From contig NZ_AULT01000009.1 of assembly GCF_000422425.1 (NCBI RefSeq), positions 62,001-126,000 of the forward strand: DNA of 64,000 bases, read 5' to 3'. Each line of letters starts with the position of its first letter. Within the stretch, counting starts at the first letter, position 1. Position numbers and translations under genes: made by a program. Of the stretch, positions 1-64,000 are shown piece after piece. Source of the stretch: Oceanospirillum beijerinckii DSM 7166. GTDB lineage: Bacteria; Pseudomonadota; Gammaproteobacteria; Pseudomonadales; Halomonadaceae. The notes under the pieces were generated by a model. It worked only from the letters and a program-made list of their open reading frames with translations, searched no databases and was not told the DNA's origin.

Positions 1-1
1 C

Positions 2-916
2 GAGGTGAAGTCGACACGCCAAGCGATGCAGGATGTGATTTTAGAGCATAATCAGGTGACCGCCGATTTACAGGCCTTTCAGGAAGAGGGGCTGGATCTG
101 CTGGAAGATTCTTTGAGTCAACGAATTGATCTCATTGAAGAATCTATGAAATCCTCAATAGAGGATCAGGATCAGATTATTTCTGATCTCCAGTCATATC
201 AGGAAAGTGAGCTGCGGGACTTTCGGGATGCGCTGGACCTGATTAAAAGTGAACTCAGTGATGAGTTGAATGAGACGAAGGATTTTACTGAATCCTGGGT
301 CGAAAAACATTCACAGGATATTCAAGCGCTTGAAGACAAGTTGGAAGCGCTCCAAGGGGATATTCAGCAGGAGATCTCACAGCAGAGTGAGAGGCTGCAA
401 AGCATTAATCAGACCTTGGCAGATGAGCTGGAAAGCCGTGCAGAACAGTTCAAAGCGGATTATGCAGAGCATGAAAAAAGTGCGCTGGAACGGGAAGAGG
501 CTTTAAGCGATAAGATTAATACGCTTCAGCAAGAGAGTCAGGCGTCCACTGAAACCCACAAGCAGAATCTGCAACAGTTAAGCGAGCAACTGGAATCCAA
601 AGCAAGTCAGTTGCGGGATCAGAGTACCAATCAAGGCAAACAGCTCTCAAAACTCGAGCAGGGCTTAAAAAGCTCGGTCTCCAAAATAGGCGATAAACTC
701 AACGCTCATGCCGATTTTTCAAAGCAGCTGAAAGCGGCCCATAGTAAGGAGATCAAATCGCTGCATGGGCTGTCTGTTCAGCATGATCAGCGCTTGTCTG
801 ATCTGGAAGAAACCTTCGAGCGTCGCATGAAGCTGATGACCTTACTGGCCTATGGCGGTATGGGCGTTGCGGCAATAGCGATAGCGGGCTTGGTCTGGGT
901 GCTATTAGGTGTGTGA
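2..916 (+). CDS. Coiled-coil protein with C-terminal membrane anchor (5' end outside window)
   Basis: I do not recognise this gene. The frame is open to the left edge, so the true start may lie outside the window; a GTG at 5 is the first possible start inside it. Residues about 1-275 are almost entirely heptad-like, rich in E, Q, S, L and D, and read as a long coiled coil. The last 25 residues (from LMTLLAYGG to VLLGV) form a single hydrophobic segment ending at the C-terminus, so the protein is probably tail-anchored with the coiled coil in the cytoplasm. The stop codon lies in the loop of a strong terminator. It sits at the left of an accessory region, so a role in a mobile or defence function is possible, but nothing in the sequence shows one. 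Confidence 0.7.
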   Translation, partial: EVKSTRQAMQDVILEHNQVTADLQAFQEEGLDLLEDSLSQRIDLIEESMKSSIEDQDQIISDLQSYQESELRDFRDALDLIKSELSDELNETKDFTESWVEKHSQDIQALEDKLEALQGDIQQEISQQSERLQSINQTLADELESRAEQFKADYAEHEKSALEREEALSDKINTLQQESQASTETHKQNLQQLSEQLESKASQLRDQSTNQGKQLSKLEQGLKSSVSKIGDKLNAHADFSKQLKAAHSKEIKSLHGLSVQHDQRLSDLEETFERRMKLMTLLAYGGMGVAAIAIAGLVWVLLGV

Positions 917-937
917 TTCACACCTAATAGGCTTTTT
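902..937 (+). terminator. Intrinsic terminator enclosing the stop codon
   Basis: A perfect 12-bp stem (902-913 with 919-930) is followed by a T-rich run (GCTTTTTG). The TGA stop of the upstream gene (914-916) lies inside the 5-nt loop. Confidence 0.8.
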
Positions 938-948
938 GAGGTAGCTGC

Positions 949-1106
949 CTAGACCCTAACAAACTCAATAAGTTATCGAAAAAAAACGGCTCAAAAATGT
1001 CTGTTTGCCCATCAAATTTCTCACTACGTGCCTATGTCTTTTACTAAACCTTAGTGGTTGGCAATAGAAAAAACAGTGCCGTTTGTATACTGCTGTTAGG
1101 GTCTAG
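949..1106. repeat. Small element bounded by 13-bp inverted repeats (MITE-like)
   Basis: CTAGACCCTAACA at 949-961 is repeated exactly in inverted orientation at 1094-1106, about 130 bp apart, with no ORF between. A short non-coding segment with perfect terminal repeats fits a MITE or an insertion-sequence remnant. No obvious target duplication is seen outside the repeats. Confidence 0.5.
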
Positions 1107-1452
1107 AAATAGCCGTTTTGAGAGGCTTTATCGGACACGATTTCTGCCAGCATAGCTTGGCCATTTTTTCGCTTGTTCTATGGAATAGTTATGAGCCAGC
1201 AGAAAATTCGCCTAAGCCAAGATGGGCACCATGGTGTTCATTTTCATAGAAATAAGCTCAATATGGATGCTATGGTATCCAATGTTGATAAGACTGAGTA
1301 TCGAATATCAGGCATCAAGGTCTACAAATTGTTACCTGTGAAGTCACTTTGTGTAGACCTATAACTGCTGAATTTCGCCGTTCGGTAAAACGCATAGACG
1401 AGTACTCAACTCGCATTGCACACTTTTATGCGCATAAAAGTGTTGCGGCGCT
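1107..1452. other. Non-coding or decayed stretch before hipA 3' end
   Basis: No recognisable gene is present. A 63-codon open frame at 1173-1364 (an internal ATG at 1191 starts MSQQKIRLSQDG) matches nothing I know and lacks a clear ribosome binding site. A direct or inverted TGCGCATAAAAG/CTTTTATGCGC pattern sits near 1420-1442, close to the hipA stop. Confidence 0.4.
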
Positions 1453-2616
1453 CTATGCGAGTATAAAGCAGTCCCTCAATAGCTCTCTTTCTTCTTTGCT
1501 AATGCCCGCTTGTTGGGCAAGGCTTTCCCATTGTGAGACGGCTTTTAACAATCTTTGTTGGATGGCATTGGCTTTACTTTCAGTAACGTGAAAATACTCT
1601 GCAACGTCAAATGCTAAGTCAATCGAAAGCGCGTTGCTTACGTCATCAATATTAAGGTGTAGACCAGTGGCGTATAACATAGGATTGATATCGTAGGCAG
1701 GAGATAGCCGCCAACCAGTCGATTCCAGAATGAATCCATGATTTCTAAGATGATCATCACAATTAGATACCATGATATTAAACAGTATTCTGGTCCAAAG
1801 TTGTTCAAGATCTGCCTGAGTATTCGAGCCGTGTTGGATCAGAAACTCAGCCAGCTCTAAGTAACTTGCCCCTTCATCCTGGCCATCAAAGTACTCTAGT
1901 TGAGTCATCGCAGAGCTGAAGTGTAGCCGCTTCCCTGTTTCGGTACGGTCGAACCTTTTTGTTAAAAAAATATGATGTCTGCCAATGGCTTCAACTTTTG
2001 ATTCAGCCATTTCGATGCCAGACTCTATGGCCATTTGATAAACAATGAACTCCCATAAGCTGATATCGTAATCATCGTGACGACTAGGAAACTTAGCTAA
2101 CCACAAACTATCATCGTGATTTCTTATTGACGCCTTTGGCCCGGCCCCGCCTAGTGATGAACCCGGTGAGATCAACATATTGAGCCATTTCAGATAATCT
2201 GGATTATCTAAATCCGGAGTTTCTTCGATTTTGTTGGCGGCATGTTGTAGCTCGGGCAAGCTGGTTATTGCGGGTGCTGCCAGCTCATGGCTGTCGTCTA
2301 AAAATGGCTCCGTTGGCGATGTACAAAAGCGCAGTGCCCCCATGCGAAATGAATCGTGAACACCTAATAAGTAATCCGTCTCGTATAGGTTTTTTGCTCG
2401 CCGCCTTTCTTGTCTAGCAACCACCGCTTCTCTGCGTTGCATTAATAATCGCCCCCAACGGTCAGGGCATGAGTCGAGAAATGTTTTGAAATTCTTATCG
2501 CCCTGCGCATATTGCTCGCCAACGAATAGTTTTAAAGAAGGGTCAATCTGGCGAACATATTCTGACGTTAGCCATGTCTTGTCATAACTAAAACTAAAAT
2601 GCTCTTTGCCTCTCAT
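1453..2616 (-). CDS. hipA: HipA-family serine/threonine kinase toxin with disrupted N-terminus
   Basis: HipA-type kinase toxin of a type II toxin-antitoxin pair; in E. coli, HipA phosphorylates glutamyl-tRNA synthetase. Visible motifs are the start of the HipA fold (HFSFSYDKTWLT), DSCPDRWGRLLMQRRE, the Ser/Gly activation loop ISPGSSLGGAGPKA, the catalytic segment SNCDDHLRNHGF and the metal-binding PAYDINP. The first available ATG is used here (387 aa). The frame continues upstream with VYADWTESTDPILVGTLRSS, the conserved HipA N-terminus, and then TAA (2680-2682) and MEI from an ATG at 2689-2691, placed 12 nt after the hipB stop. The native start is therefore probably 2691, with a nonsense mutation at codon 4. 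The toxin is probably inactive or N-terminally truncated. It lies downstream of hipB in one operon. Confidence 0.8.
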   Translation of the reverse strand: MRGKEHFSFSYDKTWLTSEYVRQIDPSLKLFVGEQYAQGDKNFKTFLDSCPDRWGRLLMQRREAVVARQERRRAKNLYETDYLLGVHDSFRMGALRFCTSPTEPFLDDSHELAAPAITSLPELQHAANKIEETPDLDNPDYLKWLNMLISPGSSLGGAGPKASIRNHDDSLWLAKFPSRHDDYDISLWEFIVYQMAIESGIEMAESKVEAIGRHHIFLTKRFDRTETGKRLHFSSAMTQLEYFDGQDEGASYLELAEFLIQHGSNTQADLEQLWTRILFNIMVSNCDDHLRNHGFILESTGWRLSPAYDINPMLYATGLHLNIDDVSNALSIDLAFDVAEYFHVTESKANAIQQRLLKAVSQWESLAQQAGISKEERELLRDCFILA

Positions 2617-2703
2617 TTCTGATGATCGTAATGTGCCAACTAATATAGGGTCGGTTGACTCAGTCCAATCAGCATAAACTTAGATTTCCATAATGCGACA
2701 CTC

Positions 2704-3018
2704 TTATTTTTTTTTCAGCAATTGGATATCTTGCAGCTTTCTTCCCAGCTCGTCATCAAAGGCGACTTTGGCTAGGTCTTCCAAGAGACCTAAACAAGCT
2801 AATACGTTGACATAGTGACCAAGCGAGACGGAAGGGTCGCCCTTTAGGATTTTTCGTAACGTTGGCTTAGACAGCCCCGTTCTTTCGTGCAGCATTTCCT
2901 GGGTAATGCCGCGTCGCTTCATTGCCAGAGTTAAATTCTCGCCTAAGATGCTTAACACCTTTTTGTGCTTTGGAAAAACGACGGCGGTGCGCTTTGCTGT
3001 TGATTTGATGGTATTCAT
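2704..3018 (-). CDS. hipB: HipB-like XRE-family antitoxin
   Basis: A 104-residue helix-turn-helix protein. The HTH spans about residues 25-80 (ENLTLAMKRRGITQEMLHER then TGLSKPTLRKILKGDPSVSL), as in XRE/Cro antitoxins. It is immediately upstream of the HipA-type kinase on the same strand, the classic hipBA order, and would neutralise HipA and repress the operon. The upstream region carries repeated GTGAAACTATA boxes that fit autoregulation. The C-terminus ends in KLQDIQLLKKK. It appears intact although its partner carries a nonsense codon. Confidence 0.8.
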   Translation of the reverse strand: MNTIKSTAKRTAVVFPKHKKVLSILGENLTLAMKRRGITQEMLHERTGLSKPTLRKILKGDPSVSLGHYVNVLACLGLLEDLAKVAFDDELGRKLQDIQLLKKK

Positions 3019-3019
3019 A

Positions 3020-3168
3020 GTGAAACTATATTTTCTTAAATCTTAATATAGTGAAATTATAGTTTTACTTTTTACTTTGAGTAAAGTGATCATTTGATAT
3101 GGTCAAGTAGATCAAAGTGAAACTATATTTTCAATTTTCAGTATATAGAGAAGTTATAGTTTCACTTT
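3020..3168 (-). promoter_or_regulatory. Repeated operator boxes upstream of hipB
   Basis: The box GTGAAACTATA occurs at 3021-3031 and 3119-3129. Its inverted form TATAGTTTCAC is at 3156-3166, and a near-palindrome (AGTGAAATTATAGTTTTACT) lies at 3051-3070. Four related half-sites or palindromes in about 150 bp directly before hipB fit a cooperatively bound HipB operator. The AT-rich boxes also offer -10-like sequence. Confidence 0.6.
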
Positions 3169-3425
3169 TTTTCTTTGCCTCACACTCCGTGTGTTGTAAC
3201 AAACCACTTATCCCTTGGGCTTTTGGGGCAGTTTGGGCAAAGCCTTAATTCATGCCGCTTAGCCGCACACTGGCCCTGGCCACAGGGTATTTATCACCTG
3301 GGGCATTATGTAAATTCTGGGGCAGCTAGCTACTTGTACCCTCAGAAAGCTGCGCGATCTCGGCATTTATCTGCCTACGGTGTCCGTTTAGTACTGGCAA
3401 ACTCCTAACTGAACTTAACAGAACA
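3169..3425. other. Leader region before alpA-like gene
   Basis: No supported gene. A 77-codon open frame from 3175 lacks a recognisable ribosome site and a known motif. The stretch probably carries the promoter of the alpA-like gene or remnants of the element that brought it. Confidence 0.35.
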
Positions 3426-3440
3426 GTGAGGAAGCAAACG

Positions 3441-3710
3441 ATGAACCCAACTACACAATCACCCACAAACACGGTACACCCAGCTCGTCAGCAACGGATT
3501 TTGCGCTTGCCCGAGGTAAAAGCCAAAACTGGCTTTGGCCGAAGTACCATTTATGCCTTGATGGCCAACGGAGAATTTCCCCGTTCCATTCGCATTGGTG
3601 CACGTGCTGTGGGCTGGTTAGAAAGCGATATCGACCAGTGGATTGAAACCCGCCGTATCGGTGTTGCAAACCACGCACCCGATAGAAGGCTTTATTCAAC
3701 AAGGAAGTAG
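3441..3710 (+). CDS. AlpA-family phage/ICE regulator
   Basis: A small MerR-like winged HTH protein of the AlpA family (89 aa from ATG 3441). Seen: ILRLPEVKAKTGFGRSTIYA, then NGEFPRSIRIGARAVGWLES and DIDQWIETRR, the standard AlpA pattern. The ATG at 3441 is preferred over the GTG at 3426 because GAGGA lies 8 nt before it. AlpA proteins act as transcriptional activators or excisionase regulators in prophages and integrative elements, and are often encoded just before DUF927 or primase genes. Here the DUF927 sequence follows directly but is truncated, so this looks like the surviving regulator of a degraded integrative element. Confidence 0.75.
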   Translation: MNPTTQSPTNTVHPARQQRILRLPEVKAKTGFGRSTIYALMANGEFPRSIRIGARAVGWLESDIDQWIETRRIGVANHAPDRRLYSTRK

Positions 3711-3720
3711 CGACAGTTGA

Positions 3721-4884
3721 CGTGCCACGGCCAACGGTTTAGAAGGCACTGCGTTAGCCCATAACGATGCCTTACTGGCGCTCGATGAAATGGGCGAAGT
3801 TGACCCCAATGAGGCGGGCGATGTCGCTTATATGCTTGCCAATGGCCAAGTTAAAACCCGTGCAGGCAAATACGGTGAAATGCGCTTACCCGCTCGTTGG
3901 CGCTTGGTGTTTTTATCCACTGGCGAAGTCACGCTCGAAAGCCATCTGGCCAGTATCGGCAAGCGTGTAAAAGCAGGGCAGCAAGTGCGCCGAGTCGCCG
4001 AAAAATTTGCCTTACTGGCCAGTGCAGGGTTGTTAGCCATTCAAGCCAAAGTACTCGATTGGTCAACCCAAAGAGTCGAAGCAGCTTGTTTAAGCCAGCT
4101 TAACCAATGGATACTTGCCCGCGGTGGTGCGTTTAGTTTTGCCTACGATAAAGCGTTTCTAACCTCTGCCTATCGTTTGCAAATAGATCCAATGCTGACG
4201 CTTCACTCAGGTGATCTCTATAACGACGAAGCCGATAAAAACTTTCGCGCATTTCTTGATTCATCGCCTGATAGATGGGGGCGTATTTTAATGCAGCGGC
4301 GTGCGGCCATTGAAGCACGCAAGGGCATTCGGGCAACAAGTCGATTAAACGAGTTGGATTACCTGCTGGGCGTACATGACTCTTACCGGATGGGGGGGAT
4401 TCGATTTAAGCGAGCAGACTCGGATGCTTTTTTGGATGACAACTCTGAGTTTGCTGCACCTCCAATGGCTTCTTTGCGAGAGCTAGAGCACGCAGCAATG
4501 CAGATTGAAAAAGACGATAACATCGACAGTGACGAGTACTATCGCTGGTTGAAAATGCTGATTTCTCCAGGCTCATCATTAGGTGGCGCAAGGCCTAAGG
4601 CTTGTGTGACAGATGAACAAGGCCACTTGTGGATTGCCAGGTTTCCCAACTTAAATGATACCCATGACGTTGGGGCGTGGGAGATGGTCTGTTATGAATT
4701 GGCTCTGGCGGCAGGTGTTAACATGTTTCCAAGTGAGATTAGGCAGTTTTCCTCTCGGCATCATACCTTTTTAACAAAACGCTTTGATCGCCACGGCGAA
4801 AAGCGGCTTCATTTCTCATCGGCCATGACACAGCTTCGCTATTTTGTAAACGAAAAGTATGATGGTGAACAAAAATCCATTTGA
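3721..4884 (+). pseudogene. Chimeric remnant: DUF927 fragment fused to truncated HipA
   Basis: One open frame holds pieces of two unrelated genes. From 3721 it encodes RATANGLEGTALAHNDALLA and LDEMGEVDPNEAGDVAYMLA, a DUF927 (integrative-element helicase/primase) segment, without a start and preceded by TGA. The DUF927 part runs to about codon 115 of the ATG-3790 frame (LNQWILARGG). The frame then changes without a stop to a HipA sequence (AFSFAYDKAFLTS, DSSPDRWGRILMQRR, SPGSSLGGARPKA) parallel to the intact-length hipA on the other strand. HipA similarity ends at SSAMTQLRYF, before the catalytic Asp and DxNP segments, so no kinase can be made. If translated, it would start at ATG 3790 (364 aa). 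Confidence 0.75.
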
Positions 4885-5093
4885 TATGAGTTGGTTTTCA
4901 TCCCTTTGGCAGGTACTATTAAATTTATACAGGCATAAACATGTGGGATTCGCTAGATTTATAAATTTATTAAACATGGGATTGTAATACTATTTGTTCT
5001 GAAAAATGGGTGAATAGCTCACTTTTATATGAATGAAGGTCTAAGAGACTGGCTTCTCTAATAGCTATCCTGAAACAGTACAAAAGGGAGTTT

Positions 5094-8000
5094 ATGCAAC
5101 AGTCAGGTATATATGAGCAACTGATTACTCAGCTGGTGGAAAAGCGTCTGGACCGCGAGCATTTCTATGTTGGCGAGCGCGAATTGACTGCAAATGAAGC
5201 AGGCATTTGGCTTTCCCGGTTCTTGAGTCGTATTTTAGAGTTTGCAGTGAACTCTATTTCATCTGGTGATGATCAACTGCAAGAACAAATCCACTTTGCG
5301 AATCAGCTATTGCTGTGGCTCAAAGAGCGGCTTCAAGACGATGACTTTATCGAAGAAAACCTCCTTGATAGCCAAGGCAAAATTCTGACAGCTTTGTATG
5401 AGCTGGAAAACCCTGTTGCGGCAAATTTAAAACAATATGTGGAAGACATTTTTCCTCTTACCGGACTTACGCAAAGCGAACTGTTTTGTGGCAGCAATGC
5501 GGGTTTATCCCTTGAATCCGAATTGAAGCGAGAGATCTTGTCTGCGGATAAGATCTATTGGTTGGTGTCCTTTATCAAGTGGGCGGGGATTCGAATCTTC
5601 CGCAAAGAGCTTGAAGAATTCACCGCCAGCGGTCGAGAGCTAAAGATCATTACAACGTCCTACATGGGCGCGACCGATGCCAAAGCGGTGGAATATTTGG
5701 CGAGTTTACCCAATACCGAAGTAAAACTGAGCTACAACACCGAGCGCGAACGTCTTCATGCTAAAAGCTATTTGTTTCTTCGTAATACCGGCTATCACAC
5801 GGGTTACATTGGCTCTTCTAACTTATCCCACTCCGCCCTGACCAATGGCTTGGAATGGAATCTAAAAATAACGTCACAAGAAATCCCCCATATCATCTAC
5901 AAATCGTTGAGCACATTTGAGACCTATTGGGCTTCCAATGAATTCGAATTATTTAATGGTGATACAAACAGTACAGAAAAGCTCAACCGAGCCTTGCGAC
6001 AACAGCGTGGTGGCGATGAACAAAGTACTGCTCACTTTTTTGATATCACGCCGTTTGCGCATCAAAGTGAGATTTTGGAGCGGCTGGCCGTAGAGCGAGA
6101 TATTCATCAGCGCTTTCGCAATCTCGTCGTCGCTGCTACTGGGACAGGTAAAACGCTGATTTCCGCGTTTGATTTTGCGCGCTTTGTGAAACAGAAGCCG
6201 AATGCGAGTTTCTTATTTGTGGCGCATCGAGAAGAAATTTTAAAGCAGGCTCGTGCGGCATACCGTGGTGTATTACGCGATGGTGCCTTTGGTGAGCTTT
6301 GGGTTGGCGGCCATAAACCAGCGCATTATCGTCAGTTATTTGTTTCGATCCAGGCGCTCAATAACCAATTGGATCAGCTCAAGCTTACGTCAGACTTTTA
6401 CGATTACATCGTGATTGATGAAGTGCATCATATTAAAGCGAATAGCTATCGTGCTGTGTTGGATTATTTTCAGCCGAGTTTATTGTTGGGCTTAACAGCG
6501 ACACCGGAGCGTCATGATGGCGGTGATATTTTGGCCGACTTTGGTGGTGTCATTGCTGCTGAGCTACGTTTACCAGAAGCTATTAATCATCGCCATTTAT
6601 CACCGTTTCAGTATTTTGGTGTTGATGATGATACGGATTTACGGTCGATTTCATGGAACCGTGGCCGTTACGATATTGCACAGCTCACCAATCTCTATAC
6701 TCACAACCAAGCTCGTTTTGACAAAATACTGCTGAGTTTGCAGGAGATCGTTACCGATATCAGCCAAATGAAGGCATTGGCATTCTGTGTTAGCCGTGAG
6801 CATGCAAAGTATATGGCGAGCCAACTTCTGCTTAAAGGTATTAAAGCGGATGTGCTGACCAGTGATAACAGCGATGAGCGTCAACAGAAGCAGCAGGCGA
6901 TTCGTAGCGGACAAATCAATGTGCTGTGTGTGGTCGATATCTTTAATGAAGGCGTTGATATTCCGGAAGTCGATACCTTGCTGTTTTTACGGCCCACGGA
7001 AAGCCTCACGATCTTCTTGCAGCAGCTGGGGCGAGGTCTGCGCTTAGCCGATGGCAAAGAGTGCTGTACGGTGTTGGATTTTGTCGGTAACTCACGTCCA
7101 GAGTACGATTTTGCTAATAAATTTAGAGCGTTAGTTGGCAGAAGTCCGAAAGCGATCAGTGATGAAATCAAACAAGGCTTTCCGCATGCGCCGCTAGGCT
7201 GTCGAATAGAGCTGACGAAACGCACCCAAGAGATGGTCTTGAGTAACATTCGTCTAGCAACACTTACTAAAAGCCGTCTGGCGGACATGATTCGCCAATT
7301 CCCACAGCATTCCACGCAACCTCTGACACTAGCGAATTTTATTGCTCAGCATCCGCACATTGATTTGAATGAGCTGTATAAACGTGGCAGCTGGGCTGAG
7401 CTGATAGCGAAATCCAAAGATGAAATTAACGAGGGCTCGCGAATCGGTGAAGCCTTTAAAATAGTGCGTAAAGCAATTCATAACCGCATTCTGACCTGTG
7501 ACGATCATGGCTATTTAAACTTTCTTGCATTGCTTTGTCAGTCTGACTTCAGCGGCGTCAGTGCTGACGATCGTCGTACGGTGATGTGCCATTATGACTT
7601 CTGGCAAAAGCCGGGTTCTGATATAGGCTTTGCATCTTTAGCACAAAGCATCAAACAGCTCAGTCACCTTGGTGTGGCGGAGGAACTTGCCGACGTGATT
7701 CACTGGCAGCTGGCACGTATAAAGCATGAATTGGTAGATATGAACGAGCTGCCAGATGTGCCTCTTAAAATACATGCACGCTACGCCAGAGAACAGATCT
7801 TAGCGGCATTTGGTGCGACGACGTTTGAACGTCAACCGCCTGCCCGAGAAGGTGTGTTCGTCATTAAAGACGACAACATTGAGCTGTTGTTTGTCACGCT
7901 CGATAAAAATGAAAAGCTGTTTTCACCGACTACCATGTACCACGACTACGCCATTAATGAGTCGTTATTCCATTGGCAATCGCAAAATAGTGCACGGCCG

Positions 8001-8234
8001 GATCGTGGGCGCGGTTTGGAATACATCCAGCATCAAAAAATTGGCAAACGCCTATTCTTGTTTGTGCGTGAGCAAAGCAAAGACGAATACGGCCGCACTA
8101 TGGGTTTTGTGAATTATGGTGAAGTGGAATATGTGGCACATACGGGTTCACAGCCTATGAGCATTACTTGGCAGTTAAAAGAGCCAATGCCGCATTTTAT
8201 GTGGCAACAGGCGGCCAAGTTAGCTGTGGGCTAG
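5094..8234 (+). CDS. PLD-like nuclease/SF2 helicase with DUF3427 C-terminus
   Basis: A 1046-residue multidomain protein. Residues about 130-260 form a phospholipase-D-type nuclease half-site (H222-A-K224, then G240-S-S-N243). Residues 320-680 form a superfamily II helicase: GTGKT at 350-354, DEVHH at 442-446, LTATPER near 468, and motif VI QQLGRGLRLADG near 640. The C-terminus, from about 880 (YAREQILAAFG ... RGRGLEYIQHQ), matches the DUF3427 type. Together this suggests an ATP-driven DNA translocase with its own nuclease, likely a defence or DNA-processing enzyme. GGGAG precedes the ATG. A decayed ORF follows 5 nt after the stop. Which defence system it belongs to, if any, I cannot say. Confidence 0.8.
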   Translation: MQQSGIYEQLITQLVEKRLDREHFYVGERELTANEAGIWLSRFLSRILEFAVNSISSGDDQLQEQIHFANQLLLWLKERLQDDDFIEENLLDSQGKILTALYELENPVAANLKQYVEDIFPLTGLTQSELFCGSNAGLSLESELKREILSADKIYWLVSFIKWAGIRIFRKELEEFTASGRELKIITTSYMGATDAKAVEYLASLPNTEVKLSYNTERERLHAKSYLFLRNTGYHTGYIGSSNLSHSALTNGLEWNLKITSQEIPHIIYKSLSTFETYWASNEFELFNGDTNSTEKLNRALRQQRGGDEQSTAHFFDITPFAHQSEILERLAVERDIHQRFRNLVVAATGTGKTLISAFDFARFVKQKPNASFLFVAHREEILKQARAAYRGVLRDGAFGELWVGGHKPAHYRQLFVSIQALNNQLDQLKLTSDFYDYIVIDEVHHIKANSYRAVLDYFQPSLLLGLTATPERHDGGDILADFGGVIAAELRLPEAINHRHLSPFQYFGVDDDTDLRSISWNRGRYDIAQLTNLYTHNQARFDKILLSLQEIVTDISQMKALAFCVSREHAKYMASQLLLKGIKADVLTSDNSDERQQKQQAIRSGQINVLCVVDIFNEGVDIPEVDTLLFLRPTESLTIFLQQLGRGLRLADGKECCTVLDFVGNSRPEYDFANKFRALVGRSPKAISDEIKQGFPHAPLGCRIELTKRTQEMVLSNIRLATLTKSRLADMIRQFPQHSTQPLTLANFIAQHPHIDLNELYKRGSWAELIAKSKDEINEGSRIGEAFKIVRKAIHNRILTCDDHGYLNFLALLCQSDFSGVSADDRRTVMCHYDFWQKPGSDIGFASLAQSIKQLSHLGVAEELADVIHWQLARIKHELVDMNELPDVPLKIHARYAREQILAAFGATTFERQPPAREGVFVIKDDNIELLFVTLDKNEKLFSPTTMYHDYAINESLFHWQSQNSARPDRGRGLEYIQHQKIGKRLFLFVREQSKDEYGRTMGFVNYGEVEYVAHTGSQPMSITWQLKEPMPHFMWQQAAKLAVG

Positions 8235-8239
8235 TCGAG

Positions 8240-8674
8240 ATGACAGTGGCATTGGATGGGCAACGTGGTCGTGATAATGGCTACTTTGAAAAATTTCAGC
8301 AAGGTACAGCGCAGTGCTATCACCTGCCGCAAAGCACGTTTTTGCAGAAATTTAAGTAGCATATTGCCGAGGAAATTCGCTATTTAGCGTTGGCATCTAC
8401 CTCAGGCGTCCAAAGTTCAACCAAGCAAATTGACAAACTTTGGCCAGTTAAACGAGTCACAGTGTTATCACGCTACGCCATTGCCGAAGATCAAGCGGGT
8501 AAGAAATCAGGTTCTGCTGACTTGTATTATTTATTTGAGCTCGGCAAACTGCTATCGCTGCAAACGCCAGTGACCAACGTGCTACATCGCCCAATGAAAA
8601 ACTCGATGAAACTCACAACTGACGTGGTCAAGCAAATACTACCAGTCCAGTTCACGGCGATCTTCAGTGGGTAA
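8240..8674 (+). pseudogene. Decayed ORF downstream of the helicase (in-frame TAG)
   Basis: Starting at ATG 8240, the frame reads MTVALDGQRGRDNGYFEKFQ and continues to LQKFK, then TAG (8357-8359). The same frame then runs on as HIAEEIRYLALASTSGV to NVLHRPMKNSMKLTTD and stops at 8674. Both halves look like real protein, so a single gene of about 145 codons broken by a nonsense codon is the simplest reading. I do not recognise the family securely. It lies directly behind the helicase and may have been its accessory gene. Confidence 0.5.
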
Positions 8675-8699
8675 TTGGAGAGGTGGCAGGACATTCATC

Positions 8700-8739
8700 G
8701 TACTATCCTGATTGCAAAGGATACTCTTCAGGATAGTAC
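8700..8739. repeat. 12-bp inverted repeat
   Basis: GTACTATCCTGA at 8700-8711 pairs perfectly with TCAGGATAGTAC at 8728-8739 across a 16-nt loop. No T-run follows, so it is not a clear terminator; it could be a terminator relic or a protein site at the edge of the helicase module. Confidence 0.5.
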
Positions 8740-8783
8740 AGATATTTCAATGACTATGTTCTAACCATACGGACCACTAGCCC

Positions 8784-9188
8784 TTAAGCTTTTTTAACCG
8801 CATCAACAAACTCTTCAAAATCCCCCAAACGATGCTCTACCACATGCTTTACTATTTCTAAGTTAAGTGTCTGGTAGTCGTGGACTGCGACATTACGAAG
8901 GCCAACCATTTTTTGTAGGTTTAATGCGAGTGGGGCGGAGATCAGACCTGCCTTTTTTAGAAGCTCAAAGCTATCGCGGCTACTTTGCGGAATGCCTGTC
9001 TGATGTTGTTTGTTAAGGATATTGGCAGCGTCAATGCTGGCTTCACAGGCACGCTGTAGGTTTAGAATGATCGAATCTTGGCTGGTGTAGTCTGTGTCGA
9101 AGTTTTCTTTTGCTAAAGCGTAAACGTCTCGAATGCGCTTTAAGCAGCGATCAATAGTCGCTAGCTTGTTGAGAATCGAGTCGTTCAT
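8784..9188 (-). CDS. hepT: HepT-like RNase toxin
   Basis: A 134-residue HEPN-family toxin. The catalytic RX4HXY motif is R98-NVAV-H103-D-Y105 within GLRNVAVHDYQTLN. HepT proteins are RNases that act on tRNA or mRNA. In the characterised Shewanella pair, the neighbouring MntA adenylylates the motif tyrosine to neutralise HepT. Here the nucleotidyltransferase gene is directly upstream with a 4-nt ATGA overlap, so both are translated together. All key residues are present, so the toxin looks intact. Confidence 0.85.
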   Translation of the reverse strand: MNDSILNKLATIDRCLKRIRDVYALAKENFDTDYTSQDSIILNLQRACEASIDAANILNKQHQTGIPQSSRDSFELLKKAGLISAPLALNLQKMVGLRNVAVHDYQTLNLEIVKHVVEHRLGDFEEFVDAVKKA

Positions 9189-9562
9189 TTCAAATATTCC
9201 CGCAAAATATCCGCACGCTCTTCGTTCAAGCGCTGGTACATAGACATGATCTGCATCTCAAATTTCGTCTGTTCGTTTTCACTGCCAAAAAGCAGGCTGC
9301 CATGCATAATGACTTGGTTTTGTAAGACTGTTGATGCGGTGAGCAGATCCACGAGATCGACATCTTGATTAAGTTCGATAGCGAGGGTTTGTTCCAAGTC
9401 GAAGCGTGCTACGGGATCTAATTTCTTCTCCAATAGCACGGCGATGTCGATATCACTAGAGGGGGTCGAGCTGCCATCTGCCTGTGAACCGAACAAGTAA
9501 ATCAGCCTAACGTCTGGAGCTAAGTTTTTGACGGTTTGGACTAGCTTGTTTTTATCGAGCAT
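9185..9562 (-). CDS. mntA: MntA-type nucleotidyltransferase antitoxin
   Basis: A 125-residue minimal nucleotidyltransferase. The signature GSX10DXD is complete: G25-S26 then D37-I-D39, in LFGSQADGSSTPSSDIDIAV. The third acidic residue is probably in the QDVDLVDL segment. Members of this family transfer AMP to the tyrosine of the cognate HepT toxin. The order mntA then hepT, with overlapping stop and start, supports the pairing. Confidence 0.85.
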   Translation of the reverse strand: MLDKNKLVQTVKNLAPDVRLIYLFGSQADGSSTPSSDIDIAVLLEKKLDPVARFDLEQTLAIELNQDVDLVDLLTASTVLQNQVIMHGSLLFGSENEQTKFEMQIMSMYQRLNEERADILREYLK

Positions 9563-9903
9563 GGCACTACCTTCATATGGTCTTTGACTCAGGCCGTAGA
9601 GCGCCCGGCCAGAGATTAGTTGCTACGAATTATACACTGATAACTACCTGATTATGCATTTGTGACCTGGAGCTTATCTTATTTATATCATAAGGTTATA
9701 AGTTAATTTCCGTACTTGTCTCTTATTTACCCACCATTTTACCCGCCTTTTGCAATTCATCTACGCTGAAAAGCCACTGGATTGATCCGGGGTATTGCTA
9801 CCTGAATTACATTTGACTAAAACGTACAAGATCAAAGAGAGTATGATGCAAGCATTGCTAATCGAAAGTGGATCATGTTCCAAAGATGTTTGTAGGTAAT
9901 TAA
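9563..9903. other. Divergent intergenic region mntA/darT
   Basis: About 340 bp without a supported gene. It must hold the promoter for mntA-hepT on the minus strand and that for darTG on the plus strand. An AT-rich stretch at 9640-9720 (including TTATTTATATCATAAGG) is the likeliest promoter zone. No convincing long palindrome was seen. Confidence 0.4.
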
Positions 9904-10557
9904 GTGGCATATAACTACCAAGCGACCCTCAACCCAGAGAAGGCTCTGATTTGGCGTATTGTTCACAGGGACAATATCCCCTGGGTTCTGGATAATGGTT
10001 TGCACTGTGGTAATAGTACGATCCAATGCCCTAATTGGGTGCCGATAGGAAACCCAGAGCTAACTCATAAAAGAGCTACGCATGCCGTGCCTGTTGGTGC
10101 TCAAGGCTACTTAAACGATTATGTTCCGTTTTACTTCACGCCTTTTTCACCCATGCTGAAAAATATCCACAGTGGTTGGGGAGGTGTACGCCAGCGGCCA
10201 AATGAAGATATCGTTATTTTGGTGTCTAATCTGTATCAGATACAGGCAATGGGCCTGCCTTATGTATTTACTGATAGCCATGCTTATTACGCTTGGAGTA
10301 ATTTTTATACTGATCTTGAGGATCTGGATAAGATTGATTGGTCGATACTTCAAGCTAGAGATTTCCAGCGTGCGCCTAACGACCCTGCAAAATTTGAGCG
10401 CTATCAGGCTGAGGCTTTGGTTTATCAGTCCTGCCCTGTAGAGGCTCTGATAGGCATGGTTTGTTACACTGAAGATGTAAAAGTCATGTTGGATAACTGG
10501 CTACATGAACGAAAAATTAATATACCTGTTTATGCTCGAACAGGGTGGTACTTCTGA
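9904..10557 (+). CDS. darT: DarT-like DNA ADP-ribosyltransferase toxin (DUF4433)
   Basis: A 217-residue DarT family toxin, which modifies bases in single-stranded DNA using NAD and blocks phage replication. Seen: [20 protein letters not shown] near the N-terminus, the [10 protein letters not shown] segment, and [16 protein letters not shown] carrying the expected catalytic Glu. The GTG start at 9904 directly follows an in-frame TAA, so no longer start exists in this frame; the ribosome site is weak. The next gene encodes a macro-domain protein whose ATG overlaps the stop (TGATG), the darTG arrangement. Confidence 0.85.
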
Positions 10558-11624
10558 TGATTAAATATACACAAGGCAATTTGTTAGAAGCAGAAGTTGA
10601 TGCTCTGGTGAATACCGTCAATACAGTGGGAGTGATGGGGAAAGGGATTGCTCTGATGTTTAAGGAGCGGTTTCCTATAAATATGCAGGAGTATGCTAAA
10701 GCCTGTAAGGAGCAAAGAGTACAAACGGGTAGAGTGTTTGTCACAGAGACTGGAGACATGATGGGGCCTCGTTGGATTGTTAACTTTCCAACCAAGCAAC
10801 ATTGGCGGGCTAGATCAAAAATGGAGTGGATTGATGAAGGCCTAGTAGATTTGCGTCATTTTATTTTGGCTAACAAGGTTCGTTCCATTGCCATTCCCCC
10901 GCTGGGTGCTGGCAACGGTGGACTGAACTGGAAGGATGTAAAGCCCAGAATAGAGGACGTTTTGGGTGATATTGTTGATGTTGAAATAATTATTTATGAA
11001 CCGACTACGCAATATCAAAATGTGAGCAAAAAAACAGGTGTAAAAAAGCTCACACCTGCACGAGCATTAGTTGCTGAGCTGGTACGACGTTACTGGATTC
11101 TAGGTATGGAGTGTAGCCTGCTGGAGATTCAGAAACTGGCCTGGTTCTTACAGCGAACGGTAGAGAGGAAAGGGCTTAATAATGAGCTCAAGTTGAGATT
11201 TGAAGCTAACTATTACGGGCCTTATGCAAATAACCTTGACCATCTTTTGAATGCTCTGGACGGTAGTTACCTGAAATCAGATAAGCGCATTCCAGACTGC
11301 GATCCGTTGGATGTTATCTGGTTTAACGATAGTGAAAAGGATCGGATAACAACCTACTTATATTCAGAAGGCAAAGAGTATCTCTCCGCACTGGAAGAAG
11401 CCAGTGAGCTAATATCAGGTTTCGAATCACCTTTTGGCTTAGAGTTGCTATCCTCTGTGGATTGGTTGTTGGTTCAGGAAGGTTGCGAGCCTAATCTTAT
11501 ATCTATCAAAGAGGGGTTGCAGCGCTGGCCTGCAGAGGACAAATGGGCACAGCGAAAATTATCTTTATTTAATGATAAACACTTACAGTTTGCGATAGAT
11601 AAATTGGCCGGTTTTGCATATTAA
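10557..11624 (+). CDS. darG: DarG-like macro-domain antitoxin (DNA ADP-ribosylglycohydrolase)
   Basis: 355 residues from ATG 10557, translationally coupled to darT by a one-base TGATG overlap. Residues 1-155 are a macro domain: [20 protein letters not shown], then [16 protein letters not shown] and [13 protein letters not shown], the ADP-ribose-binding loops. It should remove the DNA modification made by DarT. Residues about 165-355 form a second domain ([13 protein letters not shown] ... [20 protein letters not shown]) that resembles the SocA/Panacea-type antitoxin fold and may bind DarT directly; that part is inferred. The start at 10557 is preferred over the in-frame codon at 10545, which lies inside darT. 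Confidence 0.85.
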
Positions 11625-11712
11625 TTGAATATATAGGCTCCTGATAAAAGTCGGTCCTATTTTGTTGGATACATTACACAGGCATCATAGATAACAGTGT
11701 AGTTGGAGCTCA

Positions 11713-12165
11713 TCAGTAACCCAGCCCTAACTCCTGATCAAGAGCGCTTAATTCCTCAAGGGCACTAAGCCGGTTCTTTTCAAGTGTTTCCTGATACTGG
11801 CGTAGATCTGCAAATCGTACCTTGCGACGATTACCGGAACGGTGGAATGAGATCTCTCCATCATCCAGCAATTTAATCAGGGTAGGCCTTGAGACATTTA
11901 GCAAGTCGGCAGCTTCCTGTGTGGTCAGTTCTGCATGAATTGGCACCAGCTTAACGGCGTTGCCCTCACCCAGTTCCGTTAGTACATCTACTAACATGCG
12001 CAAAGCGCTAACCGGCAGATTTACCGAGTGGGTTTCACCACTTTTATCCTGCATAGAAAGCGTCTGTACCTCTGCCTTAGTTTCTAATATTGCTGCCAGC
12101 TCCTGGCTGCAAAGTTTCGCCAGAGCTGCTTCTTCTGCAGAAGGCAGTTGTTCATGTGTTTGCAT
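11713..12165 (-). CDS. Excisionase-type HTH protein, orphan antitoxin-like
   Basis: 150 residues from the ATG at 12165. This start is preferred because a GAGAG lies upstream and the 30 preceding codons overlap the palindromic operator. The C-terminal half has an excisionase/MerR-type HTH: ELTTQEAADLLNVSRPTLIK, then LLDDGEISFHRSGNRRKVRF. Proteins of this form are often antitoxins encoded just before a PIN-domain toxin. Here nothing follows the stop except the convergent darG end, so a partner is missing. It may be a solitary regulator or the remnant of a toxin-antitoxin pair. Confidence 0.65.
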   Translation of the reverse strand: MQTHEQLPSAEEAALAKLCSQELAAILETKAEVQTLSMQDKSGETHSVNLPVSALRMLVDVLTELGEGNAVKLVPIHAELTTQEAADLLNVSRPTLIKLLDDGEISFHRSGNRRKVRFADLRQYQETLEKNRLSALEELSALDQELGLGY

Positions 12166-12224
12166 TGTTTTGCATCTCTCAAATGGTCCTATTCGAATTA
12201 TTCGCAAAGCTGTATTGTGAAGCA

Positions 12225-12248
12225 AGCTTTTCGAAATATTCGAAAGCT
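12225..12248. promoter_or_regulatory. Palindromic operator candidate
   Basis: AGCTTTTCGAA-ATA-TTCGAAAGCT is a near-perfect palindrome 60 bp before the HTH gene start, and a related half-site, ATTCGAATTATTCGC, lies at 12191-12205. It fits autoregulation by the HTH protein. Confidence 0.5.
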
Positions 12249-12439
12249 GTAACATATACTTTTAGCATAAGATCGGTACTTGGGGGCTGGAAATACCATC
12301 AAATTAGATAACTTAATGTTTGAAAAGGAATATATTGTCTGACTCTACTCCAGTGATAAACTCATTATTAAATTGAAAATACTGGCCTCAACGAAAAAAG
12401 ACTCCCCCTGAGCCGCAGGATGCGATTGAGAAATAAAGA

Positions 12440-13939
12440 ATGACACTGATTAAATTAAAAGACCTGGAAGCGCATCTTTGGCATGCAGCCCATATCATCA
12501 CGGGCCCAATTGATGCGTCTGACTATAAAACATATATCTTTCCCATCCTGTTTTATAAACGTATTTGTGATGTTTACGATGAAGAGCTCAAAGAGGCTTT
12601 AGAGCAGGTCGGTGATGAAGAGATTGCTAGGCAGGATATGTTCCACCGTATACAGATTCCTGAGGGTTGTCATTGGGATAAAGTACGCAACAAGCCTAGT
12701 GATATTGGTCAGGCCCTGAAAAATGCATTTCGTGGTATTGAGCTTGCTAACCCTAAACTGCATGGCATTTTCGGGGATGCGGGCTGGACCAACAAAGAGC
12801 GCCTGCCAGACGAGTTACTCATCACATTGCTTGATCATTTCCATCAGGTAAATCTTGGGGTCGCCAGCGTCCGTGATGATGATATGGGGCGAGCTTATGA
12901 ATACCTGATTAAACGCTTTGCAGATAAAGCAAATAAAAAAGCAGGTGAGTTCTATACCCCCCGTACCATTGTACGTTTGATGGTCAATATCCTTGATCCT
13001 AAAGCAGGCGAGAGTGTCTATGATCCTGCCTGTGGAACTGGTGGTATGCTGTTAGAGACCATCCATCATGTTAAAGAACAGGGTGGTGACCCTCGCTTAT
13101 TAAAAATCAAAGGTCAGGAAAAAAACCTAACGACAGAAGCGATTGCTAGAATGAACCTATTCCTGCACGGTCAGGAAGACTTCAGCATTCTTCGTGGTGA
13201 TACGCTGCGTGAGCCTAAATTCTTGCTACAGGATCAGCTGGAAACATTTGATTGTGTTATTGCTAACCCGCCTTTTAGTTTAAAAGAGTGGGGATATGAT
13301 CAATGGTCTGACGATCCCTATGGTCGCAAGCATTATGGTCTGGCTCCTAAAACGAACGGTGACTTTGCCTGGGTGCAGCATATGTTTGCTTCACTGAATA
13401 AGTCAGGCCGAATGGCCGTGGTATTACCTCATGGCGTGTTATTTCGTGGTGGAGCAGAGGGAAAAATTCGGACTAAATTGCTGAAAGAAAATCGTATCGA
13501 AGCGATTATCGGCGTCGCTTCAAACCTGTTTTATGGCACAGGTATTCCTGCTTGCATACTGGTATTACGCAAGACCAGACCCGAATCTCATCAAGAACAC
13601 GTACTTATCGTTAATGCTGAAGAGATTTATACCAAAGGCCGAGCGCAGAATACGCTGAGTAATGATCAATCTGATGACATCTATCATATTTATCAGACCC
13701 AGCAAGAAAAGGGTCCTGAAGCAGAAGAAATTGAAGGTATTGCCCGTTGGGTCTCATTGGATGAAATCGAAGAGAATGATTTTAATCTGAATATTGCCCG
13801 TTATGTGCAGAAACCATTGGAAGAAGAGACCATCACGGTTGAAGAAGCATTACAGGATTTTCAGCAAAAGCTTGCAGCTTTAGAAAAAGCAGAAGAGGAA
13901 CTGGAAGCCTTGCTTATAAAGGAAGGTTTTGAAGTATGA
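12440..13939 (+). CDS. hsdM: Type I restriction-modification N6-adenine methyltransferase, first copy (HsdM1)
   Basis: 499 residues. N-terminal HsdM_N region: ASDYKTYIFPILFYKRICDV. SAM-binding motif I is DPACGTGGM at about residues 194-202 and catalytic motif IV is NPPF near 276. The C-terminal tail is coiled-coil (EEALQDFQQKLAALEKAEEE), as expected for contact with HsdS. All catalytic elements are present. The gene starts a polycistronic unit with a second HsdM, then HsdS, HsdR and a Septu-like pair. Its stop overlaps the start of a 19-codon ORF (ATGA). Confidence 0.9.
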   Translation: MTLIKLKDLEAHLWHAAHIITGPIDASDYKTYIFPILFYKRICDVYDEELKEALEQVGDEEIARQDMFHRIQIPEGCHWDKVRNKPSDIGQALKNAFRGIELANPKLHGIFGDAGWTNKERLPDELLITLLDHFHQVNLGVASVRDDDMGRAYEYLIKRFADKANKKAGEFYTPRTIVRLMVNILDPKAGESVYDPACGTGGMLLETIHHVKEQGGDPRLLKIKGQEKNLTTEAIARMNLFLHGQEDFSILRGDTLREPKFLLQDQLETFDCVIANPPFSLKEWGYDQWSDDPYGRKHYGLAPKTNGDFAWVQHMFASLNKSGRMAVVLPHGVLFRGGAEGKIRTKLLKENRIEAIIGVASNLFYGTGIPACILVLRKTRPESHQEHVLIVNAEEIYTKGRAQNTLSNDQSDDIYHIYQTQQEKGPEAEEIEGIARWVSLDEIEENDFNLNIARYVQKPLEEETITVEEALQDFQQKLAALEKAEEELEALLIKEGFEV

Positions 13940-13995
13940 AACTAACCCTCGCTTACACTATTGAGCTGGAATATATGGATTACTGCACTTCATGA
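13936..13995 (+). CDS. 19-codon bridging ORF between the two hsdM genes
   Basis: ATG at 13936 overlaps the hsdM1 stop as ATGA, and its own TGA (13993-13995) overlaps the hsdM2 start as ATGA. The peptide would be MKLTLAYTIELEYMDYCTS. A tiny ORF tiled exactly between two genes fits translational coupling across the 52-nt gap; it could also be chance. No ribosome site of its own is evident. Confidence 0.4.
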   Translation: MKLTLAYTIELEYMDYCTS

Positions 13996-15560
13996 ACAAA
14001 ATAGATTTAGAAAGTCTTCTCTGGGGCGCAGCAGAATTTCTGCGTGGTCAGATTGATGCTTCAGACTACAAACAATATATCTTTCCGCTGCTGTTTTATA
14101 AGCGCCTATCCGATGTTTACCTGGAAGAATATAACGAAGCATTGGGTATTCATGATGGGGATGCTGAATATGCTGTGATGCCGATGTATCACAGGTTTAA
14201 AATTCCTGAAGAAGCCCGTTGGGAAAAGATACGTAATACCAGTAAAGAGATTGGCGAGGCGATTCAGAAAGCACTACGCTTGATTGAGTCCAATAATCCA
14301 CGTTTGCATGGTGTATTTGGTGATGCTCAATGGACCAATAAAGAGCGCCTGCCAGATCACTTATTGGCAGATCTGATTGAACACTTCAGTAAAATTCCAT
14401 TGGGGATTCAATCGGTTGCCCAGGATGATCTGGGTGAAGCCTATGAATATCTGATTAAAAAGTTTGCTGATGATTCCGGTCATACCGCTGCAGAGTTCTA
14501 TACCAACCGTACCGTTGTACATTTAATGACCCGAATAATGGGCTTGAAACCGAGTGAGACGGCCTACGATCCTACGTGTGGCACAGGCGGAATGTTACTC
14601 AATGCGGTAATGGATCTGCGTGCTCGCGGCGAAGAATGGCGTAGCGTGCATCTTTATGGGCAGGAAGTGAATTTACTGACCTCCGCTATCGCCCGTATGA
14701 ATATGTTTCTGCACGATATCGAAGAGTTTGATGTACTGCGTGGGGATACATTGGGAGAGCCGAAGTTTATCGAAGGTGATCAGCTTAAACAGTTTGATGT
14801 GATTTTTGCTAACCCGCCATACTCCATTAAAAAATGGAATCGGGATAAATTCTCAGCAGACCCTTTTGGCCGTAACCTCTACGGTGTACCGCCTCAGGGC
14901 TGTGCGGATTATGCTTTCTACACGCATATTATTCAGAGCCTGAAACCGGATACCGGCCGGGCGGCTATGTTATGGCCCCATGGCGTACTTTTTCGCGACT
15001 CAGAGCAATCGATCCGTAAGCAAGTTATTGAGTCGGATATTATCGAAGCGGTGATAGGCTTAGGGCCAAACCTGTTCTATAACTCACCGATGGAATCCTG
15101 CGTTGTTGTACTGAACTGCAATAAACCCGCAGAGCGAAAAAATAAGATTCTGTTTATTAACGGCGTCGAACATGTCACCCGTGAACGCGCTCATAGTCGC
15201 CTGTCAGATAATGATCTGGATGTGCTGACACAAGCCTATTTTGAGCCAGAAAAGCAGAGTGATATCACCGCATTAGTGGATATCGGCACCATTGCTGAAA
15301 ACCAGCATAATCTATCGATTCCTCTGTATGTACAGGCTAAAAGTACCGATGAAACCCATGATATTGGCCATGCGATTGAAGCTTGGAAAGTCAGCCGGGT
15401 ACAGCTAAAAAAACAAACCAAAAAACTGTTTAAAAGCCTTGCCGATCTTGGTTATGAAGTGCCCAAAGCAAAGAAAAATAAAGTGTTTACTGATGAGATG
15501 GCTGAAGAAGCCAGAAAAGTGTTACACAAAAAGCTCAATAAAAACGGAGCCGCAGATTAA
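13992..15560 (+). CDS. hsdM: Type I restriction-modification N6-adenine methyltransferase, second copy (HsdM2)
   Basis: 522 residues, clearly paralogous to the gene just upstream: ASDYKQYIFPLLFYKRLSDV at the N-terminus, motif I DPTCGTGGM at about 194-202, motif IV NPPY near 274. The C-terminus is longer and basic (KKNKVFTDEMAEEARKVLHK). Both copies keep complete catalytic motifs, so neither looks like a decaying duplicate. The stop overlaps the hsdS start by one base (TAATG). The two may form a heteromeric methyltransferase with HsdS, or one may have a different role; this cannot be told from sequence. Confidence 0.88.
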   Translation: MNKIDLESLLWGAAEFLRGQIDASDYKQYIFPLLFYKRLSDVYLEEYNEALGIHDGDAEYAVMPMYHRFKIPEEARWEKIRNTSKEIGEAIQKALRLIESNNPRLHGVFGDAQWTNKERLPDHLLADLIEHFSKIPLGIQSVAQDDLGEAYEYLIKKFADDSGHTAAEFYTNRTVVHLMTRIMGLKPSETAYDPTCGTGGMLLNAVMDLRARGEEWRSVHLYGQEVNLLTSAIARMNMFLHDIEEFDVLRGDTLGEPKFIEGDQLKQFDVIFANPPYSIKKWNRDKFSADPFGRNLYGVPPQGCADYAFYTHIIQSLKPDTGRAAMLWPHGVLFRDSEQSIRKQVIESDIIEAVIGLGPNLFYNSPMESCVVVLNCNKPAERKNKILFINGVEHVTRERAHSRLSDNDLDVLTQAYFEPEKQSDITALVDIGTIAENQHNLSIPLYVQAKSTDETHDIGHAIEAWKVSRVQLKKQTKKLFKSLADLGYEVPKAKKNKVFTDEMAEEARKVLHKKLNKNGAAD

Positions 15561-16735
15561 TGACTGACAAGCAAACTGTAAAATTTGGTGATATCTGCCG
15601 CGAAGTTAAATTAACGACTAAAGACCCTATTGCCGATGGTTATGAGCGTTATATCGGTCTTGAGCATTTGGACTCCGGTTCACTGAAAATTAAGCGCTGG
15701 GGTTTAATTGCAGAAGATAAACCCAGTTTTACCCGTGTCTTTAAAAAAGGACAAATATTATTTGGTAAACGCCGGCCTTACTTGAAAAAGGCCGCGATTG
15801 CGGAGTTCGATGGGATTTGTTCTGGCGATATTATCGTGCTTGAACCTAGAGATAGCTTAGTAGTCCCTAAAATTTTACCGTTCATAATTCAGTCTGATGG
15901 ATTTTGGGAACATGCAGTTAATACTTCCTCGGGGTCACTATCTCCAAGAACAAAGTATAAAGAGCTAGCTAAGCTAGACTTGTGTCTACCTGGCGAGAAG
16001 AAACTGAATGTTTTTTCAGATTTATTTATTAAGTGTCAGGAATTATTGGATACTAATGATTCAATGGTTATTTCTCACTCTAGATTAAGGGCTGCCATGA
16101 CCAATGATTTATTATTTACAAAAAATGGAGGGCCAGGATTTTGGGGGAATATTCCTAAAGGGTTTAGTGAAGTTGGGTTATCTGATATAACATTTGAATC
16201 AGCTTTTGGACCTCGCTATCCCTCAGATCTTTATTCTTCGACAGGCAATATAGGAACAATAAGAACTACTGATTTTACAAATGATGGTGAGATAAACTAT
16301 GAAACAATTCCATTTGCAAACCTTAAAGAAAGTACCTTTAGTAAGCACTTTCTTAAGCCAGGTGATATTTTAATTACTCGATCTGGAACATGTGGGTTGG
16401 TTGCTGTTTATGATAAAGATGATTGCGATATAATACCTGGTGCTTTTATTATTAGGTTCAGGCTGAAACCAGGTTTTAATCCTTATTATATAAAATTGTT
16501 TCTTATGCTTCCTAGAGTGCAGCATTATATATCTCAAATAGCATCCGGAGGGGTTCAAAAAAATCTGACTAGTAAGAATTTATTAAAGATAAAGATATTA
16601 TACCCTGATGATGACAGGGTTGTTGATAGATTGTTAGAGAGTGAAAGTGTTTTTTTAGATTTAAAAAGACATTTGAATGATAAAGTAACAGTTGTAAATA
16701 AAATAAATAATAGCCTTGTTTCTAAGATGGTTTAA
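15560..16735 (+). CDS. hsdS: Type I restriction-modification specificity subunit
   Basis: 391 residues with two target-recognition domains. TRD1 is roughly residues 1-165 (KKGQILFGKRRPYLKKAAIA, SSGSLSPRTKY). A helical spacer (FIKCQELLDTNDSMVISHSR) is followed by TRD2 (PKGFSEVGLSDITFESAFG, KPGDILITRSGTCGL, ASGGVQKNLTSKNL). HsdS sets the DNA sequence recognised by the M and R subunits. From about 16,000 to the end the DNA is visibly more AT-rich than the flanking hsdM and hsdR genes, which suggests that TRD2 was acquired by recombination. hsdR starts 4 nt after the stop. Confidence 0.88.
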   Translation: MTDKQTVKFGDICREVKLTTKDPIADGYERYIGLEHLDSGSLKIKRWGLIAEDKPSFTRVFKKGQILFGKRRPYLKKAAIAEFDGICSGDIIVLEPRDSLVVPKILPFIIQSDGFWEHAVNTSSGSLSPRTKYKELAKLDLCLPGEKKLNVFSDLFIKCQELLDTNDSMVISHSRLRAAMTNDLLFTKNGGPGFWGNIPKGFSEVGLSDITFESAFGPRYPSDLYSSTGNIGTIRTTDFTNDGEINYETIPFANLKESTFSKHFLKPGDILITRSGTCGLVAVYDKDDCDIIPGAFIIRFRLKPGFNPYYIKLFLMLPRVQHYISQIASGGVQKNLTSKNLLKIKILYPDDDRVVDRLLESESVFLDLKRHLNDKVTVVNKINNSLVSKMV

Positions 16736-16738
16736 TTA

Positions 16739-19700
16739 ATGTTCAACGAAAAAAGTGTCACAGAAGATGGAATTATTGACCGTTTAAAGAGCTTAGACGG
16801 GGTAAAGTGGACTTACTGTCACGGTGATAGCCTGCCTAAAAAGTCGCAGGATATTTTCGTTGATGAGTGGCTTAAAGAGGCGCTTTGTTCATTAAACCCT
16901 GACCTTAAGAATCAACCGGATTATGCCGATGAGGTGATCTATAAGCTGCGTGGTTTGGTGCTGGAAGCAAAGCATACAGGGTTGGTTAAGGCCAATGAAA
17001 ATTTTCATGAATGGTTAATGGCTGAAAAGACGTTGCCATTTGGTGAAAACGGCGACCATATCACGATCAATCTGATCGACTTCGATAATATTGAAAACAA
17101 TCACTTTGTGATATCGCGTCAGGTGCATTACCAGGCGGCAACGGAAGCTTATTTTGATATTGTGCTTTATATCAACGGTATGCCTCTGGTGGTGGGTGAG
17201 GTCAAAACGGCGACGCGGCCGAGCGTGACCTGGCAGGATGGTGCTGCGGACTTTATGGGTGGTACTAAGCATTATTGGCAGAATGTGCAGCCGTTTTTTG
17301 TACCGAATCTGCTGTGTTTTGCCAGTGAAGGTAAAACCTTTGCTTATGGTGCTGTTAATGCCCGAGTAAAAGATTGGGGGCCGTGGCACCGTACCGAGCA
17401 GCGAGGGGATATATTGCCCGGTCTGAATGCTGTGCTGGATAGTGCGGAGGGTTTATTAAATCCTCAGACGCTATTGCAGTTACTGGAATCTTTTGCGCTC
17501 TTCTCTTCGCTTAAAACCGGGAAGGATACTCCACCTAAGCGCATTAAGATTTTACCTCGTTATCCTCAGTTTGAAGCCGCGAAGCAAGTTGTTGAGCGTG
17601 TTAAACAAGGCTATCCGAAAAAAGGTCTGATCTGGCATTTTCAGGGGTCTGGTAAATCCTTGTTGATGCTGTATGCCGCTAAAATGCTGCGCTCTGATAA
17701 TGGGCTAAATAACCCTACTGTTCTGATTGTGGTTGATCGTCGGGACCTGGATAGCCAGATCAATGAAACCTTTGGTGGTGCCGATGTTAAAAATCTTGTT
17801 CAGGTGAAAAGCTGTAAAAAGCTGGGCGAGTATATAGAGCAGGATAAGCGAGGCATTCTGATCACAACCATCTTTAAGTTTCAGGATATTAAGGTGGATG
17901 AAAGCCAGGCCGATGGCCTGAATGCCCGAGAAAATATCGTTGTATTGGTGGATGAAGCACACCGAACTCAAGAAGGTGATCTGGGTGAAAAAATGCGTTG
18001 GGCACTGCCGAATGCCCATTTTTATGGTTTAACCGGTACGCCGATTTCAGGCATTGATCGCAACACCTTTAAGTTATTTGGTGCTGATGAAGACCCCGGT
18101 CGTTATATGAATCGCTACAGCTATAAACAGTCGATTCGTGATGGCGCAACAAACCCGGTGAAGTTTGAGCCGCGTCTCGCGGAACTCAGAGTGGATCAGG
18201 ATGCCATTAATGAAGAGTTTGAGCGTATAGCTCAGGAAAATAACTTATCTGAAGACGAAAAAGCGACTCTGTCAAAACGGGCTGGCAAACTGGCCGTTAT
18301 GCTGAAAGCCCCTAAGCGCATGAAGGCGGTCAGTAAGGATATTGCGAAGCACTTCAAGCAACATGTACTGCCGAAAAAGATGAAAGGCATGGTGGTGGTC
18401 TATGACCGTGAAGCCTGCGTCACCATGTATCACCTATTGGGTAAGCGATTGGGGTTTGATGCCGTTGAAGTGGTGATGAATGTGGACCCTGCCCCGAGGA
18501 TTGATAAAGAAGGTAAGAAAAACAAAGATTGGCTCAAGTGGCATGATGAGCTGGAGCTGGCGATTAAAGCGGAAGACTTTGAACGCTGGCAAACCCTTGA
18601 TGCTGATGATCAGTTGCAGAAAGATCTGATCGAGCGCTATAAAGATCCGAAACAGCCGCTACAGCTGATTATCGTGACCTCCAAGCTGTTAACGGGTTTT
18701 GATGCGCCAATCTGCTACTGCATGTACCTGGACAAGCCTTTGCGGGATCATACGCTGTTGCAAGCGATGTGTAGGACCAACCGCCTGTATGAAACGAATG
18801 AAGTGCATAAAGGCATGGGGCTGATTATCGATTATTTGGGGGTATTCGAGAATCTACGTACTGCCCTGGCTTATAACCCGGAAGAGATTGATGGTGTTGT
18901 TGAAGGCATTGAAGCCTTTAAAGAACTGTTACCGGCACAGCCAGATAAATGTTTGACCTTTTTTCCTGATGTTGATCGCTCTGTTGAGGGTTTTGAAGGC
19001 ATTATGGCGGCACAGGACTGCTTGCCCTCGAATGAAAAGCGCGACGAGTTTGCCGCCTGTTTTGGTGTTTTGGCAAAACTCTGGTCGGCCATTAGCCCTG
19101 ATCCTTTTTTAACGCCTTATCGCCAGGATTATCAGTGGCTGGCTCAGGTGTATGAATCGGTTCGGCCTGTTGGGCAAACCGGGGCATTGGTCTGGGCTGC
19201 ATTAGGGCCCGAAACTGTCAAAATGATTCACGAACATACGGATATTAAACGTATCCGTAGAGATATTGATGAGCTGGTGATGGATGAGCATGCTCTGTTT
19301 ACTCTGACTCCTCAGGAGCAGGAACAAAGAGCAAAACGCTTGGAGATTGATCTGATGGGGCGTTTGCGCGGGCATGACGAGCCTAAGTTTGTTGAATTGG
19401 GTGAGCGTTTGGAAAAACTGCGCAGGGATTATGAGGCTGGTGTTATTAAGGCGTTGGATTGGTTAAAAGGCCTGTTAGATACCGCGCGAGATGCTGTTCA
19501 GGCAGAGCGTGATACGGGTGAACAAGTGGTAACGGAAGAAGATAATAAGCAGGCCCTAACAAAGCTCTTCCTGGAAACACGACCTGATTCAACCCCAAAA
19601 GTGATTGGTGATGTTGTAGAAGCTATCGATGATATCGTAATAGCAACCCGGTTTGATGGTTGGCAAGCTTCTGAAAGCGGTCCTCGTTTAGTTCAGCGAG

Positions 19701-19789
19701 CTTTGATGGTCACTCTGGCAAAGTTTGGGCTAGGAAAAGATAAAGAGTTATTTGATAAAGCATACGCCTATATTGAAAAACACTATTAA
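16739..19789 (+). CDS. hsdR: Type I restriction endonuclease subunit R
   Basis: 1016 residues. The N-terminal PD-(D/E)XK nuclease is at FDIVLYINGMPLVVGEVKTA (about 137-157). The SF2 translocase motor has HFQGSGKSLLML (Walker A, near 300), VLVDEAHRTQEGDLG (near 402), FYGLTGTPISG, and LTGFDAPICYCMYLDKPL with QAMCRTNRLY (motifs V-VI, near 655-680). The helical C-terminal region binds the methyltransferase. The enzyme translocates DNA and cuts at a distance when unmodified sites are met. Length and motifs are normal. It is followed after 15 nt by the Septu-like ATPase. Confidence 0.9.
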   Translation: MFNEKSVTEDGIIDRLKSLDGVKWTYCHGDSLPKKSQDIFVDEWLKEALCSLNPDLKNQPDYADEVIYKLRGLVLEAKHTGLVKANENFHEWLMAEKTLPFGENGDHITINLIDFDNIENNHFVISRQVHYQAATEAYFDIVLYINGMPLVVGEVKTATRPSVTWQDGAADFMGGTKHYWQNVQPFFVPNLLCFASEGKTFAYGAVNARVKDWGPWHRTEQRGDILPGLNAVLDSAEGLLNPQTLLQLLESFALFSSLKTGKDTPPKRIKILPRYPQFEAAKQVVERVKQGYPKKGLIWHFQGSGKSLLMLYAAKMLRSDNGLNNPTVLIVVDRRDLDSQINETFGGADVKNLVQVKSCKKLGEYIEQDKRGILITTIFKFQDIKVDESQADGLNARENIVVLVDEAHRTQEGDLGEKMRWALPNAHFYGLTGTPISGIDRNTFKLFGADEDPGRYMNRYSYKQSIRDGATNPVKFEPRLAELRVDQDAINEEFERIAQENNLSEDEKATLSKRAGKLAVMLKAPKRMKAVSKDIAKHFKQHVLPKKMKGMVVVYDREACVTMYHLLGKRLGFDAVEVVMNVDPAPRIDKEGKKNKDWLKWHDELELAIKAEDFERWQTLDADDQLQKDLIERYKDPKQPLQLIIVTSKLLTGFDAPICYCMYLDKPLRDHTLLQAMCRTNRLYETNEVHKGMGLIIDYLGVFENLRTALAYNPEEIDGVVEGIEAFKELLPAQPDKCLTFFPDVDRSVEGFEGIMAAQDCLPSNEKRDEFAACFGVLAKLWSAISPDPFLTPYRQDYQWLAQVYESVRPVGQTGALVWAALGPETVKMIHEHTDIKRIRRDIDELVMDEHALFTLTPQEQEQRAKRLEIDLMGRLRGHDEPKFVELGERLEKLRRDYEAGVIKALDWLKGLLDTARDAVQAERDTGEQVVTEEDNKQALTKLFLETRPDSTPKVIGDVVEAIDDIVIATRFDGWQASESGPRLVQRALMVTLAKFGLGKDKELFDKAYAYIEKHY

Positions 19790-19804
19790 GAAAGACTGAC
19801 TGGT

Positions 19805-21106
19805 ATGAAAATCAACACGCTGCGCTTGCAACACTTTCGCCGTTTTAGCGACTTTACACTTCAATTTCACCCTCAGCTATCGGTATTAGTGGCGCGTAAT
19901 GGCGCGGGTAAAACGAGTATTCTCGATGGTGTTGCTGTTGCGTTAGGGGCTTTTCTGACGCGTTTACCTGACGTGTCTGGTTTAAGCCCTAAAGCGGCTG
20001 ACTTTCAGGTCTTCCCGGATGGTCGGAAGCCGCCATTTATGCGTATTCATTGCGAGTCAGCCCATGGTGTAAGCTGGGATCGCACTGAAAAACGGGATCA
20101 ATCTGAAAAAACCAAAAAACTGATTCCTGATGGAATCGGCATTAAAGCATTGAATCAATATGTTGATCAGTTCATTGATGGCCTGAATGAGCAACAGGCT
20201 TTTGAGCTTCCTGTTTTTATCTATTACGGTACTGGACGAGGCGTATTTTCGATTCCTCAGCGCAAACGGAGTTTTCAGAAGGCATTCAGCCGGTTTGATG
20301 CGTTTAATGGCTCTCTTGAAAGCCGGACCAACTTTAAAAGCTTTGTTGAGTACTTTTATTATCTGGAATCGAAAGAGAACCGCTTACAGAAAGAGAAGCG
20401 CTCTTTTGATGTAGAAATACCTGAGCTTAAAGCCATTCGCAAAGCGATTAATACGATGTTGCCGGAGTTCAGTCATCCGGTAGCCGCTCAACCGGCAGGA
20501 ATAGAGGTGGACTGGCTGCATGATGGGGTGAAAAAGACACTCAGAATGGAGCAACTGAGTGATGGTTACCGTACAACGCTGGCTATGGTGATGGATATTG
20601 CGGCCAGAATGGCGGAAGCTAACCCGGATATGTCAGATCCTTTGCAGACCGAAGGTGTGGTCCTGATTGATGAAGTAGACCTTCATTTACATCCGGGCTG
20701 GCAGCAAACCATTCTGCTGGATCTGATGCGCACTTTCCCGAATGTTCAGTTTATTGTCTCGACCCATAGTCCTCAGGTGATCTCTTCCGTTAAACCGGAA
20801 TGCTTACGTGTGATTGACTGGCAGGATGAGCGGCCAGAGCTGGTCCCGATATCTTTTTCTGAAGGGGCAGAAGCTCAGCAGATGTTACTGGACGTGCTGG
20901 GCCTTAAGAGTCCTCGCGTGGAGGCGTTAGAGATTGTACAGAAGCTACATCGGTATCAGGCATTGGTGTCTGGAGATCAATGGGATGGTGATGAAGCGCT
21001 GAGATTAAGGGATGAGCTACAACGCTGGGGGGGGGAGTTTGAACCAGAACTGGCTCGTCTGAATATGGATATTCGAATGAAAGAGTGGGAGCGTAACCAA
21101 TCATGA
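19805..21106 (+). CDS. ptuA: Septu-like PtuA AAA/ABC-type ATPase
   Basis: 433 residues. The N-terminus matches RecF/OLD-like ATPases (LRLQHFRRFSDFTLQFHPQL), with Walker A VARNGAGKTSILD near residues 29-41. The later LSDGYRTTLAM signature-like segment, Walker B VVLIDEVDLHLHPGWQQ (284-300) and STHSPQVISS complete an ABC-type ATPase. The next gene, a TIGR02646-type HNH nuclease, overlaps by ATGA. This pair matches the Septu defence system (PtuA/PtuB) and the effector pair of Ec78-type retrons; no reverse transcriptase is present here. The ATPase is thought to hold the nuclease in check until infection. Placement behind hsdR suggests co-transcription. Confidence 0.75.
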   Translation: MKINTLRLQHFRRFSDFTLQFHPQLSVLVARNGAGKTSILDGVAVALGAFLTRLPDVSGLSPKAADFQVFPDGRKPPFMRIHCESAHGVSWDRTEKRDQSEKTKKLIPDGIGIKALNQYVDQFIDGLNEQQAFELPVFIYYGTGRGVFSIPQRKRSFQKAFSRFDAFNGSLESRTNFKSFVEYFYYLESKENRLQKEKRSFDVEIPELKAIRKAINTMLPEFSHPVAAQPAGIEVDWLHDGVKKTLRMEQLSDGYRTTLAMVMDIAARMAEANPDMSDPLQTEGVVLIDEVDLHLHPGWQQTILLDLMRTFPNVQFIVSTHSPQVISSVKPECLRVIDWQDERPELVPISFSEGAEAQQMLLDVLGLKSPRVEALEIVQKLHRYQALVSGDQWDGDEALRLRDELQRWGGEFEPELARLNMDIRMKEWERNQS

Positions 21107-21882
21107 AAAAGGTTCTAAAGGGACAGGAACCGTCACTATTAGAAAATTATCGCATTTCTGCTCCTGGTAATACCTGGGAGGCATTCAGCAAAAAAACAGG
21201 ACGGAAAACGCAGGTACAACAGCAGTTAAAAGCTGATCAGAACGGCTTATGCGCGTATTGCGAAATTGACCTTCTTGATGCGGATGAAGATGAAAACGGC
21301 GTAGCAGACTTTCGGGTTGAGCATTTTCATCCTAAATCCGCTACTGTTGCGGGAAGCCATAACTGGCATCTGGACTGGCATAATCTATTGGGCTGCTGTC
21401 ACGGTGGTAGTAGAAATGATGTTATAGATAGCAGTGCACGTTATACCAGCCCGGATCATTCCTGTGATGTGCCAAAAGCTGATCAGAATCTGACGGGCGT
21501 TATCCTGAACCCACTGACAGATGTGCCTGCGTTTCCTGGGGTTTTTAAGTGTGACAGAGCAACCGGTATACTTTCAGTTAATACGAATAACTGTAATAAA
21601 GCGGGGATTAGCCCGGTTCAGGCTCAGCAGACGATCAATGAGTTACGGCTGAATGCCGATCGATTAAAGCGCTTCCGTAAAACAGTGCTGGATCGTCTGA
21701 ATTATCAGTTACAAGAGCAGGTAAAGAGAGGTATCGCCGTGCCACAGGCGATGGATCAATTAGCGCAGGCTTATCTATGCAAAAATAATCAACAGCAATG
21801 GCCCGCTTTTTTCACCAGTATTCGTGATTATCTGGGCCCTGCTGCAGAGAGGCAGCTTCAGGCTATTGGCTATCAGGGATAG
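21103..21882 (+). CDS. ptuB: Septu-like PtuB HNH endonuclease (TIGR02646 type)
   Basis: 259 residues. Seen: GLCAYCEIDLLDAD (CxxC, about 49-62), then VEHFHPKSATVAGSHNWHLD and WHNLLGCCHGGSRND, which together make the HNH/zinc nuclease core of this family. It is translationally coupled to the ATPase by a 4-nt ATGA overlap and is the last gene of the hsd-ptu unit. PtuB proteins are the DNA- or tRNA-cutting effectors of Septu and retron systems. Its stop lies only 69 bp before the yicC 3' end, marking the right edge of the accessory region. Confidence 0.78.
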   Translation: MKKVLKGQEPSLLENYRISAPGNTWEAFSKKTGRKTQVQQQLKADQNGLCAYCEIDLLDADEDENGVADFRVEHFHPKSATVAGSHNWHLDWHNLLGCCHGGSRNDVIDSSARYTSPDHSCDVPKADQNLTGVILNPLTDVPAFPGVFKCDRATGILSVNTNNCNKAGISPVQAQQTINELRLNADRLKRFRKTVLDRLNYQLQEQVKRGIAVPQAMDQLAQAYLCKNNQQQWPAFFTSIRDYLGPAAERQLQAIGYQG

Positions 21883-21951
21883 CTGAAAGAGCCAGAGACT
21901 GACTGATAACTGAATCCGTATCAGCCAGTGAACCGATAAATCACGTTCGGG

Positions 21952-22815
21952 TTATTCGATGTTCTGAATCTGCTCGCGCATCTGTTCGATCAGTACCTTC
22001 AATTCCACCGCACACTGAGTGGTTTCCGTCACGATAGATTTAGACGCCAGAGTATTCGCTTCCCGGTTCAGTTCCTGCATCAGGAAGTCCAGACGGCGTC
22101 CAATGGGGTCTTTTTTCTTTAGGATACGGCGTACTTCGGTCACGTGGGTATCTAAACGATCCAGCTCTTCGGCGACATCGGTTTTGTTGGCCAGAATCAC
22201 CATCTCCTGCTCGATACGGGCGGGGTCCAGTTCTTCTTTAATGGTTTCCAGTTTTTCCAGTATCTGTTGGCGCTGACGTTCCAGAATACCCGGTAGGGCT
22301 GCACGTACCTGTTTGACGATCTCGTCGATGCCATCCAGGCGCTGTACAATCAGGTTGGCCAGCTCTTCACCTTCACGGGCACGGGCTTTGATCAGGTCTT
22401 TCAGGCCCTGTTTGTACAGTTCCAGCGCGGCTTTTTTGATCTCGTCCTGATCCACTTCTTCGTTTTGCAGTACACCGGGCCACTGCATCAGTTCCAGAGG
22501 GTTGATCTTGGCTGGGTTCTGCAGATGACTGCTGATGCTTTCGGCGGCACCGGCCAGCTGTTTGATCAGGGTCTCATTGATAGAGAATTGGTCGCTGACC
22601 TGAGCCGGTTGGAAGCGTAGTACGGACTCTACCTTACCGCGATTGAGTTGTTTACGTTGCAGTTCACGGATAGCCGGTTCCAGCTCACGCAGGGTTTCAG
22701 GCAGGCGGAAGTGTGGCTCCAGAAAACGCTGATTCACGGAACGTATCTCCCAACTCAGGCTTCCCCAAGGGTACTGGGCTTCTTGCCGGGTAAAAGCGGT
22801 CATGCTGTGAGTCAT
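21952..22815 (-). CDS. yicC: YicC family endoribonuclease
   Basis: 287 residues. The N-terminus is MTHSMTAFTRQEAQYPWGSL and the C-terminal DUF1732 part has KKKDPIGRRLDFLMQELNRE followed by NTLASKSIVTE. In E. coli, YicC is an endoribonuclease involved in small-RNA turnover. It is divergent from rph, the usual arrangement. The 3' end of yicC is a known integration site for mobilizable genomic islands (for example MGIVflInd1), and here the accessory region abuts exactly that end. Confidence 0.92.
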   Translation of the reverse strand: MTHSMTAFTRQEAQYPWGSLSWEIRSVNQRFLEPHFRLPETLRELEPAIRELQRKQLNRGKVESVLRFQPAQVSDQFSINETLIKQLAGAAESISSHLQNPAKINPLELMQWPGVLQNEEVDQDEIKKAALELYKQGLKDLIKARAREGEELANLIVQRLDGIDEIVKQVRAALPGILERQRQQILEKLETIKEELDPARIEQEMVILANKTDVAEELDRLDTHVTEVRRILKKKDPIGRRLDFLMQELNREANTLASKSIVTETTQCAVELKVLIEQMREQIQNIE

Positions 22816-22904
22816 TTGGAGCTCCTGAGTGAGAATATTACGTGCTGATTTATAGTGGGCTAGTTTAGCGAAATCGTGCTTTAAAGTCTGCCTGCCCGGT
22901 CAGG

Positions 22905-22920
22905 ACGTGTATAATTGCGT
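22905..22920 (+). promoter_or_regulatory. -10 element of rph promoter
   Basis: A perfect TATAAT at 22910-22915 preceded by TG (TGTATAAT) lies about 112 bp before rph, in the yicC/rph divergent region. No good -35 at standard spacing was found. Confidence 0.4.
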
Positions 22921-23026
22921 TATTCCAGTCTTTTTGCGGTCATTGTGTGCTGAGTGTCGCTTTGGTACTGCTGTGCGCTGACCGTCTTACTGTTTTCGAT
23001 GAAACCATTTCCAGTAAAGGTGTTGT

Positions 23027-23749
23027 ATGACAACTCGTCCAAGTGGACGTGCATCAGACCAGATGCGCGATGTGAAGATTACCCGTAACTATACCTGCCA
23101 TGCGGAAGGCTCCGTGCTGGTTGAATTTGGCAATACCAAGGTGATCTGTACGGCCTCGGTGGATGCTTCTGTGCCCCGTTTCCTGCGTGGTAAAAACCAA
23201 GGTTGGGTGACGGCTGAGTACGGTATGTTGCCGCGTTCGACCGGCAGTCGTATGAACCGTGAAGCGGCCCGTGGTAAGCAATCCGGCCGTACTCAGGAGA
23301 TTCAGCGTCTGATCGGTCGCGCCCTGCGTGCAGCGGTGGATATGGAGGCGCTGGGTGAGCATACCATTCAGATCGATTGTGATGTGATTCAGGCGGATGG
23401 TGGTACCCGTACCGCATCCATTACCGGTGCTTGTGTGGCGTTGGTGGACGCATTGCGTTGGATGCAGCGTGAGAAAATGATCAAGTCTGATCCGCTGAAG
23501 CAGATGATTGCGTCGATCTCTGTCGGTGTTTATGAAGGTATGCCGGTACTGGATCTGGATTACCCGGAAGATTCCAGTGCGGAAACCGATATGAATGTGG
23601 TGATGACCGATCAGGGTGGTTTTATTGAGGTACAGGGCACGGCAGAAGGTGCGCCTTACTCTCAGGAAGAGCTGCTGGCGATGCTGGAGCTGGCGAAGAA
23701 AGGCTGTGGTGAGCTGTTTGAGCTGCAACAGCAGGCACTGGCTGAGTAA
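23027..23749 (+). CDS. rph: Ribonuclease PH
   Basis: 240 residues, the usual length. Seen: [75 protein letters not shown], and [20 protein letters not shown]. RNase PH is a phosphorolytic exoribonuclease that trims the 3' ends of tRNA precursors. Conserved phosphate- and substrate-binding segments are all intact. It is divergent from yicC and is followed by a bidirectional terminator before the convergent crc. Confidence 0.95.
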
Positions 23750-23769
23750 TGACGCGATCTGTTTCTGCT

Positions 23770-23810
23770 TAATGCTCTCGTATTAATGCTCTCGTATTAA
23801 TGCTCTCTAT
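23770..23810. repeat. 14-bp tandem repeat, nearly three copies
   Basis: TAATGCTCTCGTAT occurs exactly at 23770-23783 and 23784-23797, with a 13-base third copy (23798-23810) ending CTCTAT. It lies just after rph and before its terminator. No function is evident. Confidence 0.75.
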
Positions 23811-23828
23811 TGATGGAGCGGCAGATGC

Positions 23829-23857
23829 AAAAAAGGCCTACAAGTGTAGGCCTTTTT
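23829..23857. terminator. Bidirectional terminator between rph and crc
   Basis: GGCCTAC (23835-23841) pairs with GTAGGCC (23846-23852) across AAGT, flanked by an A-run on the left and a T-run on the right, so it can serve both convergent genes. Confidence 0.85.
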
Positions 23858-23969
23858 CGTGTCTGTCCGGTCAAGTTTTAAGTTCGGGACTTAATGCGAC
23901 TCTTAAACTCAGCTCCAGGCTGAGCGAAAGCATCTACCGGGCAGTCATCGTAAACGAGAACCAGGATGC

Positions 23970-24731
23970 TTACAGCTCGAGATCGTACTCGACAACCAGA
24001 GGTACGTGCTCTGAGAAGGTCGCTTGGGTATCAAACCAGGCGTTAACGATGTTACGGCGCATATTTGGCCCCGTCACCTGATAATCGATACGCCAGCCAT
24101 CCTGACGGTTACGGGGCTGATCCAGCTCCGGGTACCAGGAGAACTGGTTTTCTTCACGGTTGACTTCACGGAAGGTATCCAGAAAGCCCATTGGCCCAAA
24201 CACCTGATCCAGCCAGGCACGTTCAACTGGACGGAAACCCGGTGTGTCCTGATTATTGGACCAGTCTGCCAGATCAATCGTCTTATGAGCGGTATACCAG
24301 CTGCCGCAGATAATGTGCTCACGGCGTTTACGGCGCAGTTTCTTCAGATACTCGTTGAACTGCTCCATAAAGGCGTATTTTTCCTGAGGCGAACTGTTAT
24401 CCGGCATCAGGAAAGAGGCGATACTGACCTTGTCAAAGTCGGCTTGAATGTATCGGCCCTGAAAGTCTGCCTGCTCAAAACCCAGACCGGTCATAATGGC
24501 CTTAGGCAGCTTGCGGCAGTAGACACCGACGCCGCTGTAATCGTCCTGGTCGGCGTCAAAAAAGTAACCTTCATAACCCTGTGGGTAAAGGATACTGTCA
24601 TCCAATTCGTAGGATTTGGCTTGCAGATTCTGTACACAGATCACATCTGCGTCCTGCTGCTGCAGCCACTCCAGAAAGCCGCGTTCTACGGCGCGGCGAA
24701 TGCCGTTTAAATTAATGTTGATGATCTTCAT
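23970..24731 (-). CDS. crc: Catabolite repression control protein Crc
   Basis: 253 residues with the exonuclease III fold but without its active site. In the ExoIII positions the catalytic Glu is Asn35 (VICVQNLQAK), the Asp/Asn pair is Ser144/Tyr146 (CGSWYTAHK), and the last Asp is Glu241 (SEHVPLVVEYD). The match to Pseudomonas Crc is close along the length: YIQADFDKVSIASFLMP, LRRKRREHIICGS, ERAWLDQVFG, WRIDYQV. Crc has no nuclease activity; with Hfq it represses translation of catabolic mRNAs in response to preferred carbon sources. The neighbours rph and pyrE are the same as in Pseudomonas. Automatic annotation may call this xthA. Confidence 0.88.
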   Translation of the reverse strand: MKIININLNGIRRAVERGFLEWLQQQDADVICVQNLQAKSYELDDSILYPQGYEGYFFDADQDDYSGVGVYCRKLPKAIMTGLGFEQADFQGRYIQADFDKVSIASFLMPDNSSPQEKYAFMEQFNEYLKKLRRKRREHIICGSWYTAHKTIDLADWSNNQDTPGFRPVERAWLDQVFGPMGFLDTFREVNREENQFSWYPELDQPRNRQDGWRIDYQVTGPNMRRNIVNAWFDTQATFSEHVPLVVEYDLEL

Positions 24732-24790
24732 ACATGGTTCCTGCTACGACTAGCGTGTATGATACCCGAGCTTTAGACGTTTTGGTAAGG

Positions 24791-24839
24791 AGACAGATAA
24801 AAAGTCGGGCTTTATGCGACTTTTTTATCATTTTGTCTG
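24791..24839 (+). promoter_or_regulatory. Leader hairpin with T-run before pyrE (attenuator-like)
   Basis: GATAAAAAGTCG (24796-24807) pairs with CGACTTTTTTATC (24817-24829, one bulged T), and AGACA/TGTCT extend the stem, giving a long hairpin whose right arm is a six-T run. It sits about 60 bp before pyrE on the same strand and downstream of a TATGAT -10-like box (near 24757). It could act as an intrinsic terminator/attenuator of pyrE or insulate crc from it. Confidence 0.5.
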
Positions 24840-24896
24840 CCCATTAACGCTCTAAAGTGGTGATCTTTACCGCAGACAATCGATCGGAGTACTTAA

Positions 24897-25538
24897 ATGA
24901 AAGACTATCAGCGCGAATTTATCGAATTTGCCATTGAACAGAATGTTTTACGTTTTGGTGAATTTACCCTGAAGTCCGGCCGTATCAGCCCTTATTTCTT
25001 TAATGCCGGTCTGTTCCGTACCGGTCGTGCGCTGGCCAAACTGGGCCGTTTTTATGCCGAGGCGATTGTTGCAGCGAAAGTAGATTATGACGTGATCTTT
25101 GGCCCTGCCTACAAGGGGATTCCTCTGGCGGCGGTCACGGCGGTTGCGCTGGCGGATCAGCATGACCTGGATGTGCCTTACGTATTTAACCGCAAGGAAG
25201 CCAAGGACCATGGTGAAGGTGGTGTACTGGTGGGTGCAGAGCTGAAGGGTAAAGCCCTGATTGTTGATGATGTGATCACTGCAGGTACCGCGATTCGTGA
25301 AGTGATGCAGATTATTGATGCGAACAAGGCTGAAGCCGGTGGTGTAGTCATCGCGCTGGATCGTCAGGAGAAAGGCAAAGGTGAACTGTCTGCCATTCAG
25401 GAAGTGGAGCGTGACTTTAATATTCCTGTGGTGAGTATTATTACACTGGAGCAGGTCTTACAGTATCTGGATGAGAAAGGCGGTCTGGAACAGCATGCCG
25501 ATGCAATCCGTGCCTACCGTGAGCAGTACGGTATTTAA
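24897..25538 (+). CDS. pyrE: Orotate phosphoribosyltransferase
   Basis: 213 residues. Seen: [50 protein letters not shown] and the PRPP-binding loop [16 protein letters not shown]. The enzyme makes OMP from orotate and PRPP in pyrimidine synthesis. GGAG lies 8 nt before the ATG. It is divergent from crc, and the leader hairpin upstream may control it. Confidence 0.95.
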
Positions 25539-25636
25539 TGGCTGGGTTGGCTGTAAGGCGGTTAACTGGAATTTGTGGATAGATGGCGCAAGAGAGCGCT
25601 AAGCAAAAGATTAGGATATTAGAGGATATAAACCCA

Positions 25637-26185
25637 ATGAAACGTATTGCTTTGGCTGCTGCGGTAGCCAGCCTGGCGGCAACTGCACACGCTGCAACAA
25701 TCGATGTAAACCTGAGTAATGATACGATCCGTGCAGAGTATGATGCGCCTCTGCCACAGCAGCGTCTGAATCTGTCGGTGGGTGGTATGTATCATGAAGA
25801 AAATGACAATGATGCAACGCTGGTTCACGCGGGTCTGCACACTCAGGAGCATACGGCTCAATACAGCATTGGCATGGGAGCCAAGGCGTACTGGCTGAAC
25901 TCTGATAATGTTGACGGTATTGCAGTGGGTCTGGGAGGACAGGGCAGTTATACCTTCCCTCAGCTACCGCTGGTGCGCTTTGGTGGTCATCTGTATATTG
26001 CACCAAAAGTATCTTCGTTCAGTGATCTGGATGGCCTGATGGACCTGAGCGTGCGTGCGTACTATCAAGCACTGCGCGATGTAGATGTTTATGTTGGCTG
26101 GCGTAAGCTGAGTGTTGACGTAAAAGACGGCGGTGACAGCAGTCTTGATAAGGGTGTCAATATTGGTTTTGTTATGAACTTCTAA
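25637..26185 (+). CDS. YfaZ-like outer membrane protein
   Basis: 182 residues from ATG 25637, chosen because GAGGA lies just upstream and the protein then begins with a clear signal peptide (MKRIALAAAVASLAATAHA). The mature part has alternating beta-strand pattern (RLNLSVGGMYHEENDND, QYSIGMGAKAYWLN, VYVGWRKLSVDV) and ends GVNIGFVMNF with a terminal Phe, the outer-membrane insertion signal. This is the form of YfaZ-family proteins, whose function is unclear. dgt-like gene follows 4 nt later, suggesting co-transcription. Confidence 0.75.
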   Translation: MKRIALAAAVASLAATAHAATIDVNLSNDTIRAEYDAPLPQQRLNLSVGGMYHEENDNDATLVHAGLHTQEHTAQYSIGMGAKAYWLNSDNVDGIAVGLGGQGSYTFPQLPLVRFGGHLYIAPKVSSFSDLDGLMDLSVRAYYQALRDVDVYVGWRKLSVDVKDGGDSSLDKGVNIGFVMNF

Positions 26186-26189
26186 CACC

Positions 26190-27533
26190 ATGAACAAAAT
26201 CATGAGCTGGCAGCAATTGCTGTCAGCAACCCGTCTTAAAGGACGCTCCCGTCACGCTTTGGACGATGTCGGGCGCTCACCCTTCCATAAAGACCATGAT
26301 CGTGTGGTTTTTTCCGGCTCTTTTCGCCGTATGGGCCGTAAAACCCAGGTCCATCCCTTTGCTGAAAATGATCATATCCACAGTCGGTTGACCCATAGTC
26401 TGGAAGTGGGTTGTGTTGGTCGTAGCCTGGGTATGATGGTGGCTGAGCTGCTGCAGGATGATCTGCCTCTGAGTATTTCGGCTGCTGATCTGGGGGTGAT
26501 CGTACAGAGTGCCTGCTTAGCCCATGATATTGGTAACCCCCCCTTTGGTCATGCCGGAGAATACGCCATTCGGGATTGGTTTCTGCAGGCGCAGAAACAG
26601 GGGCGTTTAACAGGACTGACAGAAGCGCAGAAAGCAGATTTGGTCACCTTTGAGGGTAACGCTCAGGGCTTTCGTATGGTGACTCAGGTGGAGTACAACC
26701 AGTTTGCCGGTGGTATGCGTTTGACTTATGCCACCTTGGGCACTTTCCTGAAATATCCCTGGACAGCGGGTCATGCGGATCGAAGTGGTAAGTTCAGCTG
26801 TTATCAGACCGAGCTTCCTTTGTTACAGGAAGCGGCTCATGGTTTAGGCCTGATCCAGTTGGAAGATCAACGCTGGTGTCGTCATCCGCTGGTGTATCTG
26901 GTGGAGGCTGCCGATGATCTCTGTTATGCGCTGTTAGACCTGGAAGATGGTCTGGAGATGGAGATCCTGCGCTATCACGAGGTTGAGCAGATCTTGTTAC
27001 AGATTGTTGGTGGTGAGCCCATCGGTTATTCCGCCTTGTCTGGTGCCTCGAATCGACGGCGTATTGCAGCTCTGCGTGGTGCAGCGATGGAGCGTGTCGT
27101 TGCAGCAGTATCTGAGCAGTTTGTTCTGCATCAGGAAGAGTTGCTAAGCGGCAGTTTTGATCATGATCTGATCGATGCCTGTGAGCCGGATATTGCCCAG
27201 GGTGTGGCAGAGGCGAAACGTTTGGCCGAAGAGAGAATCTTTAATCATCCGCGTAAAGCGAAGTTAGAGATCGGAGCTTACACCACCTTAGGTGTGTTAC
27301 TGGAATCCTTCTGTGGTGCGGTTGAAGAGCTGGATCAGCTCAGTCATGGCCAATCACTGGAGCAGCTGAGCTTTAAACATAAGCGGGTGTTGTCATTGAT
27401 TGGTGAGAATATCCCAGGCCCTGAATGGAACCGCTATGAAGCCTACCGCCGGGTGTTGGATTTTATTGGCGGTATGACCGATAACTATGCGGTGGATCTG
27501 GCCCAGGAGATGGGTGGGCGGTTAAACGGTTAA
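26190..27533 (+). CDS. dgt: dGTPase-like HD-domain deoxynucleoside triphosphohydrolase
   Basis: 447 residues. Seen: RSPFHKDHDRVVFSGSFRRM, GRKTQVHPF, HIHSRLTHSLEVGCVGRSLG and the HD metal site LAHDIGNPPFGHAGE, then DDLCYALLDLEDGLE. These enzymes split dNTPs to nucleoside and triphosphate, controlling dNTP pools and sometimes restricting phage. Length and motifs fit the bacterial dGTPase-like group. It follows the YfaZ-like gene by 4 nt. Confidence 0.88.
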   Translation: MNKIMSWQQLLSATRLKGRSRHALDDVGRSPFHKDHDRVVFSGSFRRMGRKTQVHPFAENDHIHSRLTHSLEVGCVGRSLGMMVAELLQDDLPLSISAADLGVIVQSACLAHDIGNPPFGHAGEYAIRDWFLQAQKQGRLTGLTEAQKADLVTFEGNAQGFRMVTQVEYNQFAGGMRLTYATLGTFLKYPWTAGHADRSGKFSCYQTELPLLQEAAHGLGLIQLEDQRWCRHPLVYLVEAADDLCYALLDLEDGLEMEILRYHEVEQILLQIVGGEPIGYSALSGASNRRRIAALRGAAMERVVAAVSEQFVLHQEELLSGSFDHDLIDACEPDIAQGVAEAKRLAEERIFNHPRKAKLEIGAYTTLGVLLESFCGAVEELDQLSHGQSLEQLSFKHKRVLSLIGENIPGPEWNRYEAYRRVLDFIGGMTDNYAVDLAQEMGGRLNG

Positions 27534-27740
27534 TCACCTTTTATAAAGCGTATTGGGTTAGACGCCGGGCGGTATGATTGAAATCCTCTGTATGCTAGCC
27601 AAGCTATTGTGAACATAGAGTCAGTTTGAACGCTGTTATTTGTGAGTGGCCTGAAGGCATACTGTGACTTCTTTTGATAAATAAGTCATAAATCAGCCTG
27701 AGAAGGGCGATAAAACAATAACAACAACGGAGATGGCTCT

Positions 27741-28169
27741 ATGAACGCTTCCCTACCTGAGACCGTGATGACGGTCGAGCAGATCAATGAATTTCTGGAT
27801 CGGGAGTTTCCCCAACATATTGGCCTGGTCACTAAGCTGGGTAAGAACACGGCACTGATGCGTCTGGATGTGGATGATGATCATCTGCGGCCCGGCGGTA
27901 CGGTATCTGGCCCTACTATGATGGCGCTGGCAGATGTTTGTCTCTATGTCGCCATTCTGGCCCAAATTGGTCCAGTGGCTTTGGCTGTGACTACGAGTCT
28001 TAATATCAACTTTCTACGGAAACCTGAACCTGATAAGGCGATTCTTGCAGAGGCGAAGCTTTTAAAATTGGGCAAGCGTCTGGCGGTGGGGGAGATTACG
28101 ATCTATTCCGAAGGCGAAGAAGAACCTGTGGCTCATGTCACGGCGACCTATTCGATTCCTCCCCGCTAA
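27741..28169 (+). CDS. PaaI-family hotdog thioesterase
   Basis: 142 residues. The hotdog signature is visible: LRPGGTVSGPTMMALADVCL, with ALAVTTSLNINFLRKPEPDK and the closing strand EEPVAHVTATYSIPPR. Such proteins hydrolyse acyl-CoA or phenylacetyl-CoA-type thioesters; the substrate is unknown. GGAG lies before the ATG. It stands alone between the dGTPase-like gene and a DUF423 gene. Confidence 0.8.
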   Translation: MNASLPETVMTVEQINEFLDREFPQHIGLVTKLGKNTALMRLDVDDDHLRPGGTVSGPTMMALADVCLYVAILAQIGPVALAVTTSLNINFLRKPEPDKAILAEAKLLKLGKRLAVGEITIYSEGEEEPVAHVTATYSIPPR

Positions 28170-28262
28170 ATAGGGGAAATGCTCCTGTTATCTGTCAGGT
28201 TTAGATTATTAGAAATGATCATACTGATCTGTTTTTGATCAAAAATCTATCAAGTTAGTAGA

Positions 28263-28304
28263 AGCTTACCGGCAGGATTGGTTGGGAGTTACTGTTGGTA
28301 AGCT
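28263..28304. repeat. Stem-loop in intergenic region
   Basis: AGCTTACCGGCAG (28263-28275) pairs with CTGTTGGTAAGCT (28292-28304) with two G:U pairs. No T-run follows, so it is a weak terminator or a structured element between convergent genes. Confidence 0.4.
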
Positions 28305-28375
28305 GTCACTCTGCATGCTGAAGGAGAAGAGGAGGATGTTAGTGTCTGCTTTTCTCTTCTATTATTCGCTCTAAG

Positions 28376-28774
28376 TTAACGAAAGGTGGAGTGGTTGCTG
28401 TTGAGTTTATAGCTGATGCCCAGTAAGGCTAATAAAATCCAGCCCAATGCGGTGATCATACCACCCGCTGGGGTGATCATACCTGTGTTCAGTGCCAGCA
28501 GATGCTTACCATAAATCCCACCGCTAAAAGCTATCGTACCCAACAGAAAACATAGGCTGGGTAGCAGGGATAGGTAAGAGCGTTTAGCGCTGGCCAGTAT
28601 TAAGCCAATAGCCATCACTATGCTGTTGATCTGCTGATAATAGACGGCGGTTTTCAGGCTGGAGAGTTGATCTGGCGTGAGCTGTTGCCCCAGACCATGG
28701 CTTAAACCCGCATCCATAAAGACACTGCTGGCCCCCAGTAATCCGACACAGCCCCAGAGTACAGTTTTTAACAC
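28376..28774 (-). CDS. DUF423 membrane protein (YgdD-like)
   Basis: 132 residues from GTG 28774, chosen because GGGGAG lies 7 nt upstream and the longer frame runs into the thiS promoter. Four hydrophobic segments are visible (TVLWGCVGLLGASSVFMDAG; INSIVMAIGLILAS; YLSLLPSLCFLLGTIAFSGG; MITALGWILLALLGI). The segment GTIAFSGGIYGKHLLAL matches the DUF423 signature (FSGSLY). Function unknown; the family is an inner-membrane protein with a short, four-helix form. It is divergent from thiS. Confidence 0.82.
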   Translation of the reverse strand: MLKTVLWGCVGLLGASSVFMDAGLSHGLGQQLTPDQLSSLKTAVYYQQINSIVMAIGLILASAKRSYLSLLPSLCFLLGTIAFSGGIYGKHLLALNTGMITPAGGMITALGWILLALLGISYKLNSNHSTFR

Positions 28775-28894
28775 GCAAATCTCCCCAATATCACCGCGCA
28801 AAATGATCTGAATCAGGTACAATATCCGGCTATTTCCAGGCATTATGCAACCTTTGATGCCCTCCATCATACACTGTTGGGAGCCGAATACGTC

Positions 28895-29095
28895 ATGCAG
28901 ATTCAATTGAATGGCGAAACCAAGACTGTTGAGGCTGGCAGTAGCCTGCTGCAATTGATTGAGCAGCTGGAGCTGACTGGCAAGCGTATCGCAGTGGAGA
29001 TCAACGAGGATATTATTCCCCGTAGTGAACACGCAGACACCAGATTACAAGAAGGTGATCGAATCGAGATTGTACACGCGATTGGTGGTGGTTAA
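28895..29095 (+). CDS. thiS: Sulfur carrier protein ThiS
   Basis: 66 residues from ATG 28895 (GGGAG upstream). A ubiquitin-like beta-grasp protein ending in HAIGGG; its C-terminal Gly-Gly is adenylated and thiocarboxylated to deliver sulfur for the thiamine thiazole. The gene is 70 nt before thiG, its functional partner. The longer frame from 28877 has no ribosome site. No thiamine riboswitch was seen upstream; the 120-bp spacer is too short. Confidence 0.9.
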   Translation: MQIQLNGETKTVEAGSSLLQLIEQLELTGKRIAVEINEDIIPRSEHADTRLQEGDRIEIVHAIGGG

Positions 29096-29165
29096 TTCTC
29101 TACTAGGGCAGCGTTGATACACGATTACAGTCACTCTTATCGCAATTATTTAGGGTACTTGAGAG

Positions 29166-29948
29166 ATGAAACAAGATGTTCTGACCATTGCTGGCAAAGA
29201 CTATCACTCCCGTCTGCTGGTGGGCACAGGTAAATATAAAGATCTGGAAGAAACCGGTCTGGCGATTGAAGCCAGCGGTGCAGAAATTGTTACTGTAGCA
29301 GTACGTCGTACTAATATCGGTCAGAATGCCGACGAGCCAAACCTGCTGGATGTGATCTCACCGGACAAGTACACCATTTTGCCAAATACAGCCGGGTGTT
29401 ACACTGCGGATGATGCGGTACGCACCTGTCGTCTGGCCCGTGAACTGCTGGATGGCCATAATCTGGTCAAGCTGGAAGTGCTGGGTGACCAGAAGACTCT
29501 GTACCCGGATATGGAAGAAACCCTGAAAGCCATGGATACCCTGGTAAGAGATGGTTTCGATGTGATGGTGTACTGTAACGATGACCCAATTGCAGCTAAG
29601 AAGCTGGAAGATATGGGTGCCTGTGCCATTATGCCACTGGGTTCTCTGATCGGCTCTGGTCTGGGTATTTTGAATCCGCACAATATCCGCATCATTATGG
29701 AAAGCGCCAATATCCCTGTACTGGTTGATGCCGGTGTGGGTACGGCGTCTGATGCCGCGATTGCGATGGAAATGGGCTGTGAAGCGGTACTGATGAACAC
29801 GGCAATTGCTGCAGCCAAAGATCCTATTCTGATGGCGTCGGCGATGAAAAAAGCCATTGAAGCCGGTCGCGAAGCCTATCTGGCCGGTCGTATGCCACGT
29901 AAAAAGTATGCCAGCGCCTCTTCTCCGCTGGACGGTCTGATTGATTAA
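29166..29948 (+). CDS. thiG: Thiazole synthase ThiG
   Basis: 260 residues. Seen: [62 protein letters not shown], and [24 protein letters not shown]-barrel enzyme that condenses 1-deoxyxylulose phosphate, dehydroglycine and ThiS thiocarboxylate into the thiazole phosphate. The Schiff-base lysine is in LVKLEV. Follows thiS and precedes trmB on the same strand. Confidence 0.95.
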
Positions 29949-29972
29949 TTTTTATACAGGTTAAACACGATA

Positions 29973-30749
29973 ATGTCTGATTCCACCGATGCTCAGAACC
30001 TGAATCAGGATGCTGTAGAAGCAACTGAGACAGAAAACAGCCTTCCTGAGCAGGAGCAGAATGTGCCGGAAGAGCACAAACGCCGTATCCGTAGTTTTGT
30101 TCTGCGCACCGGACGTATGACTGCCGGTCAGCAGCGCGGTATGGATGAGTTCTGGCCAAAATGGGGCCTGACCCTTGATCAGGGCATGATTAACCCGGTT
30201 GAGGTGTTTGAGCGTGAAGCGCCGCTGGTACTGGAGATTGGTTTTGGTATGGGTGATTCTCTGCTGGAGCAGGCGAAAACCATGTCAGATCATAACTTTA
30301 TCGGTATTGAGGTGCATACACCGGGTGTTGGTAGGCTGATGGCTGAAGCCGGTGATGCCGGTTTAACCAATCTGCGTGCCTATGAAGATGATGCCATTGA
30401 GATCCTGAAACAGTGTATCCCGGATGGCTCTCTGGATCTGCTGCAGCTGTTCTTCCCGGACCCCTGGCATAAAAAACGTCACCACAAGCGTCGTATCGTA
30501 CAGGCTGAGTTTGCTCAGCTGGTGCGTCAGAAGCTGAAAGTGGGTGGGCGCTTCCATATGGCCACGGATTGGGAAAACTATGCCGAGCATATGGTTGAGG
30601 TAATGAAACAGGCAGACGGTTATGAAAACACCGCCACCGACGGTGATTACGTGCCACGTCCTGATTCTCGTCCGGTGACCAAGTTTGAGAAACGCGGTGA
30701 GCGTCTGGGCCACGGCGTATGGGATATTATCTATCGTCGTACCCACTAG
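29973..30749 (+). CDS. trmB: tRNA (guanine-N7-)-methyltransferase
   Basis: 258 residues. An acidic N-terminal extension (about 35 residues) precedes the catalytic core: [37 protein letters not shown] (SAM motif), [39 protein letters not shown] and [17 protein letters not shown]. Forms m7G46 in tRNAs. 24 nt after thiG, so the three genes probably share a transcript ending at the strong terminator downstream. Confidence 0.93.
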
Positions 30750-30790
30750 ATGATTGAGGCGGGCTTGGTTTAGTTTGCCGGATGTTGTAT

Positions 30791-30828
30791 GAAGCCCTTG
30801 TCCATTCAATGGATAAGGGCTTCTTTTT
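30791..30828. terminator. Terminator between trmB and RND pump
   Basis: GAAGCCCTTGTCCATT pairs with AATGGATAAGGGCTTC (30808-30823), followed by five Ts (CTTTTTGG). It ends the thi-trmB unit; the left side is less T/A-rich for the opposite strand. Confidence 0.85.
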
Positions 30829-30852
30829 GGGTTGGAGATAATCACTGCTGGA

Positions 30853-33800
30853 TCAGGATTGATGGGTTTGATCCAGAGCCTTAATGCGACCCGGTGCAAA
30901 GGCGTAATACATGACCGGAATCACCAGCAGGGTTAACAGGGTTGAAACCGTTAAGCCAAAGATCAGAGCAATTGCCAGGCCGTTAAAGATAGGGTCGTCC
31001 AGAATAAACAGGGCGCCTATCATCGCCGCCAGTGCCGTCAGAATAATGGGCTTGGCCCGTACAGCACCGGACTGAATCACCGCCTGTTCAAAGGAGATAC
31101 CTGCTCTGAGTTGCTGGTTGATAAAGTCCACCAGCAGAATGGAGTTACGCACAATAATCCCAGCCAGTGCGATCATGCCGATCATAGATGTCGCAGTAAA
31201 CTGAGCGCCCAATAAGGCATGGCCCGGCATTACACCGATCATGGTCAGTGGAATTGGGGTCATAATGATCAGTGGAGCCCGGTAAGAGCGGAATTGCGCC
31301 ACAACCAGCATATAGATCAGGATCATGCCCACACCGTAGGCGATGCCCATATCACGGAAGGTTTCGTAGGTGACCTGCCATTCACCGTCCCATTTCACTG
31401 AGGGAACCAGTGGCCATTGCGGTTGCTGAATAAAGTATTGCTCCAAAGGCAGATGCTCAAACAGCGGTTGCTGACCCAGCTGTCCAATCAGATCAAACAT
31501 ACCGTACAGAGGGCTATCTAAGTCTCCGGCCATATCGGCAGTAACAAAGGTCACCGGCAGCAGGTCTTTATGGTAAATAGTTTTATGCCATTCACTGGAT
31601 TCCAATGTCACCAGCTCTGCCAAAGCGACCTGTTGACCGTTACGGTTGGCAATCTTCAGCGTCAATAGTTGCTGAAGATTGCTCTTGTCTGCTTCAGTCA
31701 GTTCCAGGCGAATCGGCAGGGCATACTTAACGTTGGCATTATGCAGATAGCTGACATCTTCCCCCCCCAGTGCTGTGCTGAGTGCAGACACTACGCTTTG
31801 CTGAGACACGCCCAGTTGCGCGGCTTTTTGACGATCAACTTTGAGCAGATAGCGCTGACTGGGGTGCTCCAGCATATCGTCAACATCGACGATACCCTCG
31901 GTCTGTTCCAAACGCTGACGTAGCGCTGTGGCGGTTTTAGCCATTAACCGTTCGTCAGCGGCATAGATCTCTGCTACCAGAGGGGCTATTACGGGTGGCC
32001 CTGGTGGAACCTCGACGACTTTAATATTGGCCTGATAGCGTTCGCCAATAGCCTGAAGCGGTTGGCGAATGGCCAGAGCGATCTCATGGCTTTTACGCTC
32101 CCGCTGACTCTTATCAACAAAGTTGACCTGAATATCACCGGCATGAGGTTCTTCACGCAGATAATACTGACGTACCAGACCGTTAAAATTGATCGGAGCT
32201 GCGGTACCCGCATAGGTCTGATAATGGGTAACTTCCGGCACCGTTTGCAGATATTCGCCCAGTTCCAGCAGGACTCGTTGGGTTTGTTCAACCGGTGTGC
32301 CTTCCGGCATATCCACTACAATTTGCACTTCGGATTTGTTATCAAACGGCAGCATTTTTAAGACTACCGCCAGGGTGGCTGGCAGTGCCGCAGCTGCCAG
32401 TGTTAGACCAATCACCACCAAACCCAGTAAGGCGCGCATTGGGCGACCTTTTTTACCTCTTAGGAAAGGATGCATCAATGCCTGGAAAAAACGCTGCATT
32501 GCGGGGCTGCCTGCTTCGTGATGCTCTGCTCCGGCATGACCGCTGTCATCATGGCCTGTGCCACTATGAGCTTGATGCTTCAGCAGCTTAAACGCCAGCC
32601 AAGGGGTAACAACAAAGGCAATGACCAACGAGATCAGCATGCCCATACTGGCATTGATGGGAATAGGGCTCATATACGGGCCCATTAGGCCGGTGACAAA
32701 GGCCATTGGCATCAGGGCGGCGATTACGGTAAAGGTAGCCAGAATGGTGGGGCCGCCCACTTCTTCAACGGCCAGTGGAATTGCTTCTTTCATGGGCTTG
32801 CCACCCATGGCAAGGTGCCGGTGGATATTCTCCACGACTACAATGGCATCATCGACCAGAATACCAATGGAGAAGATCAGGGCAAACAGGGAGACCCGGT
32901 TAAGGGTAAAGCCGTAAGCCCAGGAGGCAAACAGGGTGATCATCAGGGTGATAACAATCGCCAGGCCGACAATAATCGCCTGCCGCCAGCCCAGAGTTGC
33001 CAGCACCAGCAGCACTACTGAGCCGGTCGCAAACACCAGCTTTGAGATCAGGGTGTTGGATTTATTATTCGCGGTTTGACCGTAATCACGAGTGACTGTG
33101 ACCTCAACGCCTTCTGGGATGGCGATATTTTTCAACTGTTCCAGACGCTGAGTGATATTACGCGTAATATCAATGGCGTTCTGGCCGGGCTGTTTGGCAA
33201 TAGCCATGGTGACGGCAGGGTAGATTTCACCCTGTCCAGCTTGCCATTGTTCTCCACTCTGTCCATCTTTCGCAAAGGCGGGGCCTACGCCCATAAAGAC
33301 ACTTTGCTCCGGCGTATCAGCACCCAGACGTACATCGGCCACATCCTGCAGATAAACCGGGGCCCCTTGATTCAGACCCACTACCAGCTGGCGGACTTCC
33401 TGGATAGAGGTGAGGAACTCACCGGTTTGAATAGGAATCACCTGATTATGCTGAACGATACGGCTTTCGCTGCTGGCGATATTACTGGCTTGCAGTGCAT
33501 GTCGCAGGTCATCCAGGCTGATGTTAAAGCCGGATAGACGAGCCGGGTCCAATTGCACGTGCACAACATTATCCGGTCCGCCCAGAGTATAGATATCCCG
33601 AGTGCCCTTGATGCGCTTCAGTTCCACTTCCAGATTGTGGGCGACTTTTTTCAGCTCATGGCTGCCCAGCTCAGGATTATCGGACCAGAGTGTCAGGCTC
33701 ATAATGGGCACATCATCAATACCCATCGGCTTAACCAGTGGCGGTGCCACGCCCAGGTTTTGCGGCAACCAGTCCTGATGGGAGTCCACCTGGTTATACA

Positions 33801-34146
33801 GGCGGACAATGGCCTCCTGGCGGGTAATACCGACCTCAAACTGAACGGTCAGCACAGACATACCAGGACGGGAGACGGACATCACATGTTCAACGCCCTC
33901 TATTTCAGACATCACCTGTTCTGCGGGGGTTGAAACCAGCTGCTCGACCTCTTTTGGGGTGGCACCGGGAAAGGCGATAAAAATATTGGCGAAGGTAGCG
34001 TCAATCTGTGGCTCTTCTTCCTTGGGGGTAATCAGGATGGCCAGCAGACCCAGTAACATACCGACAATAGCCAGCAAGGGCGTAATCTCGGTGTTCTGAA
34101 ATGCCCGTGCGGTTAACCCGGATATTCCCAGTTTTTGATCACGCAT
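30853..34146 (-). CDS. RND efflux transporter permease subunit
   Basis: 1097 residues from ATG 34146, chosen because AAGGAG lies 7 nt upstream; it overlaps the adaptor 3' end by 8 nt. Typical AcrB/RND inner-membrane pump: TM1 near residue 25, large periplasmic loops with FIAFPGATPKEVEQLVSTPA, then the TM4-TM6 block GILVDDAIVVVENIHRHLA, and a second half ending in GLTVSTLLTLLVIPVMYYAF. The charged residues of the proton relay (Asp pair in LVDDAIVVVEN) are present. Uses proton force to export drugs, metals or lipophilic compounds. Substrate unknown. A His/Asp-rich loop (HDDSGHAGAEHHEAG, about 525-545) is an unusual cytoplasmic insertion that could bind metal. Confidence 0.9.
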   Translation of the reverse strand: MRDQKLGISGLTARAFQNTEITPLLAIVGMLLGLLAILITPKEEEPQIDATFANIFIAFPGATPKEVEQLVSTPAEQVMSEIEGVEHVMSVSRPGMSVLTVQFEVGITRQEAIVRLYNQVDSHQDWLPQNLGVAPPLVKPMGIDDVPIMSLTLWSDNPELGSHELKKVAHNLEVELKRIKGTRDIYTLGGPDNVVHVQLDPARLSGFNISLDDLRHALQASNIASSESRIVQHNQVIPIQTGEFLTSIQEVRQLVVGLNQGAPVYLQDVADVRLGADTPEQSVFMGVGPAFAKDGQSGEQWQAGQGEIYPAVTMAIAKQPGQNAIDITRNITQRLEQLKNIAIPEGVEVTVTRDYGQTANNKSNTLISKLVFATGSVVLLVLATLGWRQAIIVGLAIVITLMITLFASWAYGFTLNRVSLFALIFSIGILVDDAIVVVENIHRHLAMGGKPMKEAIPLAVEEVGGPTILATFTVIAALMPMAFVTGLMGPYMSPIPINASMGMLISLVIAFVVTPWLAFKLLKHQAHSGTGHDDSGHAGAEHHEAGSPAMQRFFQALMHPFLRGKKGRPMRALLGLVVIGLTLAAAALPATLAVVLKMLPFDNKSEVQIVVDMPEGTPVEQTQRVLLELGEYLQTVPEVTHYQTYAGTAAPINFNGLVRQYYLREEPHAGDIQVNFVDKSQRERKSHEIALAIRQPLQAIGERYQANIKVVEVPPGPPVIAPLVAEIYAADERLMAKTATALRQRLEQTEGIVDVDDMLEHPSQRYLLKVDRQKAAQLGVSQQSVVSALSTALGGEDVSYLHNANVKYALPIRLELTEADKSNLQQLLTLKIANRNGQQVALAELVTLESSEWHKTIYHKDLLPVTFVTADMAGDLDSPLYGMFDLIGQLGQQPLFEHLPLEQYFIQQPQWPLVPSVKWDGEWQVTYETFRDMGIAYGVGMILIYMLVVAQFRSYRAPLIIMTPIPLTMIGVMPGHALLGAQFTATSMIGMIALAGIIVRNSILLVDFINQQLRAGISFEQAVIQSGAVRAKPIILTALAAMIGALFILDDPIFNGLAIALIFGLTVSTLLTLLVIPVMYYAFAPGRIKALDQTHQS

Positions 34147-35179
34147 CACTTGGACTCCTTGCGGCATTAATCTGTTTCAAAGCCTGATTCGGGTCCAGTG
34201 CGATACGATCACCGGCTTGTAATCCAGATAAAATTTCGATCTTACCGGCGGCAGATGCACCTGTGCGTACCTGGCGAAGTTTTGGCTCACCCTGCTCATT
34301 CAGCAGATAAACGGCCCTCAGTTCGCTGCGGATAATCAGGGCTTGTTGTGGAATCATCAGGCTTTGCTCGCTGGCAACCGGAACGGAGACCTTTACCATC
34401 ATGCCGGGATAGAGACCGGCCTGGCTTTTAGGCAGTTCGATGCGTACCTTAAAATTATGAGTTTGGGCGTCGGCGTAAGGGAATACGGTCAGATTCTTGG
34501 CTGGAATCACCTGGTTATCTGGCAAGAGGATTTCGGCCAGCTGATGTTGACGGACACCAGCGGCAAAGCGCTGGGGGAGATCCACATTAACCCTCAGATA
34601 TTCCAGATCGATACCGCTCATCAGTAGTGAGCCTGGTGCCACGACTTCACCCAGCTCAATATGACGTTCAGTAACGACGCCCCCATAGGGGGCGATCACC
34701 TTGGTATAAGAGACCTGTTTCTCGGCTTCTTTTAAAGCAGCCATGGCTTGTCCGTAACTGGCTTTGGAGGCATCCAGATGGTTTTTGCTTTGATCATACT
34801 GAGATTGTGATGCCAGCTGTTTCTTGTAAATGCCCTGAATGCGTATAAAGCTCTGCTCTGCATCTTTGAGTGTCGCCTGAGCGGCCCGCGCGGCTGCCTG
34901 GACCTGTTCAAGTCTGGCTTGCTGTTCGCTATCGCTGATCTGCAGCAGAATAGCGCCTGGCTCGACTCTATCGTCAACGTCGTAATACACTGCACTGACA
35001 GTCCCTGCGGTCTGGGCCGCCACGGTGCTGCTGCGAATCGCTTCTACCGTGCCATCCAGAGTGATCGACTGGCTAACCGTTTCGGACTGCAGCGTGATGC
35101 TCTCTAGTGCCTGAGCGTTCGGGCTCAGCAGATAAATCAGGCTGATCGATAGCCAGGTTATCGGTTTACGCATAAACAT
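34139..35179 (-). CDS. RND efflux periplasmic adaptor subunit
   Basis: 346 residues from ATG 35179 (GGAGAG upstream). A signal peptide (ITWLSISLIYLLSPNAQALE) is followed by a membrane-fusion-protein architecture: barrel-sandwich halves (GTVSAVYYDVDDRVEPGAIL and VIAPYGGVVTERHIELGEVV), a helical hairpin between them (QARLEQVQAAARAAQAT), and a C-terminal beta-barrel (LYPGMMVKVSVPV). It would link the RND pump to an outer membrane factor; no such factor gene is next to it. Confidence 0.88.
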   Translation of the reverse strand: MFMRKPITWLSISLIYLLSPNAQALESITLQSETVSQSITLDGTVEAIRSSTVAAQTAGTVSAVYYDVDDRVEPGAILLQISDSEQQARLEQVQAAARAAQATLKDAEQSFIRIQGIYKKQLASQSQYDQSKNHLDASKASYGQAMAALKEAEKQVSYTKVIAPYGGVVTERHIELGEVVAPGSLLMSGIDLEYLRVNVDLPQRFAAGVRQHQLAEILLPDNQVIPAKNLTVFPYADAQTHNFKVRIELPKSQAGLYPGMMVKVSVPVASEQSLMIPQQALIIRSELRAVYLLNEQGEPKLRQVRTGASAAGKIEILSGLQAGDRIALDPNQALKQINAARSPSDA

Positions 35180-35372
35180 AGCGGGCTCTCCACATCGCCT
35201 CTTAGGGCGTTTAAGTCGTGTAAATTTGAAATGCATTTATATTAGGTTATTCTAATTATAAAGACAAACGAATCTGGCTAAAAAGTAAACAGTCGGCTGA
35301 TGTCGGTATAGGCTTCTGGGGCTTAAAATGTGGGCTAATACCATTCCCGATAAGTTTCTTAATATCAGAGTA

Positions 35373-35443
35373 GGTTGGATAAGCGAAGCGCCATCCGGCA
35401 CTGGCTCTGATTATTGTCAGAAGGCGCCTTGCGGCTTTTCCGA
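35373..35443. repeat. Pair of REP-like palindromic elements in opposite orientation
   Basis: Two copies of one imperfect palindrome lie at 35373-35401 (minus orientation) and 35416-35443 (plus orientation). In the same orientation they share GGCGC-T-GC-TT-TCC-AC. Each folds into a short hairpin with a central GCG/CGC or GCC/GGC stem, as REP/BIME elements do. They sit between the RND pump and rpoH. Confidence 0.5.
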
Positions 35444-35524
35444 CCTGCAACAGCTTATCTGTTTTGGTATAAGGTTGGTGCTGGCTTTGAAAGAACCGTT
35501 TGATGAGAGGTCCAGGGGCAAAAA

Positions 35525-35557
35525 CCAATAAAGGCTGCATAGAGCAGCCTTTATTGG
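35525..35557. terminator. Terminator downstream of rpoH
   Basis: A perfect 14-bp stem CCAATAAAGGCTGC (35525-35538) / GCAGCCTTTATTGG (35544-35557) with a 5-nt loop. The minus-strand side, 32 nt after rpoH, ends AATAAAGG... with few Ts, so termination may be modest. Confidence 0.65.
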
Positions 35558-35588
35558 TTGTGATCCTGAAATCCATTCGATATTCGAA

Positions 35589-36446
35589 TTAGCGGGTTTC
35601 CATCATCTTCTTCACCTTATTCATGGCATTCTTTTCCAACTGGCGGATGCGCTCAGCGGAAACACCATAAATATCGGCTAATTCATGCAGTGTGGCTTTG
35701 CTATCGGTCAGCCAGCGCTTTTGCAGAATATCCCGGCTGCGATCATCCAGTTCGGCCATAGCGGACTGTAAGCGGGATGATGAATCGGCGGCCCAGTCAG
35801 AGTCTTCCAATTCGGTCGCTGGATTATATCTGTGATCTTCCAGATAGTAAGCCGGTGCTTGATAAGCCTGCTCATCATCGTCATCGCTGTAGCCGTCAAA
35901 AGCGGCATCGTGAGCACTTAAGCGGCTTTCCATCTGACGTACCGTTTGCGGTTTAACGTCCAGATCCTGTGCAATCGCTTCCACTTCTTCATTGTTTAAC
36001 CAGCCCAAGCCTTTTTTAGCACTGCGCAGGTTGAAAAACAGTTTTCTCTGGGCCTTGGTGGTAGCCACTTTCACAATACGCCAGTTACGCAGCACGTATT
36101 CATGAATCTCCGCTTTGATCCAATGCACGGCAAAAGATACCAGGCGTACACCCACGTTCGGGTCAAAACGCTTAACGGCTTTCATCAAGCCAACGTTGCC
36201 TTCCTGAATCAGATCGGCTTGCGGTAAGCCATAACCGGAGTAGCTCTTGGCAATATGTACCACAAAGCGTAAGTGAGACAGTACCAACTCCCTGGCGGCA
36301 TCTAAATCAGACTTCTCATGCAGGCGATGTGCAAGATCCTGCTCGCGCTCTACGGACAGTACCGGGAAGCTGTTAGCAACTTGAATGTAGGCATTCAAAT
36401 CCTGACCGGGGGACAGGGAATCAATCGTTTGCAGGCTAGTATTCAT
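35589..36446 (-). CDS. rpoH: RNA polymerase sigma-32 factor
   Basis: 285 residues. Seen: [20 protein letters not shown] (region 2), the RpoH box [16 protein letters not shown], and the region 4 [23 protein letters not shown]. Directs heat-shock transcription. Candidate targets in this window are grpE and dnaK, which have matching promoters. Upstream of the gene a housekeeping-type promoter is seen. ftsX lies 158 bp before it on the same strand, the normal gammaproteobacterial order. Confidence 0.95.
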
Positions 36447-36521
36447 ATAACCTCTGAAAATCTGCTTATTCTGATCTTATCTGAGCGTGTTATACGCAAT
36501 AAGTTCACATCAAGAGCAATT

Positions 36522-36549
36522 AATATAGATATTCCTGACTAATTTGCAA
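36522..36549 (-). promoter_or_regulatory. Candidate sigma-70 promoter of rpoH
   Basis: On the minus strand, TTGCAA (36549-36544) and TATATT (36527-36522) are 16 bp apart, about 75 bp before the rpoH start. Confidence 0.45.
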
Positions 36550-36604
36550 GGGGTTTGACTATAGCGTCATTGCCCACTGTATACAAATTGGGTAACAGGC
36601 TATC

Positions 36605-37669
36605 CTAGCGTGGTTCGATGTCACCCAGATGACGGCTTACCGCTAACCAGGCTCCCAGCCAGCCTAACAGAGTCGAGGTTAAGATAAGGAGAAGAGAATC
36701 ACCTGCACCTAAACCAATCAGCTCAAAACTACTGGCATCGTAAGCACTGGCTAAGGCATTGACTGGATCTTCCAGCCATAACAGGCTGATATTAATGATC
36801 CACCAGGCCAGTAAGCCGCCACCTAAGCCGTACCAGATCCCCGTATAAAGGAAAGGGCGTCGGATAAAGGCATCGCTGCCGCCCACCAGTTTGACGATTA
36901 CAATCTCATCGCGGCGACTCTCAATAGCCAGACGGATGGTATTTCCCACCACCAGCAATACGGCGATGCCCAATAGGATGGCCAGGGCACTTACGGCTCG
37001 TTGGCTAAGCTCCATGATATGGTAAAGGCGTTTGACCCAGTCCATATCCAGCTGTGCCTCTTCCACTTCTGGCATCTTATCTAATTCGGTAAACAAGGCT
37101 TCCTGCTGGTTTAGCAGGGTTAGGGTATTGGCAGGGCGTACCACGAGTACACTGGGTAAGGGATTATCATCGAGATAATCCAGCGCTTCACCAAAACCAG
37201 AGAACTGCTTAAATTCCTTCATCGCCTGATCTTTGGAAATATAAGCGACGCTGGCGATATCCGTGCGGGTTTCCAGATTCAGGCGCAAGGCCTGAGCCTG
37301 GGACTCGCTGACTTCCATCTTTAAAAACAGCGACACCTGTGCAGAGCCATCCCGGTTACTGGTCACCACCTGGGCGTTGCTTAAAAACAGATACAGCCCC
37401 GTAGGCAGTGCCAGTGCAATCGCCAGAACAGCCCAGGTCATCAGGCTGGAAAAAGGCGTGCGAATGACCCGCCACAGGCTATCAATGGCCATCATACGGT
37501 GATGGCGTAGCCAGCTGCGGGTTTTATTTCGGGTATTAATCTCCGATTGACTGGCCCCTTTGGCTACTGGCTGTTCCGGCTTTTTTTTGACCTGAGGCTG
37601 TGGACGGGCTGAAACACTGGCTCCGCGCGGGGTCACGCCACGATTATGGGGCTTGCCTACTTCGCTCAT
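36605..37669 (-). CDS. ftsX: Cell division protein FtsX
   Basis: 354 residues. A long, charged N-terminal cytoplasmic extension (about 70 residues, RPQPQVKKKPEQP) precedes the first TM (FSSLMTWAVLAIALALPTGL). A periplasmic domain and three more TM segments follow (ALAILLGIAVLLVVGNTIRL; GIWYGLGGGLLAWWIINISL; LLLILTSTLLGWLGAWLAVS). With FtsE it forms the divisome ABC complex that activates murein amidases. Its start overlaps the ftsE stop by 4 nt (ATGA). Confidence 0.93.
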   Translation of the reverse strand: MSEVGKPHNRGVTPRGASVSARPQPQVKKKPEQPVAKGASQSEINTRNKTRSWLRHHRMMAIDSLWRVIRTPFSSLMTWAVLAIALALPTGLYLFLSNAQVVTSNRDGSAQVSLFLKMEVSESQAQALRLNLETRTDIASVAYISKDQAMKEFKQFSGFGEALDYLDDNPLPSVLVVRPANTLTLLNQQEALFTELDKMPEVEEAQLDMDWVKRLYHIMELSQRAVSALAILLGIAVLLVVGNTIRLAIESRRDEIVIVKLVGGSDAFIRRPFLYTGIWYGLGGGLLAWWIINISLLWLEDPVNALASAYDASSFELIGLGAGDSLLLILTSTLLGWLGAWLAVSRHLGDIEPR

Positions 37670-38334
37670 CGGTTTCCGCCCCCATTAATCAGGCTGCCCT
37701 CGCGCAGGGTCAGTACGCGTTTACCCATACGGGCGATCAGGTCAAGGTCGTGACTGGCGATCAATACGGTGACTTCACGCTCATTAAACTGTTCAAACAG
37801 ATGCATAATCTCTGAGGACAGTTTGGGGTCCAGGTTACCGGTAGGCTCGTCCGCCAGAATAATGGGAGGCTTTTTCACTACAGCGCGGGCGATGCCGACA
37901 CGTTGCTGCTCACCACCGGACAGCATAATCGGGTTTAGCTTCTCTTTTTTTAGCAGGCCTACTTTATCCAGCGCTGCCCGTACCCGGTTACCGATCATTT
38001 TGGGGTCAGCACCCTCAATCAGCAGAGGCAAAGCGACATTATCAAATACGCTGCGATCAAACAGCAGCTGGTGATTCTGGAATACCACACCGATATTGCG
38101 GCGCAGGGCAGGAATCTTGCTCTTTGACATCTTGGTCAGGTTTTCACCGTTCACGACCACCTGGCCGTTGGTGGCTTTTTCCATACGCATAATCAACTTC
38201 AGCAGAGTGCTTTTGCCAGCCCCGGAGTGACCGGTAAGAAAACACATTTCACCCTTGTTGATGGTAAGGTCCAGATGTTTCAGTGCTTCATAACCATTTT
38301 CATAGCGTTTGCTGACGTTTGTAAAATGGATCAT
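37666..38334 (-). CDS. ftsE: Cell division ATP-binding protein FtsE
   Basis: 222 residues from ATG 38334 (AGGA 6 nt upstream; the longer frame from 38355 has no ribosome site). ABC ATPase: Walker [15 protein letters not shown]-loop VVFQNHQLL, signature [14 protein letters not shown], Walker [14 protein letters not shown], and H-loop [10 protein letters not shown]. Works with FtsX in septal peptidoglycan splitting. Lies 34 nt after ftsY. Confidence 0.95.
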
Positions 38335-38367
38335 GGCTTCCTGCGATACATTCATAAAAAAATCGGC

Positions 38368-39672
38368 TTATGACTCAGATTGATCAAACAGAGCGTTGGT
38401 AAACTGGTCGGCATCAAATGGACGCAGGTCATCCACCTGCTCACCGACACCGATAAAGCGGATCGGAATTTCCATCTGTTTAGCCAGCGCAAATACGATA
38501 CCACCCTTCGCGGTGCCGTCCAGTTTGGTTAGGGTAATACCGGTCAGACCCACGGCTTCATTAAACAGAGAAGCTTGAGACAGTGCATTCTGACCTGTAC
38601 CCGCATCCACCACCAGCATCACCTCATGGGGCGCCTCGACGTCGAGCTTTTTCATCACACGGGTGACTTTTTTCAGCTCTTCCATCAGGTTGCTCTTGTT
38701 CTGTAAGCGACCTGCGGTATCGGCGATCAGAATATCCGCATTACGGGCTTTTGCTGCCTGAATGGCATCAAAGATTACGGAGGCACTGTCAGCGCCGGTA
38801 TGCTGCGCAATCACGGGCACCTGATTACGTTCACCCCACACCTGTAACTGTTCTACTGCTGCGGCACGGAAGGTATCACCGGCGGCCAGCATGACGCTCT
38901 TGCCTTCGCTTTGGAATTTCTTCGCCAGCTTACCAATGGTCGTTGTTTTACCCACGCCGTTAACGCCCACCATCAGAATGACGTATGGCGAGGCTTGGTT
39001 CGGAATCTCCAGCGGTTTATTCGCGGGTTCCAGCATGGCGCGCAGCTCTTCTTTCAGGGCCTCGTACAGGGCCTGAGCATCTGCCAGCTGCTTGCGTTGT
39101 ACGCGTTCGGTCAGGCGTTCGATAATGTCAGAGGTGGCTTCAACACCGATATCCGCTACCAGCAGTTGGGTTTCGATCTCTTCCAGCAGGTCATCATCAA
39201 TCTGCTTTTTACCCAGAAACAGGCTGGCCAGACCTTCGGTCAGATTCGCACGGGTACGACCCAGACCGGCTTTAATACGGGAGAAGAAACCTTTCTTCTT
39301 CGGCTTTTCCTGTACTTCCGGCTGAGGTGCTGCCACCGGAACGGGGGCAGGCGTCGGCTCAGGTTGAGTAGCCTGTGTGGACTCTGCTTTCGGCTCGTCA
39401 ATAACCGTTGGCTCAGGCGTTACTTGAGTTTCAACGACGGGGTCCCGGACTTCAGGCGCTGTCAATTCAGCTGCTTGAGTTTCAACCGTTGTATTATCAA
39501 CCGTTTCAGCCATAGGCGTTATTTGTGTGTCAGTGTCTTGGCTGACAGGTGCAGGGCTCTGTTCAGAGCGCTCAACGGCGGTTTCTTCCGCCTGCTCGAT
39601 AGCCTGGGTCTCAGTGACCTGAGCTTCAGGCTGTTCTGCTTTTTTCTTTTTACGTTTGAATAAGCCAAACAT
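38368..39672 (-). CDS. ftsY: Signal recognition particle receptor FtsY
   Basis: 434 residues. The first about 130 residues are an acidic, T/E/P/Q-rich A domain, low in complexity. The NG GTPase domain follows: GVNGVGKTTTIGKLA (G1), AAGDTFRAAAVEQLQ, ADTAGRLQNKSNLMEELKK (G3), LTKLDGTAKGG (G4) and FIGVGEQVDDLRPFD. Docks SRP-ribosome complexes at the membrane. First gene of the ftsY-ftsE-ftsX cluster and divergent from rsmD. Confidence 0.95.
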   Translation of the reverse strand: MFGLFKRKKKKAEQPEAQVTETQAIEQAEETAVERSEQSPAPVSQDTDTQITPMAETVDNTTVETQAAELTAPEVRDPVVETQVTPEPTVIDEPKAESTQATQPEPTPAPVPVAAPQPEVQEKPKKKGFFSRIKAGLGRTRANLTEGLASLFLGKKQIDDDLLEEIETQLLVADIGVEATSDIIERLTERVQRKQLADAQALYEALKEELRAMLEPANKPLEIPNQASPYVILMVGVNGVGKTTTIGKLAKKFQSEGKSVMLAAGDTFRAAAVEQLQVWGERNQVPVIAQHTGADSASVIFDAIQAAKARNADILIADTAGRLQNKSNLMEELKKVTRVMKKLDVEAPHEVMLVVDAGTGQNALSQASLFNEAVGLTGITLTKLDGTAKGGIVFALAKQMEIPIRFIGVGEQVDDLRPFDADQFTNALFDQSES

Positions 39673-39826
39673 GAGATAGATTCTGTGTCTTTGATGTTAG
39701 AAATAGGCGCCTATCCTACCACTTGTCGCCCACGGGGGGTACAATCCTCAGCGCATTGGCCCTCTAAGGGCCAGATTTCCCTGATATAACGCAGTGATCT
39801 GCGCTTCAATGTAAGATTTGTAGCAT

Positions 39827-40444
39827 ATGGCCAGAGTGAAACGACAGAAAAATAATCCAGCTAAGGCTGCTTCTGCCTCCGGTGGTCGTAACCAGCTTCG
39901 TATTATTGCCGGTGAATGGCGTGGGCGTAAACTGCCTTTCCCTGATGGCCAGGGTCTGAGACCGACGGGGGATCGTCTGCGTGAAACCCTATTTAACTGG
40001 TTGTCTTTTTCCATTTATGGCTCACGGGTGTTGGATCTGTTTGCCGGTAGTGGTGCTTTGGGCTTAGAAGCGCTGTCCCGTGGAGCTAAACACGCTACGT
40101 TTTTGGATACTCACCTCGGTGTGATTCGTCAGATGCAGGAAAATCTGGCTACGTTGCGCTGTGATCAGGCTGAAGTGTTACAGGCGGATGCGCTGCAGTG
40201 GTTGCAACATAATCCTGGTAAGGAGTTCGATCTGGTGTTTCTGGATCCACCGTTTGGTCAGGAGATGTTGATCACGGCATGTCAGCAGTTAGAAACAGAA
40301 GGTTGGCTGGCAGAGTCTGCTTATATCTATCTTGAAGCGGAAAAGGGGCTGCAACTGACACAGCTACCGGCAAACTGGCAGCTGTGTAAGGAGAAACAGA
40401 CAGGACAGGTGTCCTGTTGTTTATATCAGCGTCAGGCCGGTTGA
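39827..40444 (+). CDS. rsmD: 16S rRNA (guanine-966-N2)-methyltransferase RsmD
   Basis: 205 residues. Seen: RIIAGEWRGRKLPFPDGQGL, RPTGDRLRETLFNWL, VLDLFAGSGALGLEALSRGA (SAM motif I) and LVFLDPPFG (motif IV). Methylates G966 of 16S rRNA. Its 3' end overlaps the convergent tetR-type gene by 13 nt. It is divergent from ftsY. Confidence 0.93.
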   Translation: MARVKRQKNNPAKAASASGGRNQLRIIAGEWRGRKLPFPDGQGLRPTGDRLRETLFNWLSFSIYGSRVLDLFAGSGALGLEALSRGAKHATFLDTHLGVIRQMQENLATLRCDQAEVLQADALQWLQHNPGKEFDLVFLDPPFGQEMLITACQQLETEGWLAESAYIYLEAEKGLQLTQLPANWQLCKEKQTGQVSCCLYQRQAG

Positions 40445-41073
40445 AGCTGACTTAGAGTCTGGCGTGTTAGTGTGCGTGTCTCTTCGGATAGATAAGGCAT
40501 CTCCAGGCTGATCAGTTGTTTCAGCACTTCAAACAGGTGCTCCTGGCGAATATCTTCTTCGGCAATACCCCGGGCGGTGCGCAGATAACTACCCCAGCCG
40601 GTCAGTACCAGCCAGATATTCAATGCGAGGGGGGGAATTTCCTCTTCAGAAATTTGCATAATATTTGCGTCACGTAGACGGCGGATAATATTGCTGGCCT
40701 GAGCGATGCCCGTTTCGGCAATATTCTGATATCTCTGATGCAATTCCTCATCATTGGCCAACATGCCCACCAGGTCACGATGTAGGAAGCGATAATCCCA
40801 GAATACCTGGAGCAGCTTTTCTAGTAGCTGTGCCTGGTCTTGAAGGGTAACGGGCCGGTCTTGCGGTAGTTCAAACAGGACCGCCAAGGCTTGTTCATAC
40901 TGGTCGAATATCCGAGCAATAATGTCGGATTTATTTCGATAGTGGTAATATAGATTGCCGGGAGAGATTTTGAGGTGGGCGGCAATATGGTTGGTGGTGA
41001 TTTTGCGCTCGCCATGGGTGTTAAACAGCTCCAGAGCGGCGTGCACAATCCGGTCTTTGGTTTTTACAGTCAT
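40432..41073 (-). CDS. TetR-family transcriptional regulator
   Basis: 213 residues from ATG 41073; a TTG at 41094 is possible but has a weaker ribosome site. The N-terminal HTH is KDRIVHAALELFNTHGERKI followed by TTNHIAAHLKISPGNLYYHY, typical of TetR proteins. The C-terminal part is helical and would bind a ligand; it has a DUF-type pattern of marine TetR regulators (DYRFLHRDLVGMLANDEELH). The target genes are unknown; the perfect palindrome between it and coaD is a candidate operator. Confidence 0.85.
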   Translation of the reverse strand: MTVKTKDRIVHAALELFNTHGERKITTNHIAAHLKISPGNLYYHYRNKSDIIARIFDQYEQALAVLFELPQDRPVTLQDQAQLLEKLLQVFWDYRFLHRDLVGMLANDEELHQRYQNIAETGIAQASNIIRRLRDANIMQISEEEIPPLALNIWLVLTGWGSYLRTARGIAEEDIRQEHLFEVLKQLISLEMPYLSEETRTLTRQTLSQLQPA

Positions 41074-41215
41074 AGTCTCGGGTTTCGCACTCAATCGAAT
41101 TTTCAGAAGACAGCTTTTTTGTTTGTTGTTTTTGTTGTAGTTACTAAAAGCATCACGAATATAGCATTATAATCTGGCCAAATCTGTTACACATTGCAGC
41201 TTATTGCCAATACCT

Positions 41216-41231
41216 TAAAGTAATTACTTTA
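41216..41231. promoter_or_regulatory. Perfect 16-bp palindrome, candidate TetR operator
   Basis: TAAAGTAATTACTTTA is a perfect palindrome about 143 bp before the TetR-family gene start and 154 bp before coaD. TetR dimers commonly bind such sites in their own promoter. Confidence 0.5.
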
Positions 41232-41289
41232 GATGATAATTATATAGATTGCCTAGTCTAAAATACGCGTGGGAGAAGATTAGGCCAAT

Positions 41290-41307
41290 CGCTATAAGGA
41301 TATAGCG
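41290..41307 (+). promoter_or_regulatory. Short hairpin with AGGA loop in coaD leader
   Basis: CGCTATA (41290-41296) pairs with TATAGCG (41301-41307) around the loop AGGA. A GGA in a hairpin loop is the form of a CsrA/RsmA site, but this one is 78 nt before the coaD start, so a role in its translation is speculative. Confidence 0.25.
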
Positions 41308-41312
41308 CATAG

Positions 41313-41867
<555 letters not shown>

Positions 41868-41877
41868 CTTGAATTGA

Positions 41878-42156
<279 letters not shown>

Positions 42157-42173
42157 TTGTTGCGTCTTCAGTG

Positions 42174-42210
42174 AAATGCAGCGTTCAGCGATGGGCGCTG
42201 CATTTTTTTT
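42174..42210 (+). terminator. Terminator after coaD-ferredoxin
   Basis: AAATGCAGCG (42174-42183) pairs with CGCTGCATTT (42196-42205), followed by an eight-T run. Confidence 0.9.
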
Positions 42211-42331
42211 GCTTGCTTGATCTGCTTTAACCGCTTTAAAGCTATTGTTGTCTGTTAATTGCAATCATTGCCTGATCGCTTTAAACCTTTCTGCATTTCC
42301 TTGTTCAACTTTCCGCTGGCAGCGAATTCCA

Positions 42332-43651
42332 ATGAGCTTAAATCAGAAAATATTTGCCCTGTCCTGGCCAATTATTTTATCCAATATCAGTGTGCCGTTA
42401 TTGGGGTTGGTGGATACTGCGGTGTTGGGCCATCTGTCTTCTGCGGATTATCTGGCGGCCGTGGCATTAGGGGCCAGCCTGTTCAGTTTTTTGTTCTGGG
42501 GTTTTGGTTTTCTGCGAATGGGCACGACCGGTGTGGTGGCTCAGGCCGCGGGGCAGCAGAACTGGGCTCAGGTAGTTCGGCTTCTGCAGCAAGGTATTGT
42601 CCTGGCGTTGGCTGTTGCGTCGTTACTGTTGATGGCGCAACCCTGGTTGATTGAATTAGGCTTGGCCCTGTTAACCGATAATCAGGGTTTACAGCAGCTT
42701 GCGGGACAGTATGCCCGCGTTAGAATCTGGGCGGCTCCTGCGGTTTTGATCAACTATGTTTTGTTGGGCTGGTTTCTGGCGCAGCAGAACAGTCGTTTCT
42801 CCTTTTATATGCTGGTGCTGGGTAACAGCGTCAATATCGTGCTGGATCTGTGGTTTGTATTGGGATTGGGTTGGGATGTAAAAGGTGTCGCACTGGCTTC
42901 GCTACTGGCTGACTATTTGGTATTGCTGGTCGGGGGGTATCTGGCCTGGTGCCATATCTTGTGCTTGCAGATTGATTACCCGGATAAGTTACGAGGACAG
43001 CTACGTGTTTCTCTGGGGCGTTTCAGTGACTATCAAACCCTGCTTAAGGTCAATCATCAGCTGCTGGTCAGAACCTGGGTGCTGTTGTTTGGTATGGCTT
43101 TTTTCACGGCTCAGGGTGCGCGTTTGGGTGCCGATGTATTGGCAGCTAATGCGATTTTGCTACAGATGGTGATGTTTGTTTCTTATGCGCTGGATGGTTT
43201 GGCTCATAGCGCGGAAGCACTGGTCGGGCAAAGTACGGGAGCTAAACGTATTGATGAATTAAAAGCGATTGTCAGTCGGAGTTTGCTCTTGAGTCTGCTG
43301 GCTGCTGGGTTCTTCAGTGTCTGTTATGGTTTGTTTGGTGTTTCGCTGGCTTCATTAATGACTGATCTGCCTGAGGTATTGTTGTTGGTGGATCAATACC
43401 TGCTCTGGGTTGTACTGATTCCTATATTCGCTGCAGCCAGTTATCTGTTTGATGGTGTTTATATCGGGCTTACCCGAGCGGATGTCATGCGTAACACCAC
43501 CGTGTTAGCCACAGGGTTATATCTGCTTGTCTGGTACCTCAGTCAAGGGCTTGGCAATCAAGGGCTATGGTTTGCCTTTACCCTATTCGCATTGCTGCGT
43601 TCATTGGGGTTGTACTGGCATTATCGTTGGCGCTTAAAGTTTGCCGAATAA
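42332..43651 (+). CDS. MATE family efflux transporter (DinF-like)
   Basis: 439 residues from ATG 42332, chosen because MSLNQKIFALSWPIILSNIS is the normal MATE N-terminus; the longer frame from 42245 is unlikely. Twelve hydrophobic segments. The first half has LLGLVDTAVLGHLSSADYLA and GFLRMGTTGVVAQAAGQQNW and the second half ALDGLAHSAEALVGQSTGAK, the DinF-type signature. Exports cationic or drug-like compounds using a proton or sodium gradient. Confidence 0.87.
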   Translation: MSLNQKIFALSWPIILSNISVPLLGLVDTAVLGHLSSADYLAAVALGASLFSFLFWGFGFLRMGTTGVVAQAAGQQNWAQVVRLLQQGIVLALAVASLLLMAQPWLIELGLALLTDNQGLQQLAGQYARVRIWAAPAVLINYVLLGWFLAQQNSRFSFYMLVLGNSVNIVLDLWFVLGLGWDVKGVALASLLADYLVLLVGGYLAWCHILCLQIDYPDKLRGQLRVSLGRFSDYQTLLKVNHQLLVRTWVLLFGMAFFTAQGARLGADVLAANAILLQMVMFVSYALDGLAHSAEALVGQSTGAKRIDELKAIVSRSLLLSLLAAGFFSVCYGLFGVSLASLMTDLPEVLLLVDQYLLWVVLIPIFAAASYLFDGVYIGLTRADVMRNTTVLATGLYLLVWYLSQGLGNQGLWFAFTLFALLRSLGLYWHYRWRLKFAE

Positions 43652-43944
43652 ATACAGCTGCAAACTGTAATTATAGAATGATTAAGCGATGAGTCTATCT
43701 ACGCAGTAAGGATGCTTCTGTCGTATTTGTCCATTGTGTCAGACATATTTGTCTTATCTGGGGGCAGGATGGTGCGTCAGAAAGTAAATATCTTTTTAAA
43801 ACATGTGGTTATGTAAGAGTATTGGGGTTGGCATCAGCTTTGCTCTATCTATAACAGAAACCGAATACTGACCGAAACAGGACATCCATATTTCAGGCAG
43901 TGAACATTTCGGTAGTGATATGTGATAGAGAAAGGAGCAATACG

Positions 43945-44061
43945 ATGAGCCATGCTGAAGACTTTGAACAAATTGGTGCAGTATCAACTATCTTAATGGC
44001 TGCCGCAGCGCTGGTTATTGGCATTTTCCCGCTGTTAACCCAGATTTTTGTCCTGCTATAA
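43945..44061 (+). CDS. Small single-pass membrane protein (38 aa)
   Basis: ATG 43945 follows an excellent ribosome site (AAAGGAG, 7 nt upstream). The 38-residue product has a polar start (MSHAEDFEQIGAV) and one hydrophobic segment (STILMAAAALVIGIFPLLTQ IFVLL). It is too short for normal gene finding. The clean ribosome site, the amphipathic-then-hydrophobic layout and the following hairpin (44063-44098) support a real gene. I do not recognise it; single-pass microproteins of this form often sit in membrane complexes. Confidence 0.6.
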   Translation: MSHAEDFEQIGAVSTILMAAAALVIGIFPLLTQIFVLL

Positions 44062-44062
44062 C

Positions 44063-44098
44063 GGAAGCGAATCCCGGCCTGCGGATTCCGGGGCTTCC
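44063..44098 (+). terminator. Hairpin after the 38-aa ORF
   Basis: GGAAGC-GAATCC pairs with GGATTC-CGG-GGCTTCC, a two-part stem with a bulge. There is no good T-run, so it is a weak terminator candidate. Confidence 0.4.
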
Positions 44099-44301
44099 TA
44101 TCTGTGACTTTAGTCACAATTTACTGTAGAAATAAGCGCACTTGTGGCGCTTTTTCTGTTATTTGTTTGCCGTTTTTCCCTCTCTCCTGTATTACACTCA
44201 GCAGATTAAAGTGTTTCCCCTACACCCAAAGGGGAGCTTATTTTTTTATAAAAAAACAACTAATATGTATCTTTGTCCTTTATTGTGCAGGAGTGCAAGT
44301 A

Positions 44302-46869
44302 ATGCCCTCTGAGTCATCCGGTGCAGGTATAGGCATCCGGGCCAAACTGGTTGCCTTGTTTCTGGTTATTAAAGTGGTACCCCTGATTCTGCTGGCTTTA
44401 CTGGCCTGGCAAGGGGTGCTGTATCTGGGGGAAGAGCTGGGTAAAGAAACGGACTTGCTCAATAAAGAAGTGCGGGCGACGGTCGCCGATATGGGGGAAA
44501 TCTTCAGTCGGGAGGCGGAGCAGGCACTGAATGACAGGGCGCGTGAAGAGCTGGAGCGCCTGACCACTGATACGGCCCGATCGGTCGCTAACTTTCTGTA
44601 TGACCGTGACCAGGATCTGTTACTGGCGGCCAGCTTGCCAGTGGATGAGCAGAGCTATCGTACTTTTATTCAACAGCGTAGCCGCACTCTCGTATCAGAA
44701 GGTCAGTGGCAACTGGCCAGTGATGGCTCTGCTTGGCAGCGCTTAGATACAGAGCAAAACAACCACCAGAAAGTAACCGCATCCAATCCTGAAAACCGGG
44801 AAAAATTTAATTATCGTGCCCCAGAGGATGTGCTGCCCAGCGAACGTAAGCCTCTTTTTCACGAGATCACCTTTGTCGGTTTGGATGGTCAGGAAAAGCT
44901 GAAAGTACAGACCAGCGATCTGTTACCTCCTGAGCTGAGAGATGTTTCTAAACCTGAGAATACCTGGAGTAAGGCCGAGCACTATTTTGCGGAGCTGCAG
45001 AAGCTTAAGCCTGGGGAGATTTATGTCTCTGATGTGATCGGGCCCTATGTGCCTTCCCGTATTATCGGCCCTGTCACTCCGGCCAGTGCACAAAAGCGTA
45101 ATCTGCCATTTGAACCAGAGAGAGAAGCTTTTGCCGGGAAAGAGAATCCGGTGGGCAAACGCTTTAGAGGCATTGTCCGCTGGGCAACGCCCATTGCCCG
45201 TGATGGTAAGGTTATAGGGTATGTGACTCTGGCACTGAACCATGATCATATTATGGCTTTTACCAATAATCTCCTGCCTAATGAACAGCGTTATACCGCT
45301 ATAGCCGATGCGAGCAACGGCAACTACGCCTTTATGTGGGACTATAAGGACCGCAACATTGTCCACCCGCGTCATCACTCTATCGTAGGCTTCGACCCGG
45401 AAACCGGTGAGCGTGAAACACCTTGGTTAGAAGCCAGTCTGCATGACCGTTGGCAGGAAAGTGGTCTGCCACTGCGTATGTTCCTGGAAGATATTCGTGA
45501 CTTTGATGGCCAAAGCCGCAGTAAGCGCCCTTCTAAGACTTTGATTCAGCAGGGGCTGTTGGGCCTTGAGTGCCGTTACCTGAATTTCGCGCCTCAATGT
45601 AAGGGGTGGTATGACCTGACACAGTATGGTGGTTCGGGCTCCTTTCTGATTCTCTGGAGCGGGGTTTGGAAGCTCACTACAGCGGCGACTATTCCCTATT
45701 ACACCGGGCCTTATGGGGATTCACCCCGTGGATTTGGCTTTGTTACCATCGGTGCCAATATTGATGATTTCCAGCAACCGGCGAAGCAAACCGCTGCCGA
45801 GATGGATGTTAAGGTTGCTGAGTTGAGTGATACGCTGAAGCAGCGCCAGCACGACCTGCTCGATATTATTGCTGATATTATGCAGGATATTGCCATCAAT
45901 CTGAGCGTTTCTACGCTGGTGATGGTTGCGGTTGTTTTTGTGATCGCTATCTGGATGGCTTCTTCTATCACTGGATTGGTGAAATACTTTGCCACAGGGC
46001 TGAAACAGATTGAATCCGGTGATTACAGTTTCCGCTTCGAGCAGCAGCGAAAAGATGAGATCGGTCAGTTGAGTGAAGCGTTAAACCGTATGGCTGACAG
46101 CGTTGAAGCCTCTTTTGAGCTGTCAGATCAGGCGCGCAGGGAAGCCGAGAAAGCGAGTCAGATGAAGAATGACTTCCTGGCCCGTATGTCTCATGAGCTG
46201 CGTACACCTCTGAACGGTATTCTGGGCTTTTCCGAAGTCCTTCAGATGGAACAGAAAGACGCAGAAACTCTGGAATATGCCAATATTATCAACAGCAGCG
46301 GTCGTCATTTACTGCATCTGGTGGATGATATTCTTGATCTGGCCAAGATCGATGCGGGTCAGTTGGTGTTGACTTATCGTTGCATCACGTTGGATGGCTG
46401 GTTGGATAATCTGATCAGTAGTCATCAGCGTAGTGCGGAGAAGAAATCCCTGCTGTTAGTGCTTGAAAATCAGTTGCCTGCGGACTTTGAGCTGGCTGTG
46501 GATGATACACGTCTGCGCCAGATTCTGAATAATTTGGTGGATAATGCGATTAAATTCACCCCTAAAGGCTCAATCCGTCTGCTGGTGAGCGAGCAGGATC
46601 AACAGGTGTGCTTTGATCTGTTTGATAGCGGTGAAGGGATACCTGAATCGGCACAGCCCTACATTTTTGAGGCTTTCCGTCAGGGATCAGAATTTGTGTC
46701 GCGCTATCACGGCGGAACCGGTCTGGGTTTGGCTATTGTCAAGGAGCTGGCTGAGCTGATGGGAGGGCAGGTAACGCTGGTGGCATCCAGTGAACAGGGC
46801 TCTCACTTCCGTTTGTTATTACCACAGGTTGCTATTGAACAGGGTGAGCAGGCACAAGTACGGGCTTGA
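44302..46869 (+). CDS. Membrane sensor histidine kinase with large periplasmic domain
   Basis: 855 residues from ATG 44302 (AGGAG upstream; 66 upstream codons have no support). TM1 is about residues 15-40 (LVALFLVIKVVPLILLALLA), a large periplasmic sensor of roughly 490 residues follows (likely double Cache), then TM2 near 531-555 (TLVMVAVVFVIAIWMASSIT). HAMP (KYFATGLKQIESGDYSFRFE), HisKA with MSHELRTPLNG (His near 631), and HATPase (DNAIKFTPKGS, FDSGEGIPESA, GGTGLGLAIVKELAELMGG) complete it. No receiver domain is attached. The stand-alone receiver gene convergent downstream is a candidate partner. Confidence 0.88.
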   Translation: MPSESSGAGIGIRAKLVALFLVIKVVPLILLALLAWQGVLYLGEELGKETDLLNKEVRATVADMGEIFSREAEQALNDRAREELERLTTDTARSVANFLYDRDQDLLLAASLPVDEQSYRTFIQQRSRTLVSEGQWQLASDGSAWQRLDTEQNNHQKVTASNPENREKFNYRAPEDVLPSERKPLFHEITFVGLDGQEKLKVQTSDLLPPELRDVSKPENTWSKAEHYFAELQKLKPGEIYVSDVIGPYVPSRIIGPVTPASAQKRNLPFEPEREAFAGKENPVGKRFRGIVRWATPIARDGKVIGYVTLALNHDHIMAFTNNLLPNEQRYTAIADASNGNYAFMWDYKDRNIVHPRHHSIVGFDPETGERETPWLEASLHDRWQESGLPLRMFLEDIRDFDGQSRSKRPSKTLIQQGLLGLECRYLNFAPQCKGWYDLTQYGGSGSFLILWSGVWKLTTAATIPYYTGPYGDSPRGFGFVTIGANIDDFQQPAKQTAAEMDVKVAELSDTLKQRQHDLLDIIADIMQDIAINLSVSTLVMVAVVFVIAIWMASSITGLVKYFATGLKQIESGDYSFRFEQQRKDEIGQLSEALNRMADSVEASFELSDQARREAEKASQMKNDFLARMSHELRTPLNGILGFSEVLQMEQKDAETLEYANIINSSGRHLLHLVDDILDLAKIDAGQLVLTYRCITLDGWLDNLISSHQRSAEKKSLLLVLENQLPADFELAVDDTRLRQILNNLVDNAIKFTPKGSIRLLVSEQDQQVCFDLFDSGEGIPESAQPYIFEAFRQGSEFVSRYHGGTGLGLAIVKELAELMGGQVTLVASSEQGSHFRLLLPQVAIEQGEQAQVRA

Positions 46870-47021
46870 GGCTGTGAGCCTTCTGCTCAGAAGAGGCTAT
46901 GTGGACCACTAAAGTGTGAGGTGTTGATCGTTTAGGTGAAGTATCAGTGCCGGAGTCATCGCTTTTATTGTCCGAGTGATAGCGATTGCAGCTAGATCAC
47001 AGGCTGTCTGAATTATAGTGT

Positions 47022-47044
47022 TTAGCCCTTGTGAACAGGGCTAA
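47022..47044. terminator. Hairpin between kinase and receiver genes
   Basis: TTAGCCCT (47022-47029) pairs with AGGGCTAA (47037-47044); the minus-strand stop of the receiver gene lies inside it. No T-run, so it is weak. Confidence 0.35.
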
Positions 47045-47397
47045 GCATTATTTAATGCGGCCAGTAAGCTGTCGACAGAGATGGGTTTAATGATAATGTC
47101 GTCGAAGCCTTCGGACATGATCTGAGACTTTTCCTGTTCCATGGCATGGGCGGTGTAGGCAATAATCTTCAGATGTTTGAGCTCTTCCTGCGCGCGCAGG
47201 CGATGGCAGACCTGAATACCGTCCATCTCCGGCATATTAATATCCAGCAGAACATGACTGAATTCTGCCAGGTCTTGCCGGGCCAGGGTTTCTATACCGC
47301 CAGGCTCTTCAGCCGTTTGCCACCCGAACTTTGCCAGAATGACAGTGGCAATCTTCCGGTTGGAAGGAATATCATCCACAACCAATACTCGTTTCAT
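47041..47397 (-). CDS. Single-domain response regulator (CheY-like)
   Basis: 118 residues, receiver domain only. Acidic pocket VVDD near residue 8, phospho-acceptor Asp in SHVLLDINMPEMDGIQV, Thr in IIAYTAH and Lys in DDIIIKPISVDSL. It has no output domain, so it would act through a partner, by protein contact or in a phosphorelay. It is convergent with the big sensor kinase, whose lack of a receiver makes a pairing plausible. Confidence 0.85.
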   Translation of the reverse strand: MKRVLVVDDIPSNRKIATVILAKFGWQTAEEPGGIETLARQDLAEFSHVLLDINMPEMDGIQVCHRLRAQEELKHLKIIAYTAHAMEQEKSQIMSEGFDDIIIKPISVDSLLAALNNA

Positions 47398-47588
47398 AAC
47401 GCTGCCTTTTTATTCTTTGAACGATAAATTAACAAAAAAAGTGGCGTAATGCTTGGTAAATCCTTTACCAACATGGGAATTCGTCTTCAGATGTCTTGTT
47501 GCCTGAGGATACCAGAGCATCTTTGCAGCATCATGCTGGCTTATGTTGCTAACGGATGTTCAGGCTGGCTCAGCAGTTGAGCGGCTCT

Positions 47589-48476
47589 TTAATGGTGCTG
47601 TTGCTGATAATGATGAATCATAAACTGCACAAACTGCTGAATTACTGCCTGCTCACTTACAGCTTTTGACCAGATCACGGATTGGCACAGGCTCGGTGGT
47701 TGCAGGTGAGACAGTGACAGCGTGGTTAAGCGGCTATCCGGCGGTGTTTCACCCTGAAAAACAAAGGCGATGCCCATGCCTGCAGCCACGGCTTCGCGCT
47801 GGCTTTCCTGTGAGTTAAAGCTGAGTAAGGGCTCCAGGGTAATACCTTGCTGCCAAAGCCACTTATTGACCAAACTCTGGGTTTTAGAGCCGTCAGCCCG
47901 GAAGATAAACCGCTCATTTAACAGGTCCTGGAGAGTGTTTAGCGGTCTCTGCAGGAGTCTATGGTCTATCGGAAGAACCAGCTCCAGGCTTTGTGGCATC
48001 AGATCCAAACGGCGAAACTCAGGGAACTCCTGTTCCGTATGCAGGATGCCGATATCAAACTCCCGTTCCAGTAGTTTGTGCTGTAAGTCCTCAGAACCTG
48101 CCACGATCACATCCAGCTCAGTATCCGGGTATTGATGATGGAAAGCGCCAATCACGGGCATCATTACCTGTGCCGAGCCGATACCTACGCGTAGTACCTG
48201 GCGCTGTCTCCCTTGAACCTGGTTAAGCAGGGCTTCCGCTTTGTGCTCAATCTGCCCTAAGCCGCGGACCTGATCATAGAGTGCCTGACCGTCTGAAGTA
48301 AGGGTCATACCATGACGCCCCCGGTTAAACAGGGTGATCTGATAGTGTTGTTCCAGCCGCTGGAGTTGTTTGCTCAGGCTGGGTTGAGATACCTGAAGCT
48401 GATTCGCCGCCTTGCTTAGAGATTGGCTTTTAGCCACCCAATAGAAAGCCCTGAGTTGATTCATTGAGAGCGGCAT
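47589..48476 (-). CDS. LysR-family transcriptional regulator
   Basis: 295 residues. N-terminal winged HTH: MNQLRAFYWVAKSQSLSKAA, NQLQVSQPSLSKQLQRLEQH. The C-terminal effector-binding domain has VGIGSAQVMMPVIGAFHHQY and AVAAGMGIAFVFQGE, as in CysB/LysR proteins. AGGAAAG lies before the ATG. It is divergent from the aminotransferase fusion gene, the usual layout for LysR control of the adjacent gene. Confidence 0.9.
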   Translation of the reverse strand: MPLSMNQLRAFYWVAKSQSLSKAANQLQVSQPSLSKQLQRLEQHYQITLFNRGRHGMTLTSDGQALYDQVRGLGQIEHKAEALLNQVQGRQRQVLRVGIGSAQVMMPVIGAFHHQYPDTELDVIVAGSEDLQHKLLEREFDIGILHTEQEFPEFRRLDLMPQSLELVLPIDHRLLQRPLNTLQDLLNERFIFRADGSKTQSLVNKWLWQQGITLEPLLSFNSQESQREAVAAGMGIAFVFQGETPPDSRLTTLSLSHLQPPSLCQSVIWSKAVSEQAVIQQFVQFMIHHYQQQHH

Positions 48477-48802
48477 AGATCTTTCCTGACGTATTTTTCC
48501 TGGGAGATGTTCTTGGTGTTTGCTAAGCGTTGTTTTATCGGTCGCGCTGATACGTCTCTGCTTCTGTTGGAGTATGAGGTCATCAGACTAATATTATTCC
48601 ATTAAGCTAAGCTAAATTCACTTAAGATTCACTAAAAGTTAAGTGTTGAGCTGTCATCCTAGTGTCATCTGATGGTTTCGATCTGGCACTTCACTTGAGC
48701 TTGTGCAGAACGGCTAGCCATCAAATTAATGAGCAATCCAATCGATGAATTACCCGGCTAACGATCCATACGCATCTGGCTGGGATGACAAGAGGCGGCA
48801 AC
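48477..48802. promoter_or_regulatory. Divergent LysR/aminotransferase promoter region
   Basis: An inverted repeat CACTTAA (48619-48625) / TTAAGTG (48639-48645) with a 13-bp spacer lies between the divergent genes, and ATTAAGCTAAGCTAAAT direct repeats precede it. These are candidate binding sites of the LysR protein. No gene in this 326-bp stretch. Confidence 0.4.
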
Positions 48803-50977
48803 ATGGCTGAGCAGCTACTGAAAAAAGAAGGCGATATTAATCTGGGCGAACGCCGTCAGCGCTGGCAGGCGGAGTATCTGAATGATAACAGCAGGCAGAT
48901 ACTGAATGATGATAGCCGTTATTTTCTGCATCAGGCGATGTCGACGCCTTGTTTAAACGTATTGGAGAAAGCAGAAGGTATCTGGCTGCAGGATAATCAG
49001 GGCTGCCGTTATATGGATTTCCATGGCAACAACGTGCATCAGGTGGGTTTTAATCACCCCCATATTAACACCGCTCTGAAGCAGCAGCTGGATGAGCTAC
49101 CCTTTTGTACCCGCCGTTATACCAATCAGGTGGCTGTAAACTGTGCGAAAAAGCTGGCTGAGCTGATGCCGGGGGATCTGAACCGTGTGCTGTTTGCGCC
49201 AGGCGGCACCTCAGTTGTGGGTATGGCGCTGAAGCTGGCGCGTATCGTAACGGGACGTCATAAGGTGGTATCGCTCTGGGATTCTTTCCATGGTGCGTCC
49301 ATGGATGCGATTGCGGTCGCCGGTACCCACTCTTTTCAGCAGGGGTTAGGGCCACTGTTGCCAGGTGTAGAACGGATTCCACCCGCTACCCGCTATCGTG
49401 GCATCTGGACTAAGGAAAAACCCGGTAATCAAGGGCAGCTGGAGAGCACTAAAGAATACGATGACCTGGCCTATGCGGACTATCTGGAGTATGTGCTGGA
49501 GCGTGACCCTGAGATCGGGGCTTTTATCGCTGAAACGGTGCGTAATACCGATGCCCAGTTTCCATCTAAGGCGTATTGGCAACGGGTGCGTGAGATCTGT
49601 GATCGTCATAATGTGCTGTTGATTCTGGATGAGATCCCCATTGCGTTGGGTCGTCTCGGTAAAATGTTCGCTTTTGAGCACTACGGTATTGAGCCGGATA
49701 TTCTCTGTTTGGGCAAAGGCCTGGGCGGAGGGATCGTGCCGTTTGCGGCGATGGTGACACGGGATCAGTTTAATATCGCCGAAGAGGTCTCTCTGGGACA
49801 CTATACCCATGAAAAAAGCCCACTGGGTGCGGCAGCAGCACTGGCCACCATTGAGGTGCTTGAGCAGGAAGCGCTGCTGGAAAAAGTGCAGCGGGATGAA
49901 GCCTATATGCGTCAGGCACTGATTAAGCTGGAGCAGAAATATGAACTGATTGGTGATGTGCGGGGCATGGGGCTGCTGTGGGGAATAGAGCTGGTAGAAG
50001 ATCGAATCAGTAAAAAGCGGGCCAGCGAGGCGGCGGAAGCTGTTATGTATCAGTGTCTGAGTCGTGGTCTGTCCTATAAGGTTTCTCAAGGCAATGTGCT
50101 GCAGTTGTCGCCACCTTTGATTATTAGTCGTGAAGAGCTGGATCAGGCGTTGGCGATTCTGGATCAGTCGTTGTTAGCGGTATCTGAGGCGTTTGGTTTT
50201 ACTGTACATCAAGCGTGTACTGCCGGGAATGGCCTGAATCTTAGCGGTACTTTTTCGATGGTGCGCAAAACCGGTGACGACGGTCAGGTTATACCTTCTT
50301 CAACCGTGCCTATGTCCGGGCTGGTTTCACTAAACCCAGATCTCATTAAGGTGCATCACGTCCCCATGATAACGGCTAATCAGGAAACCTTTGTTGAAGC
50401 GGGTTTTGGTGACATTGTGGCGGACTTTGATCAGGCCGAAGTGGATATTGTGACCTGGCCAAAACCGGGTTGGCGCGAGGTGGTTGAAGGCACGGGTAAC
50501 GAAGGAGGTATCACCGAAGGCGAGTTTATCTTTACCTGGGAAGGGGATATGGCCGTGGCCCGTAACCATGCGGTCGATGGTCACTATGTTAGCGGTTGGT
50601 TTGCTGATCCTGCTAAAGCCAGCTTTGATGCCCGCTATCAAGATAAGGATCAAGCCTATGGTGGCCGACGCCAGATCTATGTCCGAGAGGCCAATTATCA
50701 TCCCGATGGATCTCAGATCTTCTATCCACAGGAGCGTACGCCTTTTATCGCACTATTGGCGTTACCGGGTGATGATGTCAAACCGGAAGATTTTATTGCT
50801 TTTTATTGTGATGGCAGTTTTGGTATCAAAATTCATCCGGGTATCTGGCATCAGCCACTGTTTCCTCTGGCAGAACGGGCGGTGTTTAATGATAAACAAG
50901 GTAGGGTACATGCCTGCATTGCTGTGGACTTTGTCAGTGAGTTCGATACTTACCTGTCTATTGCTTTACCTCAGTAG
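48803..50977 (+). CDS. Class III aminotransferase fused to ureidoglycolate-lyase-like domain
   Basis: 724 residues from ATG 48803 (GAGGC upstream). Residues 1-465 are a class III PLP aminotransferase: FLHQAMSTPCLNVLEKAEGI, FAPGGTSVVGMALKLA, SLWDSFHGASMDAIA, the PLP aspartate region LILDEIPIALGRLGKMF (Asp276) and the Lys305 segment CLGKGLGGGIVPFAA. This form resembles the group that includes the (R)-1-hydroxy-2-aminoethylphosphonate ammonia-lyase PbfA, though no phosphonate genes are nearby. Residues about 475-724 resemble ureidoglycolate lyase (AllA): RTPFIALLALPGDDVKPEDF, GIKIHPGIWHQPLFPL. The fused protein is unusual and its reaction cannot be given from sequence. It is divergent from a LysR regulator that probably controls it. 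Confidence 0.8.
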   Translation: MAEQLLKKEGDINLGERRQRWQAEYLNDNSRQILNDDSRYFLHQAMSTPCLNVLEKAEGIWLQDNQGCRYMDFHGNNVHQVGFNHPHINTALKQQLDELPFCTRRYTNQVAVNCAKKLAELMPGDLNRVLFAPGGTSVVGMALKLARIVTGRHKVVSLWDSFHGASMDAIAVAGTHSFQQGLGPLLPGVERIPPATRYRGIWTKEKPGNQGQLESTKEYDDLAYADYLEYVLERDPEIGAFIAETVRNTDAQFPSKAYWQRVREICDRHNVLLILDEIPIALGRLGKMFAFEHYGIEPDILCLGKGLGGGIVPFAAMVTRDQFNIAEEVSLGHYTHEKSPLGAAAALATIEVLEQEALLEKVQRDEAYMRQALIKLEQKYELIGDVRGMGLLWGIELVEDRISKKRASEAAEAVMYQCLSRGLSYKVSQGNVLQLSPPLIISREELDQALAILDQSLLAVSEAFGFTVHQACTAGNGLNLSGTFSMVRKTGDDGQVIPSSTVPMSGLVSLNPDLIKVHHVPMITANQETFVEAGFGDIVADFDQAEVDIVTWPKPGWREVVEGTGNEGGITEGEFIFTWEGDMAVARNHAVDGHYVSGWFADPAKASFDARYQDKDQAYGGRRQIYVREANYHPDGSQIFYPQERTPFIALLALPGDDVKPEDFIAFYCDGSFGIKIHPGIWHQPLFPLAERAVFNDKQGRVHACIAVDFVSEFDTYLSIALPQ

Positions 50978-51162
50978 ATAGCTGTTACAGAGAAGGCTGT
51001 CGTTACGGCTTCAATATGTAATTAAAGTGATGCGTATTGAAGCCAAGGTCAGAGAAAATAAGCGTTTAGCGTTCCAGGGAAAAATTACGGGTGAATTTTT
51101 CGCTAAGCAATGTTAGATTTACGTAACATTCTGTTAATAAGACATAAGAGGGCGCATCTGTA

Positions 51163-52806
51163 ATGCCGCCATTGCCCGCCCGAGTATTCGGACAGCTTTG
51201 CCAGCGTTTCCGGCTGTTATCCGGTCAGCATCCTTTGATGTTTCCTCTTATGGCGCTGTATCTGTGTTCCATGGTGACTGCCAGTCTGATACTGGTCGCT
51301 TGGTTGAGTTATCAGGTGCAGCAGGATGGTGAGCGGGCTCTGGGGCGGTTAGGTCAGTTTATTGCTTATACCAATCAAACGCTGGCCCAGGTTACGCAGC
51401 AACAGCCAGACTGCTCCCCCGATACGGTGACAGGGTTACGGCGGCAGGTCTTTTTAATGGAGCGCATTAAAGAGATAGGGTTGTTTGATCAGAACTTTGC
51501 GATCTATTGTGTCAGTAACCAGGGTGAGGTTGAATTCCGGCTTTTTAAACACACCCGTCAGCGCCTGATTGACTCTTTGAGCGGCACCACTCTGTCGTTG
51601 ACTAAGTCTAAGATCAGCCAGGCCCAGTCCTTATTTATCTATTACCGCAATGAAGCCGGTATGGGAGCCGATGCGTTACTCAGGCCACAGACTTTTATAG
51701 ATCTGGTGAATCAGGAGTTGCGCTTTCGTGATCTCTCTTTGGATATTCAGGTTATCGGGCGCAGTCTGAACCCTGATAAAGTCGCTGAGCCGGTCGCAGT
51801 TGTTGACTCTTTCCTGTTTAAATTACCGGGTTATCCTCTAACACTACGCTTGTGTATTACCGATGAATTACTTGTCCAATATTTGCTTAAACATGCTTGG
51901 TTGGGGCTGTTGTTGGGCAGCATGTTGGGGTTGGCTTATTTTGCTGCCCGATTGCGTCGGCTAAGCCGGAACTCACTGCCGAATGCGCTGCAAAGAGCGA
52001 TAAAGAAAAAAGAGCTGGAGGTGTATTACCAGCCCATCGTTAATCAGAATACGGGCGAGGTTGTAGGGCTGGAAGCTTTGCTGCGCTGGCAACACCCGGA
52101 AGAAGGGTTTATCTCTCCTGGGGTCTTTATTCCTTTGGCTGAGCAGCTGGACCTGATTGTGCCGCTGACAGATTTTGTATTGGATGATGTTTGCCATTGG
52201 CTCTCCCATCAGCCGGAGCTTTTTTCCGGGCGTTACATCTCGATCAATATCAGCCGTGTACATCTATTGCAGCAGGATTTGGCCAGCCAAATCAAGCAGC
52301 GATGCAAAGTTACCCCTCATTTGCCTTCTCATCTGTTGTTGGAGATTACAGAGGATAATGTTTTTTCTGAACATGAGTTGAAGCAGGTCCTGTATCAGTT
52401 TAAAGCATTGAAGGCGTTGGGCATCCGTTTAGCGGTTGATGATTTTGGCACGGGCTATTCAGGGCTCGACTTTATCCGGCGTTACCCCTTTGACGTGCTG
52501 AAGATCGATCAGGTATTTATAAAGAGCCTGGGAGGAGAGTCGGCCGCCAAACCGTTGTTGGAGGCGATTATCAACCTGGCCCAGGAGCTGAATATGCAGG
52601 TGATTGCGGAAGGTATTGAATATTCGTTTCAAGCCCGCAGTTTACAGATTCTGGGTGTCGAGCTGCTGCAAGGCTTTATGTATGCTCATCCAATGCCGAA
52701 GCATAGGGTGACACCATTGCTGTTGCAAGAAGCGCCCTTTGCGGCCGAGGGGGTGTCTAATCGGCTACTGCCGTCGTTGCTACTGACGCAGTCAGGAAAC
52801 GGTTAA
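51163..52806 (+). CDS. Cyclic-di-GMP phosphodiesterase, CSS-motif and EAL domains
   Basis: 547 residues. TM1 is about 25-50 (PLMALYLCSMVTASLILVAW), then a periplasmic CSS-motif sensor (a Cys near residue 86 in QPDCSPDT and another in IYCVSN), then TM2 (AWLGLLLGSMLGLAYFA). The EAL domain follows: GLEALLRWQHPEEGFISPG, LLLEITEDNV, AVDDFGTGYSGLDFIRRYP, LKIDQVFIKSL, VIAEGIEY. Catalytic residues are present, so it should degrade cyclic di-GMP. CSS-EAL proteins are controlled by thiol oxidation of the periplasmic Cys pair. No GGDEF domain in the protein; a cyclase gene follows 390 bp later. Confidence 0.88.
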   Translation: MPPLPARVFGQLCQRFRLLSGQHPLMFPLMALYLCSMVTASLILVAWLSYQVQQDGERALGRLGQFIAYTNQTLAQVTQQQPDCSPDTVTGLRRQVFLMERIKEIGLFDQNFAIYCVSNQGEVEFRLFKHTRQRLIDSLSGTTLSLTKSKISQAQSLFIYYRNEAGMGADALLRPQTFIDLVNQELRFRDLSLDIQVIGRSLNPDKVAEPVAVVDSFLFKLPGYPLTLRLCITDELLVQYLLKHAWLGLLLGSMLGLAYFAARLRRLSRNSLPNALQRAIKKKELEVYYQPIVNQNTGEVVGLEALLRWQHPEEGFISPGVFIPLAEQLDLIVPLTDFVLDDVCHWLSHQPELFSGRYISINISRVHLLQQDLASQIKQRCKVTPHLPSHLLLEITEDNVFSEHELKQVLYQFKALKALGIRLAVDDFGTGYSGLDFIRRYPFDVLKIDQVFIKSLGGESAAKPLLEAIINLAQELNMQVIAEGIEYSFQARSLQILGVELLQGFMYAHPMPKHRVTPLLLQEAPFAAEGVSNRLLPSLLLTQSGNG

Positions 52807-53197
52807 GTCAGAAATTCTGATAGAGCAAACAAACTAAATCTCTGGTTTTATTGTATAACTCTTATTTATAATACCTCTTTTATGTTGCAGGCTGGTGTGC
52901 AATGGATCTTTTTCTCTGCAACACAACCGTCAGCTTAAAGCAGTATATTGCTAGCAATACTACTGCCGTTGTACTCGTACTCCTTGTTGCGCAATGATCT
53001 ATACTCAAACAGTTCTTTGGTAATTATGTAACAATGTGTAATCCTTTCAGTTTTGAGTCATCAATCTCGATTATTCCTGCCATAGATTATGAGTGAACCG
53101 TTATGATTCCTTATGGGACAGGTTTTCTCTATAAAACCGGCTATTAAAGAGATAGCGTGATGGATATACGTCCCGGATGGACGATGGAGAGTGTTTG
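52807..53197. other. Intergenic region before PAS-GGDEF gene
   Basis: About 390 bp. A 31-codon ORF from ATG 52902 (MDLFLCNTTVSLKQYIASNT, ending in a hydrophobic VVLVLLVAQ) lacks a convincing ribosome site. No strong hairpin or repeat was seen. The promoter of the GGDEF gene must lie in its right part. Confidence 0.35.
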
Positions 53198-54817
53198 ATG
53201 AGCATATGCTCAGTATTAAGTCAGTTAAGACAAGCCTATCTGGTGGTTGATCTGAATGATTGGCAGCCCGTACTGCTGAATCAGGAGGCTTGCCTGTTAC
53301 TGTGTGAAAACCTGGACTCTCTGAATCACAGTAAGCTATGGCATAACACCCTGTTACCAGTATTGAAACAGGCGGATAAGGCCCATGATTCTGTGTTTTT
53401 CCATCAGCAGACGCTATTCCAGCTATATTTGTCCAAAGTTGAAGAGGATGGCTGTGAGTATCTGGCTGCCTCAATTACCAAAGCAGCGCCATCAAAAGAG
53501 CAACTGCACAATCTATTTAGTCTGCTGGATAATCTGGGTGCTTATGTCTACTGCAAGGATACACAGTACAACTATAGCTTTGTAAACCGTCAGGTCTGTG
53601 AACTCTTCTCTGCGTTGCCGGAGCAGATTATCGGGCGCAATGACAGGGCTTTTTTTGGAGAAGAAAGCGGTCTTCGCCTGATCAGGGAAAGTGATCATTT
53701 TGTTATTGAGCAGGGACAGGTGATTGAGAGGGAGGAGGTGAATTTTATTCCTCATCTCAATGAATACCGGCATTACCTGACGGTAAAAAAGCCCTTGTTC
53801 GATGATAGCGGTCAGATTACAGGTCTATTTGGTATCTCAACGGATATTACTGAGCTGAAACGCACACAGCAGCAGCTGTTTGAGAGTGAACAGCAATTGA
53901 GCACCATTCTGGATAATGTGGGTGCGTATATTTTTATTAAAGACCGTAATTGTTGCTTCCGTTATATCAACAAGAAAACTGAAGAACTATTCCAGAGAAA
54001 CAGCGCTGAGGTGGTAGGTCTGAACAATCTTGAATTGCTGGGTGAAGAGCAGGCCGCTGAGTTTGACCGTACCGATGTCCAGGTGTTTGAATCGGGTCAG
54101 CGTATCGACTGCCTGGAAACGTTTCAATTGGAAGATGAAGTGCGCTACTACTGGACGGTTAAGATTCCTCTCTGCTCTGATCAGGGAGATGTTGAGCGAT
54201 ATATTGGTATCTCTACGGATATCACAGAGCAGAAACGGTTGGAAAATGAGCTGCGAGAGTCGAACAAATGTCTGGAGCAGCAGCTGGAAGAGATTGGGCG
54301 TTTAAAAGATGAGCTGCATATTCAGGCAACTCATGATGCCTTAACAGGCCTCTATAACCGGCGCTTTCTGGAAGAGCACGCCGAGTTGGCCTTTACTGAT
54401 AGTCAGCGTGGTTCTGCCAGTATTCTGATGGTGGATGTGGATCACTTTAAACAGGTGAATGACACTCTAGGGCATCAACTGGGAGATGAAATCCTGCAGC
54501 TTCTGGCTCGGGTGATGATAGATGAATGCCGCACCAATGATCTGGTCTGTCGGTATGGCGGCGAGGAGTTTTTGATTCTGCTACCCAATGCCGATGCGGA
54601 TGTGGCCTATCAAAAAGCGGAGTGGATTCGCAAGGCCTATGAGATTGAAGTTGCCAGACATTTTCCGCAAGCGGGTGGCAGCAGTATCTCTATTGGTGTC
54701 GCTGCTTCGCCAAAGCACGGGCAGGATTTTATTAAGGTCTATCAGGCTGCTGATGAAGCTTTGTATCAAGCTAAAGCACTGGGGCGTAACCGTACTGTAC
54801 GTGCAACCAACGGATGA
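53198..54817 (+). CDS. Diguanylate cyclase with two PAS domains
   Basis: 539 residues from ATG 53198 (GGAGAG 7 nt upstream). Two similar PAS units (LFSLLDNLGAYVYCKDTQYN ... GISTDITELKR and LSTILDNVGAYIFIKDRNCC ... GISTDITEQKR) are followed by a short coiled-coil linker. The GGDEF domain has ATHDALTGLYNRRFLEEH, the active-site RYGGEEFLILLP (GGEEF near 454-458) and the inhibitory I-site RTND five residues before it. Likely an active, product-inhibited c-di-GMP synthase, paired in function with the EAL gene upstream. Confidence 0.9.
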   Translation: MSICSVLSQLRQAYLVVDLNDWQPVLLNQEACLLLCENLDSLNHSKLWHNTLLPVLKQADKAHDSVFFHQQTLFQLYLSKVEEDGCEYLAASITKAAPSKEQLHNLFSLLDNLGAYVYCKDTQYNYSFVNRQVCELFSALPEQIIGRNDRAFFGEESGLRLIRESDHFVIEQGQVIEREEVNFIPHLNEYRHYLTVKKPLFDDSGQITGLFGISTDITELKRTQQQLFESEQQLSTILDNVGAYIFIKDRNCCFRYINKKTEELFQRNSAEVVGLNNLELLGEEQAAEFDRTDVQVFESGQRIDCLETFQLEDEVRYYWTVKIPLCSDQGDVERYIGISTDITEQKRLENELRESNKCLEQQLEEIGRLKDELHIQATHDALTGLYNRRFLEEHAELAFTDSQRGSASILMVDVDHFKQVNDTLGHQLGDEILQLLARVMIDECRTNDLVCRYGGEEFLILLPNADADVAYQKAEWIRKAYEIEVARHFPQAGGSSISIGVAASPKHGQDFIKVYQAADEALYQAKALGRNRTVRATNG

Positions 54818-54891
54818 CAGAAGTTTTTATCGTAATTTTTGGTGGATTCTCACGGAGGTGAATCAGAATATATCCAGATCTGGGAGGTTGT

Positions 54892-55641
54892 ATGAAAGTG
54901 TTTGGCAAGTTGGGGTTCTTATTCTCTTTGGCTCAGTTTGGTCATGCAGCGATGGCTGAAGAACCGAAACGGGCTGTTAATATGGCCTGTGCTATGTTCC
55001 CTCCTTATAAAATAGAAAGTCGTAAGCCTGAAGTACCCCACTCCGGTATTGACCTGGATGTAGTGCGGGAGGCTTTTGCTGTAACAGGGCGCGAGGTGAG
55101 CTTCTCCTTCTTTCCCTGGAAACGGACTGTAAAAATGACCGAGCGAGGAGAGGCAGATGCTTTGTGTGGTTGCGCCTATCGTCCGGAAAGGGAAGAGATG
55201 TTTATCTATTCCGATATGCTGGGTTTACACAGCCAGGGCATTTTTGTCAGCGCTGGCAGCTCGCTTAAAACGGTTGATTCCCTGGATGATTTAAAAGGAC
55301 ACAGTATTGCCGCTGTCAGAGGCTATGCCGTTCATAGTGAGTTAAAAGCTTGCGGGGATATTAGGGCGGTGGAAGCTAATGATGATGATCAGTTATTACG
55401 TTTACTGAGTGCCAATCGGGTTGATGCGATCTATTCCTATCGGGATATTGTACTTTATCGTATGGCAATGGGTTCCGATAGCCGTAAAATTCGTTATTTT
55501 GAATTCAGCAGCCAGCCTTATTACCTATGTTTCTCACGCAAACAGTCAGATATTCAATCCATCGTGGATGATTTTAATCGCGGCTTAAGAGTGATCCGTT
55601 TTAATGGTCGCTATCAGGATATCTGGCAGAGTTATCGCTAG
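54892..55641 (+). CDS. Periplasmic solute-binding protein, family 3-like
   Basis: 249 residues. The signal peptide is KLGFLFSLAQFGHAAMAEE. The mature protein has VNMACAMFPPYKIES, SGIDLDVVREAFAVTGREVS, FFPWKRTVKMTERGEADALC and SLDDLKGHSIAAVRGYAVHS, the amino-acid-binding (SBP_bac_3) pattern. It lies right behind the diguanylate cyclase with no permease genes, so it may be a stand-alone sensor component rather than a transporter part. GGGAGG precedes the ATG. Confidence 0.82.
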   Translation: MKVFGKLGFLFSLAQFGHAAMAEEPKRAVNMACAMFPPYKIESRKPEVPHSGIDLDVVREAFAVTGREVSFSFFPWKRTVKMTERGEADALCGCAYRPEREEMFIYSDMLGLHSQGIFVSAGSSLKTVDSLDDLKGHSIAAVRGYAVHSELKACGDIRAVEANDDDQLLRLLSANRVDAIYSYRDIVLYRMAMGSDSRKIRYFEFSSQPYYLCFSRKQSDIQSIVDDFNRGLRVIRFNGRYQDIWQSYR

Positions 55642-55722
55642 TCGCCGAAGCAAAACTGCAGAGGCCCTGACGGCACATGATATGCCGTCAAGCGTGGGGG
55701 AGGGTATTACGCGGTACTACAA

Positions 55723-56427
55723 CTACTGGCTGCTAACCAGTTGGCCATCCAGTGAGAACTGCCAGTGATTATTTTGCATGCCGCCACCGGACACTGTAAT
55801 CAGTGATTCACCGTCAACACTGTGTAGCTGACGCTCATTGAACCATCGTGATTGGCCGTACTCATTCAGAAAAACGCCTTGAGTACTAAACACCTTTACG
55901 GTGCGGCTACCACTATTGAGCACGTGTACGTTACCCTGGCTGTCCACTGTCAGGCTAAGGGGGGCATTCAACTGTTCTGACATATCAAGACCAAAACTAC
56001 CGATAGTACCCAGAATATCGCCTTGAGCACTGATCCAGGTGATTTCATGTTTGCCTGATTCCAGTAAGTAGATATAACCGCTGCTATCCAGTGCAAAATC
56101 CCTCAGGCTGGAGGTAGGCAGCTGTACTTGCGGCAGAGCTTCACCGTTTTGGCTGTATACACGCAGCAGGCTTTCGGTTTCAAACCAGATGTAAACAGAC
56201 TCATTGTATTGGCGAATAATCTGCGCTTGCATGGGTACCGCAACGTTTTGTCCATCTGGGGCCTGAATATGGGCAATAGGTGATGGAATATTTAATGCGG
56301 AGAATTGGGCGTTACTGACACGGCTATTGCCGGAATCTGATGAGTTCAGGTTTGCCCAGGACAGGCCTGAAAAACTGGTTGCGCCCAGCAGAAGAGAGCT
56401 GGAGGTTAAAAATTGACGACGATCCAT
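55723..56427 (-). CDS. Secreted NHL-like beta-propeller protein (Tat-like signal)
   Basis: 234 residues. The N-terminus MDRRQFLTSSSLLLGATSFS is twin-arginine-like (DRRQFL). The mature part has repeats of the form LRDFALDSSGYIYLLESGKH, PLSLTVDSQGNVHVLNSGSR and TVKVFSTQGVFLNEYG, as in NHL/6-bladed propellers, but it is short for a full propeller. Function unknown. It stands alone. Confidence 0.7.
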   Translation of the reverse strand: MDRRQFLTSSSLLLGATSFSGLSWANLNSSDSGNSRVSNAQFSALNIPSPIAHIQAPDGQNVAVPMQAQIIRQYNESVYIWFETESLLRVYSQNGEALPQVQLPTSSLRDFALDSSGYIYLLESGKHEITWISAQGDILGTIGSFGLDMSEQLNAPLSLTVDSQGNVHVLNSGSRTVKVFSTQGVFLNEYGQSRWFNERQLHSVDGESLITVSGGGMQNNHWQFSLDGQLVSSQ

Positions 56428-56603
56428 AATGATGCATCCTGCTAATTTGAAAACAAAATTAAGTTAAAGCTCGACTAGTTTAATCAAGAGTGAGTCATCT
56501 GACTGGCGTCATCATATGGCTGGTGATATAAATAATTAATCATTTGATTGGTTTTTGTTTTTGGAATGCGACATTTAATGTCTTTGTTTTTCGAAGGGCA
56601 TAA

Positions 56604-56629
56604 AAAAACCAGCCGGTTGGCTGGTTTTT
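56604..56629 (-). terminator. Terminator of ssrA
   Basis: AAAAACCAGCC pairs with GGCTGGTTTTT across GGTT, just after the CCA end of tmRNA on the minus strand. Confidence 0.85.
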
Positions 56630-56634
56630 AAATG

Positions 56635-56992
56635 TGGTGGAGGTGGCGGGAATTGAACCCGCGTCCGTCAGTCCTCTGCCATCGGCTCTACATGCTTAGT
56701 TTCGTCTTTTGATTTAGCATTTAACACTCCAACGAACAAGATTGTTAAACGCGAGCCTTAAAAATATTTAGCAGCGCGGTCTAAGGCGGACTTTGCTGCG
56801 AGCCTGTTTCGCGGGCTCATAAACCTTGTCCAGAAGTTACAGGCAACTTCCTTCAAAGGCAGCCATTAAGCGGCTAGAGCGTAGTTTTCGTCGTTTGCGA
56901 CTATTTAGTAGTAACGCGGGATTTACGAGATACGTTACCCTCTCGACATGCACCTCAGGGTTCGAAACCAGCGTCGAAGCCAAGTCACCCCC
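56635..56992 (-). ncRNA. ssrA: Transfer-messenger RNA (tmRNA)
   Basis: 358 nt on the minus strand. The 5' end GGGGGUG pairs with CACCUCC before the encoded CCA at the 3' end. The tRNA-like end has GGACGCGGGUUCAAUUCCCG (T-arm). The tag reading frame (56898-56866) begins at GCA and encodes ANDENYALAA, giving a degradation tag of AANDENYALAA with the alanine carried by the tmRNA. Rescues stalled ribosomes and marks the product for proteolysis. smpB lies 45 bp upstream on the same strand. Confidence 0.95.
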
Positions 56993-57036
56993 AGATAATC
57001 CTGCAATTATAATGATTTACAGGACTTTTACCAGCC

Positions 57037-57522
57037 TTATCCAGCATGCTCACGAACAATACGTGCCTTTTGACGTCCCCAATCACGGTCTTTCTCTGTT
57101 GCGCGCTTGTCATGCTGCTGCTTACCGATAGCCAGAGCGATTTCACATTTCACCTTGTTCTTTTTCCAGTACAGGGCTAATGGTACGCAGGTCTGACCTT
57201 TTTGATTGATGGTGGCAAAAATCTTAGCGATCTCTTTTTTATGCAGCAGCAGCTTACGATTACGGGTTGGATCAGCAATTATATGGGTTGATGCGCTGAT
57301 CAGTGGCGTAAAGTGAGCGCCCATAAGCCAGACCTCACCCTGATGCATAATCACATAGGCATCGGTGATCTGTGCCTTACCTGCACGAATACTTTTAACT
57401 TCCCAGCCAGCCAAAGCGACACCGGCCTCGAATTTATCATTAATATGATATTCGTGGCGGGCGCGTTTATTGAGCGCTATGGTGCTGCCTTCGGTTTTTG
57501 CTTTTTTCTGTTTTTTAGCCAT
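57037..57522 (-). CDS. smpB: SsrA-binding protein SmpB
   Basis: 161 residues. Seen: [60 protein letters not shown], and the basic C-terminal tail [20 protein letters not shown]. Binds tmRNA and puts it into stalled ribosomes. Lies directly before ssrA on the same strand and is divergent from ratA. Confidence 0.96.
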
Positions 57523-57649
57523 ACCCGCATTATAAAGCGAAGTTTGCCAAAGGGCTATGCAACAAAAACGTGAAAAATCAATTTCATGCTACAATTTCGT
57601 TTTTTACTGGGGTATTCCCTGTCTTGATCAAGATCTGAGAGTGTCGTCA

Positions 57650-58084
57650 ATGACAACTGTGACCCGAACTGCACTGGTTATGCATTCTGCCAAGCAGATG
57701 TATGACCTGGTAAATGATTGCGAATCTTATCCGAAGTTTTTGCCCTGGTGCTCAAATGCCCGTCTGATTGAGTTTTCGGATACTTATATGGTGGGTGAAC
57801 TGGAAGTCGCCAAAGCGGGCATAAAGCACAGCTTTACAACGCGTAATACATTACATGAGCCTCATAAGATTGAGCTGGCGCTGGTGAATGGCCCCTTTAA
57901 ACGTCTGGAAGGTGAGTGGCGTTTTGACGCGCTATCTGAAGAAGCCTGTAAGGTATCGCTGACTCTGGAATTTGAGTTTGCCGGTAAAATGTTAGGGTTG
58001 GCATTGGGAAGTGTATTTAACCAGGCCGCTAATACGATGGTCGATGCGTTTTGTCATAGGGCAGATGAGGTTTATGGACGATAA
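57650..58084 (+). CDS. ratA: RatA/Coq10-type START-domain protein
   Basis: 144 residues from ATG 57650 (GAGAG upstream); the longer frame from 57557 is unlikely. Seen: SAKQMYDLVNDCESYPKFLP, WCSNARLIEFSDTYMVGELE, and KRLEGEWRFDALSE. Family members bind ubiquinone (Coq10) or, as RatA in E. coli, affect 70S ribosome formation. The neighbouring ratB gene overlaps by 11 nt. This pair next to smpB is a common arrangement. Confidence 0.88.
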   Translation: MTTVTRTALVMHSAKQMYDLVNDCESYPKFLPWCSNARLIEFSDTYMVGELEVAKAGIKHSFTTRNTLHEPHKIELALVNGPFKRLEGEWRFDALSEEACKVSLTLEFEFAGKMLGLALGSVFNQAANTMVDAFCHRADEVYGR

Positions 58085-58370
58085 GTTAATTCGGGTAGAA
58101 GTGGTCTACGCGCTGGCTACTGAACAGCGGGTCATTGAGATTTTTGTACCTGAAGGTACTCATATAGTAGAAGCCGCCCGTCAATCAGGCATTGCGGATC
58201 ATTTTCCAGAGATTGATCTGTCTTCGGCACCGATGGGGGTGTTTGGTAAAGTCATCAAACAGCCGGAACAGCACGTGCTGAGAGAGAACGATAGGGTTGA
58301 AATCTATCGTCCACTGATTGCTGACCCTAAAAAAGCCCGTGCTAACCGGGCCGCAAAGCAGGAAAAGTAG
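58074..58370 (+). CDS. ratB: RnfH-family ubiquitin-like protein
   Basis: 98 residues from ATG 58074, which has GAGG just upstream inside ratA. Seen: IRVEVVYALATEQRVIEIFV, EAARQSGIADHFPEIDL and ENDRVEIYRPLIADPKKARA, the RnfH signature. A beta-grasp protein of unclear role. Translationally coupled to ratA by an 11-nt overlap. Confidence 0.88.
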   Translation: MDDKLIRVEVVYALATEQRVIEIFVPEGTHIVEAARQSGIADHFPEIDLSSAPMGVFGKVIKQPEQHVLRENDRVEIYRPLIADPKKARANRAAKQEK

Positions 58371-58448
58371 CCTTCGTGCTGTGATACGACCGGCTTTTAC
58401 CTGTCAGGCCCTTAATTGACAGAGGCTCTGCCAGTAAAAAGGACAAAA

Positions 58449-58480
58449 TAAGCACTGCTTTATCGATAAAACGGTGCTTA
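58449..58480. terminator. Convergent terminator ratB/bamE
   Basis: TAAGCACTGCTTTATCGATAAAACGGTGCTTA is a long imperfect palindrome with A/T-rich arms, between the convergent genes. Confidence 0.6.
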
Positions 58481-58505
58481 CTCTGGCCAGGCAGGTGTGG
58501 GGCGC

Positions 58506-58832
58506 TCAGCCTTTGGGTTTTGGAAATTGCTCAATAGAGCGCAGGATATCGCCATCGAAAAATAGGGTAACGCGTTTCTCGGTGACATTATCTCTGGGAT
58601 CTTTCGACCAATAGGTGTAATCCCAGCGCTCTTTGTTAAAGGTCGCCGGGGAGAGTGGCGTACCCATGACATAAATAACCTGTTCACGGGTAAGTCCTTG
58701 TTTTAGCTGTGACAGCATCTCCTCTGTCATTACGTGACCCTGTTGTAGCTCCCGTTTGTAAATTCCGGGAAAAATACAGCCAGAAAGTGTGACGAATGAG
58801 GAAAAGATGACTAAAATGATCAGTCTTTGCAT
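58506..58832 (-). CDS. bamE: Outer membrane assembly factor BamE
   Basis: 108 residues from ATG 58832, which gives a lipoprotein signal ending in the lipobox LSGC; the longer frame from 58916 has no such start. Seen: GIYKRELQQGHVMTEEMLSQ, LKQGLTREQVIYVMGTPLSP, and DYTYWSKDPR, the SmpA/OmlA signature. A lipoprotein of the BAM complex that inserts outer membrane proteins. Divergent from fur. Confidence 0.93.
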   Translation of the reverse strand: MQRLIILVIFSSFVTLSGCIFPGIYKRELQQGHVMTEEMLSQLKQGLTREQVIYVMGTPLSPATFNKERWDYTYWSKDPRDNVTEKRVTLFFDGDILRSIEQFPKPKG

Positions 58833-58914
58833 ATGAGAATATCTTTCACTATGTTGTGCAAGTCTGGAATAATACCGGAATAAGTACCGACTGCGAAGCG
58901 AGACCAATAAAACC

Positions 58915-59325
58915 ATGGCCGATCAAAACCAAGAATTGAAAAAAGTAGGTTTAAAAGTAACTCTACCCCGAATCAAAATCCTGCAGCTGCTGGAAGCCGC
59001 CGAAGCCCGTCATATGAGTGCAGAGGATGTCTATAAGGCCCTGCTGGATGCAGGGGAAGATGTTGGCCTGGCGACTGTGTATCGTGTGTTGACGCAATTT
59101 GAATCTGCCGGTTTGGTTGAACGTCATAATTTCGATGGTGGCCATGCGGTATTTGAAATTGCCCGCGAAGAGCATCACGATCACATGGTATGCGTAGACA
59201 GCGGTGAAGTGATTGAGTTCTACAGCCCTGAAATTGAAGATATGCAGCGTAAGATTGTTGAGGAACATGGCTTTGAGCTGGTTGAGCACTCCCTGGTGCT
59301 GTATGTACGGAAGAAAGAAGGTTAA
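58915..59325 (+). CDS. fur: Ferric uptake regulator Fur
   Basis: 136 residues. HTH in VTLPRIKILQLLEAAEARHM and VGLATVYRVLTQFESAGLVE; metal sites in EEHHDHMVCVDSGEVIEFYS. The E. coli CxxC second Cys is Ser here (CVDS), similar to Pseudomonas Fur, so the structural zinc pair is absent. Represses iron uptake genes when iron is bound. Divergent from bamE and convergent with recN. Confidence 0.95.
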   Translation: MADQNQELKKVGLKVTLPRIKILQLLEAAEARHMSAEDVYKALLDAGEDVGLATVYRVLTQFESAGLVERHNFDGGHAVFEIAREEHHDHMVCVDSGEVIEFYSPEIEDMQRKIVEEHGFELVEHSLVLYVRKKEG

Positions 59326-59354
59326 TCCGTTACTGTCGTGTTCATCTTATCAAT

Positions 59355-59384
59355 GCCCCTGGTATCGAGTGTAGTATCAGGGGC
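59355..59384. terminator. Convergent terminator fur/recN
   Basis: GCCCCTG (59355-59361) pairs with CAGGGGC (59378-59384), followed by a T-rich stretch on the plus strand. Confidence 0.6.
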
Positions 59385-59417
59385 GTTGTTTATAGTTTGT
59401 TCAGAGGGGCTTGCGGC

Positions 59418-61091
59418 TTAAGCGACCTGACTGCCCAAGAGCATCTCGCGGGCGTGGGCCAGAGTCTGTTCTGTGAGATCTACTCCACCTAACATGCGGG
59501 CCAGTTCAGTCACCCGCTGATCTTCATCAAGCCAGTGCATTTCGGATTTGGTACTGTTTTTAGTGCTGAACTTGCGGATATGCAAGTGTTGGTCACCTTG
59601 GGCTGCTACCTGAGGCAAGTGAGTAATCGATAGAATCTGCCCGCTTTTTGCCAGATCATGTAGCAGTTTGCCAACAATTTCCGCCGTGCCTCCACTGATG
59701 CCTACGCCTACTTCGTCAAATACCAGGGTTGGTATAGTTGAGGTTTGGGCCGTGACTACCTGGATGGCCAGACTGATCCGCGACAGCTCACCGCCGGAGG
59801 CGATCTTTATCATGGGTTTCGCAGGCTGGCCGGGATTAGTACTGATCATAAACTCGACATCATCCAGTCCTGTGGATTGGAACTGCTCCGTCGGTTGGAC
59901 GCGGGTTTCAAAACGGGCACTGCCCATTCCCAGCAGGGCCAGCTGCTTGTTGATCTGGCGATTAAGTTTGTCGGCGGCAACCCTGCGCTTCTGACTGATT
60001 TGAGCAGCCTGTTCGCGGAATATCTGAGTTAGCCCTTCCAGTTGTTCGGCAATCAGGTCGATATTTTGCGGCCCGCTTTCGATTCTATCCAGCTCCTCTC
60101 GCAGCTGAATACTGTGCTGATACAACTCTTCCGGCAGGATATGATGCTTGCGTGCTAGTTGGTAGATTGTGGACAGACGTTCTTCAACAAACTGCAACCG
60201 TTCCGGGTCCAGCTCACAGCTATCGACAAAGTAATTCAGCTCTCTTGAGGCTTCTTCCACCTGGATTAGTGCTTCGTTTAACAGTTGGTTAATCTCGTTC
60301 AGGCGGGCATCCTGTGTGGGGATCTGGCTTAGGCGTTGGCAGGCGTAGTTCAGGACCTGACGGGCGCTGTTATCATCGCCGTCACACAACTCAAGTGTCG
60401 CTTGCCCCTCGGCAATCAGGGTTTCGGCATTGGCCAGTTTTTGCTGTTCCTCTTCCAGTGTCTGTAGTTCCTGATCTTCCAGCGCCAGTTGTTCCAGTTC
60501 CTCGACCTGATAACGTAGCAGTTCCAGGCGGGCCTGCTGTTCGCTGTCCTGATTTTTCAGTTGTTCCAGCTGGCGGCGGCACTTCTGCCAATCCCGGAAA
60601 ATCTGGCTCTGTTTTTGTACGGATTTCTCTAAATGAGCAAACTCGTCCAGTAGGATCAGATGTGTGTCCTTTCGCAGCAGTGATTGATGTTCATGCTGGC
60701 CGTGAATATCGATCAGGTAGCTACCCAGTTGTTTCAGTTGCTGCACGGAACAGGGTTGGCCGTTGATCCAAGCTTTCGAGCGACCGTTGGCGTGAATCAC
60801 GCGGCGTAGAATGCACTCGCTGCTGTCTTCGCCATCAAGCTCGTTTTCTTTCAGCCAGCGTTGGCCCTGGGCTAGTTTGGTGATGTCAAAATGCGCGTGA
60901 ATCTCCGCCTTGGGTGTGCCGTGGCGTACGCTGTCTGCGTCGGCCCGGTCACCCAAAGCCAGGCCCAGGGCGTCAAGCATAATGGATTTACCAGCACCGG
61001 TTTCACCGGTAATCACTGTCATGCCGGCGGGTAGATCCAGCTCAAGCTGTTCCACAATCGCCAGGTTATTAATCGCCAGATAGGTCAGCAT
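59418..61091 (-). CDS. recN: DNA repair protein RecN
   Basis: 557 residues. SMC-like: Walker A ITGETGAGKSIMLDALGLAL, QHEHQSLL, a long central coiled coil, then SGGELSRISLAIQV and Walker B TLVFDEVGVGISG. Acts in recombinational repair of double-strand breaks. A LexA-type box lies about 70-80 bp before the start, which fits SOS control. Convergent with fur and divergent from grpE. Confidence 0.94.
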   Translation of the reverse strand: MLTYLAINNLAIVEQLELDLPAGMTVITGETGAGKSIMLDALGLALGDRADADSVRHGTPKAEIHAHFDITKLAQGQRWLKENELDGEDSSECILRRVIHANGRSKAWINGQPCSVQQLKQLGSYLIDIHGQHEHQSLLRKDTHLILLDEFAHLEKSVQKQSQIFRDWQKCRRQLEQLKNQDSEQQARLELLRYQVEELEQLALEDQELQTLEEEQQKLANAETLIAEGQATLELCDGDDNSARQVLNYACQRLSQIPTQDARLNEINQLLNEALIQVEEASRELNYFVDSCELDPERLQFVEERLSTIYQLARKHHILPEELYQHSIQLREELDRIESGPQNIDLIAEQLEGLTQIFREQAAQISQKRRVAADKLNRQINKQLALLGMGSARFETRVQPTEQFQSTGLDDVEFMISTNPGQPAKPMIKIASGGELSRISLAIQVVTAQTSTIPTLVFDEVGVGISGGTAEIVGKLLHDLAKSGQILSITHLPQVAAQGDQHLHIRKFSTKNSTKSEMHWLDEDQRVTELARMLGGVDLTEQTLAHAREMLLGSQVA

Positions 61092-61158
61092 CGGGGCTTC
61101 CTCTTGCCGGTATGCCTAAGAATCAAAGCACCTAAGGGAATATTTGGCTTAGGTTGAT

Positions 61159-61174
61159 ATGTGTATTTATACAG
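61159..61174 (-). promoter_or_regulatory. LexA box upstream of recN
   Basis: On the minus strand, CTGT-N8-ACAT (CTGTATAAATACACAT) matches the SOS consensus CTGT-N8-ACAG at 7 of 8 fixed positions, with an AT-rich spacer, 68-83 bp before recN. Confidence 0.6.
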
Positions 61175-61233
61175 TATTTTTGCGGACTGTCACAATCAAA
61201 GGTTTATTTTTTTATTACCCCGCTGGAAAAAGG

Positions 61234-61262
61234 GTTGAAAAAAAATCCCCAAGCCCAATATA
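61234..61262 (+). promoter_or_regulatory. Sigma-32 promoter of grpE
   Basis: GTTGAAA (61234-61240) then 13 bp then CCCAATAT (61254-61261), close to the CTTGAAA-N13-CCCCATNT heat-shock consensus, about 48 bp before grpE. Confidence 0.6.
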
Positions 61263-61309
61263 GCCAAGCAACTGGTGATAACAGATCTTACACGAGAGAT
61301 ACAAACACG

Positions 61310-61879
61310 ATGACAACAGAAGAGCAGAAAAATACCGAGCAGGCTGAACTGAATCAGGACGCACAAACCGAGCAGGTTGATGTGGAACAGAATGCTGACA
61401 ATGGTGATGCCGTTGTTGATTTTGCTGCCCAGCTGGCAGAACTGCAAGAGCAGTTAGATCAGGCAAAAGATCAGGCATTGCGCGCGCACGCTGATGCTCA
61501 AAATGCACGTCGTCGGGCGGAAAAGGACGTCGAGAACGCTCATAAGTTTGCTCTGGAGAAATTCTCTAAGGAGCTGTTGCCTGTTGTCGACAGCCTGGAA
61601 CACGCTCTGGCTGCCTTTGATCAGCACGAAGTGGCCGATGCGGTAAAAGAAGGGGTTGAGATGACCCTGAATATGTTTATAAGCACTCTGGGTAAGTTTA
61701 ACGTTGAACAGATCGATCCAACCGGCACACCATTTGACCCTCAGTTCCATGAGGCGATGTCGATGGTGCCTAACCCGGATGTGGAGCCAAACACTGTAAT
61801 TGCTGTGATGCAGAAAGGGTATCTGTTAAACGGTCGTTTGGTGCGTCCTGCGATGGTAATGGTCGCTAAAGCACCTTAA
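61310..61879 (+). CDS. grpE: Nucleotide exchange factor GrpE
   Basis: 189 residues from ATG 61310; the 52 upstream codons overlap the promoter and are not used. An acidic Q/E/D-rich N-terminus and a coiled coil ([40 protein letters not shown]) precede the beta domain ([20 protein letters not shown] ... [15 protein letters not shown]). Exchanges ADP on DnaK. Divergent from recN and followed by dnaK; the order recN-grpE-dnaK is conserved. Confidence 0.95.
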
Positions 61880-61941
61880 GGCTACTTTCTAAGTCCTTGT
61901 CTGAAGGCGCTGAAAAAAGCGTAAAAAATTCAGATTCAGGC

Positions 61942-61970
61942 CTTGAAAGAAAATCTAAAGGCCTTATATA
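61942..61970 (+). promoter_or_regulatory. Sigma-32 promoter of dnaK
   Basis: CTTGAAA (61942-61948), 13 bp, then CCTTATATA (61962-61970), a strong match to the heat-shock consensus, 85 bp before dnaK, so dnaK can be transcribed apart from grpE. Confidence 0.7.
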
Positions 61971-62054
61971 GCAGTTAAATGCAAAGAAAAGCGGCGAAAG
62001 ATATAGCAACGTCGCGAATATTGACAGAATTTAAGATTTAAGTCGGAGATAGTT

Positions 62055-63983
62055 ATGGGTCGCATTATCGGTATCGATTTAGGAACAACCAACTCTTGCG
62101 TTGCAGTAATGGATGGTGACAAGGCGAAGGTGATTGAGAACGCTGAAGGCGATCGCACCACCCCATCAATCATCGCTTTTACTGATGATAACGAAACGCT
62201 GGTTGGTCAGTCTGCAAAACGTCAGGCTGTGACCAACCCTAATAATACTCTGTTTGCGGTTAAGCGTCTGATTGGTCGTCGTTTTGAAGATGATGTTGTT
62301 CAGAAAGACATCAAAATGGTGCCTTACAAGATCGTTAAAGCAGACAATGGTGATGCCTGGGTTGAAGTAAAAGGCGATAAGAAAGCACCGCCACAGGTTT
62401 CCGCAGAAGTTCTGAAGAAAATGAAGAAAACTGCTGAAGATTACCTGGGTGAGCCAGTGACTGAAGCAGTAATCACTGTACCGGCTTACTTCAACGATTC
62501 TCAGCGTCAGGCCACTAAAGACGCGGGTAAGATCGCAGGTCTGGACGTAAAACGTATTATCAACGAGCCAACTGCAGCAGCGCTGGCCTACGGCATGGAC
62601 AAGGCCCGTGGTGACCGCACTGTAGCGGTATATGACCTGGGTGGTGGTACTTTCGATATCTCTATCATCGAGATCGCTGAAGTAGACGGCGAGCACCAGT
62701 TTGAAGTACTGGCGACCAACGGTGACACCTTCCTGGGTGGTGAGGACTTTGACCTGGCGGTGATTAACTACCTGGCAGATGAGTTCAAGAAAGAATCCGG
62801 TATCGATCTGCATAACGATCCTCTGGCGCTGCAGCGTCTTAAGGAAGCCGGTGAGAAAGCGAAGATCGAACTGTCCAGCAGCCAACAGACTGACGTTAAC
62901 CTGCCGTATATCACAGCAGATGCGACCGGTCCTAAGCACCTGAATGTTAAGTTGACTCGTGCCAAGCTGGAATCTCTGGTTGAAGAGTTGGTTAAGCGCT
63001 CTCTGGCTCCGTGTGCGACAGCACTGAAAGATGCTGATCTGTCTGCTTCCGAGATCGATGATGTGATCCTGGTGGGTGGTCAGACCCGTATGCCTATGGT
63101 TCAGGAGAAGGTTGCTGAGTTCTTCGGTAAAGAGCCGCGTAAAGATGTTAACCCGGACGAAGCGGTAGCAATCGGTGCTTCTATTCAGGGTGGTGTACTG
63201 GCGGGTGACGTGAAAGACGTACTGCTGTTGGACGTAAGCCCTCTGACGCTGGGTATCGAGACTATGGGTGGTGTTGCAACACCACTGATCGATAAGAACA
63301 CCACGATTCCTACTAAGAAGTCTCAGGTGTTCTCAACGGCCGATGATAACCAGACTGCAGTAACCATTCATGTGGTACAGGGTGAGCGTAAGCAAGCGCA
63401 GCAGAATAAGTCTCTGGGTCGTTTCGATCTGGCGGATATTCCACCAGCACCACGCGGCGTGCCTCAGATTGAGGTAACGTTCGATATCGATGCCAACGGT
63501 ATTCTGAATGTGTCCGCGAAAGACAAAGCGACCGGCAAAGAGCAGTCGATCGTAATTAAAGCGTCTTCTGGCCTGAGCGATGAAGAGATCGATCAAATGG
63601 TGGCGGATGCGGAAGCGAACGCAGAAGAAGATAAGAAGTTTGAAGAGATGGTGCAGGTGCGTAACCAAGGTGACAGCATGTTGCACGCCACTAAGAAAAC
63701 TCTAGAAGAAGCAGGCGATAAAGCATCTGCTGAAGAGAAGGAAAAGATTGAATCAGCAATCAGTGCTTTGGAAGAAGCCCTGAAAGGTGACGATATCGAA
63801 GATATCAAAGCAAAAACCAACGCACTGACTGAAGCCTCTGGTGAGCTGGCTCAGAAACTGTACGCTGAGCAGGCGCAACAGGTTGGTCCAGGCGCGGCAG
63901 GTGAACAGCCAAAGCAGGATTCTGCTAAAGCAGACGACGTGGTAGATGCTGAGTTTGAAGAAGTGAAAGACGACAAGAAATAA
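62055..63983 (+). CDS. dnaK: Molecular chaperone DnaK
   Basis: 642 residues, full length. Hsp70 signatures: [60 protein letters not shown]; substrate domain [21 protein letters not shown]-terminal lid and tail ending [14 protein letters not shown]-driven Hsp70 that folds proteins and also controls sigma-32 stability. Preceded by its own heat-shock promoter. dnaJ would be expected just beyond the window end. Confidence 0.97.
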
Positions 63984-64000
63984 GTCGTCTTAGCAGGGAT

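Follow-up and report, generated by a model that had tools for sequence, protein, structure and literature searches.

The closest described system to the locus reported here is the breakdown of (R)-1-hydroxy-2-aminoethylphosphonate (R-HAEP) by the ammonia-lyase PbfA, which leads from R-HAEP to phosphonoacetaldehyde and on to phosphate. PbfA was discovered through the linkage of its gene to phn clusters, which is not a condition of its activity. AllA, the other enzyme of concern, is a cupin whose reaction splits the C-N bond of a hemiaminal. The PbfA of Vibrio functions without an AllA-like C-terminal domain (PMC8154272), and its enamine is assumed in that account to hydrolyse after release (Zangelmi et al., PMC8154272). 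The FAD enzymes PbfB-D are described as ancillaries of phosphonate clusters (PMC10590968), LysR regulators recur at C-P hydrolase operons according to a review (PMC10574752), and AllA is reported to be a nickel enzyme with metal-binding relatives, the DUF4867 proteins (PMC11968277). Judged by titles and the openings of abstracts, no paper on a fusion of PbfA with an AllA-like domain was found among those listed; the main texts of PMC8154272 and PMC12366243 contain neither ‘fused’ nor ‘fusion’, and ‘fused’ is also absent from PMC10590968.

The fusion gene and its N-terminal half

In our analysis of the window (the whole stretch of 64,000 nucleotides of Oceanospirillum beijerinckii DSM 7166 that was analysed), the fusion gene was found to be a single open frame, without interruption, through to 50977 [Table 1]. 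The longest frame begins with an ATG at 48785 and encodes 730 aa; the alternative start at 48803 gives 724 aa. By Pfam, residues 48-456 match Aminotran_3 (275 bits) and residues 632-695 match Ureidogly_lyase (PF04115), the latter with 46.5 bits, which passes the gathering cut-off of 23 and spans only model positions 75-138 of 162. The linker between the two parts has no stop codon and no apparent ribosome-binding site before its in-frame starts. The fusion of PbfA with an AllA-like domain in one frame is real, and the original prediction of a class III PLP enzyme of the PbfA type joined to an AllA-like domain is borne out by the single frame and both Pfam domains, as is its divergent LysR gene, separated from the 48803 start by 326 nt. 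Its estimate of about 250 residues for the AllA-like domain was too generous, for the Pfam match covers 64 residues and the family-homologous region about 220; the AllA-like character itself stands. The PLP lysine and aspartate that it named are also present: K305 and D276, which in a class III aminotransferase would be the Schiff-base Lys and the PLP Asp, are unchanged across an 18-protein alignment, and the enzyme is probably active.

Table 1. Features of the fusion locus, in window coordinates.
Feature	Position	Strand	Basis
LysR regulator, aminoethylphosphonate type	47589..48476	-	best model TIGR03339; loci of relatives
Inverted repeat CACTTAA-N13-TTAAGTG, candidate LysR operator (putative function)	48619..48645	.	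sequence inspection
Predicted Pho box CTGTCAT-N4-GTGTCAT, 13/14	48651..48668	+	consensus match, simulation, shuffles
Likely ribosome-binding site AAGAGG, 7 nt 5' of start 48803	48790..48795	+	sequence inspection
Fusion gene, PbfA-type PLP lyase and AllA-like domain, 724 aa	48803..50977	+	ORF call, Pfam, NCBIfam
PbfA domain, residues 8-458	48824..50176	+	NF049939, PbfA-specific columns, tree
Asp276 codon	49628..49630	+	invariant column in 18-protein alignment
Lys305 codon	49715..49717	+	invariant column in 18-protein alignment
Linker, residues 459-504, poorly conserved	50177..50314	+	comparison with relatives
C-terminal AllA-like domain, residues 505-724 (about 220)	50315..50974	+	end-to-end homology to stand-alone proteins, one family
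PF04115-similar core, residues 632-695	50696..50887	+	Pfam 46.5 bits; profile-profile comparison with AllA

Several lines of evidence bear on the identity of the N-terminal half. It scored 713.4 bits against the NCBIfam model for PbfA (NF049939, cut-off 525) and 754 bits against PRK06082 (cut-off 467), passing both, and the other models among the best 25 of 77 stayed under 300 bits and under their own cut-offs. The genome holds 12 class III matches, of which the fusion alone exceeds the PbfA cut-off and the other 11 fall below it. Identity is 60-62% to three Vibrio PbfA proteins, each encoded between phnW and phnX, and 47% to the Ruegeria PbfA, encoded beside phnW, phnA and phnY. We then compared the fusion with five cluster-linked PbfA proteins (three from Vibrio, one each from Ruegeria and Azospirillum) and defined 39 PbfA-specific columns as those invariant in the five and absent from seven further class III enzymes that the genome encodes, which by construction retain 0/39. 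The fusion retains 34 of these, the changes being at residues 33, 175, 176, 235 and 236, together with 126 of the 142 columns invariant among the five references; proteins from Ensifer, Sinorhizobium and Shinella retain 39/39, and a Devosia protein below the PbfA cut-off 24/39. In a tree of 18 rows, which took in 10 of the 20 plasmid matches listed, the N-half is sister to the three Vibrio PbfA proteins with support of 99/98. The N-half is thus very probably PbfA proper, and the earlier wording "related to PbfA", correct as to kinship, was too cautious in view of the curated cut-off, the PbfA-specific residues and the tree, all of which say PbfA.

No gene of purine or allantoin catabolism was found among the eight window proteins scanned with Pfam and NCBIfam, fusion included. 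Besides the LysR, the scanned neighbours comprise a MATE transporter and a run of signalling genes round the fusion (window 44104-55641), namely a histidine kinase, a response regulator, an EAL protein with a CSS motif, a PAS-GGDEF protein and a solute-binding protein; none of them resembles a gene of phosphonate or purine catabolism.

Promoter, regulator and phosphonate genes of the genome

The predicted Pho box (CTGTCAT-CCTA-GTGTCAT) lies 116 nt upstream of the ATG at 48785, and its score refers to the general Pho-box consensus. An equally good site (one mismatch or fewer) occurred in 0 of 60 simulated 64-kb sequences and one as good in 0 of 200 local shuffles, statistics that are post hoc as the site was first spotted by eye and then tested. 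Genome-wide there are three one-mismatch sites. Besides the one at the fusion promoter, one sits between a PstS-family gene, which it directly follows, and an ORF of 760 aa that by its position is probably pstC, and one falls inside an ORF on another contig (C5), probably by chance. A two-mismatch site was found 59 nt 5' of phoB (TIGR02154, 359.7 bits, cut-off 296.2). When up to two mismatches were allowed, the genome gave 57 sites against 29 for a reversed control pattern, so that roughly one in two of the weaker sites is noise. The contig of the fusion also carries, outside the window and some 75 kb ahead of the fusion, genes for PstS-family, PhoR-like and PhoB proteins (G000:C7:24910-35753).

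For the divergent regulator, TIGR03339 (phn_lysR) is the top NCBIfam model, yet its score of 186.9 bits is below the curated cut-off of 341.1; five LysRs encoded beside PbfA or phosphonate/phosphite genes scored 263-330 in four cases and 351 in one. To five sampled LysRs beside PbfA or phn genes the window LysR is 28-31% identical. Among its plasmid relatives, seven of the best 30 of 3087 are within 6 kb of a PbfA-like match, one of these matches (Devosia) being below the PbfA cut-off. The surroundings of five of the best 30 were read, and four of them (Vibrio pelagius, Halomonas, Azospirillum and Haematobacter) are at phosphonate or phosphite genes; the fifth, from Agrobacterium pusense, adjoins a sugar-type ABC transporter instead. 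In LysR trees the window protein sits on a long branch and its placement is not settled. Taken at the level of sequence, the promoter and the kinship of the regulator point to phosphonates. A divergent LysR-PbfA pair is also present on plasmid pT173d of Ensifer canadensis (L068:2986-5350), with no phnWX or phnWYA cluster in the stretch read and with a LysR that is 30% identical to that of the window. Such pairs outside phn clusters may be missed by cluster-based censuses.

The partner enzymes are encoded elsewhere in the genome, on contig C19, where the gene for PhnX (339.7 bits, cut-off 220) adjoins that for PhnW (518 bits, cut-off 400.8) beside those for PhnS2, PhnT2 and PhnU2, all above their cut-offs, and for a PhnR-like regulator that is below its cut-off (231 against 296.75 bits). 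The fusion gene is on contig C7 and so in neither a phnWX nor a phnWYA cluster. Since PhnX occurs in the same genome, phosphonoacetaldehyde made by the fusion could be hydrolysed in the same cell. Of 275 genomes examined in the family, this one alone yielded a PbfA above the cut-off (E limit 1e-140, five candidates per genome scored among the matches listed), which suggests that the pbfA half was acquired laterally. Between the phnR-like and phnS2 genes of contig C19 we noticed an ORF resembling FAD oxidases (L052:11346-12611, minus strand), for which no model passed (best ThiO, 88.6 bits, cut-off 250.8) and which may belong with PbfB/C/D; 50 nt 5' of it there is a poor match to the Pho box (11/14).

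The C-terminal domain and its stand-alone relatives

By its end-to-end homology, the C-terminal domain belongs to a family without a name, whose members measure about 220 residues and stand alone in other bacteria. The nearest relatives are stand-alone proteins in a draft genome of the same order (G043; 64% identity over the match) and in a genome from a bog metagenome (56%). The family is sparse: with the fusion genome counted in, searches at E ≤1e-15 detected it in 2/390 genomes from the order and 4/369 from the class, and a search at E 1e-12 in 3/398 from the phylum. One other order carries it in 11 of 17 genomes. A scan of genome contigs returned one stand-alone relative, viral contigs and phages returned none, and 0 of the 1855 matching plasmid records cover 80% of the fusion protein. 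No second fusion was seen, for none of the matches listed lies in a frame longer than 318 aa in sets of 58, 390, 369, 398 and 17 genomes (overlapping, own genome excepted); the genome studied here is thus the single one to show PbfA fused with the AllA-like domain.

A profile built from seven proteins of the family matched the AllA structures 1XSQ, 1XSR, 1YQC and 2BDR with E 6e-12 to 7e-11; we regarded the ribosomal-protein matches of that search (E from 0.0009) as fortuitous. Profile-profile comparison with eight AllA proteins gave a probability of 98.4% over 84 columns. The eight come from 11 loci tried, of which L011, L014 and L032 yielded no frame; we also discarded three frames as spurious and overlapping. 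In the columns equated by the profile-profile alignment, the Glu of the AllA motif LExHP (ExH) is present in 8/8 aligned AllA proteins, and Asn occupies its place in 20/20 members of the C-domain family, all of which retain the His, the Gln and the later Trp-His of the AllA core. From this exchange we infer that the metal site is altered relative to AllA. The C-domain of the fusion retains nearly all family-conserved columns, the exception being one Ser for Gly, and it is therefore probably still under selection. No PF04115 match besides the fusion was found in the genome. Predicted structures of the C-domain were unusable (mean pLDDT 32 alone and 34 with one relative).

We examined co-occurrence with PbfA in 16 genomes that have a separate C-domain gene, the stand-alone loci L035-L037 being left out. 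PbfA above the cut-off is present in three (G043, G507 and G627, in two of nine genera) and missing in the other 13, a weak Rosetta-stone pattern. In G043, pbfA follows phnW and is split into two overlapping frames (L131:13360-14725, minus strand) by decay or sequencing error; in G627, genes for an AEP transporter come after pbfA, and in G507 the start of one precedes the end of the contig. Near the G043 pbfA there are also a phosphonatase-like hydrolase (TIGR03351, above cut-off) and a PhnR-like regulator.

The contexts of the stand-alone genes were read at 19 loci, several ending at contig ends. One genus has five such genes with a divergent LysR, as in the fusion (L060, L120, L121, L122 and L123); the two of these LysRs that were scored have TIGR03339 as best model, with 269 and 259 bits, below the cut-off, and the next model at 149. 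Four plasmid relatives of that genus's LysR were divided, two being beside phnWYA or phnWX and two not. A convergent choline-sulfatase-type gene (TIGR03417; the L060 copy, which alone was scored, gave 627 bits against a cut-off of 433) occurs in four of the five loci, and additional genes are common to four or five, as expected for close relatives of one genus. Elsewhere the neighbours are mixed. An ABC-transporter ATPase family, of a very common kind, is found at 8/19 loci at varying distance. At L118:3341-7784 (plus strand) the AllA-like gene ends a same-strand run of a carbohydrate kinase, a HAD hydrolase, a weakly aldolase-like protein and an unassigned 152-aa ORF, an arrangement that resembles an operon for a sugar kinase, a HAD protein and an aldolase. 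Two genomes of a single genus (L053:507-2173 and L055:7159-8790) have the gene closely behind a PF03372 endonuclease/exonuclease/phosphatase-family gene, a possible operon; at L126 it adjoins a creatinase/prolidase-fold gene, and at L125:2269-6373 (plus strand) a binding-protein-dependent ABC transporter lies directly 5' of it, for one of whose permeases the AEP permease is the best NCBIfam model (65.7 bits, cut-off 247). A tblastn search of about 300 kb near stand-alone genes with PbfA, PhnW, PhnX, PhnA and PhnY gave two weak matches only (28% and 30%). Convincing Pho boxes were not found before the stand-alone genes, the best match being below 11/14 at 18 of 19 loci with shuffle p of at least 0.115; the 11/14 match at L124 (p 0.01) is at about chance level among 19 loci.

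Readings of the fusion and comparison with known systems

The PbfA identity of the N-half, the phnWX partner pathway, the Pho box and the kinship of the LysR, all with computed support, make this very probably a phosphorus-scavenging gene and not part of an unknown amino-acid pathway, and we are confident of the PbfA identity and the scavenging role together. From there we infer the activity on R-HAEP, the control by PhoB and LysR, and the entire role of the C-domain. We propose, with a probability of about 0.4, that the fusion is a phosphate-starvation-inducible, substrate-controlled phosphonate-scavenging enzyme in which the C-domain completes the PbfA reaction. The N-domain would act as R-HAEP ammonia-lyase, with PLP-dependent elimination of water from R-HAEP giving an enamine/imine and then phosphonoacetaldehyde and ammonia; the C-domain would resolve the enamine/imine, or its carbinolamine, to the aldehyde and ammonia; and PhnX, on its separate contig, would free the phosphate. 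PhoB would induce the gene in phosphate starvation, and LysR would place it under control of the substrate. A role after PbfA is preferred because the carbinolamine between enamine and phosphonoacetaldehyde resembles the hemiaminal substrate of AllA, and action of the C-domain on the PbfA product has a little less than an even chance. What counts against the proposal as a whole is the off-cluster position of the gene, the loss of the AllA Glu, the 13/16 genomes without PbfA, the mixed contexts of the stand-alone genes with neither good Pho boxes nor more than two weak phn-type matches near them, the two of four relatives of their LysR that are away from phosphonate loci, and the Vibrio PbfA, which does its work with no such domain.

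Conceivably, the C-domain works on the PbfA substrate instead, which we consider rather unlikely: it would precede PbfA and supply R-HAEP, for instance through epimerisation of S-HAEP or through release of R-HAEP from an N-substituted derivative. The NAD-dependent racemase PbfF is described as supplying PbfA from S-HAEP in some Alphaproteobacteria (PMC12366243), and cupins are reported to include epimerases (PMC11968277); the possible sugar operon at L118 would also suit an epimerase or isomerase, and the three genomes with both genes fit such a role, against which stands the lack of PbfA in most genomes that carry the stand-alone gene. Of similarly low probability is that the C-domain is a passenger with an unrelated or general job (lyase, isomerase, detoxification, structure or regulation), joined by loss of the stop codon between neighbouring genes. 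The restriction of the fusion to a single genome and the mixed neighbours of the relatives speak for a passenger, and the retention of nearly all family-conserved columns, by which the domain is probably still selected, speaks against it. That single genome would also suit two separate genes joined through sequencing or assembly error, and the split pbfA in the order-mate draft indicates that errors or decay do occur; nevertheless, with an unbroken frame, homology on both sides, a linker free of stops and apparent ribosome-binding sites, and a genome 99.05% complete and 0.17% contaminated, such an artefact is quite improbable.

Least probable is the route suggested by the original prediction, an undescribed pathway in which the AllA domain would cleave a ureido- or hydroxyglycine-type compound derived from an amino acid or amide. 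It draws on the PF04115 similarity of the C-half and is opposed by the PbfA identity, the phnWX genes, the phosphonate-type promoter and regulator, the replaced AllA Glu and the want of any other PF04115 gene. Against its statement that it knew of no described pathway needing the pair, a pathway is described for the N-half, with PhnW and PhnX in the genome, and it applies here because cut-off, residues and tree all identify the N-half as PbfA.

Returning to the preferred reading, in which the C-domain acts after PbfA, a broader view is that the C-domain represents a new enzyme family of phosphonate catabolism, in which a cupin descended from AllA and changed in its metal site acts on the same small molecule as PbfA; we hold this tentatively, at somewhat less than the proposal above. 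After PbfA it may resolve the enamine or carbinolamine, a RidA-like task taken on by a cupin and fused for channelling; before PbfA it may be a HAEP epimerase or carry out a de-protection. The stand-alone copies under phosphonate-type LysRs would catalyse a like reaction on related amines. An unnamed and sparse protein family is now tied to a defined pathway. Should the C-domain prove to act on what PbfA consumes or makes, one could tell whether the reactive enamine of a PLP lyase needs a finishing enzyme in phosphonate breakdown, or else another route for S-HAEP into the pathway would come to light.

Compared with AllA (1XSQ, 2BDR), the C-domain shares the core motif HPxGxQxF ... WH, and it differs in length (about 220 residues against about 160), with likeness reported for the core only, and in having Asn where AllA has its invariant Glu, two residues before the His. 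Because of this exchange and the core-only likeness we do not call it a ureidoglycolate lyase, and PF04115 matches of about 220 residues should not be so annotated without a test. The DUF4867 cupins (SftX and a Bacillus homologue), likened here by their description only, are likewise AllA-related and work in a catabolic pathway, sulfoglycolysis, without an obvious missing step, with two His and two Glu as metal ligands (PMC11968277). The Vibrio PbfA proteins of phnWX clusters are the nearest counterparts of the whole N-half, which is alike in the curated model, the 60-62% identity, the PbfA-specific residues and the PLP residues; the fusion differs from them in about 265 additional C-terminal residues, in its position outside the phnWX cluster and in a divergent LysR and Pho box of its own.
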